Positions 1 through 64,000 of a stretch of 64,000 nt of DNA are shown one piece after another. The translations under genes and the position numbers were made by a program. Under the pieces are notes generated by a model that was given only the letters and a program-made list of their open reading frames with translations, was not told where the DNA came from and searched no databases. Position 1 is the first letter of the stretch. Each line of letters starts with the position of its first letter. Source of the DNA: Streptomyces sp. WP-1 (GTDB lineage Bacteria; Actinomycetota; Actinomycetes; Streptomycetales; Streptomycetaceae); NCBI RefSeq assembly GCF_030450125.1, contig NZ_CP123923.1:4030001-4094000 (forward strand), in the 5' to 3' direction.

Positions 1-710
1 GCGATGTCCAGATGGACGTCACCGATGCCGGCCGCGGCGGCCCGTTCCAGCCGGGCGGCCGGGCCGCCGACGATCACGACCTTGGCGGCACCGGCCAGTT
101 GCGCGAACGCGGCCGCCGCCAGCCCGACCGGGCCGCTGCCCTGCACCACCACGGTCTCGCCCAGCCGCACCGGCCGCCTCTCGTACAGCGCGTGCGCCAC
201 GGTGGGCCCGGCGCAGGCCAGCGACATGGCGGCGAGCGGGTCGGTGCCGTCCGGCACCTTGATCACGGTGGTGCCGGGTCGCAGCACGATGTGGTCGGCC
301 CACGCCCCGGAGAGTTCCGGGCCGTCGGCGAGGGCCCGGTTGACGCCGTAGGTGCGGCGCCGCTCGCACAGGGTCGGCTCGCGGTGCAGTCGGCAGGGCG
401 GGCAGACACCGCAGGCGATGGAGGAGGCCCACATCACCGTGTCGCCGGCCGCGAGCGGCGCCCCGGTGGCGTCCTGGTGGCTGCCCTCGCCCAGCTCCTG
501 TACGACGCCGAGCCCTTCGTGGCCGAGGACGAGCGGGACGGGGATGTCCAGGTGGCCCTCGCGCAGATGCAGGTCCGTGCCGCAGACACCGCCGTACCCG
601 CAGGCGACGACCATGCCGCCGGCGGGCGCCGCGGGCAGCGGGAACTCCCGCAGCCGCAGCGGCTCTCCGAACTCCTCCAGGACGACCGCGCGTCCGGTGC
701 GCCCGCTCAT
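1..710 (-). CDS. Zinc-dependent alcohol dehydrogenase (MDR family), C-terminus cut by window edge
   Basis: The first 236 codons are visible and the rest lies left of the window. The N-terminal GroES-like domain has the catalytic-zinc cysteine in CGYGGVCGTDLH, the GHEGLG motif and a structural-zinc cluster (CGVCPPCRLHREPTLC). The Rossmann fold begins with GSGPVGLAA. These features place it among medium-chain zinc alcohol dehydrogenases that oxidise alcohols or reduce aldehydes with NAD(P). The ATG at 710 overlaps the dioxygenase stop as ATGA, so translation is probably coupled and this is the tenth gene of the leftward operon. The substrate cannot be read from the sequence; in context it may reduce or oxidise a pathway intermediate. 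Confidence 0.9.
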   Translation of the reverse strand, partial: MSGRTGRAVVLEEFGEPLRLREFPLPAAPAGGMVVACGYGGVCGTDLHLREGHLDIPVPLVLGHEGLGVVQELGEGSHQDATGAPLAAGDTVMWASSIACGVCPPCRLHREPTLCERRRTYGVNRALADGPELSGAWADHIVLRPGTTVIKVPDGTDPLAAMSLACAGPTVAHALYERRPVRLGETVVVQGSGPVGLAAAAFAQLAGAAKVVIVGGPAARLERAAAAGIGDVHLDI

Positions 711-1519
711 GCCGTCACCGCGCTCAGGGTCCGGGAGAACGGCGCGGCCAGCGGACGCAGCGGCTCGGTGTCGCGGCACACCACGTAGTCCGGGCGGGGC
801 TCGCTCGTGGGCCGCGGCGGGTTGGCGACGTCGTTGTAGGTGACGATCAGCAGCCGGCGGGCGTACGGCGACATGTTGGGCGACGAACCGTGCACGATCT
901 CCGGGGAGAACAGCACCACGGAGCCGGCCGGGCCCTTGGGGCTGGTCATGCCGTGCCGGTCGACGTGCTCGGCGAGCTGGCGCGGTGACAGCGAGATGTC
1001 GTCGGGGTCGAGGTGCTGCTCGGAGCGGGCGGCGGCGGAGCGGCCCTCGTGGACGAGCCCGTCGCGGTGCGAGCCGGGCAGGAAGATGACCGGGCCGTTG
1101 AACTCGTTCACGTCGTCGAGGAAGACACCGATGTTGACCTGGCGCGGCGCGGGCAGGTTGTCGGCGAGCCGCCAGGCGAGGAAGTCCTGGTGCCAGGCCC
1201 ACTTGTCGCCGCCGAACGCCGGCTTGGCGTTGATCTTGAACTGGTAGACGTAGACGTCCTCGGTGAGCAGCTGCTGCACGGGCTCCAGCAGGCGCGGGTC
1301 GCGGATCAGACCGGCGTACTCGGGCTGCCGCTGGTGCGAGGAGTACACCGCGCGCACCTGGGTGCCGCCGTCCTCGGTCACCACCTGCGGGCCGGGCGTC
1401 CGCGCGTCGCGCTCGAAGGCGGCGCGCAGCGACTCCACCTCCCGCGGTGCGAGGAGCGAGTCGAGCAGCAGGAAACCCTGCTCGTGGTACTGGTCGGCCT
1501 GGTGCTGGGTCAGTCGCAT
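707..1519 (-). CDS. Phytanoyl-CoA dioxygenase (PhyH) family Fe(II)/2-oxoglutarate oxygenase
   Basis: The 270-residue product is the usual length for PhyH-family mononuclear iron oxygenases, which hydroxylate substrates using 2-oxoglutarate and O2. The iron ligands are visible as H110 and D112 in WAWHQDF and H210 in EIVHGSSPN, and R221 or R222 (ARRLLIVTYN) would bind the 2-oxoglutarate carboxylate. FLPGSH is also typical. I chose the ATG at 1519 because AGGAG lies 9 bases upstream; the ATG at 1525 leaves only 3. The gene follows the SDR by 65 bases and overlaps the alcohol dehydrogenase by ATGA. The substrate is unknown; hydroxylation of a carrier- or CoA-bound amino acid derivative would fit the cluster but is inference. 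Confidence 0.9.
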   Translation of the reverse strand: MRLTQHQADQYHEQGFLLLDSLLAPREVESLRAAFERDARTPGPQVVTEDGGTQVRAVYSSHQRQPEYAGLIRDPRLLEPVQQLLTEDVYVYQFKINAKPAFGGDKWAWHQDFLAWRLADNLPAPRQVNIGVFLDDVNEFNGPVIFLPGSHRDGLVHEGRSAAARSEQHLDPDDISLSPRQLAEHVDRHGMTSPKGPAGSVVLFSPEIVHGSSPNMSPYARRLLIVTYNDVANPPRPTSEPRPDYVVCRDTEPLRPLAAPFSRTLSAVTA

Positions 1520-1584
1520 GCGCATCTTCTCCTGAGAGGTGAGGGAAGAGGTGGGGAATCCGTCGGGCCGGGCGGGGCGGGGAG

Positions 1585-2319
1585 TCAGCCCATGAAGTGG
1601 CCGCCGTCGACGATCAGTTGCTGTCCGGTGACGTAGCCGCCGCGCGCGGTCACCAGGAATTCGAGGGCGTCGGCCATGTCCTCGGCCGTGCCGAGCCGGC
1701 CACCGGGGATGGTGTCCAGGACGGCGGCCAGCCGCTCCGGGTCGTCGAGGCGGTAGCGCTCGGTGACCTCTTCGGTGTCGGTGAATCCGGGCAGCAGGGC
1801 GTTCACCCGGATGTGCGGGGCGAGTTCGAGGGCCAGGCACTTGGTGAGCTGGAGCAGGCCCGCCTTGCTCGCGCAGTAGTTGGCGCCGTCGCGGCGGGGC
1901 CGGATCGCCGTGGTGGAGGCGACGTTGACGATGCTGCCGCCGCCCGCCCGGAGCATCGCGGGCGCCAGCGCGCTGGTGAGGTGGAAGGGACCGGAGAGGT
2001 TGGTGGCCAGCACCGTGTCCCAGTCCTCGGCGGTCATCGAGGAGAACGGCCGGTCGCGGTTCACCCCGGCGTTGTTGACCAGCACGGACGGCGGGCCGTA
2101 CGTGCCGGTGATCCGCTCGCAGACGGTCCGGATCTCCGCGGGCCGGGTGAGATCGCAGCGCAGCGGCTCGATCCGGCCCTCGCCCGCCTTGGCGATGTCC
2201 TGTGCGGCGGCTTCGTCGCCACGGTAGAGGGCGATCACCCGGTGGCCGAGGGACGCGAGCCGCAGGCTCAGTGCCCGCCCGATGCCGCGGGTGCCGCCGC
2301 TCACCACGGAGATCGTCAT
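1585..2319 (-). CDS. Short-chain dehydrogenase/reductase (FabG-like SDR)
   Basis: A classical 244-residue SDR. The cofactor motif is SGGTRGIG (residues 7-14), followed by NNAG (82-85) and the catalytic set S135, Y148 and K152 in the YxxxK arrangement (YCASK). The C-terminal VDGG motif is present. The family reduces ketones or oxidises alcohols with NAD(P)H and includes beta-ketoacyl-ACP reductases. An AAGGGG ribosome site precedes the ATG. It sits 31 bases after panD and before the dioxygenase. In this cluster it could reduce a beta-keto thioester or oxidise the hydroxyl group set by the dioxygenase, but nothing in the sequence fixes the substrate. Confidence 0.9.
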   Translation of the reverse strand: MTISVVSGGTRGIGRALSLRLASLGHRVIALYRGDEAAAQDIAKAGEGRIEPLRCDLTRPAEIRTVCERITGTYGPPSVLVNNAGVNRDRPFSSMTAEDWDTVLATNLSGPFHLTSALAPAMLRAGGGSIVNVASTTAIRPRRDGANYCASKAGLLQLTKCLALELAPHIRVNALLPGFTDTEEVTERYRLDDPERLAAVLDTIPGGRLGTAEDMADALEFLVTARGGYVTGQQLIVDGGHFMG

Positions 2320-2350
2320 GGTGTCCCCTTCGCGGGGCGCGCGCCGGCCA

Positions 2351-2767
2351 TCAGCCGGCGACGAGGTCGCCGCGCTTGAGGCCCGAGCCCTCGGGCACCT
2401 CGGCCGGGTCGCCGCCCACGGCGGAGATGGCGTTGTGCTCGTCGACGAAGACGACGTGCGGGACGAGGGCGGCGGCCTCGGCGTCCGTCATGGAGGCGTA
2501 GGCGATGAGGATGACGAGGTCGCCGGGGCTGATGAGGCGGGCGGCGGCGCCGTTGATCCCGATGACGCCGGAGCCGGCGGGGCCCTCGATGACGTACGTG
2601 GACAGCCGGGCGCCGTTGTCGATGTCGACGATGTCGACCTTCTCGCCCGCCATCAGGTCGGCGGCCTTCATGAGGTCGGCGTCGACGGTCACCGAGCCGA
2701 CATAGTGCAGGTCGGCCTGGGTGACGGTGGCGCGGTGGATCTTCGACTTCATCAGGGTGCGGTACAT
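2351..2767 (-). CDS. panD: Aspartate 1-decarboxylase proenzyme, pyruvoyl type
   Basis: PanD converts L-aspartate to beta-alanine and CO2. The 138-residue proenzyme carries the self-processing site GSV at residues 24-26, where cleavage before S25 creates the pyruvoyl group. The opening [20 protein letters not shown] and the NGAA segment are characteristic. In most bacteria panD serves pantothenate synthesis; here it is embedded between a flavin reductase and an SDR in an operon with an adenylation enzyme and a carrier protein. I infer that it supplies beta-alanine to the pathway or boosts CoA and phosphopantetheine. Whether the genome has a second, housekeeping panD cannot be seen here. GGAG precedes the ATG by five bases. 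Confidence 0.95.
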
Positions 2768-2824
2768 GCGGACTCCTCGGATTGGGGGGGGTGGGTGCGG
2801 GGCGGCCGGTGGCGCGGGGCCCGG

Positions 2825-3358
2825 TCAGGCCGGCCAGGTGGCGTAGCGGCGCCTGCCGTACAGCAGCGGCGGCTCTTCGGCGGCCGGGGCGTGGGTCTGG
2901 ATGTCCAGCACCTCGCCGATCACGACGGTGTGGTCGCCGGCCGGGACGAGCCGGGCGACCCGGCACTCGGCGGTGGCGTGCGCGTCCTCGGTCAGCGCCG
3001 GCAGGCCCGTGGCGGGCGCGGGCCGCCACGGGACGGTGCGGAACCGGTCGGCGGCCGGTCCGGCGAACGCCTCGGCGGCGCGCCGCCCGCTGCCGTGCAG
3101 GAAGTTGACGGTGAAGGCACCGCGTGCGGTGAGGACCGGCAGGGTGCTCCCGTTGTTGCCCGCGCAGACCAGCAGTTGCGGCGGGGCGAGGGAGAGCGAG
3201 CACAGGGCGGTGCAGGTGAAGCCGTACGGCACGCCCTGCGCGTCGGCGGTGGTGATGACGGCGACGCCGCTGGGGTGGGAGCCCATCAGGGCCCGGAAGG
3301 CGTCGTGGGTGACGGCGCGGTCGGTGACGGCGCGGTCGTCCTGGACGGGGGTCACCAT
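2825..3358 (-). CDS. Flavin reductase domain protein (HpaC-like)
   Basis: The 177-residue product matches the flavin reductase fold, with the hallmark segment PSGVAVITT near the N-terminus and GFTCTALCSLSLAPP, which forms the FMN/FAD pocket. Members reduce free flavin with NAD(P)H and hand it to a partner monooxygenase. The start at 3358 lies inside the end of the preceding acyl-CoA-dehydrogenase-like gene (7-base overlap; a GTG at 3355 would give a GTGA overlap), so the two are translationally coupled. That pairing suggests the flavoprotein partner is an oxygenase rather than a true dehydrogenase; this is inference from gene order. Confidence 0.9.
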   Translation of the reverse strand: MVTPVQDDRAVTDRAVTHDAFRALMGSHPSGVAVITTADAQGVPYGFTCTALCSLSLAPPQLLVCAGNNGSTLPVLTARGAFTVNFLHGSGRRAAEAFAGPAADRFRTVPWRPAPATGLPALTEDAHATAECRVARLVPAGDHTVVIGEVLDIQTHAPAAEEPPLLYGRRRYATWPA

Positions 3359-4542
3359 GCGAACGCCCGGGCGTCGTAGAGGTTGACGCCGACCGCGGCC
3401 TTGCCCAGGTATTCCAGGCATTCCTGTGGCTTGGCCGGCATCACGTGGGCGAACTGGGCCTCGCGGATCAGCCGTTCCAGCGGATGGCTGCGGCTGACCG
3501 CGGCCGAGCCGCACAGCCTGAGCGCGTCCTGGGCGAGCCGCGGCCCGACCTCGCCGACCACGTACTTGGCGGCGTGCACCATGGCATTGGCCTCCAGGCT
3601 GCCGCGTTCGGCGGTGACGAGGTCACCGGCCTCGTGCACCAGGGCGCGGGCGGCCCGCAGCCGGGCGGACATCCGGCCCAGCTCCTGCTGGACGACGGGT
3701 GAGTCGGCGCGGGCGGGGGAGGCGGTGACATGGTCGACGGTGTGCCGGAAGAGGGCCTCGGCGATCCCGAGGTAGGCGCCCGTGTAGCCGGCGATCATCC
3801 AGTGCGGTTCGCGGACGACCTTGAACAGGGACATGCCCTCGACGCCGAGGTAGAGGCGGGAGCGGGGCACCCGGACCTCGTCCAGCGTCATCGGGGCGGT
3901 GCTGGTGCCGTACATCGCCGACATGTGGTGCGCGGTGCCGAAGCTGACGCCGGGGTCGTCGGCGGCGACGACGAAGTGCGAGGCCTCGCCGGTCTCCTCG
4001 TCGCCGTTGTCGGCGGCCGCCGCGACGACGTAGTAGTCGGCGGCGCCGGCCAGCGACACGAAGTGCTTGGTGCCGTTGAGGATGTAGTGCGTGCCGTCGT
4101 CGGACAGCCGGTAGCGGGTCCGCATCCCGCGGAGTTTGGCGCCGCGTCCGGCCTCGGAGGTGGCGGAGGCGAACAGCTTGCGGCCGCCTACGACCTCCTC
4201 CAGCATCCAGGCGCGGAACGTCTCGGCGGCCGGGGGCAGCCGGGTGCCGGCGGCGTCGGCGAGCGCGCCGATGACGACGTGGTGCATGTTGAGGCCGAGG
4301 GCGGCGGCGCCGTGGTGCGCGCCGAGTTCGGCCAGCACCCGCCAGTAGTCGCCGAAGCCCAGGCCGGCGCCGCCCGCCTCGTGCGGCACGAGCAGGGCGA
4401 GCAGTCCGGACTCGCGCAGGACGCGGTAGGCCTCGTGGCCGTTGTCGTGTCCGGCGTCGGTGGCGGCCGCGAGCGGGGCGATCCGCTCACCGGTGCGTGC
4501 CGCGAGTTTGAGCAGGCTGTCGAGTGGGGTTGGGGGCGTCAT
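3352..4542 (-). CDS. Acyl-CoA-dehydrogenase-fold flavoprotein 1 (possible flavin-dependent monooxygenase)
   Basis: A 396-residue protein with the acyl-CoA dehydrogenase fold: helical N-domain (VPHEAGGAGLG), a mid beta-domain (NGTKHFVSLAG, residues 156-166) and a C-terminal helical bundle ending MPAKPQECLEYLGK. The usual C-terminal catalytic glutamate region is not obvious; E245 in VVREPHWM could be an isovaleryl-type base. Group D two-component monooxygenases (for example N-hydroxylases) share this fold, and the next gene is a flavin reductase overlapping by seven bases. I therefore regard oxygenase and dehydrogenase roles as both open. Start at 4542, with AAGGA six bases upstream. A 15-base repeat array separates it from the second flavoprotein gene. 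Confidence 0.85.
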   Translation of the reverse strand: MTPPTPLDSLLKLAARTGERIAPLAAATDAGHDNGHEAYRVLRESGLLALLVPHEAGGAGLGFGDYWRVLAELGAHHGAAALGLNMHHVVIGALADAAGTRLPPAAETFRAWMLEEVVGGRKLFASATSEAGRGAKLRGMRTRYRLSDDGTHYILNGTKHFVSLAGAADYYVVAAAADNGDEETGEASHFVVAADDPGVSFGTAHHMSAMYGTSTAPMTLDEVRVPRSRLYLGVEGMSLFKVVREPHWMIAGYTGAYLGIAEALFRHTVDHVTASPARADSPVVQQELGRMSARLRAARALVHEAGDLVTAERGSLEANAMVHAAKYVVGEVGPRLAQDALRLCGSAAVSRSHPLERLIREAQFAHVMPAKPQECLEYLGKAAVGVNLYDARAFAW

Positions 4543-4600
4543 CGAAGTCCTTCGGGTCGGTGGTCGGCCTGTCGGGTCTCTGCCGGTCGGTCTCGACGGT

Positions 4601-4777
4601 CGGATCCCGTACGGTCGAACCTGGTCTGGTCGGATCTCGTACGGTCGGATCTGGCCCGGTCGGATCTCGTACGGCCGGTCTCGGCCGATCGGATCTCGGC
4701 CGATCGGATCTCGGCCGATCGGATCTCGCCCGGACGGATCTCGCCCGGACGGATCTCGCCCGGACGGTCTCGGCCGG
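4601..4777. repeat. Degenerate 15-bp tandem repeat array between two operon genes
   Basis: About twelve head-to-tail units of 14-15 bases, consensus CGGATCTCGSCCGRW on the + strand. The best-preserved units are 4690-4704 and 4705-4719 (identical) and 4720-4764 (three identical copies of a second variant). It fills the gap between the stop of flavoprotein 2 and the start of flavoprotein 1 and runs up to that stop. Fainter units continue to about 4553. Because 15 is a multiple of three, each frame reads as a pentapeptide repeat, but no start site with a ribosome-binding signal supports translation. There are no unique spacers, so it is not a CRISPR. Confidence 0.9.
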
Positions 4778-5938
4778 TCAGTTCTCGACCGGCAGACCCA
4801 GTTGCCGTGCGACGCCCACCCGCAGCAGGTCGTTCGGACCGGCGTAGGTGAGGGCCGCCATGGGGCCGGCCAGGTCGGCGGCGAGGTCGAAGCCGGGGAG
4901 GAAGGCACGGACGCCGGACAGCGCGGCGGCGTGCTCGGTCATCCGTACGTAGTCCTCGGAGACGGAGATCTTGGTGAGGGCCGCCTCGGTCGCCAGCTGC
5001 CGCGCGGGGACACCGGCGTCGAGCCGGGCGGCCATCGCGTAGAGCTGGACGCGGGAGCGGTGCAGGGCCATGGCCATGTCGCTGATCCGGGCGGCGACCT
5101 GGTGGCTCGCCCCCATCCGGCGGCCGAAGTGCTCGCGGCCGGCGGCCCAGTCGGCGGTGCGGGCCAGCAGGCGCTGCATCGGGCCGAGGGCGTAGCCGAG
5201 GATGACGGAGCGTTCCCAGGCGGTGGTGGAGGCCATCACCGCGAGGCCGGAGCCCTCCTCGCCGAGCAGCGCGCTGCCCGGCAACCGGACGTCCTCGAAG
5301 AGGAGTTCACCCATCGGCACGGTGGGCAGCGCGGTCTTGGCGAAGGTCTCGCCCCGGCGGATCCCCGGCAGGTCGAGCGGGAAGAGGAACGCGGACAGCG
5401 CGAACGGCGAGCGCCCCTCGGTGGTGCGGGCGAAGACGATCGCCCAGTCGGCCACGGGCGCGGCGGTGATGAACGTCTTGGCGCCGTCCAGCACGAAGCC
5501 GTCGCCCTCGCGCCGGGCCCGGGTGCGCATGGAGAACGGGTCGCTGCCGCCGCCGCGTTCGGTCAGCGCGTGGCACAGCAGCTTCCCGCCCTCCTGGACG
5601 TCGGCGACCGGGCGCCAGGCGTCCGCGCCGAGGGCGTCCCGCAGCGGGAACTGCATCCCGAAGAGCTGCGAGGCCAGCGCGTAGACCAGTCCCGGATCGG
5701 CACCGGCGAGACCGATGCCCTCGATCATGGCGAGCGAGCGGCTGACCGGGCCCGGCGCCGGGGCTTGCGGCCCGGCGAGCCGGAGCACACCGAGGTCGGC
5801 CATGGCCCCCCACTGGGCGGTGAAGTCCTCGTCCGCGATCCGCTCGACGACCGGTACGGCGAGGTCGCGGCAGCTGTCGACGAGCCGTTCGGTCTCCGGC
5901 GCCCCGGTGCGCAGTGCCGCGAGGGCCGCCGCACTCAC
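4778..5938 (-). CDS. Acyl-CoA/acyl-ACP dehydrogenase-like flavoprotein 2
   Basis: A 386-residue acyl-CoA dehydrogenase homologue. It keeps the FAD/substrate signature ALTERGGGSDP (125-135), DGAKTFIT (151-158) and WERS (241-244), where E242 is placed like the catalytic base of isovaleryl-CoA and prolyl-carrier-protein dehydrogenases. It probably oxidises an acyl or aminoacyl thioester to the alpha,beta-unsaturated form. The GTG at 5938 overlaps the carrier-protein stop as GTGA, which decides the start and implies coupled synthesis with its likely acyl donor. The preceding genes encode the carrier protein and adenylating enzyme, an arrangement seen in pyrrole-carboxylate pathways, where an aminoacyl-carrier protein is oxidised. 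Confidence 0.88.
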   Translation of the reverse strand: MSAAALAALRTGAPETERLVDSCRDLAVPVVERIADEDFTAQWGAMADLGVLRLAGPQAPAPGPVSRSLAMIEGIGLAGADPGLVYALASQLFGMQFPLRDALGADAWRPVADVQEGGKLLCHALTERGGGSDPFSMRTRARREGDGFVLDGAKTFITAAPVADWAIVFARTTEGRSPFALSAFLFPLDLPGIRRGETFAKTALPTVPMGELLFEDVRLPGSALLGEEGSGLAVMASTTAWERSVILGYALGPMQRLLARTADWAAGREHFGRRMGASHQVAARISDMAMALHRSRVQLYAMAARLDAGVPARQLATEAALTKISVSEDYVRMTEHAAALSGVRAFLPGFDLAADLAGPMAALTYAGPNDLLRVGVARQLGLPVEN

Positions 5939-6198
5939 TTGCGGCCCTCGCCGGAGAGGTTCTCGATGGCCGCCCAAAGTGCCTTGGGGCTGCGGAAGTT
6001 GGCAGCGACGATCTCGGTGTCGGGCAGCGCGATGCCGGCTTCCTTGTGCAGCGCGGTGACGATCTCCATGATCGCCAGCGAGTCCACGAGCCCCATCTCC
6101 AGCAGCGGGGTGTCGGCGTCGAGGGACCGGGCGTCCTGGCCGCGTCCCCAGGTGATGCGGCTGCCGATGAGGGTGCAGAGTTCTTCGACGCTGTTCAT
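5935..6198 (-). CDS. Acyl/peptidyl carrier protein
   Basis: An 87-residue stand-alone carrier protein. The phosphopantetheine attachment serine is S40 in GLVDSLAIMEIV, with the DSL core typical of acyl and peptidyl carrier proteins. It would hold the substrate as a thioester after loading by the adjacent adenylation enzyme. The ATG overlaps the adenylation gene's stop (ATGA) and its own stop overlaps the next gene (GTGA), so three genes are tightly coupled. It is likely the scaffold on which flavoprotein 2 and perhaps the dioxygenase act. A phosphopantetheinyl transferase is not present in the window. Confidence 0.93.
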   Translation of the reverse strand: MNSVEELCTLIGSRITWGRGQDARSLDADTPLLEMGLVDSLAIMEIVTALHKEAGIALPDTEIVAANFRSPKALWAAIENLSGEGRK

Positions 6199-7766
6199 GC
6201 GGTGATCTCCTCCAGGAGCGCGGGGGCGGCGGTGTGGTCGGCGGCGCCGAGGGCGCGGCGGTCGACCTTGCCGCTGCTGGTGGTGGGCAGAGCGGTGAGC
6301 GGGACGACGCGGTCGGGGAGCATCCGCTTGGGCAGTACGTCGCGCAGGGCGGCCAGGACCTCCCGCTCGGACGCGTCGGTCTGCGCGTAGGCCCAGATCT
6401 GGCCCGCGTGGGGGCCTTCCTTGGCGACGACCGCGGCGGTGGCCACGTGCGGCAGCTCCAGGACGGCGTTCTCGACGTCCATCAGGTCGATGCGGTGGCC
6501 CCGCCGCTTGACCTGGTTGTCGCGCCTTCCACGCAGGAAGACCACGCCGTCGGCGGTGATCCGGCCGATGTCGCCGCTGGGGTAGGCCCGGCGGGCCACG
6601 CCGTCCCGGCAGGTGACGGTGACGGTGGGGTCGTCGGGCGCGCCGCCGCGCAGATACCCCTGGAAGACGACCGGCCCGGCGATGTGGATCTCGCCCTCGC
6701 CGTCGGTGGGCCGGCCCGCCGCATCGAGCACCTCGATGTGGACACCGCCGATGCCGCGCCCGATGGGCAGTTCCCGGTCCGCGGTCCAGTCGGCCGGCAC
6801 CCGGTGGTAGGTGCAGGCGTTCGTCTCGGTGGGCCCGTACAGGTTGTAGAAGGGCACCCCGTCCAGCGCCCGCAGATACCGTTCCAGCAGTTCGGGCGCG
6901 AACGCCTCGCCGCCGAAGGCCGCGATCCGCAGGGCGGGCGGCGGGGCGTCGGCGATGCCACCCTGCTGGAGCATGTTGTGGTACAGGGACGGCACCGCCA
7001 TGAAGGCGGTGATGCGCTGCTCGGTCAGCCAGCCGACGACATCACGCGGGAAGGCCCGCAGCACGTCCGGCATCAGCACCGTGCAGGCCCCCGCGGCGGC
7101 GGCGCTGAACAGGTCGAAGGTCGTCAGGTCGAAGGTGAGGGCGGCCTGCGAGCCGATCCGGTCCTCGGGGGTGAGGCCGAACTCCCCGGCGGCCCACAGC
7201 GCGTAGTGCGCGACGTTCTCGTGCGACAGCAGCACGCCCTTGGGCCAGCCGGTGCTGCCCGAGGTGAAGAGGATGTAGCCGCCGGCGTCGGTGGGCGGGG
7301 GCAGCGGCGCGGGCCGCTCGTGCGCGCCGAGGATCCGCAGCCCGTGCAGCCCGTGCTCGAAGGGGGTCTCGCCGGCCGGCACGCCGTCGCGGGCGCGGGC
7401 GGCGGCGCGGTGGGCCCCGGCCAGGGCGCGGTCGCAGGTCAGCAGCAGGGACAGCCCGGCGTTGCGGATCATGCGGGCGGTACGTTCCGGCGGGTCGGCC
7501 GTGTCGAGGGGCGCGGCGACCGCACCGGCCCGCAGCACCGCGTACAGGGCGATGACCGTGGCCGGAGTCTTGGGCGCGTAGACACCGATCCGGTCGCCCG
7601 GGGCCACACCGGTGGCGAGCAGCCGGTGCGCCAACGCGTCGACGGCGCGGTCGAGCCGGGCGTACGACCACTGCTCGCCGGCCCCCTCCAGGGCGGGGCG
7701 GTCGGGGTGGACGCGCGCGGAGCGGGCCAGCAGGGCGTCGAGGCGTACCGGTGTTCCCGTGGTCAT
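6195..7766 (-). CDS. Free-standing amino acid adenylation enzyme (NRPS A-domain type)
   Basis: A 523-residue ANL-superfamily enzyme that activates a carboxylic acid with ATP and loads it on a carrier protein. Core motifs: A3 LFTSGSTGWPKGV (167-178), A5 NLYGPTETN (308-316), A7 YPSGDIG (395-401), A8 GRRDNQVKRRGHRID and the A10 lysine K500 in TTSSGKVDRRAL. Aligning by eye to GrsA, the binding pocket reads D213, L214, F217, M256, A283, G285, L309, A317, C318, K500. The Asp at the first position points to an alpha-amino acid, with some resemblance to prolyl adenylases; known beta-alanine codes lack it there. Start ATG at 7766 overlaps the hydrolase stop (ATGA). Confidence 0.93.
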   Translation of the reverse strand: MTTGTPVRLDALLARSARVHPDRPALEGAGEQWSYARLDRAVDALAHRLLATGVAPGDRIGVYAPKTPATVIALYAVLRAGAVAAPLDTADPPERTARMIRNAGLSLLLTCDRALAGAHRAAARARDGVPAGETPFEHGLHGLRILGAHERPAPLPPPTDAGGYILFTSGSTGWPKGVLLSHENVAHYALWAAGEFGLTPEDRIGSQAALTFDLTTFDLFSAAAAGACTVLMPDVLRAFPRDVVGWLTEQRITAFMAVPSLYHNMLQQGGIADAPPPALRIAAFGGEAFAPELLERYLRALDGVPFYNLYGPTETNACTYHRVPADWTADRELPIGRGIGGVHIEVLDAAGRPTDGEGEIHIAGPVVFQGYLRGGAPDDPTVTVTCRDGVARRAYPSGDIGRITADGVVFLRGRRDNQVKRRGHRIDLMDVENAVLELPHVATAAVVAKEGPHAGQIWAYAQTDASEREVLAALRDVLPKRMLPDRVVPLTALPTTSSGKVDRRALGAADHTAAPALLEEITA

Positions 7767-8545
7767 CGGGCGGCCTCCGCGGGCCGGGCGGCCTCGGTGT
7801 GCTCGGCGAGGAAGCCGCGGACGGTCTCGACGACCAGGTCCGGGCACACCAGGTGGGGGTAGTGGTCGCAGCCCTCGGGCACCAGCCGCCGGAACGGGCC
7901 GCCGACCGCGCGCTCGACGGCGTCGACCTGGGCCATGGAGCCGTACTCGTCCGCGTCGCCCTGGATCATCAGCACCGGGGCGGTGATGTCGAGGTCGTCC
8001 TCGATGGACCAGTCGCGGAAGGCGGGCGACAGCCAGACGCCGCTCCAGCGGTCGAAGACGCCCTGCGGGTCGTCGTGCACCATGGCCATCTTGCGGGCGA
8101 GCGGACCGGCCTCGTAGGCGGCGCGGGCGTTCTCGATGCCGACGCGGTTCGCGTCCTCGAAGTACATGTGCGGGCCCATCCCGACGACCGCTTCGACGGG
8201 GTGCGCCGAGGCGTGCAGCAGGGAGATGGAGGCGCCGTCGCTGTGGCCGACCAGGACGGGGCGGCGCAGGTCCAGCGCGTCCAGCAGTTCGGGCAGCACG
8301 GTCTGTGCGTGCTCGTGCATATAGCGGGGGGTGCGGGGCAGCGGGTCGGGGCCGCTGCCGCCGCTGCCGTGGCGGGAGTAGACCAGGGCGCGGCGCCCGG
8401 TGGCCTCGGCCAGCAGGGCGGGGAAGCGGCCCCAGGCCGCGAGGCAGCCGAGTCCGCCGTGCAGGAAGACCAGGGGCGCGAGGTCCGGGTCGCCGTCGAT
8501 GAGGACGTGTTCGAGCGGACCATTGCTCGTATCGATTACAGGCAC
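7763..8545 (-). CDS. Alpha/beta hydrolase
   Basis: A 260-residue alpha/beta-hydrolase. HGG (29-31) forms the oxyanion region, GHSDG holds the nucleophile S102, and D198 (GDADE) and H228 (CDHYPH) complete the triad. No signal peptide is visible, so it is cytoplasmic. It is the first gene of the leftward operon: the GTG at 8545 has AAGGA eight bases upstream, and its stop overlaps the adenylation gene (ATGA). Possible roles are release of the product from the carrier protein, editing of misloaded thioesters, or hydrolysis of a late intermediate; it lacks the context that would choose between these. Confidence 0.9.
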   Translation of the reverse strand: MPVIDTSNGPLEHVLIDGDPDLAPLVFLHGGLGCLAAWGRFPALLAEATGRRALVYSRHGSGGSGPDPLPRTPRYMHEHAQTVLPELLDALDLRRPVLVGHSDGASISLLHASAHPVEAVVGMGPHMYFEDANRVGIENARAAYEAGPLARKMAMVHDDPQGVFDRWSGVWLSPAFRDWSIEDDLDITAPVLMIQGDADEYGSMAQVDAVERAVGGPFRRLVPEGCDHYPHLVCPDLVVETVRGFLAEHTEAARPAEAAR

Positions 8546-9121
8546 AGCGAAAATCCTTCTCAGTGATCTACGGCAGCAGAACGAGAATTCCCGTAGAGCC
8601 CAGGGGGGCGGCGCATCACGAAGACCTGCGACAGGGCAGGGAAAATTCGATCGGCGCACCGGAAAACTCGGCAGCGGAGACAATGAAGGTGATAACTGCC
8701 TGAACGGCAGTGAAAAATTGGCACGGCCCGGCACAGCGCATGACGGCCGGCCGACGCATCGATTGACGCCGGAATGCCCATGCGGACGTTCCACGCCACC
8801 GATGGGCCGCGCGGCCGAGAACTGTTGCTGGAAAGGGCCTCAAGGGCCGCAAAGAAGCGTATTTCGGGCCACGGACACCATTCGGACAGTCCGGTCGGCC
8901 ACGCGTCGCTTTACCTTCTCTTTGACGTTCCTGTGCCAGGCCGGTCCACGGCGCGCACGAACGCTCCTCGCATATCAACCCCCGTTGAAAGTTCGACTAC
9001 ACACCGGCGTCCGGGCGCCCGCACTTATCCGGCACCCCGCCCGCTCGGCGACACCCAGAAGACTAGACACTGCACCCCGGGTGGAGAAATAACATTGATG
9101 CACCACCTATACACTCAAGGA
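8546..9121. promoter_or_regulatory. Divergent intergenic region between the operon and its LysR regulator
   Basis: These 576 bases hold no credible gene and are less G+C-rich than their surroundings, as expected for a regulatory region. They must contain the promoter of the ten-gene leftward operon and of the rightward LysR gene. A TATACA at 9108-9113 lies close to the LysR start and could be a -10 element giving a very short leader, but no good -35 partner is seen. I could not identify a convincing LysR T-N11-A site by eye. Confidence 0.6.
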
Positions 9122-9976
9122 ATGAACATCGATCTGCGCCACCTGCGATGCTTTCTGACCGTGGCGGAGGAAGGGGGATTCACGGCTGCCGGTCGCCGTC
9201 TGCATCTCACCCAGCCGACCCTGACCCGCAACATCAGGGCGCTGGAGCAATCCCTGGGTGTGAAGCTCTTCGAGCGCAGCACACGCAGAACGGAGCTGAC
9301 CGAGAAAGGCAAGGCCCTCCAGGAATCCCTCGCCCCCCTGCTGCGCCAGCTCGATTCGACACTGCGGGATTTACAGCAGGGGGAGAAACTGCGCATAGGG
9401 TTCAGCTGGGGACTTCCCGAGGGTTTGTCCCGGCTCGCAGCCCGGTTCGGCGAGGAGACCGGGGTCGGCGTCGAATTCATCCGCTGCGACACCCCCCAGG
9501 CCGGACTCGACACCGGCGAGGCCGACCTCGGCCTGCTGCGCAGCGCGTCGGTACCGAAGGGACTGCGCGGCCTGCGCCTGTACGAGGAGGAGCGCATCGC
9601 CGCCGTCCCCGCGAGCTGGCGGCTGGCCGAACGCACCGAGCTGGACTGGGCGGAACTCACCGACTTCCCGCTGATCATCAACACCGTCAGCGGCACCACC
9701 TTCCCCGACATGTGGCCCGCCGGACGCCGGCCGACGGTCGGCGCCGAGTGCCGCAATTTCGACGAGTGGCTGGAGCAGGTGGCCGTCGGCCTCGGCGTGG
9801 GCACCGCACCGGTCTCCGCCGCCCGCCGCTACACCCACCCCGCCGTCCGCCTCGTCCCGCTGACGGGCGCCCCCGCCGTGCCCGCCTACCTCGCCCACCC
9901 GTCCCACGGCGCCCACCCCCAGGCCGCACGCTTCGCCGACCAGGCCTGGCGGGCGGCCGACGAGTTGCAGGCGTAG
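9122..9976 (+). CDS. LysR family transcriptional regulator
   Basis: A 284-residue LysR-type regulator. Residues 1-60 form the winged HTH (FLTVAEEGGFTAAGRRLHLTQPT split into its helices, then ALEQSLGVKLFER), followed by a linker helix and a periplasmic-binding-protein-like effector domain. It is divergent from the biosynthetic operon, the normal arrangement for a LysR protein that controls its neighbours and represses itself, so it is probably the pathway-specific activator responding to a pathway metabolite. The family start pattern MNIDLRHLRCF favours 9122, though AGGA directly abuts that ATG; an in-frame ATG at 9098 with GGAGA upstream is the alternative. Confidence 0.92.
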   Translation: MNIDLRHLRCFLTVAEEGGFTAAGRRLHLTQPTLTRNIRALEQSLGVKLFERSTRRTELTEKGKALQESLAPLLRQLDSTLRDLQQGEKLRIGFSWGLPEGLSRLAARFGEETGVGVEFIRCDTPQAGLDTGEADLGLLRSASVPKGLRGLRLYEEERIAAVPASWRLAERTELDWAELTDFPLIINTVSGTTFPDMWPAGRRPTVGAECRNFDEWLEQVAVGLGVGTAPVSAARRYTHPAVRLVPLTGAPAVPAYLAHPSHGAHPQAARFADQAWRAADELQA

Positions 9977-10008
9977 CGGCCTCCGCGCCACGCCCCGGGC
10001 CCGACGCG

Positions 10009-10053
10009 AAAAAGGGCCCTCCGACCAGTGTTTCCACAGGTCAGAGGGCCCTT
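10009..10053 (-). terminator. Rho-independent terminator after tRNA-Ala
   Basis: Inverted repeat with arms at 10012-10026 and 10039-10053 (AAGGGCCCTCCGACC pairing with one mismatch), a 12-base loop, and a run of five T on the minus strand at the distal end. It lies directly downstream of the leftward tRNA-Ala and may also stop LysR transcription coming the other way. Confidence 0.8.
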
Positions 10054-10059
10054 GAGAAG

Positions 10060-10132
10060 TGGAGCCTAGGGGAGTCGAACCCCTGACATCCGCCATGCAA
10101 AGACGGCGCTCTACCAACTGAGCTAAGGCCCC
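10060..10132 (-). tRNA. tRNA-Ala (TGC anticodon)
   Basis: A 73-base cloverleaf on the minus strand: acceptor GGGGCCT pairs with AGGCTCC apart from a wobble, the D-arm contains AGCTCAGTTGGTAGAGC, the anticodon loop reads TTTGCAT (anticodon TGC), and the T-arm contains GGTTCGACTCC. The 3' CCA is not encoded. A terminator follows at 10009-10053. The 3' end faces the biosynthetic cluster, the side on which mobile elements usually integrate. Confidence 0.96.
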
Positions 10133-10256
10133 GGGAAGGGAGTGGCCTCCGGAGGGGGTGTCCCAGCCGGTGCCGGGACCAGAGTACCGGGTCACCCCCC
10201 GTATCCCGCAAAAAGATTGGGGGTCCCCGCGGATGACCACGCTCCGTAAGATGCTC

Positions 10257-10286
10257 AACCGTGGTTCGCTACAGCGAACCGCGGTT
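10257..10286. promoter_or_regulatory. Palindromic operator candidate upstream of the HTH regulator
   Basis: Two 14-base arms, AACCGTGGTTCGCT (10257-10270) and AGCGAACCGCGGTT (10273-10286), separated by AC and complementary except for one position. The site ends 26 bases before the start of an HTH protein gene, a position typical of an autoregulatory operator. No T-run follows, so a terminator is less likely. Confidence 0.65.
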
Positions 10287-10312
10287 TTCAGGGGAAGCGA
10301 TGGGGAGACGCA

Positions 10313-10861
10313 ATGGACGCCGCACAGCAGGAAGCCACCGCAAGAGCGAGAGAGCTTCAGCGGAACTGGTACGGGGAGCCGCTGGGGGCGCTCTTCCGTA
10401 AGCTGATCGACGATCTCGGGCTCAACCAGGCCCGGCTCGCGGCGGTTCTGGGGCTGTCCGCCCCGATGCTCTCGCAGCTGATGAGCGGCCAGCGCGCCAA
10501 GATCGGCAACCCCGCGGTGGTCCAGCGGGTGCAGCTGCTCCAGGAGCTGGCGGCACAGGTGGCGGACGGCAGCGTCAGCGCGGCCGAGGCGACCGCGCGG
10601 ATGGACGAGATCAAGAAGTCCCAGGGGGGCTCGGTGCTGAGCAACACCACGCACACGACGAACGGTTCGGGCGCGCCCACCGTCAAGCGGGTCGTCCGCG
10701 AGATCCAGTCGCTGCTGCGCTCGGTGGCCGCCGCGAGCGACATCATCGAGGCGGCGGACGCGCTCGCCCCGACCCAGCCCGAACTCGCGGAGTTCCTGCG
10801 GGTCTACGGTGCCGGCCGCACCTCCGACGCGGTCGCGCACTACCAGTCGCACCAGAACTGA
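10313..10861 (+). CDS. Helix-turn-helix DNA-binding protein
   Basis: A 182-residue cytoplasmic protein. Residues about 33-65 form a Cro/C1-like HTH (LNQARLAAVLGLSAPMLSQL, then MSGQRAKIGNP). The middle (about 95-125) is polar and probably flexible, and the C-terminal 60 residues are helical without a recognised domain. The start ATG has GGGGAG five bases upstream. It is followed after 66 bases by a Ser/Thr kinase on the same strand, so the two may be co-transcribed and the regulator might be a kinase substrate; that is inference. A near-perfect palindrome sits just upstream of the start. Confidence 0.85.
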   Translation: MDAAQQEATARARELQRNWYGEPLGALFRKLIDDLGLNQARLAAVLGLSAPMLSQLMSGQRAKIGNPAVVQRVQLLQELAAQVADGSVSAAEATARMDEIKKSQGGSVLSNTTHTTNGSGAPTVKRVVREIQSLLRSVAAASDIIEAADALAPTQPELAEFLRVYGAGRTSDAVAHYQSHQN

Positions 10862-10927
10862 GCGCCCGCCCGGCGCAGGAGGCGGCCGGGAGGGGCGGGG
10901 GCCCGAGGGGGAGGAGCTGCGGCAGTC

Positions 10928-12286
10928 ATGGGTGAGATGTTCAACGGCCGGTACGAACTGGCCGACCCGATCGGGCGCGGCGGCGCGGGCGACGTATGGC
11001 GCGTCTGGGACCACCGGCGCAGGCGCTATGTGGCCGCCAAGGTGCTCCAGCAGCGCGACGCCCACTCCCTCCTGCGCTTCGTGCGCGAACAGGCCCTGCG
11101 CATCGACCATCCCCATGTCCTCGCCCCGGCCAGCTGGGCCGCCGACGACGACCAGGTGCTGCTCACCATGGACCTGGTCGCGGGCGGCTCCCTCGTCCGC
11201 CTCGTCAACGACTACGGCCCCCTGCCGCCGGCGTTCGTCTGCGTCCTGCTCGACCAGCTGCTGTCCGGACTCGCCGCCGTGCACGCGGAGGGCGTCGTGC
11301 ACCGGGACATCAAGCCCGCCAACATCCTTCTGGAGGCGACCGGTACGGGCCGGCCCCGGCTGCGGCTCGGGGACTTCGGCATCGCCATGCGGTTCGGGGA
11401 GCCGCGGCTGACCGAGACCAACCTCGTGGTGGGCACGCCCGGTTATCTCGCCCCGGAACAACTGGCGGGCTCCGACCCGGACTTCACCGCCGACCTGTTC
11501 GCGGTGGGCCTCGTCGCCGTTTATCTGCTCGAAGGCGCCAGACCCGACGCCGGGGAACTCGTGCGGTACTTCACCGAGCACGGCACCCCGGGCGCGCCCA
11601 AGGGCATCCCCGGGCCGCTGTGGGAGGTCGTCGCCACGCTGCTCCAGCCCGATCCACAGGCCCGGTACCGCTCCGCCACGGGGGCCCGCAAGTCGCTCGC
11701 CGGGGTCATCGAGCTGCTGCCGGAGCCGTCCCTGGACGACGAGCCGATCGAGATCTTCGACCAACTCCCACCCCTGCCGCAGGGTTTCGGCCCGAACGGC
11801 CCGCTGAAGAACGCGCGGAGGCCCGGCACCGCCCCGCCGCCGGACGCGGTCACCGGCTCCTCGCCGGGCACCGCCCCGCTGCCGGACACGGACACCGGCT
11901 CGCTGTCGGACACCGGAAGCTTCCGCCTCCCGCCCCCGGCCCTCGACCCCACACCGCCCCCGCCCGCCGTACCGCCGCCGCCCTCCACACCCCCCACACC
12001 CACACCGTCGTACGGCTCCTGGCCGCCACCGCCCGCACACCCCACCCACCAGACGCACCCCGCGCCCGCGCACCCCGGCGACAGCATCACCGCCGCTTAC
12101 ACCACCCCGGCCACCCAAACCCCCCAGGCGGCCCCGGCTTCCCCACCCCTCACGCCCCGTACCCCGGCCCCCCACGGTCGCCGCGCCCGGCGCCGTCCGG
12201 GTCCCCCGGCCAAGGCCGTCGTCCCGATCCTGCTGCTGGCGCTGGCCTGTTACGCCGTGGGCTTCTGGGCGCTGACCCGCGTCTGA
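10928..12286 (+). CDS. Membrane-anchored Ser/Thr protein kinase (Hanks type, PknB-like)
   Basis: A 452-residue kinase. Residues 9-270 form the kinase domain with GRGGAG (16-21), ATP-binding K38 (AAK), catalytic HRD (125-127, VHRDIKPAN), DFG (149-151) and APE (175-177), so it should be active. Residues about 290-425 are rich in proline, threonine and alanine. One transmembrane helix (about 432-449, VVPILLLALACYAVGFWAL) ends only a few residues before the stop, so there is no external sensor domain, unlike PknB. The 3' end overlaps the convergent secreted-protein gene by 37 bases. It probably phosphorylates cytosolic or membrane partners; none can be named from the sequence. Confidence 0.92.
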   Translation: MGEMFNGRYELADPIGRGGAGDVWRVWDHRRRRYVAAKVLQQRDAHSLLRFVREQALRIDHPHVLAPASWAADDDQVLLTMDLVAGGSLVRLVNDYGPLPPAFVCVLLDQLLSGLAAVHAEGVVHRDIKPANILLEATGTGRPRLRLGDFGIAMRFGEPRLTETNLVVGTPGYLAPEQLAGSDPDFTADLFAVGLVAVYLLEGARPDAGELVRYFTEHGTPGAPKGIPGPLWEVVATLLQPDPQARYRSATGARKSLAGVIELLPEPSLDDEPIEIFDQLPPLPQGFGPNGPLKNARRPGTAPPPDAVTGSSPGTAPLPDTDTGSLSDTGSFRLPPPALDPTPPPPAVPPPPSTPPTPTPSYGSWPPPPAHPTHQTHPAPAHPGDSITAAYTTPATQTPQAAPASPPLTPRTPAPHGRRARRRPGPPAKAVVPILLLALACYAVGFWALTRV

Positions 12287-13599
12287 GCCCGCCGGGCCGC
12301 CAGCGTCCAACCGCCGAGCACCAGCAGCAGCGCGGTCCCCAGCCCGATCCCGCCGGCCGCGACGGCCTTCATCTCCAGGGAGCCGCCGCCCCCGGCGCCC
12401 CCGCCGTCCGCGATCGGCATCGCCGCCTCGTCCTGATCCGTCGGTGTGAAGACGCCGGCCGGCCGCGGGCGCCCGGCGTACCCCGGCCCGGCGTGCGCCC
12501 GGCCGTCCACGCGGACCCGCAACGTCACCTCGTACGGCCCCTGCCCGAAGGTGTCGCCCAGCCGCTCGCTGAGGTGCAGCACCAGGTAGTAGTCACCGGC
12601 GAAGCGCAGGGCGCCGACGGCGGCGGGGGCGGCGTAGCGGTTGGCGTACTCGACGGGCGGCAGCGGTGCGAGGGCGACGGGCTTGCGGACGCCGGTGTAG
12701 CCGAGGGAGACATCGTCGGCGAGGCCCCGGACCGGGTCGTACAGGGAGAGGTCCAGGGCGCCGCCCACGTACCCGTGCCCCGGCGCGCCGCCCAGTTCGG
12801 CGGAGGCCTGGAGCCGGCGGCCCCAGTCGAGCGGCACCTTGTAGAACACGGTCCGGCCGGGCACGAGGGCGGTACGCCAGACCCCCGGCCCCACCGCCCG
12901 GGCCGCCGTGAAGCCCGCCCCGCCGGCGCGCTCGCGGGCCTCGCCGGTGATCGGCTCGGGCGAGGCGGAGTCCCAGGTCCGGGGCGCGTCGCTGGGACCG
13001 GGGGAGGCGAGCCGGGGTTCCGTGACGGGGGCCAGTTCCAGGTCCCAGGGCGTGGACGCGCCCCCGGTGTCGAGGCGTTCGACCAGCACCGAGTACGTCC
13101 CCGCGCCCTGGCACAGCGCCCTGCCCGCCTCGCGTTTGCCGAGGGCGGTGACCGGACGCGGGCTGAGCCCGGCGCCGAAGCGGGCGGTGGCGAAGGAGCA
13201 GGCCGTGCCGTGCGCGTCCCGGACGGAGACCCGGATGCCGTCGGTGGAGGTGACCTCGGTGTGCGCGGGCGGTACGGCGGTGACGGGGACGTACGCCGTG
13301 GCCGTGGCGTCGGCGAGGTCGAGGCGGTAGGTGAGGCGGCCGTGCGCGGGCAGCGAGCCGCGGTAGACACGGCCGGGGTCCAGGCGCGGCGCGCCGGCGG
13401 CGGAGGCCGTGCCCTCCACGGTGCGGGCGCCGGGGGCGAAGGCGTAGGCCCCGGGGCCGGTGGCGGCCGACGCGGCGGCGGCCGGGAGCAGTCCCGTTCC
13501 GCACAGCCCCAGTGCCAGGAGTACGGCGGCCGGGCGCCCGCCGCGCCGTATCCACGCCGTACGTCCGTGCCCCCGTACCCCGCGCCTGAGCCGCCCCAC
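12250..13599 (-). CDS. Secreted protein with C-terminal membrane anchor, unknown function
   Basis: I do not recognise a named family. The 449-residue product starts with an arginine-rich n-region and a hydrophobic stretch (AAVLLALGLCGTGLLPAAAAS) typical of an export signal. The large middle region is beta-rich with Asp, Tyr and Gly and resembles external beta-sandwich modules. Near the C-terminus a Gly-rich linker precedes one transmembrane helix (GIGLGTALLLVLGGWTL) and a short basic tail, so most of the protein would be outside the cell. The GTG at 13599 was chosen for GGAGG seven bases upstream. It converges on the kinase gene and overlaps its end by 37 bases. Confidence 0.75.
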   Translation of the reverse strand: MGRLRRGVRGHGRTAWIRRGGRPAAVLLALGLCGTGLLPAAAASAATGPGAYAFAPGARTVEGTASAAGAPRLDPGRVYRGSLPAHGRLTYRLDLADATATAYVPVTAVPPAHTEVTSTDGIRVSVRDAHGTACSFATARFGAGLSPRPVTALGKREAGRALCQGAGTYSVLVERLDTGGASTPWDLELAPVTEPRLASPGPSDAPRTWDSASPEPITGEARERAGGAGFTAARAVGPGVWRTALVPGRTVFYKVPLDWGRRLQASAELGGAPGHGYVGGALDLSLYDPVRGLADDVSLGYTGVRKPVALAPLPPVEYANRYAAPAAVGALRFAGDYYLVLHLSERLGDTFGQGPYEVTLRVRVDGRAHAGPGYAGRPRPAGVFTPTDQDEAAMPIADGGGAGGGGSLEMKAVAAGGIGLGTALLLVLGGWTLAARRAQTRVSAQKPTA

Positions 13600-13755
13600 G
13601 TGCACCCCTCCGACGTCACGTCCTGGCGGCCCATCCTGCCCCGGCGGCCACCGTGGCATCAGGGCAATGCGCGGGACCGGCCGAAAGACCCCGCCCCCGG
13701 CCGCCCGGCGCGGCCACGCGTACCGCACCCCCCAGGACCCCGCAACCCCAAGCAA

Positions 13756-13786
13756 AGACCCCGGTCGCTTGGTGCGACCGGGGTCT
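13756..13786. terminator. Terminator hairpin downstream of the DLW-39 gene
   Basis: Perfect 13-base stem AGACCCCGGTCGC (13756-13768) with a five-base loop. On the minus strand it is followed by TTTGCTT, placed 21 bases after the stop of the leftward microprotein gene. Confidence 0.8.
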
Positions 13787-13807
13787 GCTGAAATTCGGGA
13801 ATCGGAC

Positions 13808-13936
13808 TCACGAACCCGTGGGCACGGAGTCAGTCGCCTCCGTCCACAGGTCCTGCTCGGCGCGATCCGCCTGAATCTGGCGGTACACGAGGAGCCCGCC
13901 GATGGCGGCCAGTGCGACCAGGAGCAGCTTCTTCAC
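13808..13936 (-). CDS. DLW-39 family microprotein
   Basis: A 42-residue protein starting from GTG at 13936, with GAGG seven bases upstream. It is one N-terminal hydrophobic helix (KKLLLVALAAIGGLLVYRQ) followed by a charged tail with the family-defining EQDLW motif. DLW-39 proteins are short single-pass membrane proteins found in actinobacteria near the gyrA region; their role is not established. It stands alone between convergent terminator hairpins and a divergent intergenic region. Confidence 0.85.
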   Translation of the reverse strand: MKKLLLVALAAIGGLLVYRQIQADRAEQDLWTEATDSVPTGS

Positions 13937-14285
13937 CGCGCGACCTCGTCTTTCCTTGACGTAGGGGACCTCTGGCGCCCGACTATACACACCGGCCGAT
14001 ATCGATCGGTGACCTGCGTCCGGCCCCAACTCCGGTGCCCGCCAGCGCAATAGCGCAGGTCGGACACCGTTCCGATCGGAGGGTGATCACACCCCCACGG
14101 ACGGTCACTTTGCTCCCCCTTCGCGCACCCTGACCGCGATTTAGGGGTTTTCCGACCTTCTTACGGCCATCCGGGTGGTGTTCATCAGAACAACGCCGCG
14201 CCACGGGCGTCGGTCCACCACTTCGCGGTCCACATACACATCATGAGGAAAGTACGCAAATCGCCCAACCCGAAAGTGAGGGGCC
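13937..14285. other. Divergent intergenic region, no gene seen
   Basis: 349 bases between the leftward DLW-39 gene and the rightward small secreted protein gene. It must hold both promoters. A short imperfect repeat around 14082-14108 (GTGATCAC, then ACGGTCAC) is visible, but I see no site that I can assign. Confidence 0.5.
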
Positions 14286-14675
14286 ATGGACCGGAACAAG
14301 GTCATGAAGCTGTGGACTGCCATCGTCACCGCCTTTCTCGCGCTGTGCACGACGCTCGGACTCGTGAGCGCCGCCACCGCCCCCGCGGCCGCCGCGCCGC
14401 GCACCGAGAGCCCCCGCACCGAGACCGCGCCCCGCACGGCCCCGGCGATCCCGGCACCACGGCACTGGTCCTCCACCAAGGCCCTGCCCCCCACGATGAA
14501 ACAGCGGATCCGGGCCGAGGCCCACGGCAAATCCCCCAGCTGCCGGCACCGGTCCCTCGACGACAGCGAGCTGACACCGGAGGGCCACGAGACACAGAAG
14601 GCCCGCGAGACGCAGGAGACGGAACGGACCGGGGAGACGGAGGCCAGAGAGCCTTCCGCGTCGCTCGACTGCTGA
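14286..14675 (+). CDS. Small secreted protein, conserved in Streptomyces, unknown function
   Basis: A 129-residue protein with a clear signal peptide: basic start (MDRNKVMK), hydrophobic core (LWTAIVTAFLALCTTLGLVS) and an AAAAP cleavage region near residue 37. The mature part is short, rich in Thr, Glu, Arg and Pro, and almost certainly disordered, with two cysteines (in PSCRH and the last residue). I think it resembles a Streptomyces-specific domain of unknown function but cannot confirm this. GAGG lies four bases before the ATG; an internal ATG at codon 7 is an alternative. A terminator hairpin follows at 14753. Confidence 0.7.
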   Translation: MDRNKVMKLWTAIVTAFLALCTTLGLVSAATAPAAAAPRTESPRTETAPRTAPAIPAPRHWSSTKALPPTMKQRIRAEAHGKSPSCRHRSLDDSELTPEGHETQKARETQETERTGETEAREPSASLDC

Positions 14676-14752
14676 ACCGGCCCTCCTCTCCTCCTCGGCA
14701 CCGCGACGTCTCGACAACTCGGCGACTTGCGTACGCACGGTCGACACGGAAG

Positions 14753-14778
14753 GACCCCCGGCCACACGGCCGGGGGTC
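14753..14778. terminator. Terminator hairpin
   Basis: Perfect 11-base stem GACCCCCGGCC (14753-14763), loop ACAC, partner arm to 14778. It follows the small secreted protein gene. No long T-run, so termination would be of the stem-dependent kind common in Streptomyces. Confidence 0.65.
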
Positions 14779-14800
14779 TCGCGCGTTCTCCCGGAGAACG

Positions 14801-14870
14801 AACAGGGGGCGAACAGGGGTGAACAGGGGTGGAGAGGGGGTGGACAGGCACGAACAAGGGGCGGACAGGG
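14801..14870. repeat. Degenerate ~10-bp purine-rich tandem repeat
   Basis: Seven units near GAACAGGGGT, with copies 14811-14820 and 14821-14830 identical and the rest diverged. The strand is almost entirely purine at intervals of about one helical turn. It lies between the terminator at 14778 and the glycosyltransferase gene, so it could be part of that promoter region. Confidence 0.7.
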
Positions 14871-14934
14871 GCCGGAGCCGCGCCGGGCGGGGCCTGAGAC
14901 GATGGCCGCGACATCCCGGAGAGGTCTTTGAGAG

Positions 14935-15714
14935 GTGGTGAGTGCTGCCGTGACCCGGCGCGCCACCGTTGTCACCGTCGTCACCGCCGTCCACGCCCCC
15001 TCGGCCCGGTTCCTGCCGGACGCCTGGGCGTCCCTGTGCGCGCAGGAACTGCCCGGCGGCGCGCGCTGGGAGTGGGTGATCCAGGAGGACGGCACGACGG
15101 ACGAGGTCCGCCCGTACGTCCCCGAGGACCCGCGCGTCGTCTTCCACCAGGGCAGACCCGGTGGTCCGGGGGTCGCCCGCACGATCGCGCTGGCGCACGC
15201 GCGGGGCGCGTATGTGAAGGTCCTGGACGCCGACGACCGGCTCACCCCGGGCGCGCTCGCCCGCGATCTCGCCGTGCTCCAGGCGCGTCCCGGCCTCGGC
15301 TGGACCACCTGCCGGGTGCTGGACCTGCTGCCCGACGGCTCCACGGCCGGTTTCCCCGGCGACCCGGACGAGGGCCCGCTGGAACGCGGCACCGTGCTGC
15401 GGCACTGGAAGGCGAACGACTTCCGGCCCCCGGTCCACCCGGCGACCCTGTGCGTGCGCCGGGAGCTGCTGGCCGCGCTCGGCGGCTGGATGGCGCTGCC
15501 CGCCTCCGAGGACACCGGGCTGCTGCTGGCGCTGGACGCGGTGAGCCGCGGCTGGTTCTCGGCCGAGCCAGGGCTGCTCTACCGCAAGTGGGAGGGCCAG
15601 GTCACCGGCCAGTCGTCCCACACCGACCCCGCCGAGCGCACGGCACGCGCGGCGGTCGTGGAGGCCAGGGCGCGCGCACTGGCCGGCCTCGGCTGGACGT
15701 ATCCGGCGCCGTAA
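14935..15714 (+). CDS. Family 2 glycosyltransferase
   Basis: A 259-residue GT-A fold glycosyltransferase. The N-terminal strand TVVTVVTAVHAP leads into the sugar-nucleotide-binding D52 (QEDGTTDE) and the metal-binding DADD at 98-101 (VLDADDRL). The SEDTGLLLAL segment (about 200-210) resembles the ED acceptor-side motif of the family. It would transfer a sugar from a nucleotide donor to an unknown acceptor in the cytosol; there is no transmembrane segment. Two tandem GTG codons (14935, 14938) and a third at 14950 are all possible starts; I took the first because GGAGAGG lies ten bases upstream. Confidence 0.85.
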   Translation: MVSAAVTRRATVVTVVTAVHAPSARFLPDAWASLCAQELPGGARWEWVIQEDGTTDEVRPYVPEDPRVVFHQGRPGGPGVARTIALAHARGAYVKVLDADDRLTPGALARDLAVLQARPGLGWTTCRVLDLLPDGSTAGFPGDPDEGPLERGTVLRHWKANDFRPPVHPATLCVRRELLAALGGWMALPASEDTGLLLALDAVSRGWFSAEPGLLYRKWEGQVTGQSSHTDPAERTARAAVVEARARALAGLGWTYPAP

Positions 15715-15741
15715 CCGTCGTACTCCCCCCGATGGGCGCGC

Positions 15742-15930
15742 CTAGTCGCCGAGCACGATCGCCTGCGAGGGGCACCGTTCCGCCGCCTCCCGGACCCCCG
15801 GTTCGTCGGCGGCGTCCTCCTTGCCGGGGAGCACCACGCCGTAGCCGTCCTCGAAGGCGAACACGGCCGGGGCCCGGAACGCGCACTCCGCCGATCCGTA
15901 ACACGCGGCGCGGTCGACGGTGACCTTCAT
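15742..15930 (-). CDS. Ferredoxin, [3Fe-4S] type
   Basis: A 62-residue ferredoxin of the kind that feeds electrons to cytochromes P450 in actinobacteria. Cluster ligands are C10 and C16 (CYGSAEC) and the late CP pair (ERCPSQAI); alanine replaces the cysteine expected between C10 and C16 for a 4Fe-4S cluster, so a 3Fe-4S cluster is predicted. The ATG at 15930 has GGAGG four bases upstream. No P450 gene lies in the window; the 5' neighbour is a protein of unknown function 60 bases upstream on the same strand. Confidence 0.92.
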   Translation of the reverse strand: MKVTVDRAACYGSAECAFRAPAVFAFEDGYGVVLPGKEDAADEPGVREAAERCPSQAIVLGD

Positions 15931-15990
15931 ACGTCCTCCAGCCCTGGGCACTTCGAGTTCCAGGACGTCACTGCCCGGCCGGGCGGGCAC

Positions 15991-16578
15991 TCAACCGGCG
16001 GCCCCGGCACCGGCCGCGGCCGCGAGCCAGTGGGCGACCCGGCGGACCGTGGGCTCGTCCAGCCGGCCGGCCAGCGCCCGCACGGCCGCGCCGTCCTCGG
16101 GGGCGAGGTCGTACAGTCCGGCCCGGCTCAGGGCGGCGGTGAGCACCTGGTGGCGACGGTTCGTCATGCGTTCGGCGAGCTTGTCCGGTTCGGATGTTTC
16201 AGACGGTTCACGCGACTCAGCCGGTTCAGCCGGTTCGTCCCTTGCAGCTGATTCATCCAGTACAACCAATTCATCCCGGACGACCGGTTCATCCCGGACG
16301 ACCGGTTCATCCCGTACGGCCGACCGCTCGACGGCTGCCGCCCTCCCTTCCGGGCCGTCGTACAGCCCCCAGCCCCCGCCCCGCGGTCCCCACAGCGCGA
16401 GCGTCAGCTCGTCCCCGCGGGCCCGCGCGGTCCGGGTCATCTCTCCGACGGCGTACAGCACGGGCGTGCGGTACGGGGACTGCGCGGCCGGGGCCCAGGA
16501 GTCCCGGGCGGCTTCGTGGACCATCGCGACCCAGCGCGGGGCGCCGGGCGGGGGCGGGCACGGGGAAGGCTCGGGCAT
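15991..16578 (-). CDS. Uncharacterised protein with internal hexapeptide repeats
   Basis: A 195-residue protein that I cannot assign to a family. Residues 1-80 look folded (WVAMVHEAARDSWAPA, then LALWGPRGGGWGLYD). Residues about 85-135 are an acidic stretch built from VRDEPV-like hexapeptides encoded by 18-base tandem repeats. The last 60 residues are helical (TNRRHQVLTAALSRAGLYDL, then a second hairpin). The start ATG follows AAGGGG. It shares the strand with the ferredoxin gene 60 bases downstream, so both may be one transcript. The repeat tract is a plausible length-variable linker. Confidence 0.7.
   Translation of the reverse strand: MPEPSPCPPPPGAPRWVAMVHEAARDSWAPAAQSPYRTPVLYAVGEMTRTARARGDELTLALWGPRGGGWGLYDGPEGRAAAVERSAVRDEPVVRDEPVVRDELVVLDESAARDEPAEPAESREPSETSEPDKLAERMTNRRHQVLTAALSRAGLYDLAPEDGAAVRALAGRLDEPTVRRVAHWLAAAAGAGAAG
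16234..16323. repeat. 18-bp tandem repeats inside a coding sequence
   Basis: Five 18-base units beginning TTCATCC on the + strand: 16234-16251, 16252-16269, 16270-16287, 16288-16305 and 16306-16323. Units 3 and 4 are identical; fainter nine-base copies continue to about 16197. Because 18 is a multiple of three, changes in copy number would keep the reading frame and add or remove hexapeptides. Confidence 0.85.
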
Positions 16579-17108
16579 GGCACACACCCCTTCGGGAAGA
16601 GCCGGTGCCCGCGACCGTAACTGACGGCCCATCAGATATCCAGGTGTACCGCGACGGAAATGTCCCCTGCCCGCCGGCACCGGTCCCTCCCCTCGTGGGG
16701 ACCGGTGCCGGGCGGTGCGGGACGTCGATCCGCGCCTCGTCGGCGTGATGGCGCGGATCGAAGCATGAAAGGCGTTGAAGAGACGAGGAGTGGCGAAGAG
16801 CGAGGAAGGTCGTGGGGTGTGGGGGCGGGAAGTGGGGGTAGGTCGGCCGGGGCGGATCAGATGCCCGATCGCCGACCGCTCGCGGCTTTCGATGGAAGTC
16901 GACCGAAAATGTGCAACGCCATGAGGTGTCTCTCCGAGCGCCGGGCCGTTGGCCTGTCCGGACGGTGTGTGACGGTTCCGCTACCGGGGTTGCGATCCTG
17001 CCATTTGTGGCCACCGGGGAGGAGATCCCGGTCTCCGGAGCGAGGCTTATCCGCAGGTCAGCCGTATAAGGTGAGTTTTCCGGTCCGGACGTCCACAGGC
17101 GGGGGGAA
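16579..17108. other. Divergent intergenic region, no gene seen
   Basis: 530 bases between the leftward repeat protein and the rightward WD40 protein. It holds the operator candidate at 16621-16635 and, near 17040-17075, an A/T-richer stretch (TATAAG) that could be the -10 of the WD40 gene. Nothing else is assignable. Confidence 0.5.
16621..16635. promoter_or_regulatory. Possible regulator-binding palindrome
   Basis: CTGACGGCCCATCAG: seven-base arms with one mismatch around a single base, located 43-57 bases upstream of the repeat-protein/ferredoxin start. Size and symmetry are right for a TetR- or GntR-type dimer; the regulator is unknown. Confidence 0.4.
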
Positions 17109-20100
17109 GTGAGGGGTGGGGCCTTGGGTTCCGACTCAGGGGCACGCACAGCTTTCGCCGAGCGCCTCGCGCTGCTCTACAAGGAGGCCGGAAACCCTCC
17201 CCTGAAAAGCGTCGCCGAGGCGGTCGGCCGGTTGCAGCGGGTCGACGAACGCGGCCGCCCGGTACGGGTGTCCGCGCAGCGGATCAGCGACTGGCGGCGG
17301 GCCAAGAACGTGCCGGCCCAGTTCACCGCGCTCGCCGCGGTGCTCCAGATCCTGATCCCGGAGGCGCGCCGCGCCCGCCCGCACCCGGTCTCCACGGGCC
17401 TGTACGACCTCGCCCACTGGCAGCGCCAGTGGGAGCGCGCGCTGGCCGACCCGGTGGGCGACCGCGCCGCGCCGCCCGCCTCGCCCGCCGAGGAGAACGG
17501 CCGGCCACCCGCCCAGGCCCCGCCCGTCACCGGCGGCGTGTGCCCGTACCGGGGGCTCGCGCCCTACCGGCAGAAGGACGCGCGCTGGTTCTTCGGCCGG
17601 GAGCGCAGCACCGACGCGATCATCGCCCAGCTGCGCACGGCGGACCGTACCGGCGGCCTGGTGATGCTCGTCGGCGCCTCGGGCGCGGGCAAGTCCTCGC
17701 TGCTGAACGCCGGCCTGGTCCCGGCGATCGCGGGCGGCGCCCTGGCCGACGCCGGGCCCACCCCGCGGCCGGACGGCGAGCCCGGACAGCGCACCCCCGT
17801 CGTCCAGCTGGTGCCCGGCGCCGATCCGCTCGCCGAGCTGATCCGCCGTATCCCCGATCTCGCCCCCGTGGCCGCCGAGGCGCGCGCGGCCGAGCGGGCG
17901 GCCACGGCCCGCCAGGAGACCGCCGAGGGCACCGTGTCCGCGGGGGCCGAGGCGCCCCGGATCGTGCGCGGCGCGCGGGCCGCGGCCACCGCGTGGGCGA
18001 GCCGCGAGGCACCGCCGGGGGTCCGGCCGGTGATCATCGTGGACCAGTTCGAGGAGGCGTTCACGCTCTGCCCGGACGAGGCGGACCGCCGTACCTTCAT
18101 CCAGCTGCTGCACGCCGCCTGCACCCCGCCCTTCGGCGCGTCCGGACCCGCCCCCGTCCTGGTGGTGCTCGGCATACGGGCCGACTTCTACGAGCAGTGC
18201 CTCGGCTACCCGGAACTGGCCGACGCGCTCCAGCACCGGCACATGGTGCTCTCCCCGCTGACCAGCGGCGAGCTGCGCGACGCGGTGACCGGTCCGGCCA
18301 AGGCGGTGGGCCTGGAGCTGGAGCCCGGTCTCGCCGAGCTGATCGTGCGCGAGGTGAGCGCCGACGGCCCGCGCGGGGCGCACGACGCGGGCGTGCTCCC
18401 GCTGCTCTCGCACGCCCTGCTGGCCACCTGGCAGCGCCGCAAGGGCGGAAGGCTGACGCTGGCCGGCTACCGCGCGGCGGGCGGCATCCAGGGCGCCGTC
18501 GCCGCGACCGCCGAACGCGCCTGGTCGGGGCTCGACCCCGCCGCCCGTACGGCCGCCCGGCTGCTCCTGCTGCGCCTGGTGCGGCTCGGCGAGGACACCG
18601 TGGCCACCCGGCGGCGCGGCACCCGGCGGCAGCTGGCCCAGGAGTCGGCGGACCCCGGCAAGACCGAGGAGTCCCTGGAGGCGCTGGTCCGGGCCCGGCT
18701 GGTGACGCTGGACGCGGAGACCGTGGAGATCACCCACGAGGCGCTGCTGCACGCCTGGCCCCGGCTGCGGCACTGGATCGACGACAACCGCAACGACCAT
18801 CTGCTGCGCCAGCGCCTGGAGGAGGACGGCCGGTCCTGGGAGGACTCGGAGCGGGACAGCTCGCTGCTGTACCGGGGCTCCCGGCTCGAACAGGCCCGCG
18901 CCTGGGCGCGCTCGGCGGGCGACACGTATCTGACCCGCAGCGCGGTGGAGTTCCTGGCCGCCTCGGTACGGCTGCGCAAGCGCACGGTGTGGCTGAGCCG
19001 GGCGGCGGTGGCGGCCCTGGTGGTGCTCGCGCTGGTCGCGGGCGGCTCCGCGGTGATCGCCTGGCAGCAGCGCGACGACGCCGTTTTCGAACAGGTGCTC
19101 GCCGAGGCGGACCGGGTGCAGCGCACCGACCCCTCGCTCGCCGCCCAGCTGGACCTGGTCGCCCACCATCTGCGCCCCGGCGACAAGGGCGCGTACAGCA
19201 GGCTGATCTCCATCGTGAACGCGCCGCTGGCCACCCCGCTGTCCGGCCACACCGGCGCCGTCTACCTGACCTCCTTCAGCCCCGACGGCCACACCCTGGC
19301 CACGGCCAGCTACGACCGGACCGTACGGCTGTGGAACGTCACCGACCCGGCCCGGCCCCGCCCCCTCGGCGGGCCCCTGACCGGGCACTCCAGCTGGGTG
19401 AGCAGCGCGGTGTTCCGCCCCGACGGGCGGGTGCTGGCCAGCGCGGGCGACGACGGCACGATCCGGCTGTGGAACGTCGCCGACCCGGCCCGCCCCACCA
19501 CGCTCGGCACCCCCCTGGCCGGCCACTCGGGCACCATCTACCTGGTCGCCTTCAGCCCCGACGGGCACACCCTCGCCTCCGCGGGCGAGGACGGCACGGT
19601 ACGGCTGTGGGACGTCGCCGACCCGGCGCACCCCACCGCGCTCGCCGTGCTGCGCGGGCCCACCGCGGCCGTGCGCAGTGTCGCCTTCAGCCCCGACGGG
19701 CGCACCCTCGCGGCGGGCGGCGACGACCGCACGGTCCGGCTGTGGAAGGTGACCGACCCGCGCCGGCCGGCCCCGCTGGGCGTGCTGCGCGGCCACACCG
19801 ACATCGTGCACTCGGTCGCGTTCAGCCCGGACGGGCACACCCTGGCCAGCGGCAGCGCGGACGACACCGTACGGCTGTGGAACGTCACCGACCCGGCCGC
19901 GGCGAAACCGCTCGGCGCGCCCCTGACCGGGCACACCGGGCCCGTCTGGTCGGTGGCCTTCAGCCCCGACGGCGGGCGGCTCGCCGCCGCGAGCGCGGAC
20001 AGCACGGCCAGCCTGTGGAACGTCAGCGACCCAAACTCCCCCTCGCAGATCGGCGAGCCCCTCGCGGGCAGCAGCGGCGAGATGTACGCGCTGGGCTTCA

Positions 20101-21206
20101 GCCCCGACGGCCGCACCCTCGCCACCGGCAGCGGGGACGCCAAGGTGCGCCTATGGTCGATCCCGACCTCGGACATGATCGGCCGCAGCGGGGCGTTCAG
20201 CCCCAACGGGCGGATGCTGGCCACGACCGCGCGCGACGGGCGGCTGCGGCTGTGGAACGTGGCGCACCCGGGGCGCCCGGTGCGGCTGGGCCCGCCGTTC
20301 TTCAGCGGCGACGGCGCCGACACCCTCGTCTTCTCGCCCAACGGCCGCACCCTGGCCGTCCTCACGGGCGAGCAGAAGGTGTACCTGTGGAACGTCTCCG
20401 ATCCGGCCCACCCCTTCCAGCCCGGCCCGCCGCTGCCGCTGCGGACCCGCTTCATGGGCCCCAACGCCCTCGCCTTCAGCCCCGACGGGAAGACCCTGGC
20501 CACGGCCAACGACGACCGGACGATACGGCTGTGGAACGTGTCCGACCCGGCCCGCCCGGCCCCGCTGGGCGCGCCGCTGGCCGGCCACCACGGCTACATC
20601 AACGCGCTCGTCTTCAGCCCCGACGGACACACCCTGGCCAGCGGCAGCGCGGACAGCACCATCCGGCTGTGGAACGTCACCGACCCGGCCTCCGTCACAC
20701 CGCTGGGCGCCCCGCTCACCCAACACGCCGGCCCGGTCAACGCGCTGGCCTTCACCCCGGACGGCAAGGCACTGGCCAGCGGCAGCGACGACGACACGGT
20801 CCGGCTGTGGGACGTCACCGACCCGGCCTCGGTCGAACCGCTGGGCGACCCGCTCACCGGCCACACCGAGGCGGTCACCTCGCTGACCTTCGACGCGGAC
20901 GGCAAGACGCTGGCCAGCGGCGGCGACGACAACACGGTCCGGCTGTGGAACGTCACCGACCCCACCGCGGCGCGGCCGATCGGCCAGTCCATGACGCCCA
21001 ACGCCAAGACCGGCACCTTCCTGTCCTTCAGCCCCGGCAGCCGCGTCCTCGGCGTCTCCAGCGGCCCCGACACGGTCCGCCTGTGGGATCTGGACGCCGG
21101 CACGGCCATCGACCACATCTGCTCGGTCACCCGGCACGTCCTGACCCCCGCCAAGTGGCAGGAGTACCTTCCGCGCCTGTCCTACGACCCTCCGTGCGAC
21201 CACTGA
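17109..21206 (+). CDS. HTH / STAND NTPase / WD40-repeat signalling protein
   Basis: A 1365-residue multidomain protein. Residues about 5-75 form an HTH (VSAQRISDWRRAKNVPAQF). A STAND-type NTPase follows (about 145-590) with the opening CPYRGLAPY, Walker A GASGAGKSS (188-196) and Walker B VIIVDQFEEAF. One transmembrane helix lies at about 625-648. The C-terminal 620 residues hold fourteen WD40 repeats ending in LWNVTDPA-like sequences, enough for two seven-bladed propellers. Such proteins are thought to be ATP-driven scaffolds or sensors; the trigger and output are unknown. The GTG at 17109 or the TTG at 17124, which has the better-spaced GAGGGG, is the start. Confidence 0.88.
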   Translation: MRGGALGSDSGARTAFAERLALLYKEAGNPPLKSVAEAVGRLQRVDERGRPVRVSAQRISDWRRAKNVPAQFTALAAVLQILIPEARRARPHPVSTGLYDLAHWQRQWERALADPVGDRAAPPASPAEENGRPPAQAPPVTGGVCPYRGLAPYRQKDARWFFGRERSTDAIIAQLRTADRTGGLVMLVGASGAGKSSLLNAGLVPAIAGGALADAGPTPRPDGEPGQRTPVVQLVPGADPLAELIRRIPDLAPVAAEARAAERAATARQETAEGTVSAGAEAPRIVRGARAAATAWASREAPPGVRPVIIVDQFEEAFTLCPDEADRRTFIQLLHAACTPPFGASGPAPVLVVLGIRADFYEQCLGYPELADALQHRHMVLSPLTSGELRDAVTGPAKAVGLELEPGLAELIVREVSADGPRGAHDAGVLPLLSHALLATWQRRKGGRLTLAGYRAAGGIQGAVAATAERAWSGLDPAARTAARLLLLRLVRLGEDTVATRRRGTRRQLAQESADPGKTEESLEALVRARLVTLDAETVEITHEALLHAWPRLRHWIDDNRNDHLLRQRLEEDGRSWEDSERDSSLLYRGSRLEQARAWARSAGDTYLTRSAVEFLAASVRLRKRTVWLSRAAVAALVVLALVAGGSAVIAWQQRDDAVFEQVLAEADRVQRTDPSLAAQLDLVAHHLRPGDKGAYSRLISIVNAPLATPLSGHTGAVYLTSFSPDGHTLATASYDRTVRLWNVTDPARPRPLGGPLTGHSSWVSSAVFRPDGRVLASAGDDGTIRLWNVADPARPTTLGTPLAGHSGTIYLVAFSPDGHTLASAGEDGTVRLWDVADPAHPTALAVLRGPTAAVRSVAFSPDGRTLAAGGDDRTVRLWKVTDPRRPAPLGVLRGHTDIVHSVAFSPDGHTLASGSADDTVRLWNVTDPAAAKPLGAPLTGHTGPVWSVAFSPDGGRLAAASADSTASLWNVSDPNSPSQIGEPLAGSSGEMYALGFSPDGRTLATGSGDAKVRLWSIPTSDMIGRSGAFSPNGRMLATTARDGRLRLWNVAHPGRPVRLGPPFFSGDGADTLVFSPNGRTLAVLTGEQKVYLWNVSDPAHPFQPGPPLPLRTRFMGPNALAFSPDGKTLATANDDRTIRLWNVSDPARPAPLGAPLAGHHGYINALVFSPDGHTLASGSADSTIRLWNVTDPASVTPLGAPLTQHAGPVNALAFTPDGKALASGSDDDTVRLWDVTDPASVEPLGDPLTGHTEAVTSLTFDADGKTLASGGDDNTVRLWNVTDPTAARPIGQSMTPNAKTGTFLSFSPGSRVLGVSSGPDTVRLWDLDAGTAIDHICSVTRHVLTPAKWQEYLPRLSYDPPCDH

Positions 21207-21277
21207 TCGGCCAACTTCCGTTTTTTCCCTCCGACTTGGCTCCACACGACCGACAACCTTGTTACCCTTGGCCATAG

Positions 21278-21315
21278 CCCGATCGCTGGTGCATCCCCCG
21301 TCGCCAGCGATCGGG
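21278..21315 (+). terminator. Rho-independent terminator of the WD40 gene
   Basis: Stem CCCGATCGCTGG (21278-21289) pairs perfectly with 21304-21315, with a 14-base loop and TCTTTT following on the + strand, 71 bases after the WD40 stop. Confidence 0.85.
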
Positions 21316-21322
21316 TCTTTTC

Positions 21323-21575
21323 ATGCCCGTGCGGACGGCCTTTCTCCTCACCGGGGAGCGGCACTCCGCCGAGGATCCCGCCCAGTCCACGCTGGAGCGG
21401 GCCCGCACTGCCTGGCACAGAGTCGACGCGGCGGACGACCCGGACGCCTATGCCCGGCGCGAGGAGGCCGACCGCGGCGACCGGATCACCCAGGCCGCAC
21501 AGGCGATGGGCTGCTCCGTCGGCACGGTCAAGAGCAATTCGGCACGGTCAAGAGCAATACGGCCAAGGGGATGGC
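21323..21575 (+). pseudogene. Remnant of an ECF (SigE-family) sigma factor gene
   Basis: The translation keeps two recognisable pieces of an ECF sigma factor: the region-2 segment VRTAFLLTGERHSAEDPAQS with its continuation DDPDAYARR, and the region-4 HTH AMGCSVGTVKS. The N-terminus is missing, the stretch between the pieces is shorter than in intact members, which have roughly 60-80 residues there, and 20 bases (21532-21551) are directly duplicated after the HTH, destroying its end. There is no plausible start signal after the terminator. I read it as a decayed gene. Confidence 0.75.
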
Positions 21576-21659
21576 GAAGCCGCGCCTCGTCCCGCCGCCG
21601 GCCGACGCGGTCCCGCAGGGAGAGCGGGCAGGACACACACGGACGGGAACGAACACGGC

Positions 21660-21991
21660 ATGGCCAAGGGCAGGATCACCCTCCTCCTCGCGGACGCGGC
21701 GCGGGGGATCGAGACCGGGACGGCCCCTGTCGCGGCGGTCGTACGGGGCGGACGGCGGCGCCGGGCCCGTGCCGAGGCCGGCCGGCAGAGGAGGGCCCGT
21801 CCGACCTGGTCGGCAGGACGAGCTACTTCGTCATCCGCCAGTTCGGAAGCCCCGGACAGAACGGCACCCACCTGATCGTGCCCGCCGACCTGCCGCACCC
21901 GGAGGGAACCGAGATCAACGCCCTCCCTCAGCCCCTTTCAGCTCACATGCGGCCGCCCGTCACGGACCCACGTCACCACGGTCAGAATTGA
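21660..21991 (+). pseudogene. Remnant of the sigma factor's partner gene
   Basis: From ATG 21660 the frame opens like the membrane proteins often encoded after SigE-family sigma genes (GRITLLLADAARGIETG, then AAVVRGGRRRR), but the expected transmembrane segment is absent. Further on, coherent protein sequence (VGRTSYFVIRQFGSPGQNG, then HLIVPADLPHPEGTEINALP) continues in a different frame. The two parts indicate an internal deletion with a frameshift. It lies just after the sigma remnant, so an entire regulatory pair has decayed. Confidence 0.6.
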
Positions 21992-22108
21992 GGTGACCTA
22001 CATCAGCACGCTGAAGGGCGGTTCCAAGCACCGCGGTGGCAGCGGCCATGGTGCCGAACGGGCGCTTCGTCATCGGTACTTCGCCGTTGAGGTCAGCCGT
22101 ACATGTCA

Positions 22109-22140
22109 AAGACCCCCGGTCCAGATGGACCGGGGGTCTT
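22109..22140. terminator. Terminator downstream of tRNA-Ile
   Basis: Perfect 14-base stem AAGACCCCCGGTCC (22109-22122) and partner (22127-22140) around AGAT; on the minus strand it is followed by TTTGAC. It lies nine bases past the tRNA-Ile 3' end. Confidence 0.8.
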
Positions 22141-22148
22141 CGTGCTGG

Positions 22149-22222
22149 TGGGGCTAACAGGATTTGAACCTGTGGCCTCATCCTTATCAGGGATGCGCTC
22201 TAACCAACTGAGCTATAGCCCC
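22149..22222 (-). tRNA. tRNA-Ile (GAT anticodon)
   Basis: A 74-base cloverleaf on the minus strand: acceptor GGGGCTA pairs with TAGCCCC, the anticodon loop reads CTGATAA (anticodon GAT) and the T-arm contains GGTTCAAATCC. The CCA end is encoded at 22146-22148, unlike the tRNA-Ala in this window. A promoter and a terminator flank it closely. Confidence 0.97.
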
Positions 22223-22263
22223 GCCGCGCTTTGCGGGTGTGTGTCCCGCGCGCTGACTCCTGA

Positions 22264-22292
22264 AGATTAGCGCACGACCACGTCAGTCCCAA
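22264..22292 (-). promoter_or_regulatory. Promoter of tRNA-Ile
   Basis: On the minus strand TTGGGA (22292-22287), a 17-base spacer and TAATCT (22269-22264) form a good vegetative-type promoter. The expected start near 22257 lies about 35 bases before the mature tRNA. It sits in the gap after the DUF3566 gene. Confidence 0.7.
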
Positions 22293-22311
22293 AATCGGTT
22301 ACCGGGGGGCG

Positions 22312-23037
22312 TCACTCGTCCTCGGCGAGGGTCAGCTCGACGCCGCCGACGAAGCCCGCGGAGAGGTTGTAGATGAAGGCCGCGAGCGTGGCCAGCGCGG
22401 TGGCCAGGACGACATCGATGGCCGCGATGATCGTCGTGAACATCAGGACGTGCGGAAGCGAGAGGAAGGACTGCAGGTCGAAGCCGTTCGCCTCGTTCGA
22501 GCCGGTCGCCTCCGAGATCGTCCCGCCGACCGTGGAGAACACGCCCATCGCGTCCATGACCATCCACAGCACCGCCGAGGCGACGATCGTGCAGATGCCG
22601 AGCGCGATGGAGAGCAGGAAGCTGACCTTCATCACCGACCACGGGTCGGCCTTGGCCACCCGCAGCCGCGCCTTACGGGTGCGTGGCGCGGTACGCACCC
22701 CGGTGCGGGGGCGCCGTACCCCGCCGGCCGCCGGCTGCGCCGGGTAGGCCTGCGGCGGGTGGTACGGCCCGCCGGGCTGCTCGGGGCGGCGCTCCCCGGG
22801 GAGCGGAGACGCCGACTGCGCCTCCCCGGCCGCGGCCGGGCCTCGGGTGTCCGTCACAGTTCCCCCCTGGGGTGCAGACGTGCCGGAGGCGTCCGCCGCG
22901 GACGCCCGCACCGGCTTCAGGTTGGTCGTCTGCGGGTCGGTGGCCGTCCCCGCATGCGCGGCGGAGCCACGGCCGCCGCCGTCCGTCTCCGTACCCGTGG
23001 AGGTACCGGCCGATCCGGCGCCCGTGGCTCCGCTCAC
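22312..23037 (-). CDS. DUF3566 membrane protein
   Basis: A 241-residue protein. The first 120 residues are low-complexity (Gly, Thr, Ala, Pro), presumably cytoplasmic and disordered; then come KARLRVAKADPWSVMKVSF and two or three membrane segments (about 137-163 and 195-222). The DWSV-like motif followed by a helix is typical of DUF3566 proteins, which stand next to gyrA across actinobacteria, including mycobacteria, with no settled function. The GTG at 23037 has AGGAG nine bases upstream. Its start lies 18 bases after the gyrA stop, so it is the last gene of the gyrBA operon. Confidence 0.88.
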   Translation of the reverse strand: MSGATGAGSAGTSTGTETDGGGRGSAAHAGTATDPQTTNLKPVRASAADASGTSAPQGGTVTDTRGPAAAGEAQSASPLPGERRPEQPGGPYHPPQAYPAQPAAGGVRRPRTGVRTAPRTRKARLRVAKADPWSVMKVSFLLSIALGICTIVASAVLWMVMDAMGVFSTVGGTISEATGSNEANGFDLQSFLSLPHVLMFTTIIAAIDVVLATALATLAAFIYNLSAGFVGGVELTLAEDE

Positions 23038-23055
23038 GATGACTCACTCCTCGTG

Positions 23056-25650
<2,595 letters not shown>

Positions 25651-25692
25651 TGCTGGTGAAGATCCTTCCCTGTGCGGTCAGCTGAGACCGAC

Positions 25693-28163
<2,471 letters not shown>

Positions 28164-28700
28164 TCACCCGTAGGTGTCGCCCGGACCCATGCTTCCCGGG
28201 GCCCGCAGCGGGCCGTAGCGGCGGGCCGGGCCGCCGGGGCCGTGCACCTTGATCAAACGGACCGTGCCATGGCCGAGATCCTCGTTGAGCCGGGCGACCA
28301 GGGCCGGCGCGAGCAGCCGCAGCTGGGTCGCCCAGGCCGTGGAGTCGCAGGCCACCACGAGCACCCGCTCGTCCTCGTCGTAGCGCTGCGGCACACAGTG
28401 CTTGGCCAGGTCCTCGCCGACGATCTGCGGCCAGCGGCCCATCACCCCGCCCACGGCCGCCGGGGTCTCCCAGCCGCGCTCGGTGATCAGCCGGTTGATC
28501 GCCGAACCGAGCGCCATCGGGTCGCGGCCGTCGGCCCGCGCCCCGGACCGCAGTCCGCCGCCCCGCCGGGCCTGCTTCTTCTGCCGGGCCGCGTCACCGC
28601 GCGCGCGTGCCTGCTCCTTCGCCGCGCGCAACGCCACGCGCGCGAGGTCCACCCCGGAGGGCTCGCCGCTCTTCCGGGGGCCGTCCTTCTCGCCGCTCAT
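28164..28700 (-). CDS. dciA: DciA-family (DUF721) helicase-associated protein
   Basis: A 178-residue protein with a basic, disordered N-terminal half ([19 protein letters not shown]) and a C-terminal DUF721/DciA domain (about 80-160: [19 protein letters not shown], then [17 protein letters not shown]). DciA is the ancestral partner that helps load or operate the replicative helicase DnaB, and in actinobacteria it is encoded between recF and gyrB as here. The ATG overlaps the recF stop (ATGA), so the two are translationally coupled. The helicase role is known for the family, not shown here. Confidence 0.93.
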
Positions 28701-29818
28701 ACGCGTTCCACCGTCCCGCCCGAGACGGAGTACCGCGCCCCGGCCAGCACCTGCGGGACGTCGTCGTCCACGGCGGCGGTGACCAGCACCTGCTCGCCGG
28801 GCGCGACCAGCTCGGCCAGCCGCTCGCGGCGGCGCGCGTCCAGCTCGGCGAAGACGTCGTCCAGGACGAGGACGGGCTCGTTGCCCTCGGCGCGCAGCAG
28901 CTCGTACGAGGCGAGGCGCAGGGCGAGGGCGTACGACCAGGACTCGCCGTGCGAGGCGTACCCCTTGGCGGGCAACTGGCCGAGTTTCAGCACCAGATCG
29001 TCGCGATGGGGACCGACGAGGGTGACGCCCCGCTCGATCTCCTGCTTGCGCGCCTCGGCCAGGGCGGCGAGCAGCTGCGGGTACAGGTCCTCGCGGGTGT
29101 GGGCCTCGCCGGGCGCGGACGGCTTGTACTCCAGCGCGAGCGGGCCGCCGCCGGGGGCCAGCTGCTCGTACGCCTTGTCGGCCAGCGGCCGCAGCGCGGC
29201 GATCAGATCGAGCCGCCGGGCGAGCAGCTCGGCCCCGGCGTGCGCCAGGTGCTGGTCCCACACGTCGAGGGTGGACAGGTCCATGGTCCGCCCGCCGTGC
29301 CGGCGCGCGAGCGCCGCGGACTTCAGGAGCGTGTTGCGCTGCTTGAGCACCCGCTCGTAGTCGGAGCGCACCCCGGCCATCCGCGGGGAGCGCGCGGTGA
29401 TCAGCTCGTCCAGGAACCTGCGCCGCTCCCCGGGGTCCCCCTTCACCAGGGCGAGGTCCTCGGGCGCGAACAGCACGGTCCGTACGATGCCCAGCACGTC
29501 CCGGGGTCTGACCTGCGAGGACCGGTTGATCCGGGCGCGGTTGGCGCGGCCGGGGTTCAGCTCCAGCTCGATCAGCTGCTGCCGGTCGCCCTGGCGGACC
29601 TGCGCCCTGATCACGGCCCGCTCGGCGCCCAGGCGCACCAGCGGCGCGTCGGAGGCGACGCGGTGGCTGCCCAGGGTCGCCAGGTAGCCGACCGCCTCCA
29701 CCAGGTTGGTCTTGCCCTGGCCGTTGGGCCCGACGAAGGCCGTGACGCCCGGGTCGAGCGGGACCTCGGCCCGCGCGTAGGAACGGAAGTCGGCCAGCGA
29801 GAGATGCGTGACGTGCAT
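28697..29818 (-). CDS. recF: DNA replication and repair protein RecF
   Basis: RecF is an SMC-like ATPase that helps load RecA at gaps in damaged DNA. The 373-residue protein has Walker A GPNGQGKT (30-37), the ABC-type signature region with [15 protein letters not shown], and Walker [14 protein letters not shown] near the C-terminus. It overlaps dciA by ATGA. The 81 bases after gnd contain two TGTGGA sequences resembling weak DnaA boxes. Confidence 0.97.
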
Positions 29819-29899
29819 GGTCGGTGCGCCGGCCTCCTTCCGCTTCCGCGCGACGAACGGGCTGTGGATCGCGGGGCGACCCTGTGGACTACTTCTTCT

Positions 29900-30778
29900 C
29901 TACGGCTTCTTCTCCACGGCGTGGCCGCCGAACTGGTTGCGCAGCGCGGCGATCATCTTCATCTGCGGCGAGTCCTCCTGGCGGGAGGCAAACCGCGCGA
30001 ACAGCGACGCGGTGATCGCGGGCAGCGGCACCGCGTTGTCGATCGCGGCCTCCACCGTCCAGCGTCCCTCACCGGAGTCCTGCGCGTAACCGCGCAGGCC
30101 GTCCAGGTGCTCGTCCTCGTCCAGGGCGTTCACCGCGAGGTCGAGCAGCCAGGAGCGGATGACGGTGCCCTCCTGCCAGGAGCGGAAGACCTCACGGACG
30201 TCCGTGACGGAGTCGACCTTCTCCAGCAGCTCCCAGCCCTCGGCGTAGGCCTGCATCATGGCGTACTCGATGCCGTTGTGGACCATCTTCGCGAAATGGC
30301 CCGCGCCGACCTTGCCGGCGTGCACCGAGCCGAAGTCGCCCTCCGGCTTGAGCGCGTCGAAGACCGGCTGCACCCGGGCGACGTGCTCGGCGTCGCCGCC
30401 GTACATCAGCGCGTACCCGTTCTCCAGGCCCCAGACGCCGCCGGAGACGCCGCAGTCCACGAAACCTATGCCCTTGGCGGCCAGTTCCCCGGCGTGCTTC
30501 TCGTCGTCCGTCCAGCGGGAGTTGCCGCCGTCCACGACCACGTCGCCCGGCTCCAGCAGCTCGGCGAGCTGATCGACGGTCGACTGGGTGGGCTCGCCGG
30601 CCGGGACCATCACCCACACCACGCGCGGGGCGCTGAGCTTGCCCACAAGCTCTTCCAGGCTGTGGACATCCGCGACGTCGGGGTTGCGGTCGTATCCGAC
30701 GACGGTGTGGCCCGCGCGGCGGATCCGCTCGCGCATGTTGCCGCCCATTTTGCCGAGGCCGACGAGACCGAGCTCCAT
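29900..30778 (-). CDS. gnd: 6-phosphogluconate dehydrogenase, decarboxylating (short type)
   Basis: Oxidises 6-phosphogluconate to ribulose 5-phosphate and CO2 in the pentose phosphate pathway. At 292 residues it is the short form, lacking the extra C-terminal helices of the 470-residue enzyme. The NAD(P) motif is GLGKMG (7-12); DGGNSRW, CGVSGGVWG and KMVHNGIEYAMMQAY are substrate and catalytic segments. AAGGA precedes the ATG by nine bases. The gene sits between dnaN and recF in Streptomyces, a position that has no obvious link to replication. Confidence 0.95.
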   Translation of the reverse strand: MELGLVGLGKMGGNMRERIRRAGHTVVGYDRNPDVADVHSLEELVGKLSAPRVVWVMVPAGEPTQSTVDQLAELLEPGDVVVDGGNSRWTDDEKHAGELAAKGIGFVDCGVSGGVWGLENGYALMYGGDAEHVARVQPVFDALKPEGDFGSVHAGKVGAGHFAKMVHNGIEYAMMQAYAEGWELLEKVDSVTDVREVFRSWQEGTVIRSWLLDLAVNALDEDEHLDGLRGYAQDSGEGRWTVEAAIDNAVPLPAITASLFARFASRQEDSPQMKMIAALRNQFGGHAVEKKP

Positions 30779-30898
30779 CAGTTGTGTTCCTTAGGGTCGC
30801 TGCTGGCGTCTGGGGCACGGGAGTGCCGCCCCGAGCCTAAACGGCCCCGCTCACGCACAGTTGTGGGCTCCGGCGCTCATCCGGCGCCACCTGGCGGC

Positions 30899-30930
30899 GG
30901 TGCCGGACGCCCTCGTGGACGCCCGGCACC
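30899..30930 (-). terminator. Possible terminator between dnaN and gnd
   Basis: Arms GGTGCCGG (30899-30906) and CCGGCACC (30923-30930) with a 16-base loop, 31 bases after the dnaN stop. No T-run, and gnd may still be reached by read-through. Confidence 0.5.
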
Positions 30931-30961
30931 GTGCACACCTGTGGACGACGCTCGGCCGCGG

Positions 30962-32092
30962 TCAGCCGCTGAGCCGCACCGGCATGATCAGGTACTTGTA
31001 GGCCTCGTCGGCCTCCGCGTCCAGCGCCGGCTTGCCGCTGAGCAGCGCGGGCTTCGTGGACGTGGTGAACGACAGCTGCGCCACCGGCGAGTCGATGGCG
31101 CTCAGGCCGTCCAGCAGGAACGTCGGGTTGAAGGCGATCGAGATGTCGTCGCCCTCCAGCTGCGCGTCGACCCGCTCCACAGCCTGTGCGTCGTCGCTGG
31201 AACCGGCCTCCAGGATCAGCACGCCCTGCTCGAAGCTGAGCCGCACCGGGGTGTTCCGCTCGGCCACCAGCGCGACACGCTTGACGGCCTCCACGAACGG
31301 CGCCGTCTCGATCACCGCGACCGAGTTGAACTCGGTCGGGAACAGCGTCCGGTACTTGGGCAGGTCGCCCTCGAGCAGCCGGGTGGTCGTACGCCGGCCC
31401 GCGCCCTCGAAACCGATGAGGCCCTCGCCCGCGCCGGAGCCCGACAGGGCCAGCGTCACGCTGTCGCCCGCACCGAGCGACTTCGCGGTGTCCAGCAGCG
31501 TCTTGGCGGGCACCAGGGCGACCGCGGACGCCTCCGGGTTCTCCGGCTTCCACAGGAACTCGCGGACCGCGAACCGGTAGCGGTCGGTGGACGCCAGCGT
31601 CACCGTGTCGCCCTCGATCTCGATGCGCACACCGGTGAGCACGGGCAGCGTGTCGTCGCGGCCCGCGGCGATGGCCACCTGGGACACGGCGGCGGCGAAG
31701 ACCTCGCCGGGCACGGTGCCGGTCGCGTTCGGCATCTGCGGCAGCGCCGGGTACTCCTCCACCGGGAGGGTGTGCAGCGTGAACCGGGACGATCCACAGA
31801 CCACGGTCGCCCGTACACCGTCTGTGGAAATCTCCACCGGCCGGTTGGGCAGCGCACGCGAGATGTCGGCGAGCAGCCGGCCGGAGACCAGGACGGTGCC
31901 GTCCTCCTCGACCTCGGCGTCGACGCTCACCCGAGCGGACACCTCGTAGTCGAAGCTCGACAGGCTCAGCTGGCCGTCCTCGGCCTTCAGCAGCAGGCCG
32001 GCGAGCACAGGCGCCGGCGGACGGGCAGGCAGGCTGCGTGCCGCCCAGGCCACTGCCTCCGCCAGTACGTCGCGTTCCACCCGGATCTTCAC
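30962..32092 (-). CDS. dnaN: DNA polymerase III beta subunit (sliding clamp)
   Basis: The clamp that tethers DNA polymerase III to DNA. The 376-residue length and three-domain repeat are normal. Typical segments include the opening MKIRVERDVLAEAV, the FLPVLTGV-like TLPVLTGVRIE, KTLLDTAKSL and the C-terminal YKYLIMPVRLSG, which forms part of the partner-binding cleft. The GTG at 32092 has GGAGG nine bases upstream. It is separated from dnaA by about 1.1 kb containing oriC, the arrangement characteristic of Streptomyces. Confidence 0.98.
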   Translation of the reverse strand: MKIRVERDVLAEAVAWAARSLPARPPAPVLAGLLLKAEDGQLSLSSFDYEVSARVSVDAEVEEDGTVLVSGRLLADISRALPNRPVEISTDGVRATVVCGSSRFTLHTLPVEEYPALPQMPNATGTVPGEVFAAAVSQVAIAAGRDDTLPVLTGVRIEIEGDTVTLASTDRYRFAVREFLWKPENPEASAVALVPAKTLLDTAKSLGAGDSVTLALSGSGAGEGLIGFEGAGRRTTTRLLEGDLPKYRTLFPTEFNSVAVIETAPFVEAVKRVALVAERNTPVRLSFEQGVLILEAGSSDDAQAVERVDAQLEGDDISIAFNPTFLLDGLSAIDSPVAQLSFTTSTKPALLSGKPALDAEADEAYKYLIMPVRLSG

Positions 32093-32249
32093 CGTAAGCC
32101 GCCTCCTGCTGTTGCTTCTGAGTCCTCCGACTCGGTGTCACCGCCCATTGCGAAGGGAAGGACACCGGGGACCAGTCTGACGCACCGCACTGACAGTAGG
32201 TGCCCGTCGGGGTCAAGTCGGTCCGAGCGGCAGTCGGGCTCGAAACAGC

Positions 32250-32830
32250 GAGTTGTGCACAGCCCCCGCTTCAAAGCGATTGCCGAACTCTCTCTAGTTG
32301 GGAGTAGTAGTAGGGCCTGTGGATACCGTGGATAACCACGTTTGCCCAGCTCAGCGCCTGTTTTTTGTCCACCGGGCCTGTGTATGGAGGCGGTGGACAA
32401 CCCGGGGTGTCTGTGGAGAACAGAAAGTTCTGCACACCTCGCCCACAGGACGAGGGCAGTTCTCCCCAGCTGTGTCCCCAGGAATACCCAGGTTTCCCAC
32501 ACCCCAACCCGGCACCTTTGTGTGACGCCTTTCACTCGACGCGGTGAGAGGGTGCGTCGCGTTGCCGAACAGTGGACAGCCATGTGGAGAAGCCCCGCCA
32601 CACTGGGGACAACCGCCCCCAGCCTGTGGGTTGCCGGTGGACAACTTTCTGCACAGCCTGTGGATCATCTCGTCGTCCACAGCCTGTGGATCATCGTCGT
32701 CCACGATTCCACAGCCACCTGAGCTGCACCGACGCGATCTTCCCGCCCTCCCTGTGGACACAGCTCGGGACAACTTCACCATCCCCACCGTGTGGAAGAA
32801 AGAAAGTCCCCAAATCTGTGGAGGGCGGCC
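32250..32830. other. oriC: Chromosomal replication origin oriC with many DnaA boxes
   Basis: The dnaA-dnaN gap holds a dense set of nine-base matches to the Streptomyces DnaA box TTGTCCACA or its complement. Clear ones: 32253-32261 (TTGTGCACA), 32318-32326, 32327-32335, 32365-32373, 32392-32400, 32428-32436, 32583-32591, 32636-32644, 32646-32654, 32659-32667, 32673-32681, 32685-32693, 32697-32705 and 32753-32761, in both orientations. Others are weaker (32412, 32570, 32791, 32817). No coding sequence crosses the region. A/T-richer pieces near 32280-32340 could be the unwinding element, which is less obvious than in E. coli. Confidence 0.95.
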
Positions 32831-32935
32831 GTAACCCGGCGAGAAATCGAACAGCCGATGACGACCGGGGTGGCGAGTGGACCGCCCCGGCGGCGGTGAC
32901 GGGCACCCCTGAGCACGGGAACCGAGCAGTCCGAC

Positions 32936-33020
32936 GGTGCGGCTCCAGGTCGCTCCGGTGACCTCGGCGCCGCCTATGGAGGCGGCACTCGCCGGTGCTG
33001 GGGCGACCTGGAGCCGCACC
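32936..33020. repeat. 18-bp perfect inverted repeat between oriC and dnaA
   Basis: Arm GGTGCGGCTCCAGGTCGC (32936-32953) is matched exactly by its complement at 33003-33020, with a 49-base spacer that itself contains a small stem (CCGCCTATGGAGGCGG). It lies about 100 bases beyond the last DnaA box and 165 bases after the dnaA stop. It may be a distal terminator, a protein site or the boundary of the origin; the sequence alone does not decide. Confidence 0.8.
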
Positions 33021-33120
33021 GGGTCCGCCCCGGACGCCCCCGCCTCCCGGGACGCCCTCGTCTCCCGGGACGCCCCCCTGGGGACGCTCTGCCCCGCCCC
33101 AGAAGCCCGTACATACGAAA

Positions 33121-33155
33121 AGGCGCCCCCGGGACCCCAGTCCCGAAGACGCCCC
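33121..33155 (-). terminator. Terminator of dnaA
   Basis: On the minus strand an imperfect G+C-rich stem built around GGGAC/GTCCC, with outer GGCG/CGCC pairs, ends in CCTTTTCG, 31 bases after the dnaA stop. It would keep dnaA transcripts out of the origin. Confidence 0.65.
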
Positions 33156-33185
33156 CGACGCCAGGCCGGCCGAGCCCGGCGGCAG

Positions 33186-35189
33186 CTACCCGTTCTTGAT
33201 CCGGTTCGTCAGCTCCGTCACCTGGTTGTAGATCGACCGGCGCTCGGCCATCAACGCCCTGATCTTCCGGTCGGCGTGCATGACGGTGGTGTGGTCGCGC
33301 CCGCCGAACTGCGCGCCGATCTTCGGCAGCGACAGATCCGTCAGCTCCCGGCACAGGTACATGGCGATCTGCCGGGCGGTGACCAGCGCCCGCCCCCGCG
33401 ACGTCCCGCACAGATCCTCGACGGTCAGCCCGAAGTAGTCCGCGGTCGCCGCCATGATCGCCGTGGCCGTGATCTCCGGCGCGGAGTCCTCCCCGCCCGG
33501 GATCAGATCCTTCAGCACGATCTCGGTGAGCCCCAGATCCACCGGCTGCCGGTTGAGCGAGGCGAACGCCGTCACCCGGATCAGCGCGCCCTCCAGCTCA
33601 CGGATGTTCCGCGAGATCCGGGACGCGATGAACTCCAGCACCTCCGGCGGCGCGTTGAGCTGCTCCTGGACCGCCTTCTTGCGCAGGATCGCGATCCGCG
33701 TCTCCAGCTCGGGCGGCTGCACGTCGGTGATCAGGCCCCACTCGAAGCGGTTGCGCAGCCGGTCCTCCAGCGTGACCAGCTGCTTGGGCGGCCGGTCGCT
33801 GGAGAGCACGATCTGCTTGTTGGCGTTGTGGAGCGTGTTGAAGGTGTGGAAGAACTCCTCCTGCGTCGACTCCTTGTCCGCGAGGAACTGGATGTCGTCG
33901 ACGAGCAGGATGTCCATCTCCCGGTACCGCTTGCGGAAGCTGTCGCCCTTGCCGTCGCGGATGGAGTTGATGAACTCGTTGGTGAACTCCTCCGAGCTGA
34001 CGTACCGCACCCGCGTGCCCGGGTAGAGGCTGCGCGCGTAATGCCCGATGGCGTGCAGCAGATGGGTCTTGCCGAGCCCCGACTCCCCGTAGATGAACAG
34101 GGGGTTGTACGCCTTCGCCGGCGCCTCCGCGACCGCCACCGCGGCCGCGTGCGCGAACCGGTTGGACGCGCCGATGACGAACGTGTCGAAGAGGTACTTC
34201 GGGTTCAGCCGCGCCGTCGGCTCACCGGGACCGCCCGGAGGTCCGGGCTTGGCGGCCGGTGCCCCGGACGTCCCCGCCGGGGAGCTGTCCGGCCGGCCGG
34301 TGCCGCCGCGGTGCGCGGGCCCGCCGCCCATCGGCTGCTCGGGCAGCTCACGGCGGACCGGGTCGCGCTGGTCGTACTCGGTGCGCGAGGTCTCGTAGTC
34401 GGGGCGGTCGTAGTCGGACCGCTCGTACTCCGGGCGCGGCTTGTCGTAGTCGGGGCGCGAGGGCTCGTACTCCCCGCGCTCACCCCGTTCCCCACGGTTT
34501 CCGCGGTCCCGGTCGCGCGGGCCGTCGTACTCGCCGTGCTGCTGCTCGTACGGCGGCCGGTCCATGCCCTGCTGGCGGTAGTCGTGGACCGGCGGGCCGT
34601 AGGGGTCCTGGGGGTGCCCGTGGGAGGACGGCGAGGCGTACGGGTCGCGCTCGGGGAAGCCGAGCCGCTGCTGCTGCCAGCCGTAGTCGTCCTGTCCGCC
34701 GCGCGGCCAGGCGCCGGGCTCCGGACGCTGGTACTCGCCGGGGTAGGCCGGGCGCGCCGTGGGCAACTGGTCGCCGCGCGAGGCCGGTTCGCCGCCCTGG
34801 TGCTGGTCCGCGCGGTGGCGGCCGTAGCCCTCGTACGACGGACCGGAGGGCAGCTCCGGCTCCTCGTAGCGCGAGGGGGCCGGCTGCGGCGCGCTCGGGG
34901 CCGGGGGCTCGCCCGCGGAGTCGTCGACGGTGATCGCGATCCGGATGGGTCGGCCGCACTCGCGGCTCAGCGTCTCGCTGACGACCGGTGCGAGACGGCC
35001 CTCCAGTACGTTCTTCGCGAATTCGTTCGGCACGGCGAGCAGAGCGGTGTCCGCGACCAGCGCGAGCGGCTGGCAGCGGCGGATCCAGTGCTCGTCCTTG
35101 ACCTCGACACCCTGGCCGCGGCCCTCCCCGAGGAGCTGCTCCAGTACGCGTGGCCACACTGCGGCAAGATCGGCAGGTACGTCAGCCAC
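33186..35189 (-). CDS. dnaA: Chromosomal replication initiator protein DnaA
   Basis: DnaA-ATP binds the oriC boxes and unwinds DNA. At 667 residues it is far longer than E. coli DnaA (467) because domain II (about 95-325) is an expanded linker rich in Asp, Glu, Arg, Tyr, Pro and Gly, with runs such as [11 protein letters not shown] and [16 protein letters not shown], a known Streptomyces trait. Domain I is residues 1-90. Domain III has Walker A GESGLGKT (about 367-374) and Walker [10 protein letters not shown] (about 425-433). Domain IV ends with the DNA-binding signature [15 protein letters not shown] (about 630-645). The GTG at 35189 was chosen to match the family start [12 protein letters not shown]. 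Confidence 0.98.
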
Positions 35190-35313
35190 AGGGCACGCTC
35201 TCTCACGGGGTGAATTTCGGGTGGTCGGCGGGGCGAACCCGCCGGGGCGGGGGACAAAAGAACGAATCGGAGTCCAGCCACGGTAGTCAGCGCGGCCGGT
35301 AGGGTTCAAGTTG

Positions 35314-35334
35314 TTGTCCCCAGCCTGTGGACAG
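35314..35334. promoter_or_regulatory. DnaA-box pair in the dnaA promoter region
   Basis: TTGTCCCCA (35314-35322) and TGTGGACAG (35326-35334) face each other three bases apart, 125-145 bases upstream of the dnaA start. This fits autoregulation of dnaA by its own product, known for Streptomyces. The 362-base dnaA-rpmH gap (35190-35551) otherwise holds the rpmH promoter and no gene. Confidence 0.65.
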
Positions 35335-35355
35335 TGTCTCCCAGCGGCACTCGGT

Positions 35356-35385
35356 TTGACCGGATGGCGTAGTCCCGCGTACCGT
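35356..35385 (+). promoter_or_regulatory. Promoter for rpmH-rnpA
   Basis: TTGACC (35356-35361), an 18-base spacer and TACCGT (35380-35385) match the vegetative sigma consensus. The expected start near 35392 leaves a leader of about 160 bases before rpmH. Confidence 0.65.
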
Positions 35386-35551
35386 ACCCAGGTCGAGTTG
35401 TCGATGGCTGCTGCCGCCTGCCTCCGATGGGCACAGATCGCGTCAGGTGATCGGGAAGCGGTGCAATCGGGCGTGACGCGAGCTACTCGTGGGCGCACGG
35501 TGACAGCCAGGACGGCACCCCGCCACTACCGATTCTTTCTGGAGCCCCCGA

Positions 35552-35689
35552 GTGAGCAAGCGCACCTTCCAGCCGAACAACCGTCGTCGCGCGAAGACCC
35601 ACGGCTTCCGGCTGCGTATGCGCACCCGTGCCGGCCGCGCGATTCTCGCGTCCCGCCGTAGCAAGGGTCGCGCCCGTCTGTCCGCCTGA
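35552..35689 (+). CDS. rpmH: 50S ribosomal protein L34
   Basis: A 45-residue, strongly basic ribosomal protein starting from GTG at 35552 with GGAG upstream. The sequence [18 protein letters not shown], then [15 protein letters not shown], is the conserved L34 pattern. It is the first gene of the rightward rpmH-rnpA-yidD-yidC-jag set and lies beside oriC as in most bacteria. The stop at 35689 is 21 bases before rnpA. Confidence 0.98.
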
Positions 35690-35710
35690 TCACGGTCAGG
35701 TCATGACATC

Positions 35711-36082
35711 GTGCTGCCCACCGAAAACCGGCTGAGGCGGCGCGAGGACTTCGCGACCGCTGTACGACGAGGTCGCCGGGCTGGTCGTCCGACCCTCGTC
35801 GTCCACCTTCGTAGCGGTGCCACGGACCCGCACGCGCCTGGGGAGAGCGCTCCTCCGACGCGTGCGGGTTTCGTCGTCAGCAAGGCCGTGGGTGGCGCGG
35901 TCGTGCGCAACAAAGTGAAGCGCAGACTGCGTCATCTGATGCGTGACCGAGTCGTACTTTTTCCCCCCGGTAGCCTGGTAGTGGTACGAGCGCTGCCCGG
36001 GGCGGGCGACGCCGACCATGCACAGCTGGCCCAAGACCTGGATGCCGCCCTACGGCGGCTGCTGGGAGGGGGCACGCGATGA
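35711..36082 (+). CDS. rnpA: Ribonuclease P protein component
   Basis: The 123-residue protein subunit of RNase P, which helps the catalytic RNA remove tRNA 5' leaders. It starts at GTG 35711 ([20 protein letters not shown]) and has the RNR signature [15 protein letters not shown] (about 67-81). The stop overlaps the yidD ATG (ATGA), indicating coupled translation. Confidence 0.97.
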
Positions 36083-36453
36083 AGTACCCGCTGCTGGCTC
36101 TGATCAAGCTGTACCAGTGGACGATCAGTCCATTGCTCGGGCCGGTCTGCAAGTACTACCCGTCGTGCTCCCACTACGGCTACACGGCCATCGACCGGCA
36201 TGGTGCGATCAAGGGCACGGCACTCACCGCCTGGCGCATCCTCCGGTGCAATCCGTGGTCGCTGGGCGGCGTGGACCATGTCCCGCCGCGCAAGCGTCCG
36301 CGGTGGCACGAAATGCTGCGCGACGCCTGGCGCGCACGCCGGGGCGGGCCCTCCGCCGCCGAACCGGCCACCGAAGCGAAGCCCGAGGACTTTGTCTCCG
36401 AGCTTCCTCCGAGCCCGGCCGCAGAGACCTCGTCCCATGCCCAAGGAGCATGA
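36079..36453 (+). CDS. yidD: Membrane protein insertion efficiency factor YidD
   Basis: A 124-residue protein with the DUF37/YidD core [20 protein letters not shown], then [14 protein letters not shown] and [13 protein letters not shown], including the conserved cysteine pair. It is a small peripheral membrane factor thought to aid YidC. Compared with the usual 70-85 residues it has an extra 40-residue C-terminal tail rich in Ala, Glu and Pro. It overlaps rnpA by four bases and precedes yidC by three. Confidence 0.95.
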
Positions 36454-36456
36454 TTA

Positions 36457-37785
36457 GTGGACACGATTGCCAGCCTCTTCAGTTTCATCACCTGGCCCGT
36501 CTCCTGGGTCATCGTCCAGTTCCACACGGTGTACGGGGCGATCTTCGGGCCTGACACCGGGTGGGCCTGGGGCCTGTCCATCGTGTCCCTGGTGATCCTG
36601 ATCCGCATCTGCCTGATCCCGCTCTTCGTGAAGCAGATCAAGGCGACGCGCGCGATGCAGACGCTCCAGCCTGAGATGAAGAAGATCCAGGAGCGCTACA
36701 AGAACGACAAGCAGCGTCAGTCCGAAGAGATGATGAAGCTGTACAAGGAGGCGGGTACCAACCCGCTCTCCTCGTGCCTTCCCATCCTGGCGCAGTCCCC
36801 GTTCTTCTTCGCCCTGTACCACGTGCTCAACGGCATCGCCTCGGGCACCAAGATCGGCTACATCAACTCCGATCTGCTCGCCAGCGCCCGCCAGGCGCAT
36901 ATCTTCGGGGCCCCGCTGGCCGCGAAGTTCCTGGACGGCGCCGACACGGTGCAGAAGCTCGGCGCCTCGCTGACCGACGTCCGCGTCGTCACCGCGATCA
37001 TGATCGTCCTGATGTCGGCGTCGCAGTTCTACACGCAGCGCCAGCTGATGACGAAGAACGTCGACACCACGGTGAAGACGCCGTTCATGCAGCAGCAGAA
37101 GATGCTGATGTACGTCTTCCCGATCATGTTCGCCTTCTTCGGTATCCGCTTCCCCGTCGGTGTCCTCATCTACTGGCTGACCACCAACGTGTGGACCATG
37201 GGCCAGCAGATGTACGTCATCCGCAACAACCCGACCCCGGGCTCCAAGGCCCAGGCCGCGTACCTGGAGCGCCTGACCAAGCACGTCACGCACCACGGCA
37301 AGGTCGGCCGCCGCAGCGAGAAGGCGATCATCAAGGCGATCGTCGCCAAGGGCCGCGAGCGCAACGAGTTCGAGCGCAAGTTCATCAACTCCCTGAACAA
37401 GGCCGGCCTCGCCGCCCAGGCGGACGGCACCGTGGTGAAGAGCGTGGCGACCGAGGCCGAGGCGGGGACCGAGGACGGTGTGACCACCGCCGCCGGTACC
37501 GCAGCAGCGCGGCGCCAGCAGCCCAAGCGCCAGAGCAAGGCCCAGCGTCAGTCCGGCGGGACCAAGCAGACCGGCGACTCTCCGTCCCTGGAGAAGACCG
37601 ACTCCGCTGAGACCTCCGACTCCTCCGAGCAGCCCACCTCGTTGGAGAAGACCGACCAGCCGCAGGACAGCAAGCCCGCCGCTGCCCAGCAGGGCTCGAA
37701 GCCCGGCACGGGCGCCCGCAGCAAGGCCCAGAGCGGCCAGCGCAAGGGCGGTTCGCAGCGTCCCAAGTCCCCGTCCAAGAAGTAA
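36457..37785 (+). CDS. yidC: Membrane protein insertase YidC
   Basis: The 442-residue insertase lacks the large periplasmic domain of the E. coli protein, as in other Gram-positives. The GTG at 36457 has AAGGAG upstream. Five or so membrane segments fall within residues 1-260; the positively charged groove residue is in [16 protein letters not shown], and a coiled cytoplasmic hairpin (about 60-90) follows. The C-terminal 140 residues are polar and low-complexity with repeated SLEKTD motifs. It works with SecYEG or alone to insert membrane proteins and is followed 15 bases later by jag. Confidence 0.97.
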
Positions 37786-37800
37786 GAAGGAGCCCAGCCC

Positions 37801-38313
37801 GTGACGGAAGGCACCACCTCCGCCGCTGCCGAGGGGGCAGACACCCTCTCCCGCCTGGAGCAGGAGGGCGAGATCGCGGCGGACTACCTGGAGGGTCTGC
37901 TGGACATCGCCGACCTCGACGGCGACATCGACATGGATGTCGAGGCCGATCGGGCCGCCGTGTCGATCATCAGCGACAGCGGCGGCCGGGATCTGCAGAA
38001 GCTGGTCGGCCGTGACGGCGAGGTGCTGGAGGCGCTTCAGGAGCTGACGCGTCTGGCCGTGCACCGAGAGACCGGTGACCGCAGCCGGCTGATGCTGGAC
38101 ATCGCCGGGTACCGGGCCAAGAAGCGGACCGAGCTGTCCGAGCTGGGCGCCAAGGCTGCCGCCGATGTGAAGAGCTCCGGCGAGCCCGTGAAGCTGCGGC
38201 CGATGACCCCCTTCGAGCGCAAGGTCGTGCACGACGCGGTCAAGGCCGCCGGGCTGCGCAGCGAGTCCGAGGGCGAGGAACCGCAGCGGTTCGTCGTCGT
38301 GCTGCCCGCCTGA
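37801..38313 (+). CDS. jag: Jag/KhpB-type RNA-binding protein (KH and R3H domains)
   Basis: A 170-residue cytoplasmic protein. A KH-like domain (about 45-105) contains GGRDLQKLVGRDGEVLEALQ, and the R3H domain (about 130-165) contains MTPFERKVVHDAV. It lacks the long Jag-N extension of Firmicutes. The family binds RNA and is linked to cell division and envelope synthesis. It follows yidC by 15 bases with AAGGAG upstream, and ends before a strong terminator. Confidence 0.93.
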   Translation: MTEGTTSAAAEGADTLSRLEQEGEIAADYLEGLLDIADLDGDIDMDVEADRAAVSIISDSGGRDLQKLVGRDGEVLEALQELTRLAVHRETGDRSRLMLDIAGYRAKKRTELSELGAKAAADVKSSGEPVKLRPMTPFERKVVHDAVKAAGLRSESEGEEPQRFVVVLPA

Positions 38314-38331
38314 TCGGCCCCCTTGTTCCAC

Positions 38332-38360
38332 CGGCCCCGTCTGTTGAGCAGACGGGGCCG
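38332..38360 (+). terminator. Terminator after jag
   Basis: Perfect 12-base stem CGGCCCCGTCTG (38332-38343), loop TTGAG, then AACTTTGT, 19 bases after the jag stop. Confidence 0.85.
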
Positions 38361-38430
38361 AACTTTGTCAGCCTGGTAGTTCTGGTGGCCGGTGCGCGAA
38401 GCGCCGGCGCTGTACGGAAGGACGGTCCCC

Positions 38431-39147
38431 GTGACGGAGGCAGCGGAGCTTCCCCCCGCGCCCGAGCAGGCGCGCGAAGTATTCGGTGATCGCTTCGCCG
38501 ATGCGGTGCGCTACGCGGAGCTGCTCGCGGAGGCGGGTGTGCAGCGTGGCCTGATCGGCCCGCGGGAAGTGCCCCGCCTGTGGGAGCGGCACATCCTGAA
38601 CTGCGCGGTGCTCTCCGAGGCCGTCCCCGAGGGCGTGACGGTCTGCGACGTGGGCTCCGGTGCCGGGCTGCCGGGCATCCCGCTGGCCCTGGTCCGCGAG
38701 GATCTCAACATCACCCTGCTGGAGCCGCTGCTGCGGCGCACCAACTTCCTCACCGAGGTCGTCGAACTGCTCGGCCTCGACCATGTCACCGTCGTGCGGG
38801 GACGTGCCGAGGAGGTCCTGGGCAAGCTGACGCCGGTCCATGTGGTGACCGCCCGCGCCGTGGCCCCGCTGGACCGCCTGGCCACCTGGGGGATCCCGCT
38901 GCTGCGCCCGTACGGCGAGATGCTGGCCCTCAAGGGCGACACCGCCGAGGAGGAGCTGAAGGCATCCGCCACCGCGCTGAGCAAGCTCGGTGCGGTGGAG
39001 ACCTCGATCCTCCATGTGGGCGAGGGCATCGTGGACCCGCTGTCGACGGTGGTCCGGGTCGAGGTCGGGGAGAGCCCCGGCGGTGTGCGCTTCGCCGCCA
39101 AGCGGGCGAAGGCCGCGCGCACGGGACGCGCCCGCCGGCGCCGCTGA
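38431..39147 (+). CDS. rsmG: 16S rRNA (guanine-N7)-methyltransferase RsmG (GidB)
   Basis: A 238-residue SAM-dependent methyltransferase that modifies G527 of 16S rRNA; loss gives low-level streptomycin resistance in Streptomyces. The SAM motif is [15 protein letters not shown] (about 72-86), followed by [12 protein letters not shown] and the RAVAPL catalytic-side segment. I used the GTG at 38431 (VTEAAELPP), preceded by GGAAGGA, rather than the GTG at 38392. The basic C-terminal tail (RTGRARRRR) is usual in this genus. parA lies about 300 bases downstream. Confidence 0.96.
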
Positions 39148-39231
39148 GCCGACTGGCCGTACTCCCACCAGCTGCCCGCCCACGCACGACGGAGTGTCGC
39201 AAGGCCCCGGTCGCCGGTGCTGTGCATCGTT

Positions 39232-39245
39232 GTTTCACGTGAAAC
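39232..39245. promoter_or_regulatory. parS: parS site (ParB-binding)
   Basis: Perfect GTTTCACGTGAAAC in the rsmG-parA gap. ParB loads here and spreads to form the segregation complex. Confidence 0.95.
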
Positions 39246-39379
39246 GTCGCTCACTGTTGCACGGCATCATCAGTCGCGGCCGCGCGGCCGAACCCCGCGA
39301 CCGGAAGCCTCTCGGTTCCCTCAAAGGAGGCTCGGTCCCCTCCGTCCGGCCGACTCCGTCCCCCGCAGAGGGCACGGAG

Positions 39380-39388
39380 TTGTCCACA
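39380..39388 (+). promoter_or_regulatory. Perfect DnaA box in the parA leader
   Basis: TTGTCCACA, identical to the preferred Streptomyces DnaA box, 55 bases before the parA start; a TCTCCACAG follows at about 39400. It lies nearly 7 kb from oriC. Confidence 0.6.
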
Positions 39389-39442
39389 GAGGTGGATTTC
39401 TCCACAGAAGACCCGGCCTCACTGGTTCACGACCCCGAAGGC

Positions 39443-40516
39443 ATGGGAGGCTCTGTTCATTGCGAGCCTGAAGTCGAGGAGAGTGAATCCTTGCGGTCCG
39501 ACGCCAACATCGCGGGACCGATGACCGATCCGGTCCCCGGTCCCCGAACCGAGTCGACGGGGGCGGATGTTTCACGTGAAACACCGCCCCCGATGGACGA
39601 CACCCCCATCGGTCGTGCGGCCCAACTGGCCGTGGAGGCTCTCGGGCGCGCCGGCGAAGGTCTGCCGCGACCGGAGCAGACCCGCGTCATGGTGGTCGCC
39701 AACCAGAAGGGTGGCGTGGGCAAGACGACGACGACCGTCAATCTTGCCGCCTCGCTGGCTCTGCACGGTGCCCGTGTGCTGGTGATCGACCTGGACCCCC
39801 AGGGCAACGCGTCCACGGCCCTCGGGATCGACCATCACGCCGAAGTTCCGTCGATCTACGACGTGTTGGTGGAGAGCATGCCGCTCGCCGAGGTCGTCCA
39901 GCCGGTACCGGACGTCGAAGGACTCTTCTGCGCCCCGGCCACCATCGATCTCGCCGGTGCGGAGATCGAGCTGGTGTCCCTGGTGGCTCGCGAAAGCCGG
40001 CTGGACCGCGCGATCCAGGCGTATGAGCAGCCGTTGGACTACATCCTCATCGACTGCCCGCCCTCGCTCGGCCTGTTGACGGTCAATGCGCTGGTCGCGG
40101 GCCAAGAGGTCCTGATCCCGATCCAGTGCGAGTACTACGCGCTGGAGGGCCTGGGCCAGCTGCTGCGCAATGTCGATCTGGTGCGGGGGCACCTCAACCC
40201 CGCCCTGCATGTATCGACCATCCTGCTCACCATGTACGACGGCCGGACGCGTCTCGCCTCCCAGGTCGCGGAAGAGGTGCGCAGCCACTTCGGCGAGGAG
40301 GTGCTGCGGACGAGCATTCCCCGCTCGGTCCGTATCTCCGAGGCGCCGAGCTACGGGCAGACGGTGCTGACTTACGATCCTGGATCGAGCGGCGCCCTCT
40401 CGTATCTTGAGGCGGCCCGAGAAATCGCGCTGAGGGGCGTTGGCATCAGCTATGACGCGAGCCAGGCCCACATCGGCGCCCAGAGCGACCCGAGCATGGT
40501 GGAGGGGATCCAGTGA
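39443..40516 (+). CDS. parA: Chromosome partitioning ATPase ParA
   Basis: ParA is a Walker-type ATPase that organises ParB-origin complexes, in Streptomyces along growing hyphae and during sporulation septation. The 357-residue form starting at ATG 39443 has a disordered 80-residue N-terminus; then the deviant Walker A KGGVGKTT (89-96), DLDPQGNAS and [11 protein letters not shown]. Codons 43-47 (VSRET) are encoded by a perfect parS site, so the N-terminal extension contains a ParB-binding sequence. The stop overlaps the parB GTG (GTGA). An upstream open frame back to 38990 overlaps rsmG and is not used. Confidence 0.95.
39569..39582. promoter_or_regulatory. parS: parS site inside parA
   Basis: Perfect GTTTCACGTGAAAC within the parA coding region, read in frame as V-S-R-E-T. 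It is the classic site position for this genus. Confidence 0.95.
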
Positions 40517-41613
40517 GTGAGCGACGGAGGGGGTTGGGCCGAGGACTGGGCGCGTTGATCCCTCCTGCCCCGGTCGAGAAGAACCCGGTACCGGCCGCGC
40601 TGGGCGGCGGTGCGTCCGCCTCTCCCGGGGGCGTTCCGGTCCTGACGGCGGAGCGCGGGGTGGCCGCGGCGAAGGTGGCCACGCTGCCGTCGCCCGCCCA
40701 GGAGACCGAGGAGCGATCGGCGGCCCCGGCCGCGGAGACGCCTGCGCCTCCGGTGGGCGCCCACTTCGCCGAGATCCCCCTAGACGCGATCACGCCGAAC
40801 CCGCGCCAGCCGCGCGAGGTCTTCGATGAGGACGCTCTGCACGAACTGATCACCTCCATCCAGGAGGTCGGCCTGCTCCAGCCGGTCGTCGTACGGCAGC
40901 TGGGCCCCGGCCGCTATGAGCTGATCATGGGCGAGCGCCGTTGGCGCGCCTGCCGTGAGGCCGGTCTGGAGGCCATCCCGGCGATCGTCCGGGCCACGGA
41001 CGACGAGAAGCTCCTCCTGGACGCGCTGCTGGAGAACCTGCACCGCGCACAGCTGAACCCGCTGGAAGAGGCCGCCGCCTACGACCAGCTGCTCAAGGAC
41101 TTCAACTGCACGCACGACCAGCTGGCCGACCGGATCGGGCGCTCCCGTCCGCAGGTCTCCAACACCCTGCGGCTGCTGAAGCTCTCGCCGACCGTGCAGA
41201 AGAGGGTCGCCGCCGGGGTGCTCTCCGCCGGACACGCGCGGGCGCTGCTGTCCGTGGCGGACTCGGAGGAGCAGGACCGGCTGGCCCATCGCATCGTGGC
41301 CGAGGGGCTGTCGGTGCGGGCCGTCGAGGAGATCGTGACCCTCATGGGCTCCCGGCCGCAGAAGCCGCAGCGCCCCAAGGGACCGCGGGCCGGCTCCCGG
41401 CTCTCCCCGGCGCTGAACGAGCTGGCGACCCGGCTGTCGGACCGCTTCGAGACCCGGGTGAAGGTCGACCTCGGGCAGAAGAAGGGCAAGATCACCGTGG
41501 AGTTCGCCTCCATGGACGACCTCCAGCGGATCCTGGGCACTCTCGCCCCGGGCGAGGGCCGGGTCCTGCCGAGCGACCTCCGGGAAGACGGCGAAGAGGA
41601 CCAGGACGACTGA
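40513..41613 (+). CDS. parB: Chromosome partitioning protein ParB
   Basis: ParB is a CTP-dependent DNA clamp that loads at parS. The 366-residue protein has a short ParA-interacting start ([14 protein letters not shown]), a CTP-binding domain with NPRQPRE (about 96-102) and GERRWRA (about 140-146), a central HTH ([18 protein letters not shown]) that reads parS, and a C-terminal dimerisation domain ([19 protein letters not shown]). Linker residues 30-85 are Ala/Pro-rich. The GTG at 40513 overlaps parA by four bases, so the two are one operon ending at the hairpin 41649-41688. Confidence 0.98.
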
Positions 41614-41648
41614 TCCCTGGACGCTTCGATCCCCCGGGATCATGCGAG

Positions 41649-41688
41649 GAGCGGGCGTGTCCGGTGGGTACCGGAACACGGCCCGCTC
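41649..41688 (+). terminator. Terminator after parAB
   Basis: Long hairpin: GAGCGGGC at 41649-41656 pairs with the 41681-41688 end and inner GTGTCCGG pairs with CCGGAACAC with one bulge; TTTGCTTT follows on the + strand. Confidence 0.85.
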
Positions 41689-41810
41689 TTTGCTTTGCGG
41701 CAGTATCGAGCGAATCGCAGGGTGGATACGATGCCAGTGCTCAGGGAGCGCAGTGCTCGAACGGCCGCTCGCGCCGCGGCGGCCGGTGAGGGAAGCGAGG
41801 AAGGGCCTTC

Positions 41811-42428
41811 ATGGGGCGTCGGCTGGTGCCGCTCACGCTGGACAACCTTCAGGACCTGCCCCAACGCTGCCGCTCATGTGTCTTCTGGGAGCTGGACCCC
41901 GTCAGCGGTGAGGCGGCGGTGAAAGGCGGCACGGCCGCCGAGGAGAAGGAATCCTGGATCTCCGCCGTCCTGCTCGACTGGGGCTCCTGCGGCCGTGTGG
42001 TCTACGTCGATGACGCACCGGTGGGCCATGTGCTCTACGCCCCTCCCGCCTATGTCCCGCGCTCGGCCGCCTTCCCCACGAGCCCGGTCTCACCGGACGC
42101 CGTCCAGCTGATCACGGCCTTCATCAAGCCCGGCTATCAGGGTCAGGGGCTCGGCCGGGTGCTGGTGCAGACGGTGGCCAAGGATCTGCTGCGCCGGGGC
42201 TTCAGGGCCATAGAGGCATTCGGGGACGCCCGCTGGAAGGAGCCCGCCTGTCTGCTGCCGGCGGACCATCTCCTGGCTGTGGGCTTCAAGACGGTACGGC
42301 AGCATCCCGTGCATCCCCGGCTGCGGCTGGAGCTGCGATCGACGCTCTCCTGGAAGGAGGACGTCGAGATGGCGATCGACCGGCTGCTGGGCGCGGTCCA
42401 GAAGGAACCGGCGCTGCGGCCGCTGTAG
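41811..42428 (+). CDS. GNAT family N-acetyltransferase
   Basis: A 205-residue GNAT-fold protein. The acetyl-CoA loop is GYQGQGLGRVL (about 108-118) following the beta4 strand LITAFIKP, and an N-terminal segment LPQRCRSCVFWEL holds a CxxC pair that is unusual for the fold. The acyl acceptor is unknown. The gene stands alone between two terminators beside parB, where mycobacteria carry cwlM instead. An ATG with GAGGAAGG upstream supports the start. Confidence 0.87.
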   Translation: MGRRLVPLTLDNLQDLPQRCRSCVFWELDPVSGEAAVKGGTAAEEKESWISAVLLDWGSCGRVVYVDDAPVGHVLYAPPAYVPRSAAFPTSPVSPDAVQLITAFIKPGYQGQGLGRVLVQTVAKDLLRRGFRAIEAFGDARWKEPACLLPADHLLAVGFKTVRQHPVHPRLRLELRSTLSWKEDVEMAIDRLLGAVQKEPALRPL

Positions 42429-42440
42429 CGGGCACAGACG

Positions 42441-42470
42441 AAGGGGCCGACCCGTGGAGGTCGGCCCCTT
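42441..42470. terminator. Bidirectional terminator between the GNAT gene and trxA
   Basis: Perfect 12-base stem AAGGGGCCGACC (42441-42452) around CGTGGA; convergent genes end on both sides. A parS site follows four bases later. Confidence 0.85.
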
Positions 42471-42473
42471 CAT

Positions 42474-42487
42474 GTTTCACGTGAAAC
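42474..42487. promoter_or_regulatory. parS: parS site
   Basis: Perfect GTTTCACGTGAAAC, extended by AT on each side to an 18-base palindrome, two bases past the end of trxA. Confidence 0.95.
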
Positions 42488-42488
42488 A

Positions 42489-42818
42489 TCACTCGGCGAT
42501 GAAGTCCTCGAGGTCGCGGACGATCGCGGCCTTGGGCTTGGCGCCGACGATGGTCTTGGCGACCTCGCCACCCTGGTAGACGTTCAGGGTCGGGATGGAC
42601 ATGACGCCGTACTTGGCGGCCGTGGCCGGGTTCTCGTCGATGTTGAGCTTGACGATCTCGATCTTGTCGCCGTGCTCGGCCGCGATCGCCTCCAGGGAGG
42701 GGGCGATCTGACGGCACGGACCGCACCAAGCGGCCCAGAAGTCCACCAGGACGGGCTTGTCGTTCTTGAGGACGTCCTCGTCGAAGGAGGCGTCGGTCAC
42801 GTTCTTCAGGGCGGCCAC
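42489..42818 (-). CDS. trxA: Thioredoxin
   Basis: A 109-residue classical thioredoxin that reduces protein disulfides. The active site is WCGPC (31-35) with C32 and C35, and the cis-proline is in VMSIPTLNVY. The GTG at 42818 has AAGGAG six bases upstream and was preferred over upstream in-frame codons. It lies 55 bases after trxB on the same strand, so they form a trxB-trxA unit beneath the sigM operon. Confidence 0.97.
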   Translation of the reverse strand: MAALKNVTDASFDEDVLKNDKPVLVDFWAAWCGPCRQIAPSLEAIAAEHGDKIEIVKLNIDENPATAAKYGVMSIPTLNVYQGGEVAKTIVGAKPKAAIVRDLEDFIAE

Positions 42819-42873
42819 GCTGGGCTCCTTAACTGATCGTGGGGCGGGAGGGGGAGAAAGCTGAGAAGGAGCG

Positions 42874-43845
42874 TCAGAGCGCGGCGGTCTTCTCGGGCTC
42901 GGCCTGGTCCTCGTCCGCGAGAGCGGCGAGGAAGCGCTCGGCGTCCAGGGCGGCGGAGCAGCCGGTGCCGGCCGCGGTGATCGCCTGACGGTAGGTGTGG
43001 TCGACCACGTCACCGGCGGCGAAGACACCGGTCACATTGGTGCGGGTCGAGGGGGAGGCGACCTTGAGGTAGCCCTCCTCGTCGAGGTCCAGCTGACCCT
43101 TGAACAGCTCGGTGCGCGGGTCGTGGCCGATCGCGATGAACAGGCCCGTCACCGGCAGCTCGGACAGCTCGCCGGTCTTGAGGTTGCGCAGCTTCAGGCC
43201 GGAGAGCTTCTGCTCGCCCTGGATCTCGGCGACCTCGCTGTCCCACACGAACTTGATCTTCGGGTCGCCGAAGGCACGCTCCTGCATCGCCTTGGAGGCG
43301 CGCAGCGTGTCCCGGCGGTGGACGATCGTCACGGACTTGGCGAAGCGCGAGAGGAAGGTGGCCTCCTCCATCGCGGTGTCGCCGCCGCCGATCACGGCGA
43401 TGTCCTGGTCCTTGAAGAAGAACCCGTCACAGGTGGCGCACCAGGAGACACCGCGGCCGGACAGCGCGTCCTCGTTCGGGAGGCCGAGCTTGCGGTGCTG
43501 GGAGCCGGTGGTGACGATGACGGCCTTGGCCTTGTGGACCGTGCCCGCGGTGTCGGTGACGGTCTTGATCTCCCCGGTGAGGTCGACCGAGACGATGTCG
43601 TCCGGGATCAGCTCGGCTCCGAAGCGCTCGGCCTGCGCCCGCATGTTGTCCATGAGGTCGGGGCCCATGATGCCGTCACGGAAGCCCGGGAAGTTCTCCA
43701 CCTCGGTGGTGTTCATCAGCGCGCCACCGGCGGTGACGGCGCCCTCGAACACCAGGGGCTTCAGCGATGCGCGGGCGGTGTACAGCGCCGACGTATAGCC
43801 TGCGGGCCCGGAGCCGATGATGATCACATTACGGACATCGCTCAC
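42874..43845 (-). CDS. trxB: Thioredoxin reductase
   Basis: NADPH-dependent FAD enzyme that reduces thioredoxin. The 323-residue protein has the FAD motif [10 protein letters not shown] (11-20), the redox pair C136 and C139 ([10 protein letters not shown]), the NADPH motif [10 protein letters not shown] (about 153-162) and the C-terminal FAD segment [16 protein letters not shown]. The start is GTG 43845. Neighbouring sigM suggests control by disulfide or envelope stress, as in related actinobacteria; no promoter could be read in the 146-base gap upstream. Confidence 0.97.
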
Positions 43846-43991
43846 GGCTAGATTCCTCGTCTCTGGTCTGCGTCAGTCGACCGGTGAAAGTCCCTTTCGG
43901 GACTCCCACCCCACCCAACGGATCCTACGGGGCGCGCATTCCCGTTGTGTCCGGGCACACGCGTGCAGGGGAGGCCGACCGGGACCCGGCC

Positions 43992-44957
43992 TCAGGGACG
44001 GGCGACGGGCTGCTTCAGCAGAACCTTTCCGGCGGAGACCGGCTGCTGTCCGACACAGGCGGCGTCGACCACATAGGCCGTGACACGCGCACGGTCCTGG
44101 GGGTCGGGGAGGATGACGAGATAGGCGCTCTTCCCGGCGTAGGTACCGGCCTTCGCGGCCAGGGCCTGCCCGCCCCGGGGGACCGCCCGTCGGACGCAGT
44201 CGGGAACCGCGACCTGGTGCTGGAGGAGCGTGTTCGCGCTCTCGCCCGTCTGCGGGGTGTTCTGCCCGGAGCTGTCCCCGGAACGCGACCGCTGGCCGTC
44301 CTCCCGCTGCGGGCTCTTCGTGGACAGCAGGTCCCGTACCTGGTTCTGGACGCTGCTCCCGGAGAAGGCGACGGCCGACGCGCTCGGCTTCGCCTTGGCC
44401 GTCGTGGAGGAGGTGTTGCCGCCGAGCGACTGGAGCACCAGCGCACCGGCACCGAGGACGGCGGCGGTCAGTACGCCGCCCAGCACGAGGGCCCTGCGGC
44501 GACGGCCGGGCCCGCTCTTCTTCCGGCCCGGCCCGGTCGCGGCCTGCGAGCGGCCGACGGGACGGCCGACGGAGGGATCGCCGGGACGGCCGGCGGGACG
44601 GCCGATAGGGGGACCGGCGGGGCGATCGGCCGGAGCGGCGGTTCCGTGCTCGCCGGGCGTCGATGTTTCACGTGAAACATGGTCCGTGGAGTCCGGCCCG
44701 GAAGCGTTGAGCAGCGCCTCGGCGGCCAGGGCGGCGTCGATGCGCTGGGCCACGTCGACCGGCATGGGCTCCGGCGCCCGCGCGGATCCCAGCAGCCCCC
44801 GGATCTCCTCCAGGGAGGCGTAGACGTCCGCGCACACCTCGCAGGCGCCCAGATGGCGTCGTACGTCCGTACCGCGCTCGGGCGGGAGAAGTCCCTCGGC
44901 GAGGTCGGAGATCTCGGTGACGTCCGGGTGCCCGGCCGTGTCCGTCGTCGATGTCAC
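43992..44957 (-). CDS. Membrane-bound anti-sigma factor (zinc-binding ZAS type) for SigM
   Basis: A 321-residue protein. The N-terminal anti-sigma domain has the zinc-binding HxxxCxxC at H35, C39 and C42 (RRHLGACEVC). Codons 94-98 (VSRET) are encoded by a parS site. A Gly/Pro/Arg-rich linker leads to one transmembrane helix (about 158-180, LVLGGVLTAAVLGAGALVL); the outer domain of about 140 residues has two cysteines (PDCVRR, DAACVG) that may form a disulfide. The GTG at 44957 overlaps the sigM stop (GTGA), so sigma and antagonist are made together. Confidence 0.9.
   Translation of the reverse strand: MTSTTDTAGHPDVTEISDLAEGLLPPERGTDVRRHLGACEVCADVYASLEEIRGLLGSARAPEPMPVDVAQRIDAALAAEALLNASGPDSTDHVSRETSTPGEHGTAAPADRPAGPPIGRPAGRPGDPSVGRPVGRSQAATGPGRKKSGPGRRRRALVLGGVLTAAVLGAGALVLQSLGGNTSSTTAKAKPSASAVAFSGSSVQNQVRDLLSTKSPQREDGQRSRSGDSSGQNTPQTGESANTLLQHQVAVPDCVRRAVPRGGQALAAKAGTYAGKSAYLVILPDPQDRARVTAYVVDAACVGQQPVSAGKVLLKQPVARP
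44665..44678. promoter_or_regulatory. parS: parS site inside the anti-sigma gene
   Basis: Perfect GTTTCACGTGAAAC read in frame as V-S-R-E-T on the minus strand, at the junction between the zinc domain and the linker. Confidence 0.95.
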
Positions 44958-45727
44958 GCTCGCCCACCTCCGCCCTTCGCTACGGCTGAATCGGTCGGTC
45001 CCGCGTACGGGAGGCTCGCATCGGAAGCCCCCGCTGCCGATGGGACGGATGTCCCTTCCACCCGGTTCCGGCCAGAACTGATTTCTTCCGTCCCACGGCC
45101 CGCACCCGCGCCCCGGTCCTCTTCGGTGCCCCGGCTCCCTTCCGTGCCGCGGCCGGGGCGCAGATGGGCGAGCAGGGGCAGCAGCCGGGCTCTGCCCCGG
45201 GCGCACCGGCTCTTCACCGTGCCCGTCGGTACATCGAGGATCCGGGCCGCCTCGGCGACCGGGTAGCCCTGCATGTCCACGAGGACCAGCGCGGCCCGCT
45301 GCTCCGGCGCCAGGGTGCCCATCGCCTCGATGAGCTGGCGGTGCAGATCATTGCGCTCGGCCGGCGCGGACGCGGACTCGTGCGGCTCCAGCAGCTGTTC
45401 CAGCCGCTCGGTGTCGTCCACCGGGGCGGTCTTGCGGGAGGCCGCCTTGCGGGCGCGGTCCAGGCAGGCGTTCACCGTGATCCGGTGCAGCCAGGTCGTC
45501 ACCGCCGACTGGCCCCGGAAGGTGTGCGCGGCCCGGTAGGCCGACACCAGGGCGTCCTGTACCGCGTCGGCGGCTTCCTCGCGGTCCCCCAGCGTGCGCA
45601 TCGCGACCGCCCAGAGCCGGTCCCGATGCCGCCGTACGAGCTCTCCGAAGGCGTCGGTGTCACCCTGCACATGGCGGGTGAGCAGCTCCTGGTCGCTCAC
45701 CCCGTCGTATCCGGCGTCCTCCGCCAT
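44954..45727 (-). CDS. sigM: ECF RNA polymerase sigma factor SigM
   Basis: A 257-residue ECF sigma factor. Region 2 (about 20-95) includes FGELVRRHRDRLW and DALVSAYRAAHTFRG; region 4 (about 130-185) includes LAPEQRAALVLVDMQGYPVAE and the HTH VPTGTVKSRCARGRARL. An extra 65-residue tail rich in Gly, Ser and Thr follows region 4. The position between the pseudokinase and a membrane anti-sigma and next to trxBA matches the sigM locus of mycobacteria, where the factor answers oxidative or envelope stress. Confidence 0.94.
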   Translation of the reverse strand: MAEDAGYDGVSDQELLTRHVQGDTDAFGELVRRHRDRLWAVAMRTLGDREEAADAVQDALVSAYRAAHTFRGQSAVTTWLHRITVNACLDRARKAASRKTAPVDDTERLEQLLEPHESASAPAERNDLHRQLIEAMGTLAPEQRAALVLVDMQGYPVAEAARILDVPTGTVKSRCARGRARLLPLLAHLRPGRGTEGSRGTEEDRGAGAGRGTEEISSGRNRVEGTSVPSAAGASDASLPYAGPTDSAVAKGGGGRA

Positions 45728-45753
45728 CTGTCCCCTCCGGTCCGGGTGAGACG

Positions 45754-47469
45754 TCAGCCCGTGAACTGCACTTCGCCGATGGCCTGCTTGTATCCCGCTC
45801 TGGAGTAGAGCGTGGAGTCATAGCCGGAGTTCGGCAGCGCGGTCAGCCAGACGAGGACGTACCGCGTCTTCAGCTGCTTGGTGACCTTCACGGTAGCGGT
45901 GGTGCCGGTGGTGGTGACCGTGCCGATCCGGGTCATCGAGTCCAGCGACGGCGGGGTCAGCGAGTCCGCGGCGTACAGCTCGACCGTGGTGTGGTCGCCG
46001 CCGTAGCGCAGGCTGAGCGTGGCCTTGTCGAGCTGGGTGGCCGAGCCGAGGTCGTAGACGATGCCGACGCCCGGCTTCAGCGGCGCGATGGGCGGGCCCT
46101 CGTTGAAGGACTTGGTCTTCCAGTAGGTCGACGGATTGCCGTCGTACGTCTTGGCGACGTTGGCGGCGCTCTGGGGATCGCCCTCGGCGACGAACTCCTG
46201 GCTGCCCTGGATCTTTATCGGTGCCGCCGGCTGCTTGGCGGTCTTGTCGCCGCCGTCCGTGGTGCGGCTCTTGTTGGTGTCGTTGGACTTGCCGCCCTGG
46301 TCCATCAGGGCGTCCGCCAACTGCCAGCTGCCCAGGCCGAGAGCGGCGATGAGAAGGGCGGAGACCGCCCACTTCAGCGCCTTGCCGGTGCGGCTCTGCA
46401 ACGGGGGCGGCGGAGCCGCGATCGGCTGGGCGGCGCCGGGGTGCGGCGCCGGACGGCCGTAGGTGCCCTGCTGGTAGGTCGTGCGCTGGTACTCGGGCGG
46501 CGTGGTGAACGCGGGCTCCGGCGGGCGGATGCGCGGCATCTCGCCGATCGCCTTCACCAGCTCCTCCGGCGTGGTGCACGGCGCCTCGTGCCGGGACGCG
46601 GTGGCCCCGTCGTTGGCGAGCGCCCGCATGGCCAGCTCGGACAGGCCGCGGTGGATGCCGGCCCGCACCTGGTCCGGTGCGACGAGGCCGACGTCCTTGG
46701 GGAGGCCCGACAGGCCGTACGCGTCGTCCTCGTAGGGCCAGCGCTGGGTCAGCGCCGCGTACAGCAGGGCGCCGATCGCCTCGGTGTCGGCGCGCTGCGG
46801 GGTCTCGGAGCTGATGCCGCGCAGCGCGGCGTTCACCGCGAGGCCGCGGATGCGCCACTGGCCGGTCGAGGTGCGCAGCACCGCGTTGGGGTTCAGCCGC
46901 AGATGGGCGAGGCCCTCGCGGTGCGCGGCGGCCATGGCGGAGGCCACCTGACTGACCATCTGGTACGCGTCGTGCGGCTCCAGCGGACCGGCCGTGAGCA
47001 GCGTCGTCAGCTCGGTGGCGTCGGGCAGCCATTCGTGGACGACGTAGACGAGGTCGTTCTCCTCGACGGCGTCGAGGACCTGGACGAAGCGCGGGTCGCC
47101 GAGCAGCGCGGAGGACCGGGCCGCGGCGAGGACCGAACGGGCCCGTGCGTGGTCCGCCGGCAGTACGTGGACGCCGACGGCGCGGCGCAGTTTCTCGTCG
47201 ACCGCACGCCAGCTGCTGAATCCGTCCAGTCGGGTGACGCACTCCTCCAGCCGGTAGCGTCTGGCGAGTTTGTGACCGCTGTGCAGTTCGGGCGGCGAGG
47301 CCTGCTTGAGCGAACCCTCCGCGCCGTTCCCCTGCCCCTCACTGCCGTCCGTGTCCCGCTCCGGGCTCTTGGCCACCCCGTCGGCCGTGGACTGGTCCGC
47401 CTTCGCGGTCAGCGGCTGCTCGCCGCTGTTGTCTGCCACGTCGACGGCAGCCGTGCTCCGTTCCGCCAC
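45754..47469 (-). CDS. MurJ-associated membrane pseudokinase with external beta domain
   Basis: A 571-residue protein. Residues about 60-290 align with a Ser/Thr kinase fold, but the catalytic loop reads LAHLRLNPNAVL instead of HRDxKPxN and neither the DFG motif nor a proper glycine loop is present, so it cannot phosphorylate. One transmembrane helix (about 370-392) is followed by an external domain (about 420-571; YDLGSATQLDKATLSLRYGG) resembling a discoidin-like beta-sandwich. In mycobacteria the equivalent is fused to the C-terminus of MurJ and binds the FhaA protein when phosphorylated; here it is a separate gene 118 bases after murJ. GTG 47469 was taken as start. Confidence 0.88.
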   Translation of the reverse strand: MAERSTAAVDVADNSGEQPLTAKADQSTADGVAKSPERDTDGSEGQGNGAEGSLKQASPPELHSGHKLARRYRLEECVTRLDGFSSWRAVDEKLRRAVGVHVLPADHARARSVLAAARSSALLGDPRFVQVLDAVEENDLVYVVHEWLPDATELTTLLTAGPLEPHDAYQMVSQVASAMAAAHREGLAHLRLNPNAVLRTSTGQWRIRGLAVNAALRGISSETPQRADTEAIGALLYAALTQRWPYEDDAYGLSGLPKDVGLVAPDQVRAGIHRGLSELAMRALANDGATASRHEAPCTTPEELVKAIGEMPRIRPPEPAFTTPPEYQRTTYQQGTYGRPAPHPGAAQPIAAPPPPLQSRTGKALKWAVSALLIAALGLGSWQLADALMDQGGKSNDTNKSRTTDGGDKTAKQPAAPIKIQGSQEFVAEGDPQSAANVAKTYDGNPSTYWKTKSFNEGPPIAPLKPGVGIVYDLGSATQLDKATLSLRYGGDHTTVELYAADSLTPPSLDSMTRIGTVTTTGTTATVKVTKQLKTRYVLVWLTALPNSGYDSTLYSRAGYKQAIGEVQFTG

Positions 47470-47587
47470 CGTCGTCCCTGCCTCCCCATCCGTTGCACGC
47501 TGTCCGACGCCGAACCCAATTGTGCCCACAGTCTGCCGCTATGCACGACACACGGCGGCGGACGATGGTTGTGCGCTTACCCCCGCC

Positions 47588-49981
47588 TCAACGGCCCAGA
47601 CGCCCGCGCACCATCCCCACGAGCGAGTTGAGCTCGTCGATCCGCATCCGGCGGGCGGCGACGAAGAAGACACCGAGCAGTACGGCCCCGCCGGCGACCA
47701 GCGCCGCGAAGGAGCCGATGACGCCCTGGCCGAGAGTGTGCCCGATGCCGTAGCAGGCCGCACCGCTGAGCAGGGCCGCCGGTACCGAGGCGATGCACAG
47801 CCGGGCGTACGTCCGCAGCACCCGGGCGCCGTCCAGGTCGCCGCCGAGGCGCTTGCGCAGCCGCCGCCAGGCGACGACGACGCCGATGGCGTAGGCGATA
47901 CCGTACGCGGCCGCCATACCGGCGACCGCCCAGCGGGCCGGCAGCAGGACGTAGCACAGGGCCGAGGCGCCCGCGTTGACCGCGGCGACGATGACCGTGT
48001 TGTAGAAGGGGGTGCGGGTGTCCTCATAGGCGTAGAAGGCGCGCAGGACGACGTACTGCACCGAGAACGGGATCAGGCCGAGGCCGAAGGCCATCAGCAT
48101 GTAGCCCATGTTGGTGGCCGAGCTGGTGCCCGAGCTGCCGAAGATCAGGGTGCACACCGGGATGCCCAGCGCCACGAAGCCGAAGGCGACCGGCACGATG
48201 GCGACCGCCGTGGTCCGCAGGCCCTGGGAGATGTCGTCGCGTACGGCGCCGCCGTCGCCCTCGGAGGCCGAGCGGGAGATGCGCGGCAGCAGGGCGGCCA
48301 TCAGGGAGACCGTGATGATGGCCTGCGGCAGGCCCCAGATCAGCTGGGCGTTGGCGTAGGCGGCGAAACCGGTGCCCGAGACGTTGGAGTCCTTGCCGGC
48401 CGCCGTGGAGAGCTGGGTGACGATCATGGCGCCGGCCTGGTTGGCGAGGACGAACAGGAACGTCCACTTGGCGAGCGCCGCCGCCTTGCCCAGGCCGTGG
48501 CCGCGCCAGTCGAACCGCGGCCGGATCCGGAACCCGGTCTCGCGCAGATAGGGGATCATCGCCAGCGCCTGCACGACCAGGCCGAGCAGCACACCGACGC
48601 CGAGCAGGCGCTGACCCTGCGGCGGGATGTTCGTGACCGTCATGTGGGAGTGGGCGGCGGTGCCGTAGACCCAGATGAACATGCCCAGCGTCACGATGAT
48701 GACGATGTTGTTCAGGACCGGGGTCCACATCATCGCGCCGAACTTGCCGCGCGCGTTGAGGACCTGACCCATCACCACATGGATGCCCATGAAGAAGATC
48801 GAGGGCAGGAAGTAGCGGGTGAAGGTGACCGCGACCTCGTTGGCCGCCGGGTTGCTGGCGACCGGGTTGGAGATCAGGCGGACCAGCAGGGGCGCCGCGA
48901 ACATCGCGAGAGCGGTCAGCGCCGCCAGCGCCACCATCACGAGGGTCAGCAGGCGGTTGGCGAAGGCCTCGCCGCCGTCCTCGTCCTCCTTCATCGAGCG
49001 GACCAGCTGCGGCACGAACACCGAGTTGAGGCCGCCGCCGACGGTGAGGATGTAGATCATGGTCGGCAGCTGGTAGGCGACCTGGAAGGAGTCGCCGAGG
49101 AAGCCGAGGCCGAGCGCGGAGACGATCAGCGCGGAGCGGACGAAGCCGGTGAGCCGGGAGACCAGGGTGCCGGCCGCCATGACGGCGCTGGACTTCATCA
49201 GCCCGCCGACCTTGCCGCCCTTCTTGGCGGGCGGGGCGGTCGCCACCGAGGCCACGGGCGCCATGACGGTCTCGGCCGGGCCGGACCCGGACGGGACGCC
49301 GGGAACCGGGGCCCCGACCGGTGCGGACACCGGGGGCTGCGTCGGGTTCTGGGCGGAGGCGTAGGGCGCGGCGGGCGCGGCCGGGTGCCCCTGCCCGGCG
49401 TACGGATTCTGCTGCTGCGGCTGCCGGCCGTAGGCCGGCGGGTACTGACCGCCGGGCGCGGCGCCCGTGCTCGGCGCGGCGGCCGGTCCCGGGACGCCCG
49501 GGGAGTCCACCGGCGCGTGCCCGCGGCTCTGCTGCTGGTCCTTGAAGAGATGCGCGAACGCGTCCGGCTCGTGGTACTCCTCGCCGGAGTTCGAGACCAG
49601 GTCGTCCACGCCCACGAACTGGGTAGTGCGCGGGTCGTCGCCGTAGGGCATGTAGGGCGCCGCGCCGTCCGGCTCGGGCGCCGGGGTCTGCGCCCACACC
49701 CGCGGGTCGGGCGCGTACGGCGACTGGGCGGGCTGCCCGTACAGCGGCTGCTCGTAGGTGCCCGGGGGTGGCGGGGGGTGCGCGGCACGGTCGTAGAGCG
49801 CCTCGGCGACGGGGTCCTGGGCGGTCAGATCGTGTGCCCGGTAGGGATCCTGGTCGTAGGCGTCCTGGAGGTACATGTCCGCCGCTTGCTGCGGCGGCAC
49901 CTGGCCGGGCTCGGGCGGCGTCTCGGGGTAGCCCGAGCCGGCCGCGCCCTGGCCGCGGTCACCGTCGTACGGCGCGTTCAT
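47588..49981 (-). CDS. murJ: Lipid II flippase MurJ (MviN)
   Basis: MurJ moves lipid II across the membrane for peptidoglycan synthesis. The 797-residue protein has a 260-residue N-terminal extension rich in Pro, Gln, Tyr and Gly, presumably cytoplasmic and disordered, then about 14 transmembrane segments. The core begins at SSAVMAAGTLVSRLTGFVRS, with QVAYQLPTMIYILTVGGGLN and FVPQLVRSM typical of the family. The end MRIDELNSLVGMVRGRLG is cytoplasmic. The mycobacterial pseudokinase and external domain are not fused here but encoded by the next gene. Confidence 0.95.
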   Translation of the reverse strand: MNAPYDGDRGQGAAGSGYPETPPEPGQVPPQQAADMYLQDAYDQDPYRAHDLTAQDPVAEALYDRAAHPPPPPGTYEQPLYGQPAQSPYAPDPRVWAQTPAPEPDGAAPYMPYGDDPRTTQFVGVDDLVSNSGEEYHEPDAFAHLFKDQQQSRGHAPVDSPGVPGPAAAPSTGAAPGGQYPPAYGRQPQQQNPYAGQGHPAAPAAPYASAQNPTQPPVSAPVGAPVPGVPSGSGPAETVMAPVASVATAPPAKKGGKVGGLMKSSAVMAAGTLVSRLTGFVRSALIVSALGLGFLGDSFQVAYQLPTMIYILTVGGGLNSVFVPQLVRSMKEDEDGGEAFANRLLTLVMVALAALTALAMFAAPLLVRLISNPVASNPAANEVAVTFTRYFLPSIFFMGIHVVMGQVLNARGKFGAMMWTPVLNNIVIIVTLGMFIWVYGTAAHSHMTVTNIPPQGQRLLGVGVLLGLVVQALAMIPYLRETGFRIRPRFDWRGHGLGKAAALAKWTFLFVLANQAGAMIVTQLSTAAGKDSNVSGTGFAAYANAQLIWGLPQAIITVSLMAALLPRISRSASEGDGGAVRDDISQGLRTTAVAIVPVAFGFVALGIPVCTLIFGSSGTSSATNMGYMLMAFGLGLIPFSVQYVVLRAFYAYEDTRTPFYNTVIVAAVNAGASALCYVLLPARWAVAGMAAAYGIAYAIGVVVAWRRLRKRLGGDLDGARVLRTYARLCIASVPAALLSGAACYGIGHTLGQGVIGSFAALVAGGAVLLGVFFVAARRMRIDELNSLVGMVRGRLGR

Positions 49982-50027
49982 GCCTTACCCCACCTCATCG
50001 TCCCGGGCCCACCGGCCACGACATCGC

Positions 50028-52400
50028 TCAACGGTCCACTCTCTCACCCGTCCCGGACGGGTCGGTGCTTTCCGGTGCGGTGTCCGGCGCAGGGTCACTC
50101 GGCTGCTCCGGGTCGTCTGCCCCCGCGGCGGAGTCGGGCTCCCCCGGGAGACGATCCCCGGGGGCGTCGGGGTTCCCGGGCTCGTCGGAGTGCTCCCCCG
50201 CCGCGCCCGAGCCGCCCTCTCCGGCCTGGCGGGCGGCCGCCCGCTTGCGCTGGGTGTACATCCGGAAGCCGGCGAGGACGAGGAGCAGCACACCGCCGCC
50301 GATGACCAGCATCACCGTGGGGGTGACCTCGGTGACCTTCACATCGAAGCTGACGGGGGCGCCGTACTCCTGGCCGTCCTCGGTGTACAGCTGGGCGATC
50401 ACCGTGGCCCGGCCGTTGGCGTTGGCCGAGGTGCTGAACTTCACGGACTGGGCGTGACCGCCGGCGATGTCGACGGACTGCTCGTAGTACGCCTTGCCGC
50501 CGATCTTCAGTCGGGTCGGCTGGGTCGAGGTGAGCCGCAGCACCAGATGGCCGACCGGCTGTACGAGGTTGTTCTGGACGGTCACCGGGATGGTCGCGCT
50601 GCGTCCGGACAGCTTGGTCTCGGACTTGTCGATCAGTTTGACCTGCCCGGCCAGATCGTCCAGCCACGCCTCGACGCCGCTGCGGAAGCCGTCCCCGTCC
50701 CCGCTCTGGCCCCGCCACGACGTGGACATCCCGCGGTTTATGGCCCGCCCGAACGGGGTGACCACACGGGACTGGTCGGAGAGGATCACCTGGAAGTCGT
50801 CGAGCTTGTCCTGGGTCCGGGCGATCTGCTGGAAGGCCAAGGCCGGCAGCTCCTGGCGGCGCAGGTACGACGGGTAGGCCGAGGTCGACGGGATGCGCGT
50901 GGTGGCGTCCGGGTCGGGCTTGGCCTTGGCCGCCGCCGTCAGGTCCTGCGCCTGGGACCAGGTGCCGCCCTGGAGCGCCCGCACGGCCGCGGCCATCGCC
51001 TTCGCCTGGGCCGCCGTGGGCAGGCGCTGCGGGGCGACCACGATGCTGCGCTGCTGGTCCGTCTGCGCGTTGATCTCAAGGCTCTGGGCCAGGAACTCCT
51101 GCACGGCGAGCGTGGAAGAGCCCGCCTTCGTCAGATCGTCCTCGAAGGCCGTGGACAGCTTGGCGTCGGCCACGACCGCCGTGGTGCCCCCGCCGACCGG
51201 GCGCGCGGCGGAGGGCGTGTACGACAGCCCGGCCGTCTCCTGGAGGCTGTCGCTGCGGGCGATCACCCGGTCCGCGCCCGCTGAGGTCGCGACCCTCATG
51301 ATCGACGGGTCCACGGCGCCGTTCACCGGCCACGCGTAATCCGTGCTCGGTGTGACGTGGAGCACGGTCTTCACGGTGGTGGCGGCGACGTCGGTGGCGT
51401 CCTTGAGGTGGCTGAGGGAGCCGGTGACGCTGGTGCCGCGGTGCGCGAGGGAGGCCAGGTCGGGGTCGGCGAAGGGCAGCGCGACGACCTCCTTGCCCAC
51501 CACCGCCTTCTGGAGGTTCGCCAGCCACTGCTTGGCGAGCGCCTGGTGCTCCTTGGGACCCGCGACCGTGGTGTCGCCGTCCCCCTGGAGCCGGTAGTTG
51601 CCCGATGCCATGGCGTCCACGGAGGCCAGCAGGTCGGGGTCGATCACCCAGGTGACGTCCAGGTCCTTGCCGAGGCCGACCATCTGGTCGAGCCGGCCGC
51701 CCGGCGCGAGCTCCTTGGCCAGCTCGTCGTTGGAGAACACCGGCGTCTGCAGCTCGCCGGCGCCCGTCTTGGCCGTCATGTGGACGGTGGACAGCAGCGG
51801 CCACAGGACCGTCGTCCTGGTCTTGGTGTCGGCGTCGGACGGCTGCCAGGGCAGGAACGTCCGCTGCACGCCGAGCACCTGCTGCCAGGGCTGGGCGGAG
51901 GTCTGCCCGGACAGGGCGACCCCGAACTCGTAGACACCGTCCGCACCGAGGTCGAGCTTGTCCACCGGCACGGAGATGCTGAAGTGCTCGGCGACGCCCG
52001 GCGCCAGCTCGGCGAACTTCTGCGCGTACTTGTCACCGACCTCGGAGCCGCTGATCCCCTGGAGCTCGTCGGGGTGCTGGGCCACGTCGCTGATCCCGGA
52101 GCGGGTGTTCAGTATCGGGCCGACCCGCAGACCCACATGGGCACCGGTGACGGCCTGCTTGCCGTTGTTGGTCACCGTGCCGGAGACGGTGAGGGTGTCG
52201 CCGTCCGTGGGGGCGTTGGGACTCATCGAGTCCACGGAGACGGACACCGGGTCCCCGGAGGCGGCGGCGGCCGGCGCGGCGGCGGGCAGCTGGAGCAGCC
52301 CGGCCAGCAGAGGCGCCCCGGCGAGCAGGGCTCCGGTGCGCCGCAGCCATCGGCGCGCGGGTGAGGCACTGGTCCCCTGGAAGTCAGCCGCCTCGGCCAC
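50028..52400 (-). CDS. Large secreted membrane-anchored protein (DUF6049 type)
   Basis: A 790-residue protein with a twin-arginine-like basic start (SPARRWLRRTGALL), signal peptide core ending in PAAAPAAAAS, a long external region and one C-terminal transmembrane helix (VMLVIGGGVLLLVLAGF, about 690-708) with a cytosolic tail rich in Gly, Glu and Pro. Its N-terminal part reads as an immunoglobulin-like repeat domain (LTVSGTVTNNGKQAVTGAHV). It occupies the place of the equally large Rv3909-type protein of mycobacteria between cca and murJ, suggesting a role in envelope assembly. The activity is unknown. The GTG at 52400 was chosen; ATG 52457 also stays in frame. Confidence 0.85.
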   Translation of the reverse strand: MAEAADFQGTSASPARRWLRRTGALLAGAPLLAGLLQLPAAAPAAAASGDPVSVSVDSMSPNAPTDGDTLTVSGTVTNNGKQAVTGAHVGLRVGPILNTRSGISDVAQHPDELQGISGSEVGDKYAQKFAELAPGVAEHFSISVPVDKLDLGADGVYEFGVALSGQTSAQPWQQVLGVQRTFLPWQPSDADTKTRTTVLWPLLSTVHMTAKTGAGELQTPVFSNDELAKELAPGGRLDQMVGLGKDLDVTWVIDPDLLASVDAMASGNYRLQGDGDTTVAGPKEHQALAKQWLANLQKAVVGKEVVALPFADPDLASLAHRGTSVTGSLSHLKDATDVAATTVKTVLHVTPSTDYAWPVNGAVDPSIMRVATSAGADRVIARSDSLQETAGLSYTPSAARPVGGGTTAVVADAKLSTAFEDDLTKAGSSTLAVQEFLAQSLEINAQTDQQRSIVVAPQRLPTAAQAKAMAAAVRALQGGTWSQAQDLTAAAKAKPDPDATTRIPSTSAYPSYLRRQELPALAFQQIARTQDKLDDFQVILSDQSRVVTPFGRAINRGMSTSWRGQSGDGDGFRSGVEAWLDDLAGQVKLIDKSETKLSGRSATIPVTVQNNLVQPVGHLVLRLTSTQPTRLKIGGKAYYEQSVDIAGGHAQSVKFSTSANANGRATVIAQLYTEDGQEYGAPVSFDVKVTEVTPTVMLVIGGGVLLLVLAGFRMYTQRKRAAARQAGEGGSGAAGEHSDEPGNPDAPGDRLPGEPDSAAGADDPEQPSDPAPDTAPESTDPSGTGERVDR

Positions 52401-52665
52401 GCGCTCGCCCGTCCCTCGTCGTCGTCTCAGTGGTCGTCGGAATGTGCGTCCCCGCATGGTAACGATGTGCGCCGAGCGGAAGTGCCGCGGACCAGGTCAC
52501 AAGATCGCTGGACGGAGACGGCCCGTCCTCTATATCCAGTATCGAGGGGAGAGGCGCCGTACGCCGCAAGAGCTGGGCTTGCACGGGTATGCCGGAAGCC
52601 GTCCGCGGCCCGCTGCGGGCCGGGTCCCGGGCCGAATGGGGGCGCCCCGGAGCGCCCGGGGCACG

Positions 52666-52671
52666 TACCCT
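52666..52671 (+). promoter_or_regulatory. -10 element of cca; transcript probably leaderless
   Basis: TACCCT lies eight bases before the GTG of cca, so transcription would begin at or next to the start codon. No ribosome-binding sequence fits between them. No clear -35 was found. The 279-base cca / DUF6049-gene gap (52401-52679) also holds a TATATC near 52530, possibly serving the leftward operon. Confidence 0.45.
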
Positions 52672-52679
52672 CTTCTGTT

Positions 52680-54146
52680 GTGCCGAACCCCAACGAAGAC
52701 ACTCCCTCCGCCCTGAGCCAGGCCCAGCAGCGCGCGGTCACCGAGCTGCTGCGGGTGGCGCCGGTCGCCGACGATCTCGCCCGCCGATTCCAGGAGGCGG
52801 GGTTCTCCCTCGCCCTGGTCGGCGGCTCGGTGCGCGACGCACTGCTCGGCCGGCTCGGCAACGATCTGGACTTCACCACCGATGCCCGTCCTGAGGACGT
52901 GCTGAAGATCGTCCGGCCCTGGGCCGACGCGGTCTGGGAGGTGGGGATCGCCTTCGGCACCGTCGGCGCGCACAAGGGCGCCCGGGTCGGGGACACCGAC
53001 ATGACCTTCCAGATCGAGATCACGACCTACCGGTCGGAGGCGTACGACCGCACCTCGCGCAAGCCCGAGGTCTCCTACGGCGACTCCATCGAGCAGGATC
53101 TGGTCCGCCGGGACTTCACGGTCAACGCGATGGCCGTGGCCCTGCCGGAGAAGGAGTTCATCGATCCGTACGGCGGTCTGGTGGACCTCGCGGCCCGGGT
53201 GCTGCGGACGCCGGGCACGCCGGAGGATTCCTTCTCGGACGATCCGCTGCGGATGATGCGGGCCGCCCGGTTCGCCGCCCAGCTGGACTTCGAGGTCGCT
53301 CCCGAGGTCGTCGCCGCCATGACGGACATGGCCGGGCGCATCGAGATCGTCTCGGCGGAGCGAGTCCGGGACGAGCTGAACAAGCTGATCCTCTCCGACC
53401 ACCCGCGCAAGGGGCTGACCCTGCTCGTGGACACCGGGCTCGCCGCCCATGTGCTGCCCGAGCTGCCGGCGCTGCGCCTGGAGAGCGACGAGCACCACCG
53501 GCACAAGGACGTCTACGAGCACACGCTGATCGTTCTGGAACAGGCGATGGCGCTGGAGGAGAACGGTCCCGATCTCGCGCTGCGGCTGTCCGCGCTGCTG
53601 CACGACATCGGCAAGCCGCGCACCCGCCGCTTCGAGAAGGACGGCCGGGTCTCCTTCCACCACCACGAGGTGGTCGGCGCCAAGATGACCAAGAAGCGCA
53701 TGACCGCCCTGAAGTACTCCAACGAGCTGGTGAAGGACGTCTCACGGCTGGTCGAACTCCATCTGCGCTTCCACGGCTACGGCACCGGGGAGTGGACGGA
53801 CTCGGCGGTCCGCCGCTACGTCCGTGACGCGGGCCCGCTGCTGGACCGTCTGCACAAGCTGACCCGCTCCGATTGCACGACCCGCAACAAGCGGAAGGCG
53901 GCCACGCTGTCCCGGGCCTACGACGGCCTGGAGGAGCGCATCGCCCAGCTTCAGGAGCAGGAGGAGCTGGACTCGATCCGCCCGGACCTCGACGGCAACC
54001 AGATCATGGAGATCCTGGGCGTCACTCCCGGCCCGGTGATCGGCAAGGCGTACAAGCACCTGCTGGAGCTGCGCCTGGAGAACGGGCCGATGGAGCACGA
54101 GGCCGCGGTGGCCGCGCTCAAGGAGTGGTGGGCCGGACAGGAGTGA
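52680..54146 (+). CDS. cca: CCA tRNA nucleotidyltransferase with HD domain
   Basis: Adds or repairs the CCA end of tRNAs. The 488-residue protein has the nucleotidyltransferase head LVGGSVRDALLG (residues about 46-57) and the metal-binding DLDF of GNDLDFTT, then RRDFTVNAMA and the RMMRAARFAAQL neck. An HD domain (LLHDIGK, about 310) hints at phosphohydrolase activity, and RSDCTTRNKRKA with a C-terminal helix follows. It is divergent from the murJ operon, in the same order as mycobacterial pcnA. The GTG at 52680 has no upstream ribosome site. Confidence 0.95.
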   Translation: MPNPNEDTPSALSQAQQRAVTELLRVAPVADDLARRFQEAGFSLALVGGSVRDALLGRLGNDLDFTTDARPEDVLKIVRPWADAVWEVGIAFGTVGAHKGARVGDTDMTFQIEITTYRSEAYDRTSRKPEVSYGDSIEQDLVRRDFTVNAMAVALPEKEFIDPYGGLVDLAARVLRTPGTPEDSFSDDPLRMMRAARFAAQLDFEVAPEVVAAMTDMAGRIEIVSAERVRDELNKLILSDHPRKGLTLLVDTGLAAHVLPELPALRLESDEHHRHKDVYEHTLIVLEQAMALEENGPDLALRLSALLHDIGKPRTRRFEKDGRVSFHHHEVVGAKMTKKRMTALKYSNELVKDVSRLVELHLRFHGYGTGEWTDSAVRRYVRDAGPLLDRLHKLTRSDCTTRNKRKAATLSRAYDGLEERIAQLQEQEELDSIRPDLDGNQIMEILGVTPGPVIGKAYKHLLELRLENGPMEHEAAVAALKEWWAGQE

Positions 54147-54164
54147 GGGTGCGGCCCGGCCGTT

Positions 54165-54178
54165 GTTTCACGTGAAAC
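54165..54178. promoter_or_regulatory. parS: parS site
   Basis: Perfect GTTTCACGTGAAAC, 18 bases after the cca stop. Another perfect site lies 31 bases further on, forming a close pair. Confidence 0.95.
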
Positions 54179-54200
54179 ATCCGCCGGGCCGACCGTGCCG

Positions 54201-54232
54201 AGGGTCGATGTTTCACGTGAAACATCGACCCT
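54201..54232. promoter_or_regulatory. parS: parS site (54210-54223) within a 32-bp palindrome that may also terminate cca
   Basis: The parS core GTTTCACGTGAAAC is flanked by eight to ten more complementary bases on each side, giving a perfect 32-base palindrome without loop. On the + strand CTTTCTCTTTT follows, so the cca transcript could end here. The TGA at 54213-54215 within the core is the stop codon of the leftward MFS gene. Confidence 0.9.
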
Positions 54233-55517
54233 CTTTCTCTTTTCCGGCTTCCCGCAGCAGCCGTTCGAAGTACGCCAGCAGCACGGCGACGAACGCGTAG
54301 ATCACGGCGACCAGGACGACCAGCAGGGGCGATCTGCCGTCCGGCGGGAGCATCAGGGCCGCCACCCCGGCCGCGCCGACGAAGGCCACATTGAAGAGGA
54401 CGTCGTAGACGGAGAAGATCCGCCCGCGAAAGCCGTCGTCCACATGGGACTGGACGATGGTGTCGGTCGCGATCTTGGCGCCCTGGGTGATCAGCCCCAG
54501 CACGAAGGCGGCGGCGAGCAGCGGTGCGGTGGTGAACGGCAGGCCGAGCGCGGGTTCCAGTAACGCGGCCGCCGCCGAGCACACCACGATCCAGCGCAGC
54601 GGCCCCAGCCGTCCCGCCGTCCAGGGCGTCACGGCGGCCGCCGCGAAGAACCCGGCACCGGACAGGGCCAGCGCCAGACCGAGGAGCCGCAGCCCTTCCT
54701 CGGGGCCGGACGAGAGCGTGTAGCGGCACAGCATGAGCAGCAGGACGAGGAGCGCGCCGTAGCAGAAGCGCATCAGCGTCATCGAGGCCAGCGCCCAGGC
54801 CGCCTCCCGGCGCCGGGGTGCGGCCAGATGCCGGATGGCGGCGAGCAGATCGCGTGCCGTGTCGGCGAGCGCGGTCGTCAGATGCGGTTGCAGCTGCTGC
54901 CGGTCGGGGCCGAGGAGGGCGGGCGCCATGCTCAGGGAGACCAGGCCCGCGCACAGATAGAGCAGGGCGCCCAGCAGCACCACCGCGGCGTCGGAGCCCG
55001 AGGACAGCAGCCGTACCCCGAAGGCGAGCCCACCCCCGGCGGTGGCGGCGAGCGTGCCGGCGGTCGGGGACAGGGAGTTGGCGATCACCAGGCGTTCGGC
55101 GTCGACCACGCGGGGCAGAGCCGCGGAGAGCCCGGCGAGGATGAAGCGGTTGACGGCCGTGACACACAGCGCGGAGACGTAGAAGAGCCAGGCCGGGACA
55201 TCGCCCGCCATCAGCGCGGCGGTGCCGACGGCCAGCAGGGCGCGCAGCAGATTGCCGTGGACGAACACCTGACGGCGCCGCCAGCGGTCCAGCAGGACGC
55301 CCGCGAAGGGGCCGACGAGCGAGTAGGGGAGCAGCAGCACCGCCATCGCCGAGGCGATCGCGGCCGCCGAGGTCTGTTTCTCCGGGGAGAAGACGACGTA
55401 GGCGGCGAGCGCGACCTGGTAGACGCCGTCGGCGCCCTGGGACAGCAGACGGACGTACAGCAGGCGCCGGAAGTACCGCAGGCGCAACAGGGCGCGCAGA
55501 TCACGGACGACGGGCAT
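54213..55517 (-). CDS. MFS transporter
   Basis: A 434-residue membrane protein with about 12 transmembrane segments, typical of the major facilitator superfamily. VGPFAGVLLDRWRRRQVFVHG is the conserved loop between segments 2 and 3 and identifies a drug-efflux-like branch. The substrate is unknown. The ATG at 55517 has GAGG nine bases upstream. The last residues (R-C-F-T-stop) are encoded by the parS palindrome, so the end of the gene is fixed by that site. A terminator separates it from ino1. Confidence 0.88.
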   Translation of the reverse strand: MPVVRDLRALLRLRYFRRLLYVRLLSQGADGVYQVALAAYVVFSPEKQTSAAAIASAMAVLLLPYSLVGPFAGVLLDRWRRRQVFVHGNLLRALLAVGTAALMAGDVPAWLFYVSALCVTAVNRFILAGLSAALPRVVDAERLVIANSLSPTAGTLAATAGGGLAFGVRLLSSGSDAAVVLLGALLYLCAGLVSLSMAPALLGPDRQQLQPHLTTALADTARDLLAAIRHLAAPRRREAAWALASMTLMRFCYGALLVLLLMLCRYTLSSGPEEGLRLLGLALALSGAGFFAAAAVTPWTAGRLGPLRWIVVCSAAAALLEPALGLPFTTAPLLAAAFVLGLITQGAKIATDTIVQSHVDDGFRGRIFSVYDVLFNVAFVGAAGVAALMLPPDGRSPLLVVLVAVIYAFVAVLLAYFERLLREAGKEKEGRCFT

Positions 55518-55540
55518 GGGGCACAGCCTCACATATGCGG

Positions 55541-55570
55541 AAGGTCCCCGGGTCGGGACCCGGGGACCTT
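55541..55570. terminator. Terminator between ino1 and the MFS gene
   Basis: A G+C-rich hairpin (GGTCCCCGGGTC paired with GACCCGGGGACC, two-base loop) flanked by AA and TT, 39 bases after the ino1 stop. Confidence 0.85.
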
Positions 55571-55608
55571 CACTTCACAGCCCTGGCAGGAGCGATTTCC
55601 GTGTCGAG

Positions 55609-56691
55609 TCAGCGCTCGACGTCACCACGGATGAACTTCTCGACGTTCTCGCGGGCCTCGTCGTCGAAGTACTGCACCGGCGGGGACTTCATGAAGTACG
55701 AGGACGCGGAGAGGATCGGGCCGCCGATGCCGCGGTCCTTGGCGATCTTCGCGGCACGCAGGGCGTCGATGATGACACCGGCGGAGTTCGGGGAGTCCCA
55801 GACCTCGAGCTTGTACTCCAGGTTCAGCGGGACGTCGCCGAAGGCACGGCCCTCGAGGCGGACGTAGGCCCACTTGCGGTCGTCCAGCCAGGCCACGTAG
55901 TCGGACGGGCCGATGTGGACGTTCTTCTCGCCGAGGTCCCGGTCGGGGATCTGGGAGGTGACGGCCTGCGTCTTGGAGATCTTCTTGGACTCCAGGCGCT
56001 CGCGCTCGAGCATGTTCTTGAAGTCCATGTTGCCGCCGACGTTCAGCTGCATCGTGCGGTCCAGGATGACACCGCGGTCCTCGAACAGCTTCGCCATGAC
56101 GCGGTGCGTGATGGTGGCGCCGACCTGGGACTTGATGTCGTCACCGACGATCGGCACACCGGCCTCGGTGAACTTGTCCGCCCACTCCTTGGTACCGGCG
56201 ATGAAGACCGGGAGGGCGTTGACGAAGGCGACCTTGGCGTCGATGGCGCACTGGGCATAGAACTTCGCCGCGGCCTCGGAGCCGACCGGCAGGTAGCAGA
56301 CCAGAACGTCGACCTGCTTGTCCTTCAGGATCTGGACGACGTCGACCGGCTCGGCCTCCGACTCCTCGATGGTCTGGCGGTAGTACTTGCCCAGACCGTC
56401 GAGGGTGTGGCCGCGCTGCACGGTGACGCCGCTGTTCGGGACGTCGCAGATCTTGATGGTGTTGTTCTCGGAGGCGCCGATCGCGTCCGCGAGGTCGAGG
56501 CCGACCTTCTTGGCGTCCACGTCGAACGCGGCCACGAACTCGATGTCGCGTACGTGGTACTCACCGAACTGCACGTGCATCAGGCCGGGGACCTTGGCCG
56601 CCGCGTCGGCGTCCTTGTAGTACTCGACTCCCTGCACCAGCGACGCGGCGCAGTTGCCCACGCCGACGATGGCTACGCGAACCGAACCCAT
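55609..56691 (-). CDS. ino1: Inositol-3-phosphate synthase
   Basis: Converts glucose 6-phosphate to 1L-myo-inositol 3-phosphate with NAD, providing inositol for phosphatidylinositol lipids and mycothiol. The 360-residue actinobacterial form has GVGNCAAS (10-17) for [17 protein letters not shown], and the domain containing [18 protein letters not shown] and [14 protein letters not shown]. It follows padR on the same strand by 43 bases, so it is probably co-transcribed with and regulated by that repressor. Confidence 0.95.
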
Positions 56692-56734
56692 TCCGGTTGC
56701 TCCCTGTGTGTACGAGTGAGGCCCTGACTGGGAC

Positions 56735-57418
56735 TCACGTGGCGGTGTCGCCGGGCGGATCCGTCCGGGAGGTGCTCCCGGGACGGGGCAGGCCGCCCGT
56801 CGATCCAGTGGTGTTGTCCTGTTGAGCGGGCCCCCCGGACGCGGGCCTTCTCAGGTCCCGTCCGGCTCGCTCGCTCTCGATGAGCTCGTTCAGCCAGCGC
56901 ACTTCGCGCTCCACGGATTCCATCCCGTGGCGCTGGAGCTCGAGTGTGTAGTCGTCCAGGCGCTCCCGCGTCCGGGTCAGGGAGGCGCGCATCTTCTCCA
57001 GGCGCTCCTCCAGCCGGCTGCGCCGGCCCTCCAGCACGCGCATGCGCACATCGCGCGAGGTCTGCCCGAAGAAAGCGAACCGTGCGGCGAAGTGCTCGTC
57101 CTCGTACGCGTCGGGACCGGTCTGCGAGAGCAGTTCCTCGAAGTGCTCCTTACCTTCCGCCGTCAACCGGTAGACGATCTTGGCGCGGCGTCCGGCGAGG
57201 GGAGCGGCGAGGGCGTCCTCGTGGGTGTTGCCCGGCTCCTCGGTCAACCAGCCGCTCGCGACCAGCGTCTTGAGGCAGGGATACAGGGTCCCGTAGCTGA
57301 AAGCGCGGAACACACCCAGGGACGTGTTGAGTCGTTTACGCAGCTCGTAACCGTGCATAGGGGACTCGCGCAGCAGGCCGAGCACGGCGAACTCGAGGAT
57401 GCCGGAGCGCCGGCTCAT
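56735..57418 (-). CDS. PadR family transcriptional regulator
   Basis: A 227-residue regulator. Residues 1-80 form the winged HTH ([20 protein letters not shown], then [19 protein letters not shown]), and a dimerising coiled coil with the Vir C-terminal domain (about 100-190) follows; the last 35 residues are a polar tail. The ATG at 57418 has AGGAGG upstream. A perfect 11-base-arm palindrome of the ATGT/ACAT kind lies 72-94 bases before the start, so it probably represses its own gene and ino1 downstream. Confidence 0.93.
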
Positions 57419-57813
57419 CGTCGCCTCCTCCCGGCCCGCGGCTCCCACCGCAGGTCTCCCAGTGCCTTCTCAGCGTCTTTATCTCGCGCTGATGTATCGA
57501 CTCGATACATCAAGACGATAGAACGGCGTCACGCGTGCGACAAGAGGGACGGTGGTGAACGGGATCACATAACCGATTCGTAGGAGGCAACTTGCCTGGT
57601 TTGGGGTGAACTTCGGGGCTCGGCGGGTTTTGGCGGTGCGTAGTCTGTGCGGCATGCAGACCACCGGGAACCATGCGACGCCTGGGGGGCGTCGTCGTCC
57701 CCGGTGCAGTACGGGTGAATGCGCGACCGACCACATCCGTACGTCGGGGGGCCCGGAAACCAGCCGCCAGTCCAGGCGCGCAAGGGTGCGCCTGCCCGAG
57801 GAGTAATCGTTCG
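57419..57813. other. Divergent padR / penicillin-binding protein intergenic region
   Basis: 395 bases. The padR operator is near the left end. The right part must hold the promoter of the penicillin-binding protein; TAGTCT near 57640 is a possible -10 without a clear -35, which would leave a leader of about 165 bases. I see no gene. Confidence 0.5.
57490..57512. promoter_or_regulatory. PadR operator (perfect palindrome)
   Basis: Arms TGATGTATCGA (57490-57500) and TCGATACATCA (57502-57512) are exact complements around one central base. The ATGTAT...ATACAT core matches the known PadR-family operator pattern. Confidence 0.85.
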
Positions 57814-60528
57814 ATGAGCGAGCACCGTCGCAAACCGCCGCAGCCGCAGGGAGGCGGACGTGCCGCGGCCCGACGCGGCCAGCCCGGTTCGTCCCCCGGC
57901 CGCCGCGCGGCACCGCGAGGCGCCAGCGGATCGCCTGCCGACTCTCCGGGAGACGAGGGGCGGCCGCTCGGCGGTCGCGCCGAGGCCCGGCGCGCGGCCC
58001 AGAAGAGCGGCGGTGGACGCCGCAGAGCCGAGCCCGCGGTCGGCCGCCGCGGTGGTCCCGGCGGTCCCGGCGGTCCGTCCGGACCCGGACGCGGTCGGGG
58101 GCGTACGGCCCCGCCCGGCAAGAAGCGGATCATCGACTATCCCCGCGCGGACAAGTACGGGTGGCACCGGTGGGTGCCGTCCTGGAAGCTCGTGTCGGGC
58201 ATGTTCATCGGCTTCGTCGGCTGCATCGTGGCCGTCGCCGGCCTCGGGTACGCGATGGTGAGCGTCCCCGACGTGGCCAAGACCGCGCAGGCGCAGAACA
58301 ACGTCTACTACTGGTCCGACGGATCGGTGATGGTCGCGACCGGCGGCGAGACCAACCGGCAGATCATCAACTACGAGGACATCCCCAAGGAGATGCGGTA
58401 CGCCGTCATCTCCCAGGAGAACAAGACCTTCGAGACCGACAGCGGCGTGGACCCGTCGGGTATCGCCCGAGCGGTCTTCAACATGGCCCGGGGCGGCCAG
58501 ACCCAGGGTGGTTCGACGATCACCCAGCAGTACGTCAAGAACGCCATGCTCGACGACCAGTCGCAGACCCTCTCCCGCAAGTTCAAGGAGATCTTCGTCG
58601 CGATCAAGGTGGGCACCACGGTGTCCAAGCCGAAGATCATGGCCGGTTACCTGAACTCGGCGTACTTCGGCCGCGGCGCCTACGGCATCCAGGCGGCCTC
58701 GCGCGCGTACTTCAACATCGACGCCAAGCAGCTCAATCCCGGCCAGTGCGCCTTCCTCGCGGCGATGCTGAAGGGCGCCACCTACTACGACCCGGCCGGC
58801 GCGACCTCCCTCGACCCCAACGCCACGGCCGAGGCGAACAAGAAGCGCGCCCTGGGGCAGATGCAGGACACCCTCGACAAGATGGTCGAGTACGGCCATC
58901 TGAGCGCCACCGAGCGTGCCAAGTACACCACGCTCCCCCACTCGCAGAACCCGCGGTCGAACAGCCGGCTCAGCGGCCAGGTCGGTTATCTGGTCGACCT
59001 CGCCAAGTCCTACCTGATCAACAACAGTGACAAGACCCATGTCACCGCGGACGACCTCCAGAAGGGCGGCTACCGGATCCACACGACCTTCGACAAGAAG
59101 AAGGTCAACGCGCTGGAAGCCGCCATCAAGAAGGTCCAGAAGGCGAACATCAAGCCCAAGGAACGTCCGAAGTACGACACCTACGTCCAGTTCGGCGGGG
59201 CCTCGGTCGAGCCGAAGACGGGCGCCATCAGGGCCATCTACGGCGGTGAGGACGCGACCAAGCACTTCACCGACAACGCCGACTCGACCGGCGCCCAGGT
59301 GGGTTCGACGTTCAAGCCCTTCGTGCTGGCCGCCTCGATGAAGTGGGGGGTGCGCGACCCGCACGGACCGGCGGACCAGGGCCCGGACCAGCGCACGATC
59401 GCCTCGCCCAAGAGCCTGTACAGCGGCAAGAACCAGCTCAAGATCGAGAAATACGACCACACCGTCTGGACGGACAAGGACGGCAAGGAGTGGCTCCAGA
59501 CCAACGACGGCGACGAGTCCACCGGCGACGCGCCGGACTACAAGATCGACCTGCGTACGGCGATGCAGTTCTCGGTCAACTCCGCCTATGTGCAGCTCGG
59601 CATGGACGTGGGCCTGGACAAGGTCGAGCAGTCCGCGCTGGACGCGGGCCTGCTGAAGAGCAGCCTGGCCAGCTCCAACTACCCGTCCTTCTCGATCGGT
59701 ACCTCCGACCCGAGCGCCATCCGCATGGCCGGGGCCTACGGCACCTTCGCCAACGAGGGGCAGCAGAACGACCCGTACTCGGTCGACAAGGTCGAGAGCA
59801 AGGACGGTGTCGTCTACACCCACGAGGTGAAGTCGAAGGACGCCTACCCGGCGAACGTGGCGAACAACGTCACCGACGTCCTGCGGACGGTGGTCGACAA
59901 GGGCACGGGTACCAACGCCCGGCTGCCCGGACGCGAGGTGGCCGGCAAGACCGGTACCACCGACGGCAACAAGTCGGCCTGGTTCGTCGGCTACACCCCG
60001 CAGCTGTCCACCGCGATCAGCATGTTCCGCCTGGACGACAACGCGAACAACAAGCAGCGCACGTTCCTGGAGATGTACGGAACGGGCGGCCAGAAGCAGA
60101 TCCACGGCGCCTCGTTCCCGTCGGAGATCTTCCACGACTACATGACCCAGGCACTCGAGGGTCAGCCCGCGCTGACGTTCCCGACGCCCGAGCCCATCGG
60201 CGTCGCGCTGAACCCCGAGCCGAGCCCGACGCCGACCCCGTCGACCTCGCCGAGCCCGTCCACGAGCCCGTCCACGAGCCCGTCGCCGAGCACCAGCGTG
60301 TCCCCGAGCCCGTCGAACAGCCAGACCTGCGGCTTCTTCGGCTGCACCGACGGGGGCAACGACAACGGCGGTGCCAACGGCAACGGTCCCGGAGGGGACG
60401 GCGCCGGAGGCGCGGACGGCGGGCCGACGCCCTCGACGACGGCCACCGATCCCAACACCGACGGCGGCACCCGGGGCAATGGCAACGGCAACGGCAACGG
60501 AGGAACCATCTGGGGACCGGAAGGCTAG
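57814..60528 (+). CDS. Bifunctional penicillin-binding protein (transglycosylase/transpeptidase)
   Basis: A 904-residue class A PBP that polymerises and cross-links peptidoglycan. An Arg/Gly/Pro-rich cytosolic region (1-120) precedes one transmembrane helix (about 126-149). The GT51 domain has catalytic E202 in SQENKTF and GGSTITQQYVKN. The transpeptidase domain has S498 in STFK, SVN with S587 and KTGT with K712. The C-terminal 170 residues are low-complexity (Pro/Ser/Thr, then Asn/Gly), with two cysteines in CGFFGC. Start ATG 57814 follows GAGGAG. It is followed by a glycosyltransferase. Confidence 0.95.
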   Translation: MSEHRRKPPQPQGGGRAAARRGQPGSSPGRRAAPRGASGSPADSPGDEGRPLGGRAEARRAAQKSGGGRRRAEPAVGRRGGPGGPGGPSGPGRGRGRTAPPGKKRIIDYPRADKYGWHRWVPSWKLVSGMFIGFVGCIVAVAGLGYAMVSVPDVAKTAQAQNNVYYWSDGSVMVATGGETNRQIINYEDIPKEMRYAVISQENKTFETDSGVDPSGIARAVFNMARGGQTQGGSTITQQYVKNAMLDDQSQTLSRKFKEIFVAIKVGTTVSKPKIMAGYLNSAYFGRGAYGIQAASRAYFNIDAKQLNPGQCAFLAAMLKGATYYDPAGATSLDPNATAEANKKRALGQMQDTLDKMVEYGHLSATERAKYTTLPHSQNPRSNSRLSGQVGYLVDLAKSYLINNSDKTHVTADDLQKGGYRIHTTFDKKKVNALEAAIKKVQKANIKPKERPKYDTYVQFGGASVEPKTGAIRAIYGGEDATKHFTDNADSTGAQVGSTFKPFVLAASMKWGVRDPHGPADQGPDQRTIASPKSLYSGKNQLKIEKYDHTVWTDKDGKEWLQTNDGDESTGDAPDYKIDLRTAMQFSVNSAYVQLGMDVGLDKVEQSALDAGLLKSSLASSNYPSFSIGTSDPSAIRMAGAYGTFANEGQQNDPYSVDKVESKDGVVYTHEVKSKDAYPANVANNVTDVLRTVVDKGTGTNARLPGREVAGKTGTTDGNKSAWFVGYTPQLSTAISMFRLDDNANNKQRTFLEMYGTGGQKQIHGASFPSEIFHDYMTQALEGQPALTFPTPEPIGVALNPEPSPTPTPSTSPSPSTSPSTSPSPSTSVSPSPSNSQTCGFFGCTDGGNDNGGANGNGPGGDGAGGADGGPTPSTTATDPNTDGGTRGNGNGNGNGGTIWGPEG

Positions 60529-60573
60529 CCCGCTCGGTCCGACCGGTTGGCGGCCATATCGCCCGCCATGCCT

Positions 60574-60587
60574 GTTTCACGTGGAAC
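60574..60587. promoter_or_regulatory. parS: Degenerate parS site
   Basis: GTTTCACGTGGAAC, one base different from consensus, in the gap after the PBP gene. ParB affinity would be reduced. Confidence 0.7.
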
Positions 60588-60590
60588 ATC

Positions 60591-60619
60591 GGCCGCCGCA
60601 CCCACCAGGTGCGGCGGCC
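60591..60619. terminator. Terminator after the PBP gene
   Basis: Stem GGCCGCCGCA (60591-60600) and TGCGGCGGCC (60610-60619) with a nine-base loop; a TTTT follows at 60627-60630. Confidence 0.75.
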
Positions 60620-60649
60620 CTCCGCGTTTTCATGGGGAGGTACGGCAGG

Positions 60650-62203
60650 ATGTGGCCCATGCCCAGTGCAGAGATGACACCCCCGGGCGTGTACGAGCCC
60701 GAGCCGGAGCGGTCCGCCCCGCCGGAGCCGGTGCGGCCGACCAGGGAGGACGAGGTGGCGGCGGCCGGCAGTGAGCTGGTCGGCGGCCCGATCGGGCGGT
60801 ACGCCCTGCTCGGAACCTCCTGGTGGACGCCCGTGCGGATCGTCGCGCTCGTCGCGATCGGCATGTTCGCCCTGGGCCTGGTCCAGAAGGCGCCGTGCTA
60901 CCACAGCGCCTGGTTCTTCGGCGCCAGCTCCCAGTACACGAAGGCCTGCTACTCGGACATTCCGCACCTCTACCAGGGCCGCGGATTCGCCGACCACCTC
61001 GTGCCCTACTTCGACAAGCTCCCGGACGCCCTCTCCGGCGGCATGGGCTATCTCGAGTACCCGGTGCTGACCGGAGTGTTCATGCAGGTGGCCTCCTGGC
61101 TGACCCCGCACAGCGGCGGCATCCAGCACCAGGAGCAGTGGTACTGGTTCGTCAACGCCGCGATGCTGATGCTCTGCACGGCCGTACTCGCCGTCTGCGC
61201 GGCCCGCACCCACCGCCGGCGCCCCTGGGACGGCCTGCTGGTCGCTCTGGCGCCCGCGGCGGCGCTGACCGCCACCATCAACTGGGACCTGCTGGCGGTG
61301 GCGCTGACGGCCGCCGCGATGCTGATGTGGGCCCGCAGCCGCCCGGTCGCCTTCGGCGTCCTCCTGGGGCTCGCCACGGCCGCCAAGCTCTACCCCGTGC
61401 TCCTGCTCGGCCCGCTGCTCGTGCTGTGCTGGCGGGCCGGCAGATGGCGGGAGTTCGGACAGGCGGCGGCGGGAACGGCGGTCGCCTGGCTGGTGGTGAA
61501 CGTGCCGGTGATGCTGTTCGCCTTCCCGGGCTGGTCGAAGTTCTACTCGTTCAGCCATGACCGGGGCGTCGACTTCGGCTCGTTCTGGCTGATCTGGTCC
61601 CAGAACTCGAACCACCCGCCCAGCACCGACTTCGTGAACACCGCCGCCACCGTGCTGATGGTGCTGTGCTCCCTCGGCATCGCCGTGCTCACGTTCACCG
61701 CCCCGCGCCGGCCGCGCTTCGCCCAGCTGGCCTTCCTGATCGTGGCGGTCTTCGTCCTCACCAACAAGGTCTACTCGCCGCAGTACGTGCTCTGGCTGGT
61801 GCCGCTGGCGGCCCTCGCCCGGCCCAAGTGGCGGGACTTCCTGATCTGGCAGGCGTGCGAGGTGGCGTACTTCCTCGGCATCTGGATGTACCTCGCCTAC
61901 ACGACCAGCGGAGACGCCCACAAGGGACTGCCGACGCACGGCTACCAGTGGGCGATCGCGCTGCACCTGCTGGGCACGCTGTACCTGTGCGCCGTCGTCG
62001 TACGCGACATCCTGATGCCGGAGCGGGACGTGGTGCGCCGGTCCGGGGACGACGATCCCTCGGGCGGGGTGCTCGACGGGGCGGAGGACGTCTTCGCCTT
62101 CGCCGCGGTGGACCATCCGCCGCGGCACGCCGCCCCGCACGGGACGCCGCAGGTGGAGTGGGGCAGGCCGGAGACGGCGCCCCCGCAGCATCGTTCGCTG
62201 TGA
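60650..62203 (+). CDS. Polytopic membrane glycosyltransferase (GT87 family)
   Basis: A 517-residue membrane protein with about nine to eleven hydrophobic segments. After a short cytosolic start, the long first external loop contains YSDIPHLYQGRGF, GGMGYLEYPVLTG and PHSGG, similar to the polyprenyl-phosphate-mannose-dependent GT-C fold transferases of actinobacteria (GT87). It probably adds a mannose or similar sugar from a lipid carrier to a surface polymer or lipid; the acceptor is unknown. ATG 60650 was chosen for GGAGG nine bases upstream. The gene runs up to the terminator at 62325. Confidence 0.8.
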   Translation: MWPMPSAEMTPPGVYEPEPERSAPPEPVRPTREDEVAAAGSELVGGPIGRYALLGTSWWTPVRIVALVAIGMFALGLVQKAPCYHSAWFFGASSQYTKACYSDIPHLYQGRGFADHLVPYFDKLPDALSGGMGYLEYPVLTGVFMQVASWLTPHSGGIQHQEQWYWFVNAAMLMLCTAVLAVCAARTHRRRPWDGLLVALAPAAALTATINWDLLAVALTAAAMLMWARSRPVAFGVLLGLATAAKLYPVLLLGPLLVLCWRAGRWREFGQAAAGTAVAWLVVNVPVMLFAFPGWSKFYSFSHDRGVDFGSFWLIWSQNSNHPPSTDFVNTAATVLMVLCSLGIAVLTFTAPRRPRFAQLAFLIVAVFVLTNKVYSPQYVLWLVPLAALARPKWRDFLIWQACEVAYFLGIWMYLAYTTSGDAHKGLPTHGYQWAIALHLLGTLYLCAVVVRDILMPERDVVRRSGDDDPSGGVLDGAEDVFAFAAVDHPPRHAAPHGTPQVEWGRPETAPPQHRSL

Positions 62204-62324
62204 GCGAACGGCTCGGCTGAACGGCCCACGCCGCCGCCTCGGCCCACCGCCTCTTGTCCGCGGCCATGACCGCGGACATGAGGGCGACCGCGACGAGGAC
62301 ATGAGGGCGAACGAGGACATGAGG

Positions 62325-62356
62325 AAGGCCGTACACGGAGTTCCGTGTACGGCCTT
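62325..62356. terminator. Convergent bidirectional terminator
   Basis: AAGGCCGTACACGG (62325-62338) with AGTT loop and a perfect partner to 62356, followed by TCC on the + strand. It separates the GT87 and alanine-racemase-type genes. Confidence 0.85.
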
Positions 62357-62388
62357 TCCGTTGTCCCGGACCGGTAGTGCCCGGCCGG

Positions 62389-63420
62389 TCAGCAGTCCAC
62401 GATGCGGTCGAACTGCGTGGTGGTGTGCCGCAGATGGGCCACCAGTTCGTCGCCGACCTTGGGTTCCGCGGCGTCCGCGGGCACGAACAGGATCGACACC
62501 TGCATGTGCGGCGGCTCGGCGAACCAGCGCTGCTTGCCGTCCCAGACGAACGGGGAGAGATTCCGGTTGACCGTGGCGAGACCGGCGCGGGCGACGCCCT
62601 TGGCGCGCGGCATGACGCCGTGCAGGGCCTTCGGGGCCTCCAGGCCCACCCCGTGCGACGTACCGCCCGCCACGACCACCAGGAAGCCGTCGGAGGCCGC
62701 CTTCTGCTGCCGGTAGCCGAACCGGTCGCCCTTGGTCACCCGGGTGACGTCCAGGACGGCACCGCGGTACTGGGTGGCCTCGTGGTCCCCCAGCCACAGC
62801 CGCGTGCCGATGCGGGCGCGGAACCGGGTCTGCGGGAACTGCTGCTGGAGCCGGACGAGTTCGTCGGCCTTGAGGTGGCTGACGAACATCGTGTGCAGCG
62901 GCAGCCGGGCCGCGCGCAGCCGGTCCATCCAGCCGATGACCTCCTCGACGGCGTCCGAGCCGTCGGTGCGGTCCAGCGGCAGATGGATGGCGAAGCCCTC
63001 CAGGCGGACGTTCTCTATGGCCTGGTGCAGCTGCGGCAGGTCCTGCTCGCTGATGCCGTGCCGCTTCATCGAGGACATCACCTCGATGACGACACGCGCG
63101 CCCACCAGGCCGTACACGCCGTCGATCGAGGAGACCGAACGGACCACCCGGTCGGGCAGCGGCACCGGCTCCTCGCCGCGCCGGTAGGGCGTCAGCACCA
63201 GCAGGTCGCCGCCGAAGTAGTCCTTGATGCGCGCGGCCTCGTACGTGGTGCCGACGGCGAGGAGATCCGAGCCGAGCCGGGTGGCCTCCTCGGAGAGCCG
63301 TTCGTGCCCGAAGCCGTAGCCGTTGCCCTTGCAGACCGGGACCAGGCCCGGGAACTGCTCCTGCACGTGCTTGTGGTGCGCCCGCCAGCGCGCGGTGTCG
63401 ACGTAGAGCGTGAGCGCCAT
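62389..63420 (-). CDS. Alanine racemase-fold PLP enzyme
   Basis: A 343-residue protein with an alanine racemase-like barrel. K31 (LVPVCKGNGYGFG) is the PLP lysine, with IHLPLDRTDG replacing the canonical HxKxxTGMxRxG loop. The C-terminal beta domain contains GTRLWLGD and GYRQQKAASDGF, but the catalytic tyrosine motif (AGYG) is not obvious and the match is weaker than for the usual Alr. Gene order next to a FemX-like gene suggests a part in cell-wall amino acid metabolism, possibly with a different substrate. The start is ATG 63420; the family assignment is firm, the activity is not. Confidence 0.8.
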   Translation of the reverse strand: MALTLYVDTARWRAHHKHVQEQFPGLVPVCKGNGYGFGHERLSEEATRLGSDLLAVGTTYEAARIKDYFGGDLLVLTPYRRGEEPVPLPDRVVRSVSSIDGVYGLVGARVVIEVMSSMKRHGISEQDLPQLHQAIENVRLEGFAIHLPLDRTDGSDAVEEVIGWMDRLRAARLPLHTMFVSHLKADELVRLQQQFPQTRFRARIGTRLWLGDHEATQYRGAVLDVTRVTKGDRFGYRQQKAASDGFLVVVAGGTSHGVGLEAPKALHGVMPRAKGVARAGLATVNRNLSPFVWDGKQRWFAEPPHMQVSILFVPADAAEPKVGDELVAHLRHTTTQFDRIVDC

Positions 63421-63503
63421 GGCCGGACCCGGACCCTTTCTCGTGGCTGAGGTGTAACGGGGGTGTGAGTGCTGTGAACCCTATGGAATCAAACGCCGGC
63501 TGC

Positions 63504-64000
63504 TCAGCGGCGCGACATGTAGATGTCGAGCGCCTTGTGGAGCAGCTTGTTCAGCGGGAAGTCCCATTCGCCGAGGTACTCGGCGGCCTGTCCGCCCGTG
63601 CCGACCTTGAACTGGATCAGGCCGAACAGGTGGTCCGACTCGTCCAGCGAGTCGGAGATGCCGCGCAGGTCGTAGACGGTCGCCCCGAGCGCGTAGGCGT
63701 CACGCAGCATGCGCCACTGCATCGCGTTCGAGGGCCGGACCTCGCGGCCGATGTTGTCGGAGGCGCCGTAGGAGTACCAGACGTGGCCGCCGACGATCAG
63801 CATGGTGGCCGCGGACAGGTTCACGCCGTTGTGCCGGGCGAAGTACAGCCGCATGCGGTTGGGGTCCTCGGTGTTGAGGGCCGTCCACATGCGCTGGAAG
63901 TACGACAGCGGGCGCGGCCGGAAGTGGTCGCGCACGGCCGTGATCTCGTACAGCCGCTGCCACTCGGCGAGGTCCTGGTAGCCGCCCTGGACGACCTCGA
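63504..64000 (-). CDS. FemABX-type peptidyltransferase (lipid II branching), N-terminus cut by window edge
   Basis: Only the C-terminal 165 or so residues are visible; the gene begins right of the window. The visible sequence shows the GNAT-like FemABX fold: QGGYQDLAEWQRLYEITAVR, FQRMWTALN and the YSYGASDN and AMQWRMLRDAYALG segments, ending KLLHKALDIYMSRR. Members attach amino acids such as glycine to the lipid II stem peptide; in Streptomyces a single glycine bridge is expected. It is 83 bases upstream of the alanine-racemase-fold gene on the same strand. Confidence 0.88.
   Translation of the reverse strand, partial: EVVQGGYQDLAEWQRLYEITAVRDHFRPRPLSYFQRMWTALNTEDPNRMRLYFARHNGVNLSAATMLIVGGHVWYSYGASDNIGREVRPSNAMQWRMLRDAYALGATVYDLRGISDSLDESDHLFGLIQFKVGTGGQAAEYLGEWDFPLNKLLHKALDIYMSRR

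Follow-up and report, generated by a model that had tools for sequence, protein, structure and literature searches.

A Streptomyces operon that appears to join a leucine-to-methylproline module to a proline-type N-hydroxypyrrole route

N-hydroxypyrroles are rare; one of them, glycerinopyrin, is a glycerol ester. Leucine and proline origins have both been proposed for such compounds. PMC10849742, in which the proline route is worked out, counts glycerinopyrin (from Streptomyces violaceus) among the N-hydroxypyrroles and refers to its biogenesis paper for the leucine origin. In the proline route as given there, the chmFGHIJ genes of chalkophomycin (also described in PMC11085572) convert proline to N-hydroxypyrrole-2-carboxylate, with N-oxygenation preceding desaturation. 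The same paper characterizes ChmF as a hydrolase, compares the fold of ChmG with that of KijD3, and calls the hormaomycin genes hrmKLMN a close relative of the cassette. A methionine at the catalytic glutamate position is the hallmark of the ChmG N-oxygenase. We found no gene cluster for either glycerinopyrin or surugapyrrole in the literature searched.

A second described system comes from griselimycin and mycoplanecin, in which griE and griF encode a 2OG oxygenase and an adjoining Zn-dependent dehydrogenase, as in the operon described here. The Fe ligands and Arg242 of GriE are named in PMC5676206, and the final reductase of griselimycin was reported there to be dispensable, since deletion of griH had no effect.

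We examined a window consisting of a 64,000-nucleotide stretch of DNA and confirmed in it a leftward operon of ten genes, which the first-pass annotation could match to no known pathway. The set does in fact correspond to chmFGHIJ plus griEF. The same annotation's reading of a single operon with a free-standing adenylation enzyme, a carrier protein and a dedicated product is upheld. The features of the locus are as follows.

1–710, minus strand: Zn-dependent alcohol dehydrogenase (ADH; PF08240 and PF00107), GriF-like by family and position
707–1525, minus strand: PhyH-family Fe(II)/2OG oxygenase (PF05721), with the GriE leucine 5-hydroxylase as its closest solved relative
1585–2319, minus strand: FabG-like SDR reductase, a proposed and perhaps dispensable methyl-pyrroline-carboxylate reductase
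2351–2767, minus strand: PanD aspartate 1-decarboxylase (TIGR00223)
2825–3358, minus strand: flavin reductase (PF01613, 133 bits), proposed partner of the N-oxygenase
3352–4542, minus strand: ACAD2, a ChmG-like flavoprotein of the ACAD fold, proposed N-oxygenase
4564–4792, no strand: tandem repeat array between ACAD2 and ACAD1 (15-bp unit, 15.5 copies)
4778–5938, minus strand: ACAD1, a ChmH/RedW-like carrier-protein dehydrogenase
5935–6198, minus strand: free-standing carrier protein, ChmI-like (PF00550 and a DSL attachment motif)
6195–7766, minus strand: ChmJ-like adenylation enzyme, free-standing, with the pocket code DLFMAFLAC
7763–8545, minus strand: alpha/beta hydrolase (GTG start at 8545), ChmF-like by description, proposed releasing thioesterase
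9122–9976, plus strand: divergent LysR regulator (ATG taken as 9122), conserved alongside the operon
Genome 4028624–4029463, plus strand, outside the window: XRE regulator
Genome 4027297–4028565, minus strand, outside the window: MFS transporter

The four 4-bp overlaps noted previously were found at 7763–7766, 6195–6198, 5935–5938 and 707–710, the last of these measured from the full 368-residue ADH frame, which ends 396 bp to the left of the window (genome 4029604). The broader statement that all of the genes overlap or nearly touch holds for those four junctions but not for ACAD1–ACAD2, which are separated by 235 bp, nor for several looser spacers (flavin reductase to PanD, 57 bp; PanD to SDR, 31 bp; SDR to PhyH, ∼60 bp). 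The 15-bp repeat array lies in the ACAD1–ACAD2 gap and extends into the end of ACAD1; in other loci possessing both genes the gap is 7–90 bp. A scan of positions 8400–9200 for sigma-70-type promoters and terminators found none.

Judged by the published descriptions, the hydrolase, ACAD2, ACAD1, carrier protein and adenylation enzyme are one-by-one counterparts of the chmFGHIJ products. Common to both systems are a hydrolase, one ACAD with Met and one with Glu at the catalytic position, a carrier protein, and a proline-type free-standing adenylation enzyme. The chm cluster additionally has an NRPS/PKS and a ChmK-like reloading enzyme, both absent here, while this operon has its own flavin reductase, PanD, the added leucine-to-methylproline genes and an adenylation pocket altered at two positions. 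The hydrolase gene is present and conserved across loci, its likeness to ChmF being by description rather than by sequence. The operon may belong among the four cluster classes of PMC10849742.

Of the two ACAD-fold flavoproteins, ACAD1 aligns to the prolyl-ACP dehydrogenase 4irn and retains its catalytic Glu242 (a Glu occupies this position in 15 of 15 alignment rows). ACAD2 is probably an N-oxygenase rather than a desaturase, because of its relatives and because a Met replaces the catalytic Glu (residue 251 in the 398-residue reading); the Met is found in 19 of 20 alignment rows, and 115 of 120 listed database homologs carry it. ACAD2 is 58% identical to a 395-residue protein of S. anulatus; the homologs from this species were equated with ChmG and ChmJ by species name and length alone. 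In the protein of genome G081, which is 74% identical to the S. anulatus ChmG-like sequence, Thr replaces the Met, and the 15 kb read around it contain none of the other cassette genes. Nitro, azirine and isonitrile products were considered by reasoning only and dropped, as the relatives of ACAD2 point to a proline N-oxygenase.

The PhyH protein matched the GriE structure 5nch with a score of 333 bits, against 209.9 bits for the next distinct sequence, and the His-Asp-His Fe ligands and Arg242 of GriE are aligned in it (judged visually, the printed alignment being offset by 3). The Zn-dependent dehydrogenase adjoins PhyH through a 4-bp overlap, its likeness to GriF coming only from family and position. 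The pair resembles the GriE/GriF pair leading to 4-methylproline. The griE–griF pair feeds an NRPS, whereas the genes here would feed a free-standing carrier-protein cassette, and an SDR stands in place of the griselimycin GriH, which is annotated as F420-dependent. SDR, PhyH and ADH genes are also found together beside adenylation-domain (NRPS-like) genes in three other loci (L144, L145 and L146).

We consider it probable that L-leucine is converted by the operon to 1-hydroxy-4-methylpyrrole-2-carboxylic acid, either free or as a simple ester or amide. By the precedent of GriE and GriF, PhyH would hydroxylate C5 of L-leucine, the Zn-dependent dehydrogenase would oxidize the product to a semialdehyde that closes to methyl-pyrroline-carboxylate, and the SDR or the cell's own ProC would reduce this to 4-methylproline. 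By analogy with ChmJ and ChmI, the adenylation enzyme would then load 4-methylproline onto the carrier protein. ACAD2 and the flavin reductase would N-hydroxylate the ring (as for ChmG), ACAD1 would desaturate it to aromatic, carrier-bound N-hydroxy-4-methylpyrrole-2-carboxylate (as for ChmH), and the hydrolase would free the product (as for ChmF) for export by the MFS protein outside the window. These reactions and their product are predictions from gene content, gene order, the pattern of catalytic residues, and the co-occurrence of an adenylation pocket switch with PhyH and ADH. The order proposed earlier (loading, then desaturation, then oxygenation and reduction) probably does not hold: free leucine, not yet loaded, is the most likely starting point for PhyH and ADH, and N-oxygenation would precede desaturation. 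No ester- or amide-conjugating enzyme was recognized in the operon.

A leucine origin would suit the C6 skeleton predicted here. If the reading is right, the operon provides candidate genes for leucine-derived N-hydroxypyrroles of the glycerinopyrin type, and a few proteins would suffice to test how leucine is turned into an N-hydroxypyrrole.

Among the loci read, 15 (counting the window) have the LysR-XRE-MFS frame, and 12 of these carry all ten genes with their order unchanged. Plasmid copies account for three of the 15, and two of those copies are identical. The 12 include one locus (L101) whose SDR is split over three frames; of the remainder, L115 lacks any match to the SDR, while L103 and L217 lack PanD, SDR, PhyH and ADH. 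This conservation is more than chance. The inclusion of LysR and PanD in the set was borne out, as both are conserved with the operon, and the conserved unit extends past the window to XRE and MFS; a reading of these two as unrelated neighbors was rejected, both being retained in all 11 loci compared. Of seven genes lying past the unit, some had a match in one of the 11 loci; pknB, which is among the seven, is too distant for the 20-kb stretches. ACAD2 was found in 14 of 295 genomes of the genus, six of which also have PhyH, in every case inside the operon. Of four further loci, in genomes G837, G853, G861 and G908, three hold the full operon and the fourth a short version.

PanD scored 163.8 bits on TIGR00223 (cut-off 106) and is one of two PanD genes in the genome. 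The idea that beta-alanine is made on the spot is plausible in view of that score and of relatives beside NRPS-like genes, but no user of beta-alanine was identified. It is possible, if short of probable, that beta-alanine is a building block, with an acyltransferase activity of the hydrolase, or coupling of the released acid by an unlinked enzyme, giving a beta-alanine amide of the N-hydroxymethylpyrrole. PanD is absent together with SDR, PhyH and ADH in L103 and L217, and same-branch PanDs neighbor adenylation-domain genes, where beta-alanine supply would be the usual role, in L145, L191, L192 and L193 (L191 and L192 being 94% identical stretches). However, the operon holds no recognized amide-forming enzyme, ChmF is characterized as a hydrolase in PMC10849742, and all eight operon-free genomes checked already have one PanD. 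Such an amide would extend the preferred explanation rather than replace it. A purely secondary-metabolism branch of PanD was rejected, as G219 and G634 carry a same-branch PanD outside the operon in a neighborhood common to both.

Alternatively, PanD might serve in self-protection, restoring the pool or replacing a sensitive enzyme where the product disturbs pantothenate/CoA synthesis. Both Pseudomonas cassette loci (from 2 of 149 genomes searched) carry a PanB paralog directly after the hydrolase, ∼60% identical to another PanB in the same genomes, and in the one-contig genome G064 no PanD was found besides that of the operon. We nonetheless regard this role as unlikely: within the stretch read, L103 and L217 (at the same site) as well as L105 and L106 have the cassette but neither PanD nor PanB, same-branch PanDs also occur in cassette-free loci, and PanD and PanB could hardly both be the direct target. 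Somewhat less likely still is the specific proposal that the N-hydroxypyrrole-2-carboxylates made by such cassettes are pantothenate/CoA antimetabolites, with operon-borne PanD (in Streptomyces) or PanB (in Pseudomonas) conferring immunity and the G064 operon copy now acting as sole PanD.

The adenylation pocket bears directly on the choice of substrate. Its code (the numbering of which we take to follow GrsA) reads DLF[M/V/I]AFLAC in 13 of 13 loci with PhyH and ADH, two of which are identical copies. Tyr and Val occupy the two switch positions in all 13 rows from which PhyH and ADH were checked for and found absent (12 distinct loci); these include L103 and L217, which occupy the same LysR/XRE/MFS site but lack PanD, SDR, PhyH and ADH. 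The rule had already been formulated when four of the loci in this tally (L217 to L220) were read. Compared with DLFYIFLVC of the 517-residue S. anulatus protein P0075 (the published length of ChmJ is 517 residues; PMC11085572), the window's code differs at three of nine positions, two of them the M/A switch. The M/V/I-A pocket forms a single clade (42 of 121 sequences, window included; node support 0.74), and its co-occurrence with PhyH and ADH may therefore represent one evolutionary event. The operon appears to join a leucine-to-methylproline module to a proline-type N-hydroxypyrrole route with a matching pocket change, the two halves fitting because the switch tracks PhyH and ADH. By this two-residue rule, enzymes with Tyr/Val are predicted proline users and those with (Met, Val, Ile)/Ala predicted methylproline users.

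A plain N-hydroxypyrrole-2-carboxylate made from proline, with PhyH, ADH and SDR serving another purpose, would agree with the use of L-proline by the core cassette in chm (PMC10849742) and with the four loci that carry the cassette without PhyH and ADH (L103, L105, L106 and L217). We judge it improbable, since in the loci read both pocket changes occur only with PhyH and ADH, and the PhyH residues match those of GriE. An ordinary simple pyrrole pathway of the RedW/PltE type without N-oxygenation, suggested by RedW being the top NCBIfam model for ACAD1, was rejected as highly improbable because ACAD1 scores 212.4 bits on that model (NF045652) against a cut-off of 650, and the Met-for-Glu second ACAD and flavin reductase would be superfluous for a plain pyrrole.

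A chm locus was sought in 392 genomes of the genus (19 with a match); the four further loci in G837, G853, G861 and G908 came from this search, and none of them is a chm cluster. Among at least 80 loci listed by a contig scan with unspecific patterns, only L005 and L006 exceeded 50% identity. Cassette content also varies: in L152 a hydrolase, a carrier protein and PanB are present, but PhyH, ADH, SDR, PanD and the flavin reductase have no match; L110 has no match to the window's hydrolase and carries a Pfam alpha/beta hydrolase of different sequence; and in Crossiella (P0072) the hydrolase and adenylation enzyme are fused.

The window covers bases 4030001–4094000 of a host genome that is a single contig of 7.62 Mb, and the nearest named homolog of its adenylation enzyme (96%) is from Streptomyces lavendulae, which makes a Streptomyces host likely. 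Leftward from position 8545, the operon encodes an alpha/beta hydrolase, the adenylation enzyme, a carrier protein, two flavoproteins (ACAD1, ChmH-like, and ACAD2, ChmG-like and the proposed N-oxygenase), a flavin reductase, PanD, an SDR, a PhyH oxygenase and a zinc-dependent alcohol dehydrogenase (ADH), with 4-bp overlaps at four junctions and a further overlap between the ACAD2 and flavin reductase genes. The ACAD1 and ACAD2 genes lie 235 bp apart, a gap filled by a tandem array of 15.5 copies of a 15-bp unit (4564–4792) that has no further match in the rest of the host genome; in related loci with both genes this gap measures 7–90 bp. The ADH gene extends 396 bp past the left edge of the window, to genome position 4029604, and is followed by a convergent XRE regulator and an MFS transporter and then by genes resembling ppiA, sortase and pknB in sequence. 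The divergent LysR gene, XRE and MFS are retained in all 11 related loci compared. Seven genes flanking this set were compared as well: one locus (L219) matches three of them, all to the right, and the ten others match none, as judged over 20-kb stretches that do not reach pknB. Because the regulators and transporter are kept and the flanks are mostly unmatched, we take the conserved unit to run from LysR through MFS.

The first half of the operon corresponds to the chalkophomycin cassette chmFGHIJ. As described in PMC10849742, proline is loaded onto ChmI by ChmJ, N-oxygenated there by ChmG and desaturated by ChmH, after which hydrolysis by ChmF yields N-hydroxypyrrole-2-carboxylate; the catalytic glutamate is retained in ChmH and is methionine in ChmG. 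The corresponding residue is glutamate in all 15 aligned ACAD1 sequences of the window family and methionine in 19 of 20 ACAD2 sequences; among the best 120 of 178 ACAD2 homologs it is methionine in 115, threonine in three and leucine in two. The exception in the alignment, a solitary ACAD2 homolog with threonine (L111, 4237–5343), has none of the cassette genes within the 15 kb examined around it. Two S. anulatus proteins, P0075 (51%) and P0173 (58%), equal in length the ChmJ (517) and ChmG (395) reported in PMC11085572, and may be those enzymes; the identity of P0173 as ChmG is weakened because the lone ACAD2 of L111 (genome G081) is 74% identical to it.

The five cassette genes, from the hydrolase to ACAD2, also recur as a set in varied company in L105, L106, L109 and L117 and in two loci of Pseudomonas (L006 and L152); in L110 four of them are present, accompanied by an alpha/beta hydrolase that differs from that of the cassette. 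In three further loci (L107, L108 and L116) a ChmG-like ACAD2 stands beside an SDR and an adenylation enzyme, and neither carrier protein homologs nor a separate ACAD1 are present. L116 adds thioesterases, another reductase and genes of the ketosynthase type, and L107, on one contig with L005, a ketosynthase and a class-V aminotransferase. Loci of this type possibly use an N-oxygenated amino acid as a polyketide starter.

The last genes of the operon resemble the griselimycin module that makes 4-methylproline from leucine. The best solved match of the window PhyH is GriE (5nch; 333 bits, the next distinct sequence scoring 209.9), and the GriE iron ligands His110, Asp112 and His210, together with Arg242, which forms a salt bridge to the substrate carboxylate (PMC5676206), are all aligned in it by eye. 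GriF is a zinc dehydrogenase, and deletion of griH was without effect, which its authors credit to ProC (PMC5676206); such dispensability would fit the operon SDR being absent from one locus (L115) and spread over three frames in another (L101). In PMC10817943, griE–griF served as bait for methylproline clusters. Of 295 genomes of the genus, 19 have PhyH homologs (E≤1e-60). Neighbourhoods were examined in 15 of these 19, and an ADH homolog directly adjoins PhyH in 12: the six operons and L144–L149. In L141–L143 it does not, save for a 51% match of 159 bp in L142. In L144–L146 SDR, PhyH and ADH form a block beside adenylation-domain genes (32% matches, called on adenylation domains alone).

The complete ten-gene order is found in 12 of the 15 loci with the LysR–XRE–MFS frame: the window, L099–L102 (the SDR of L101 lying in three frames), L104, L218–L220 and three loci on linear Streptomyces plasmids, one (L222) on NZ_CP109577.1 and two (L223 and L224) on NZ_CP108874.1. 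L223 and L224 share an identical 12.47-kb stretch, are oppositely oriented and have transposase and integrase genes alongside; L222 is 99.7% identical to them. Of the other three loci with the frame, L115 lacks the SDR, and L103 and L217 retain hydrolase to flavin reductase and are missing PanD, SDR, PhyH and ADH.

We take the adenylation pocket to comprise positions 235, 236, 239, 278, 299, 301, 322, 330 and 331 in GrsA numbering. It reads DLF[M/V/I]AFLAC in all 13 loci with PhyH–ADH (L223 and L224 being identical), and all 13 sequences from loci without the pair (12 distinct loci) have Tyr at 278 and Val at 330; L217–L220, examined after this rule was set, conform to it. The smaller side chain for Tyr and Ala for Val are what space for a ring methyl, as in the proposed substrate 4-methylproline, would need. 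The best 120 of 563 adenylation homologs divide into 41 with M/V/I–Ala (P0001–P0041, of which P0010 additionally has Val for Ala at 299), 78 with Tyr–Val and one with Tyr–Ala (P0068). Since the M/V/I–Ala group and the window form a single clade (support 0.74), the pocket may have arisen by one change. Matched by eye against the best 120 of 281 PhyH homologs, nine of the 41 come from a contig of exactly the same length as that of a PhyH homolog, as do none of the 13 sequences that follow (P0042–P0054).

The operon PanD may supply a building block or give protection. The host genome has two PanD genes, each of eight operon-free genomes has one, and seven genomes with an operon PanD have one to four, the operon copy being the only one in G064; in G175, which carries L103 and whose assembly is given as 100% complete, PanD was not detected at E≤0.001. 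Other PanDs from the branch of the operon copy have adenylation-domain genes as neighbours in L145 and L191–L193, and no such matches alongside in L189 and L190. Both Pseudomonas cassettes have PanB in place of PanD, a paralogue immediately after the hydrolase (L006, 16203–17027; L152, 6365–7189), and PanB has no match in the Streptomyces loci checked.

Cassette and griE–griF module are each known; for their union with the pocket change we found no published account in the literature searched. PMC10849742 describes four cluster classes across 97 organisms, and because some include non-assembly-line genes the operon may already be drawn among them; an enzyme-level leucine route was not found in the text consulted. 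Nor were biosynthetic genes found in the literature passages naming glycerinopyrin. An ACAD2 homolog at 87% carries the name S. coelicoflavus, the species given for USF-6280 in a reference title in PMC7397340, and the same strain number appears in the paper on surugapyrroles, which is no more than a hint of a link to those compounds.
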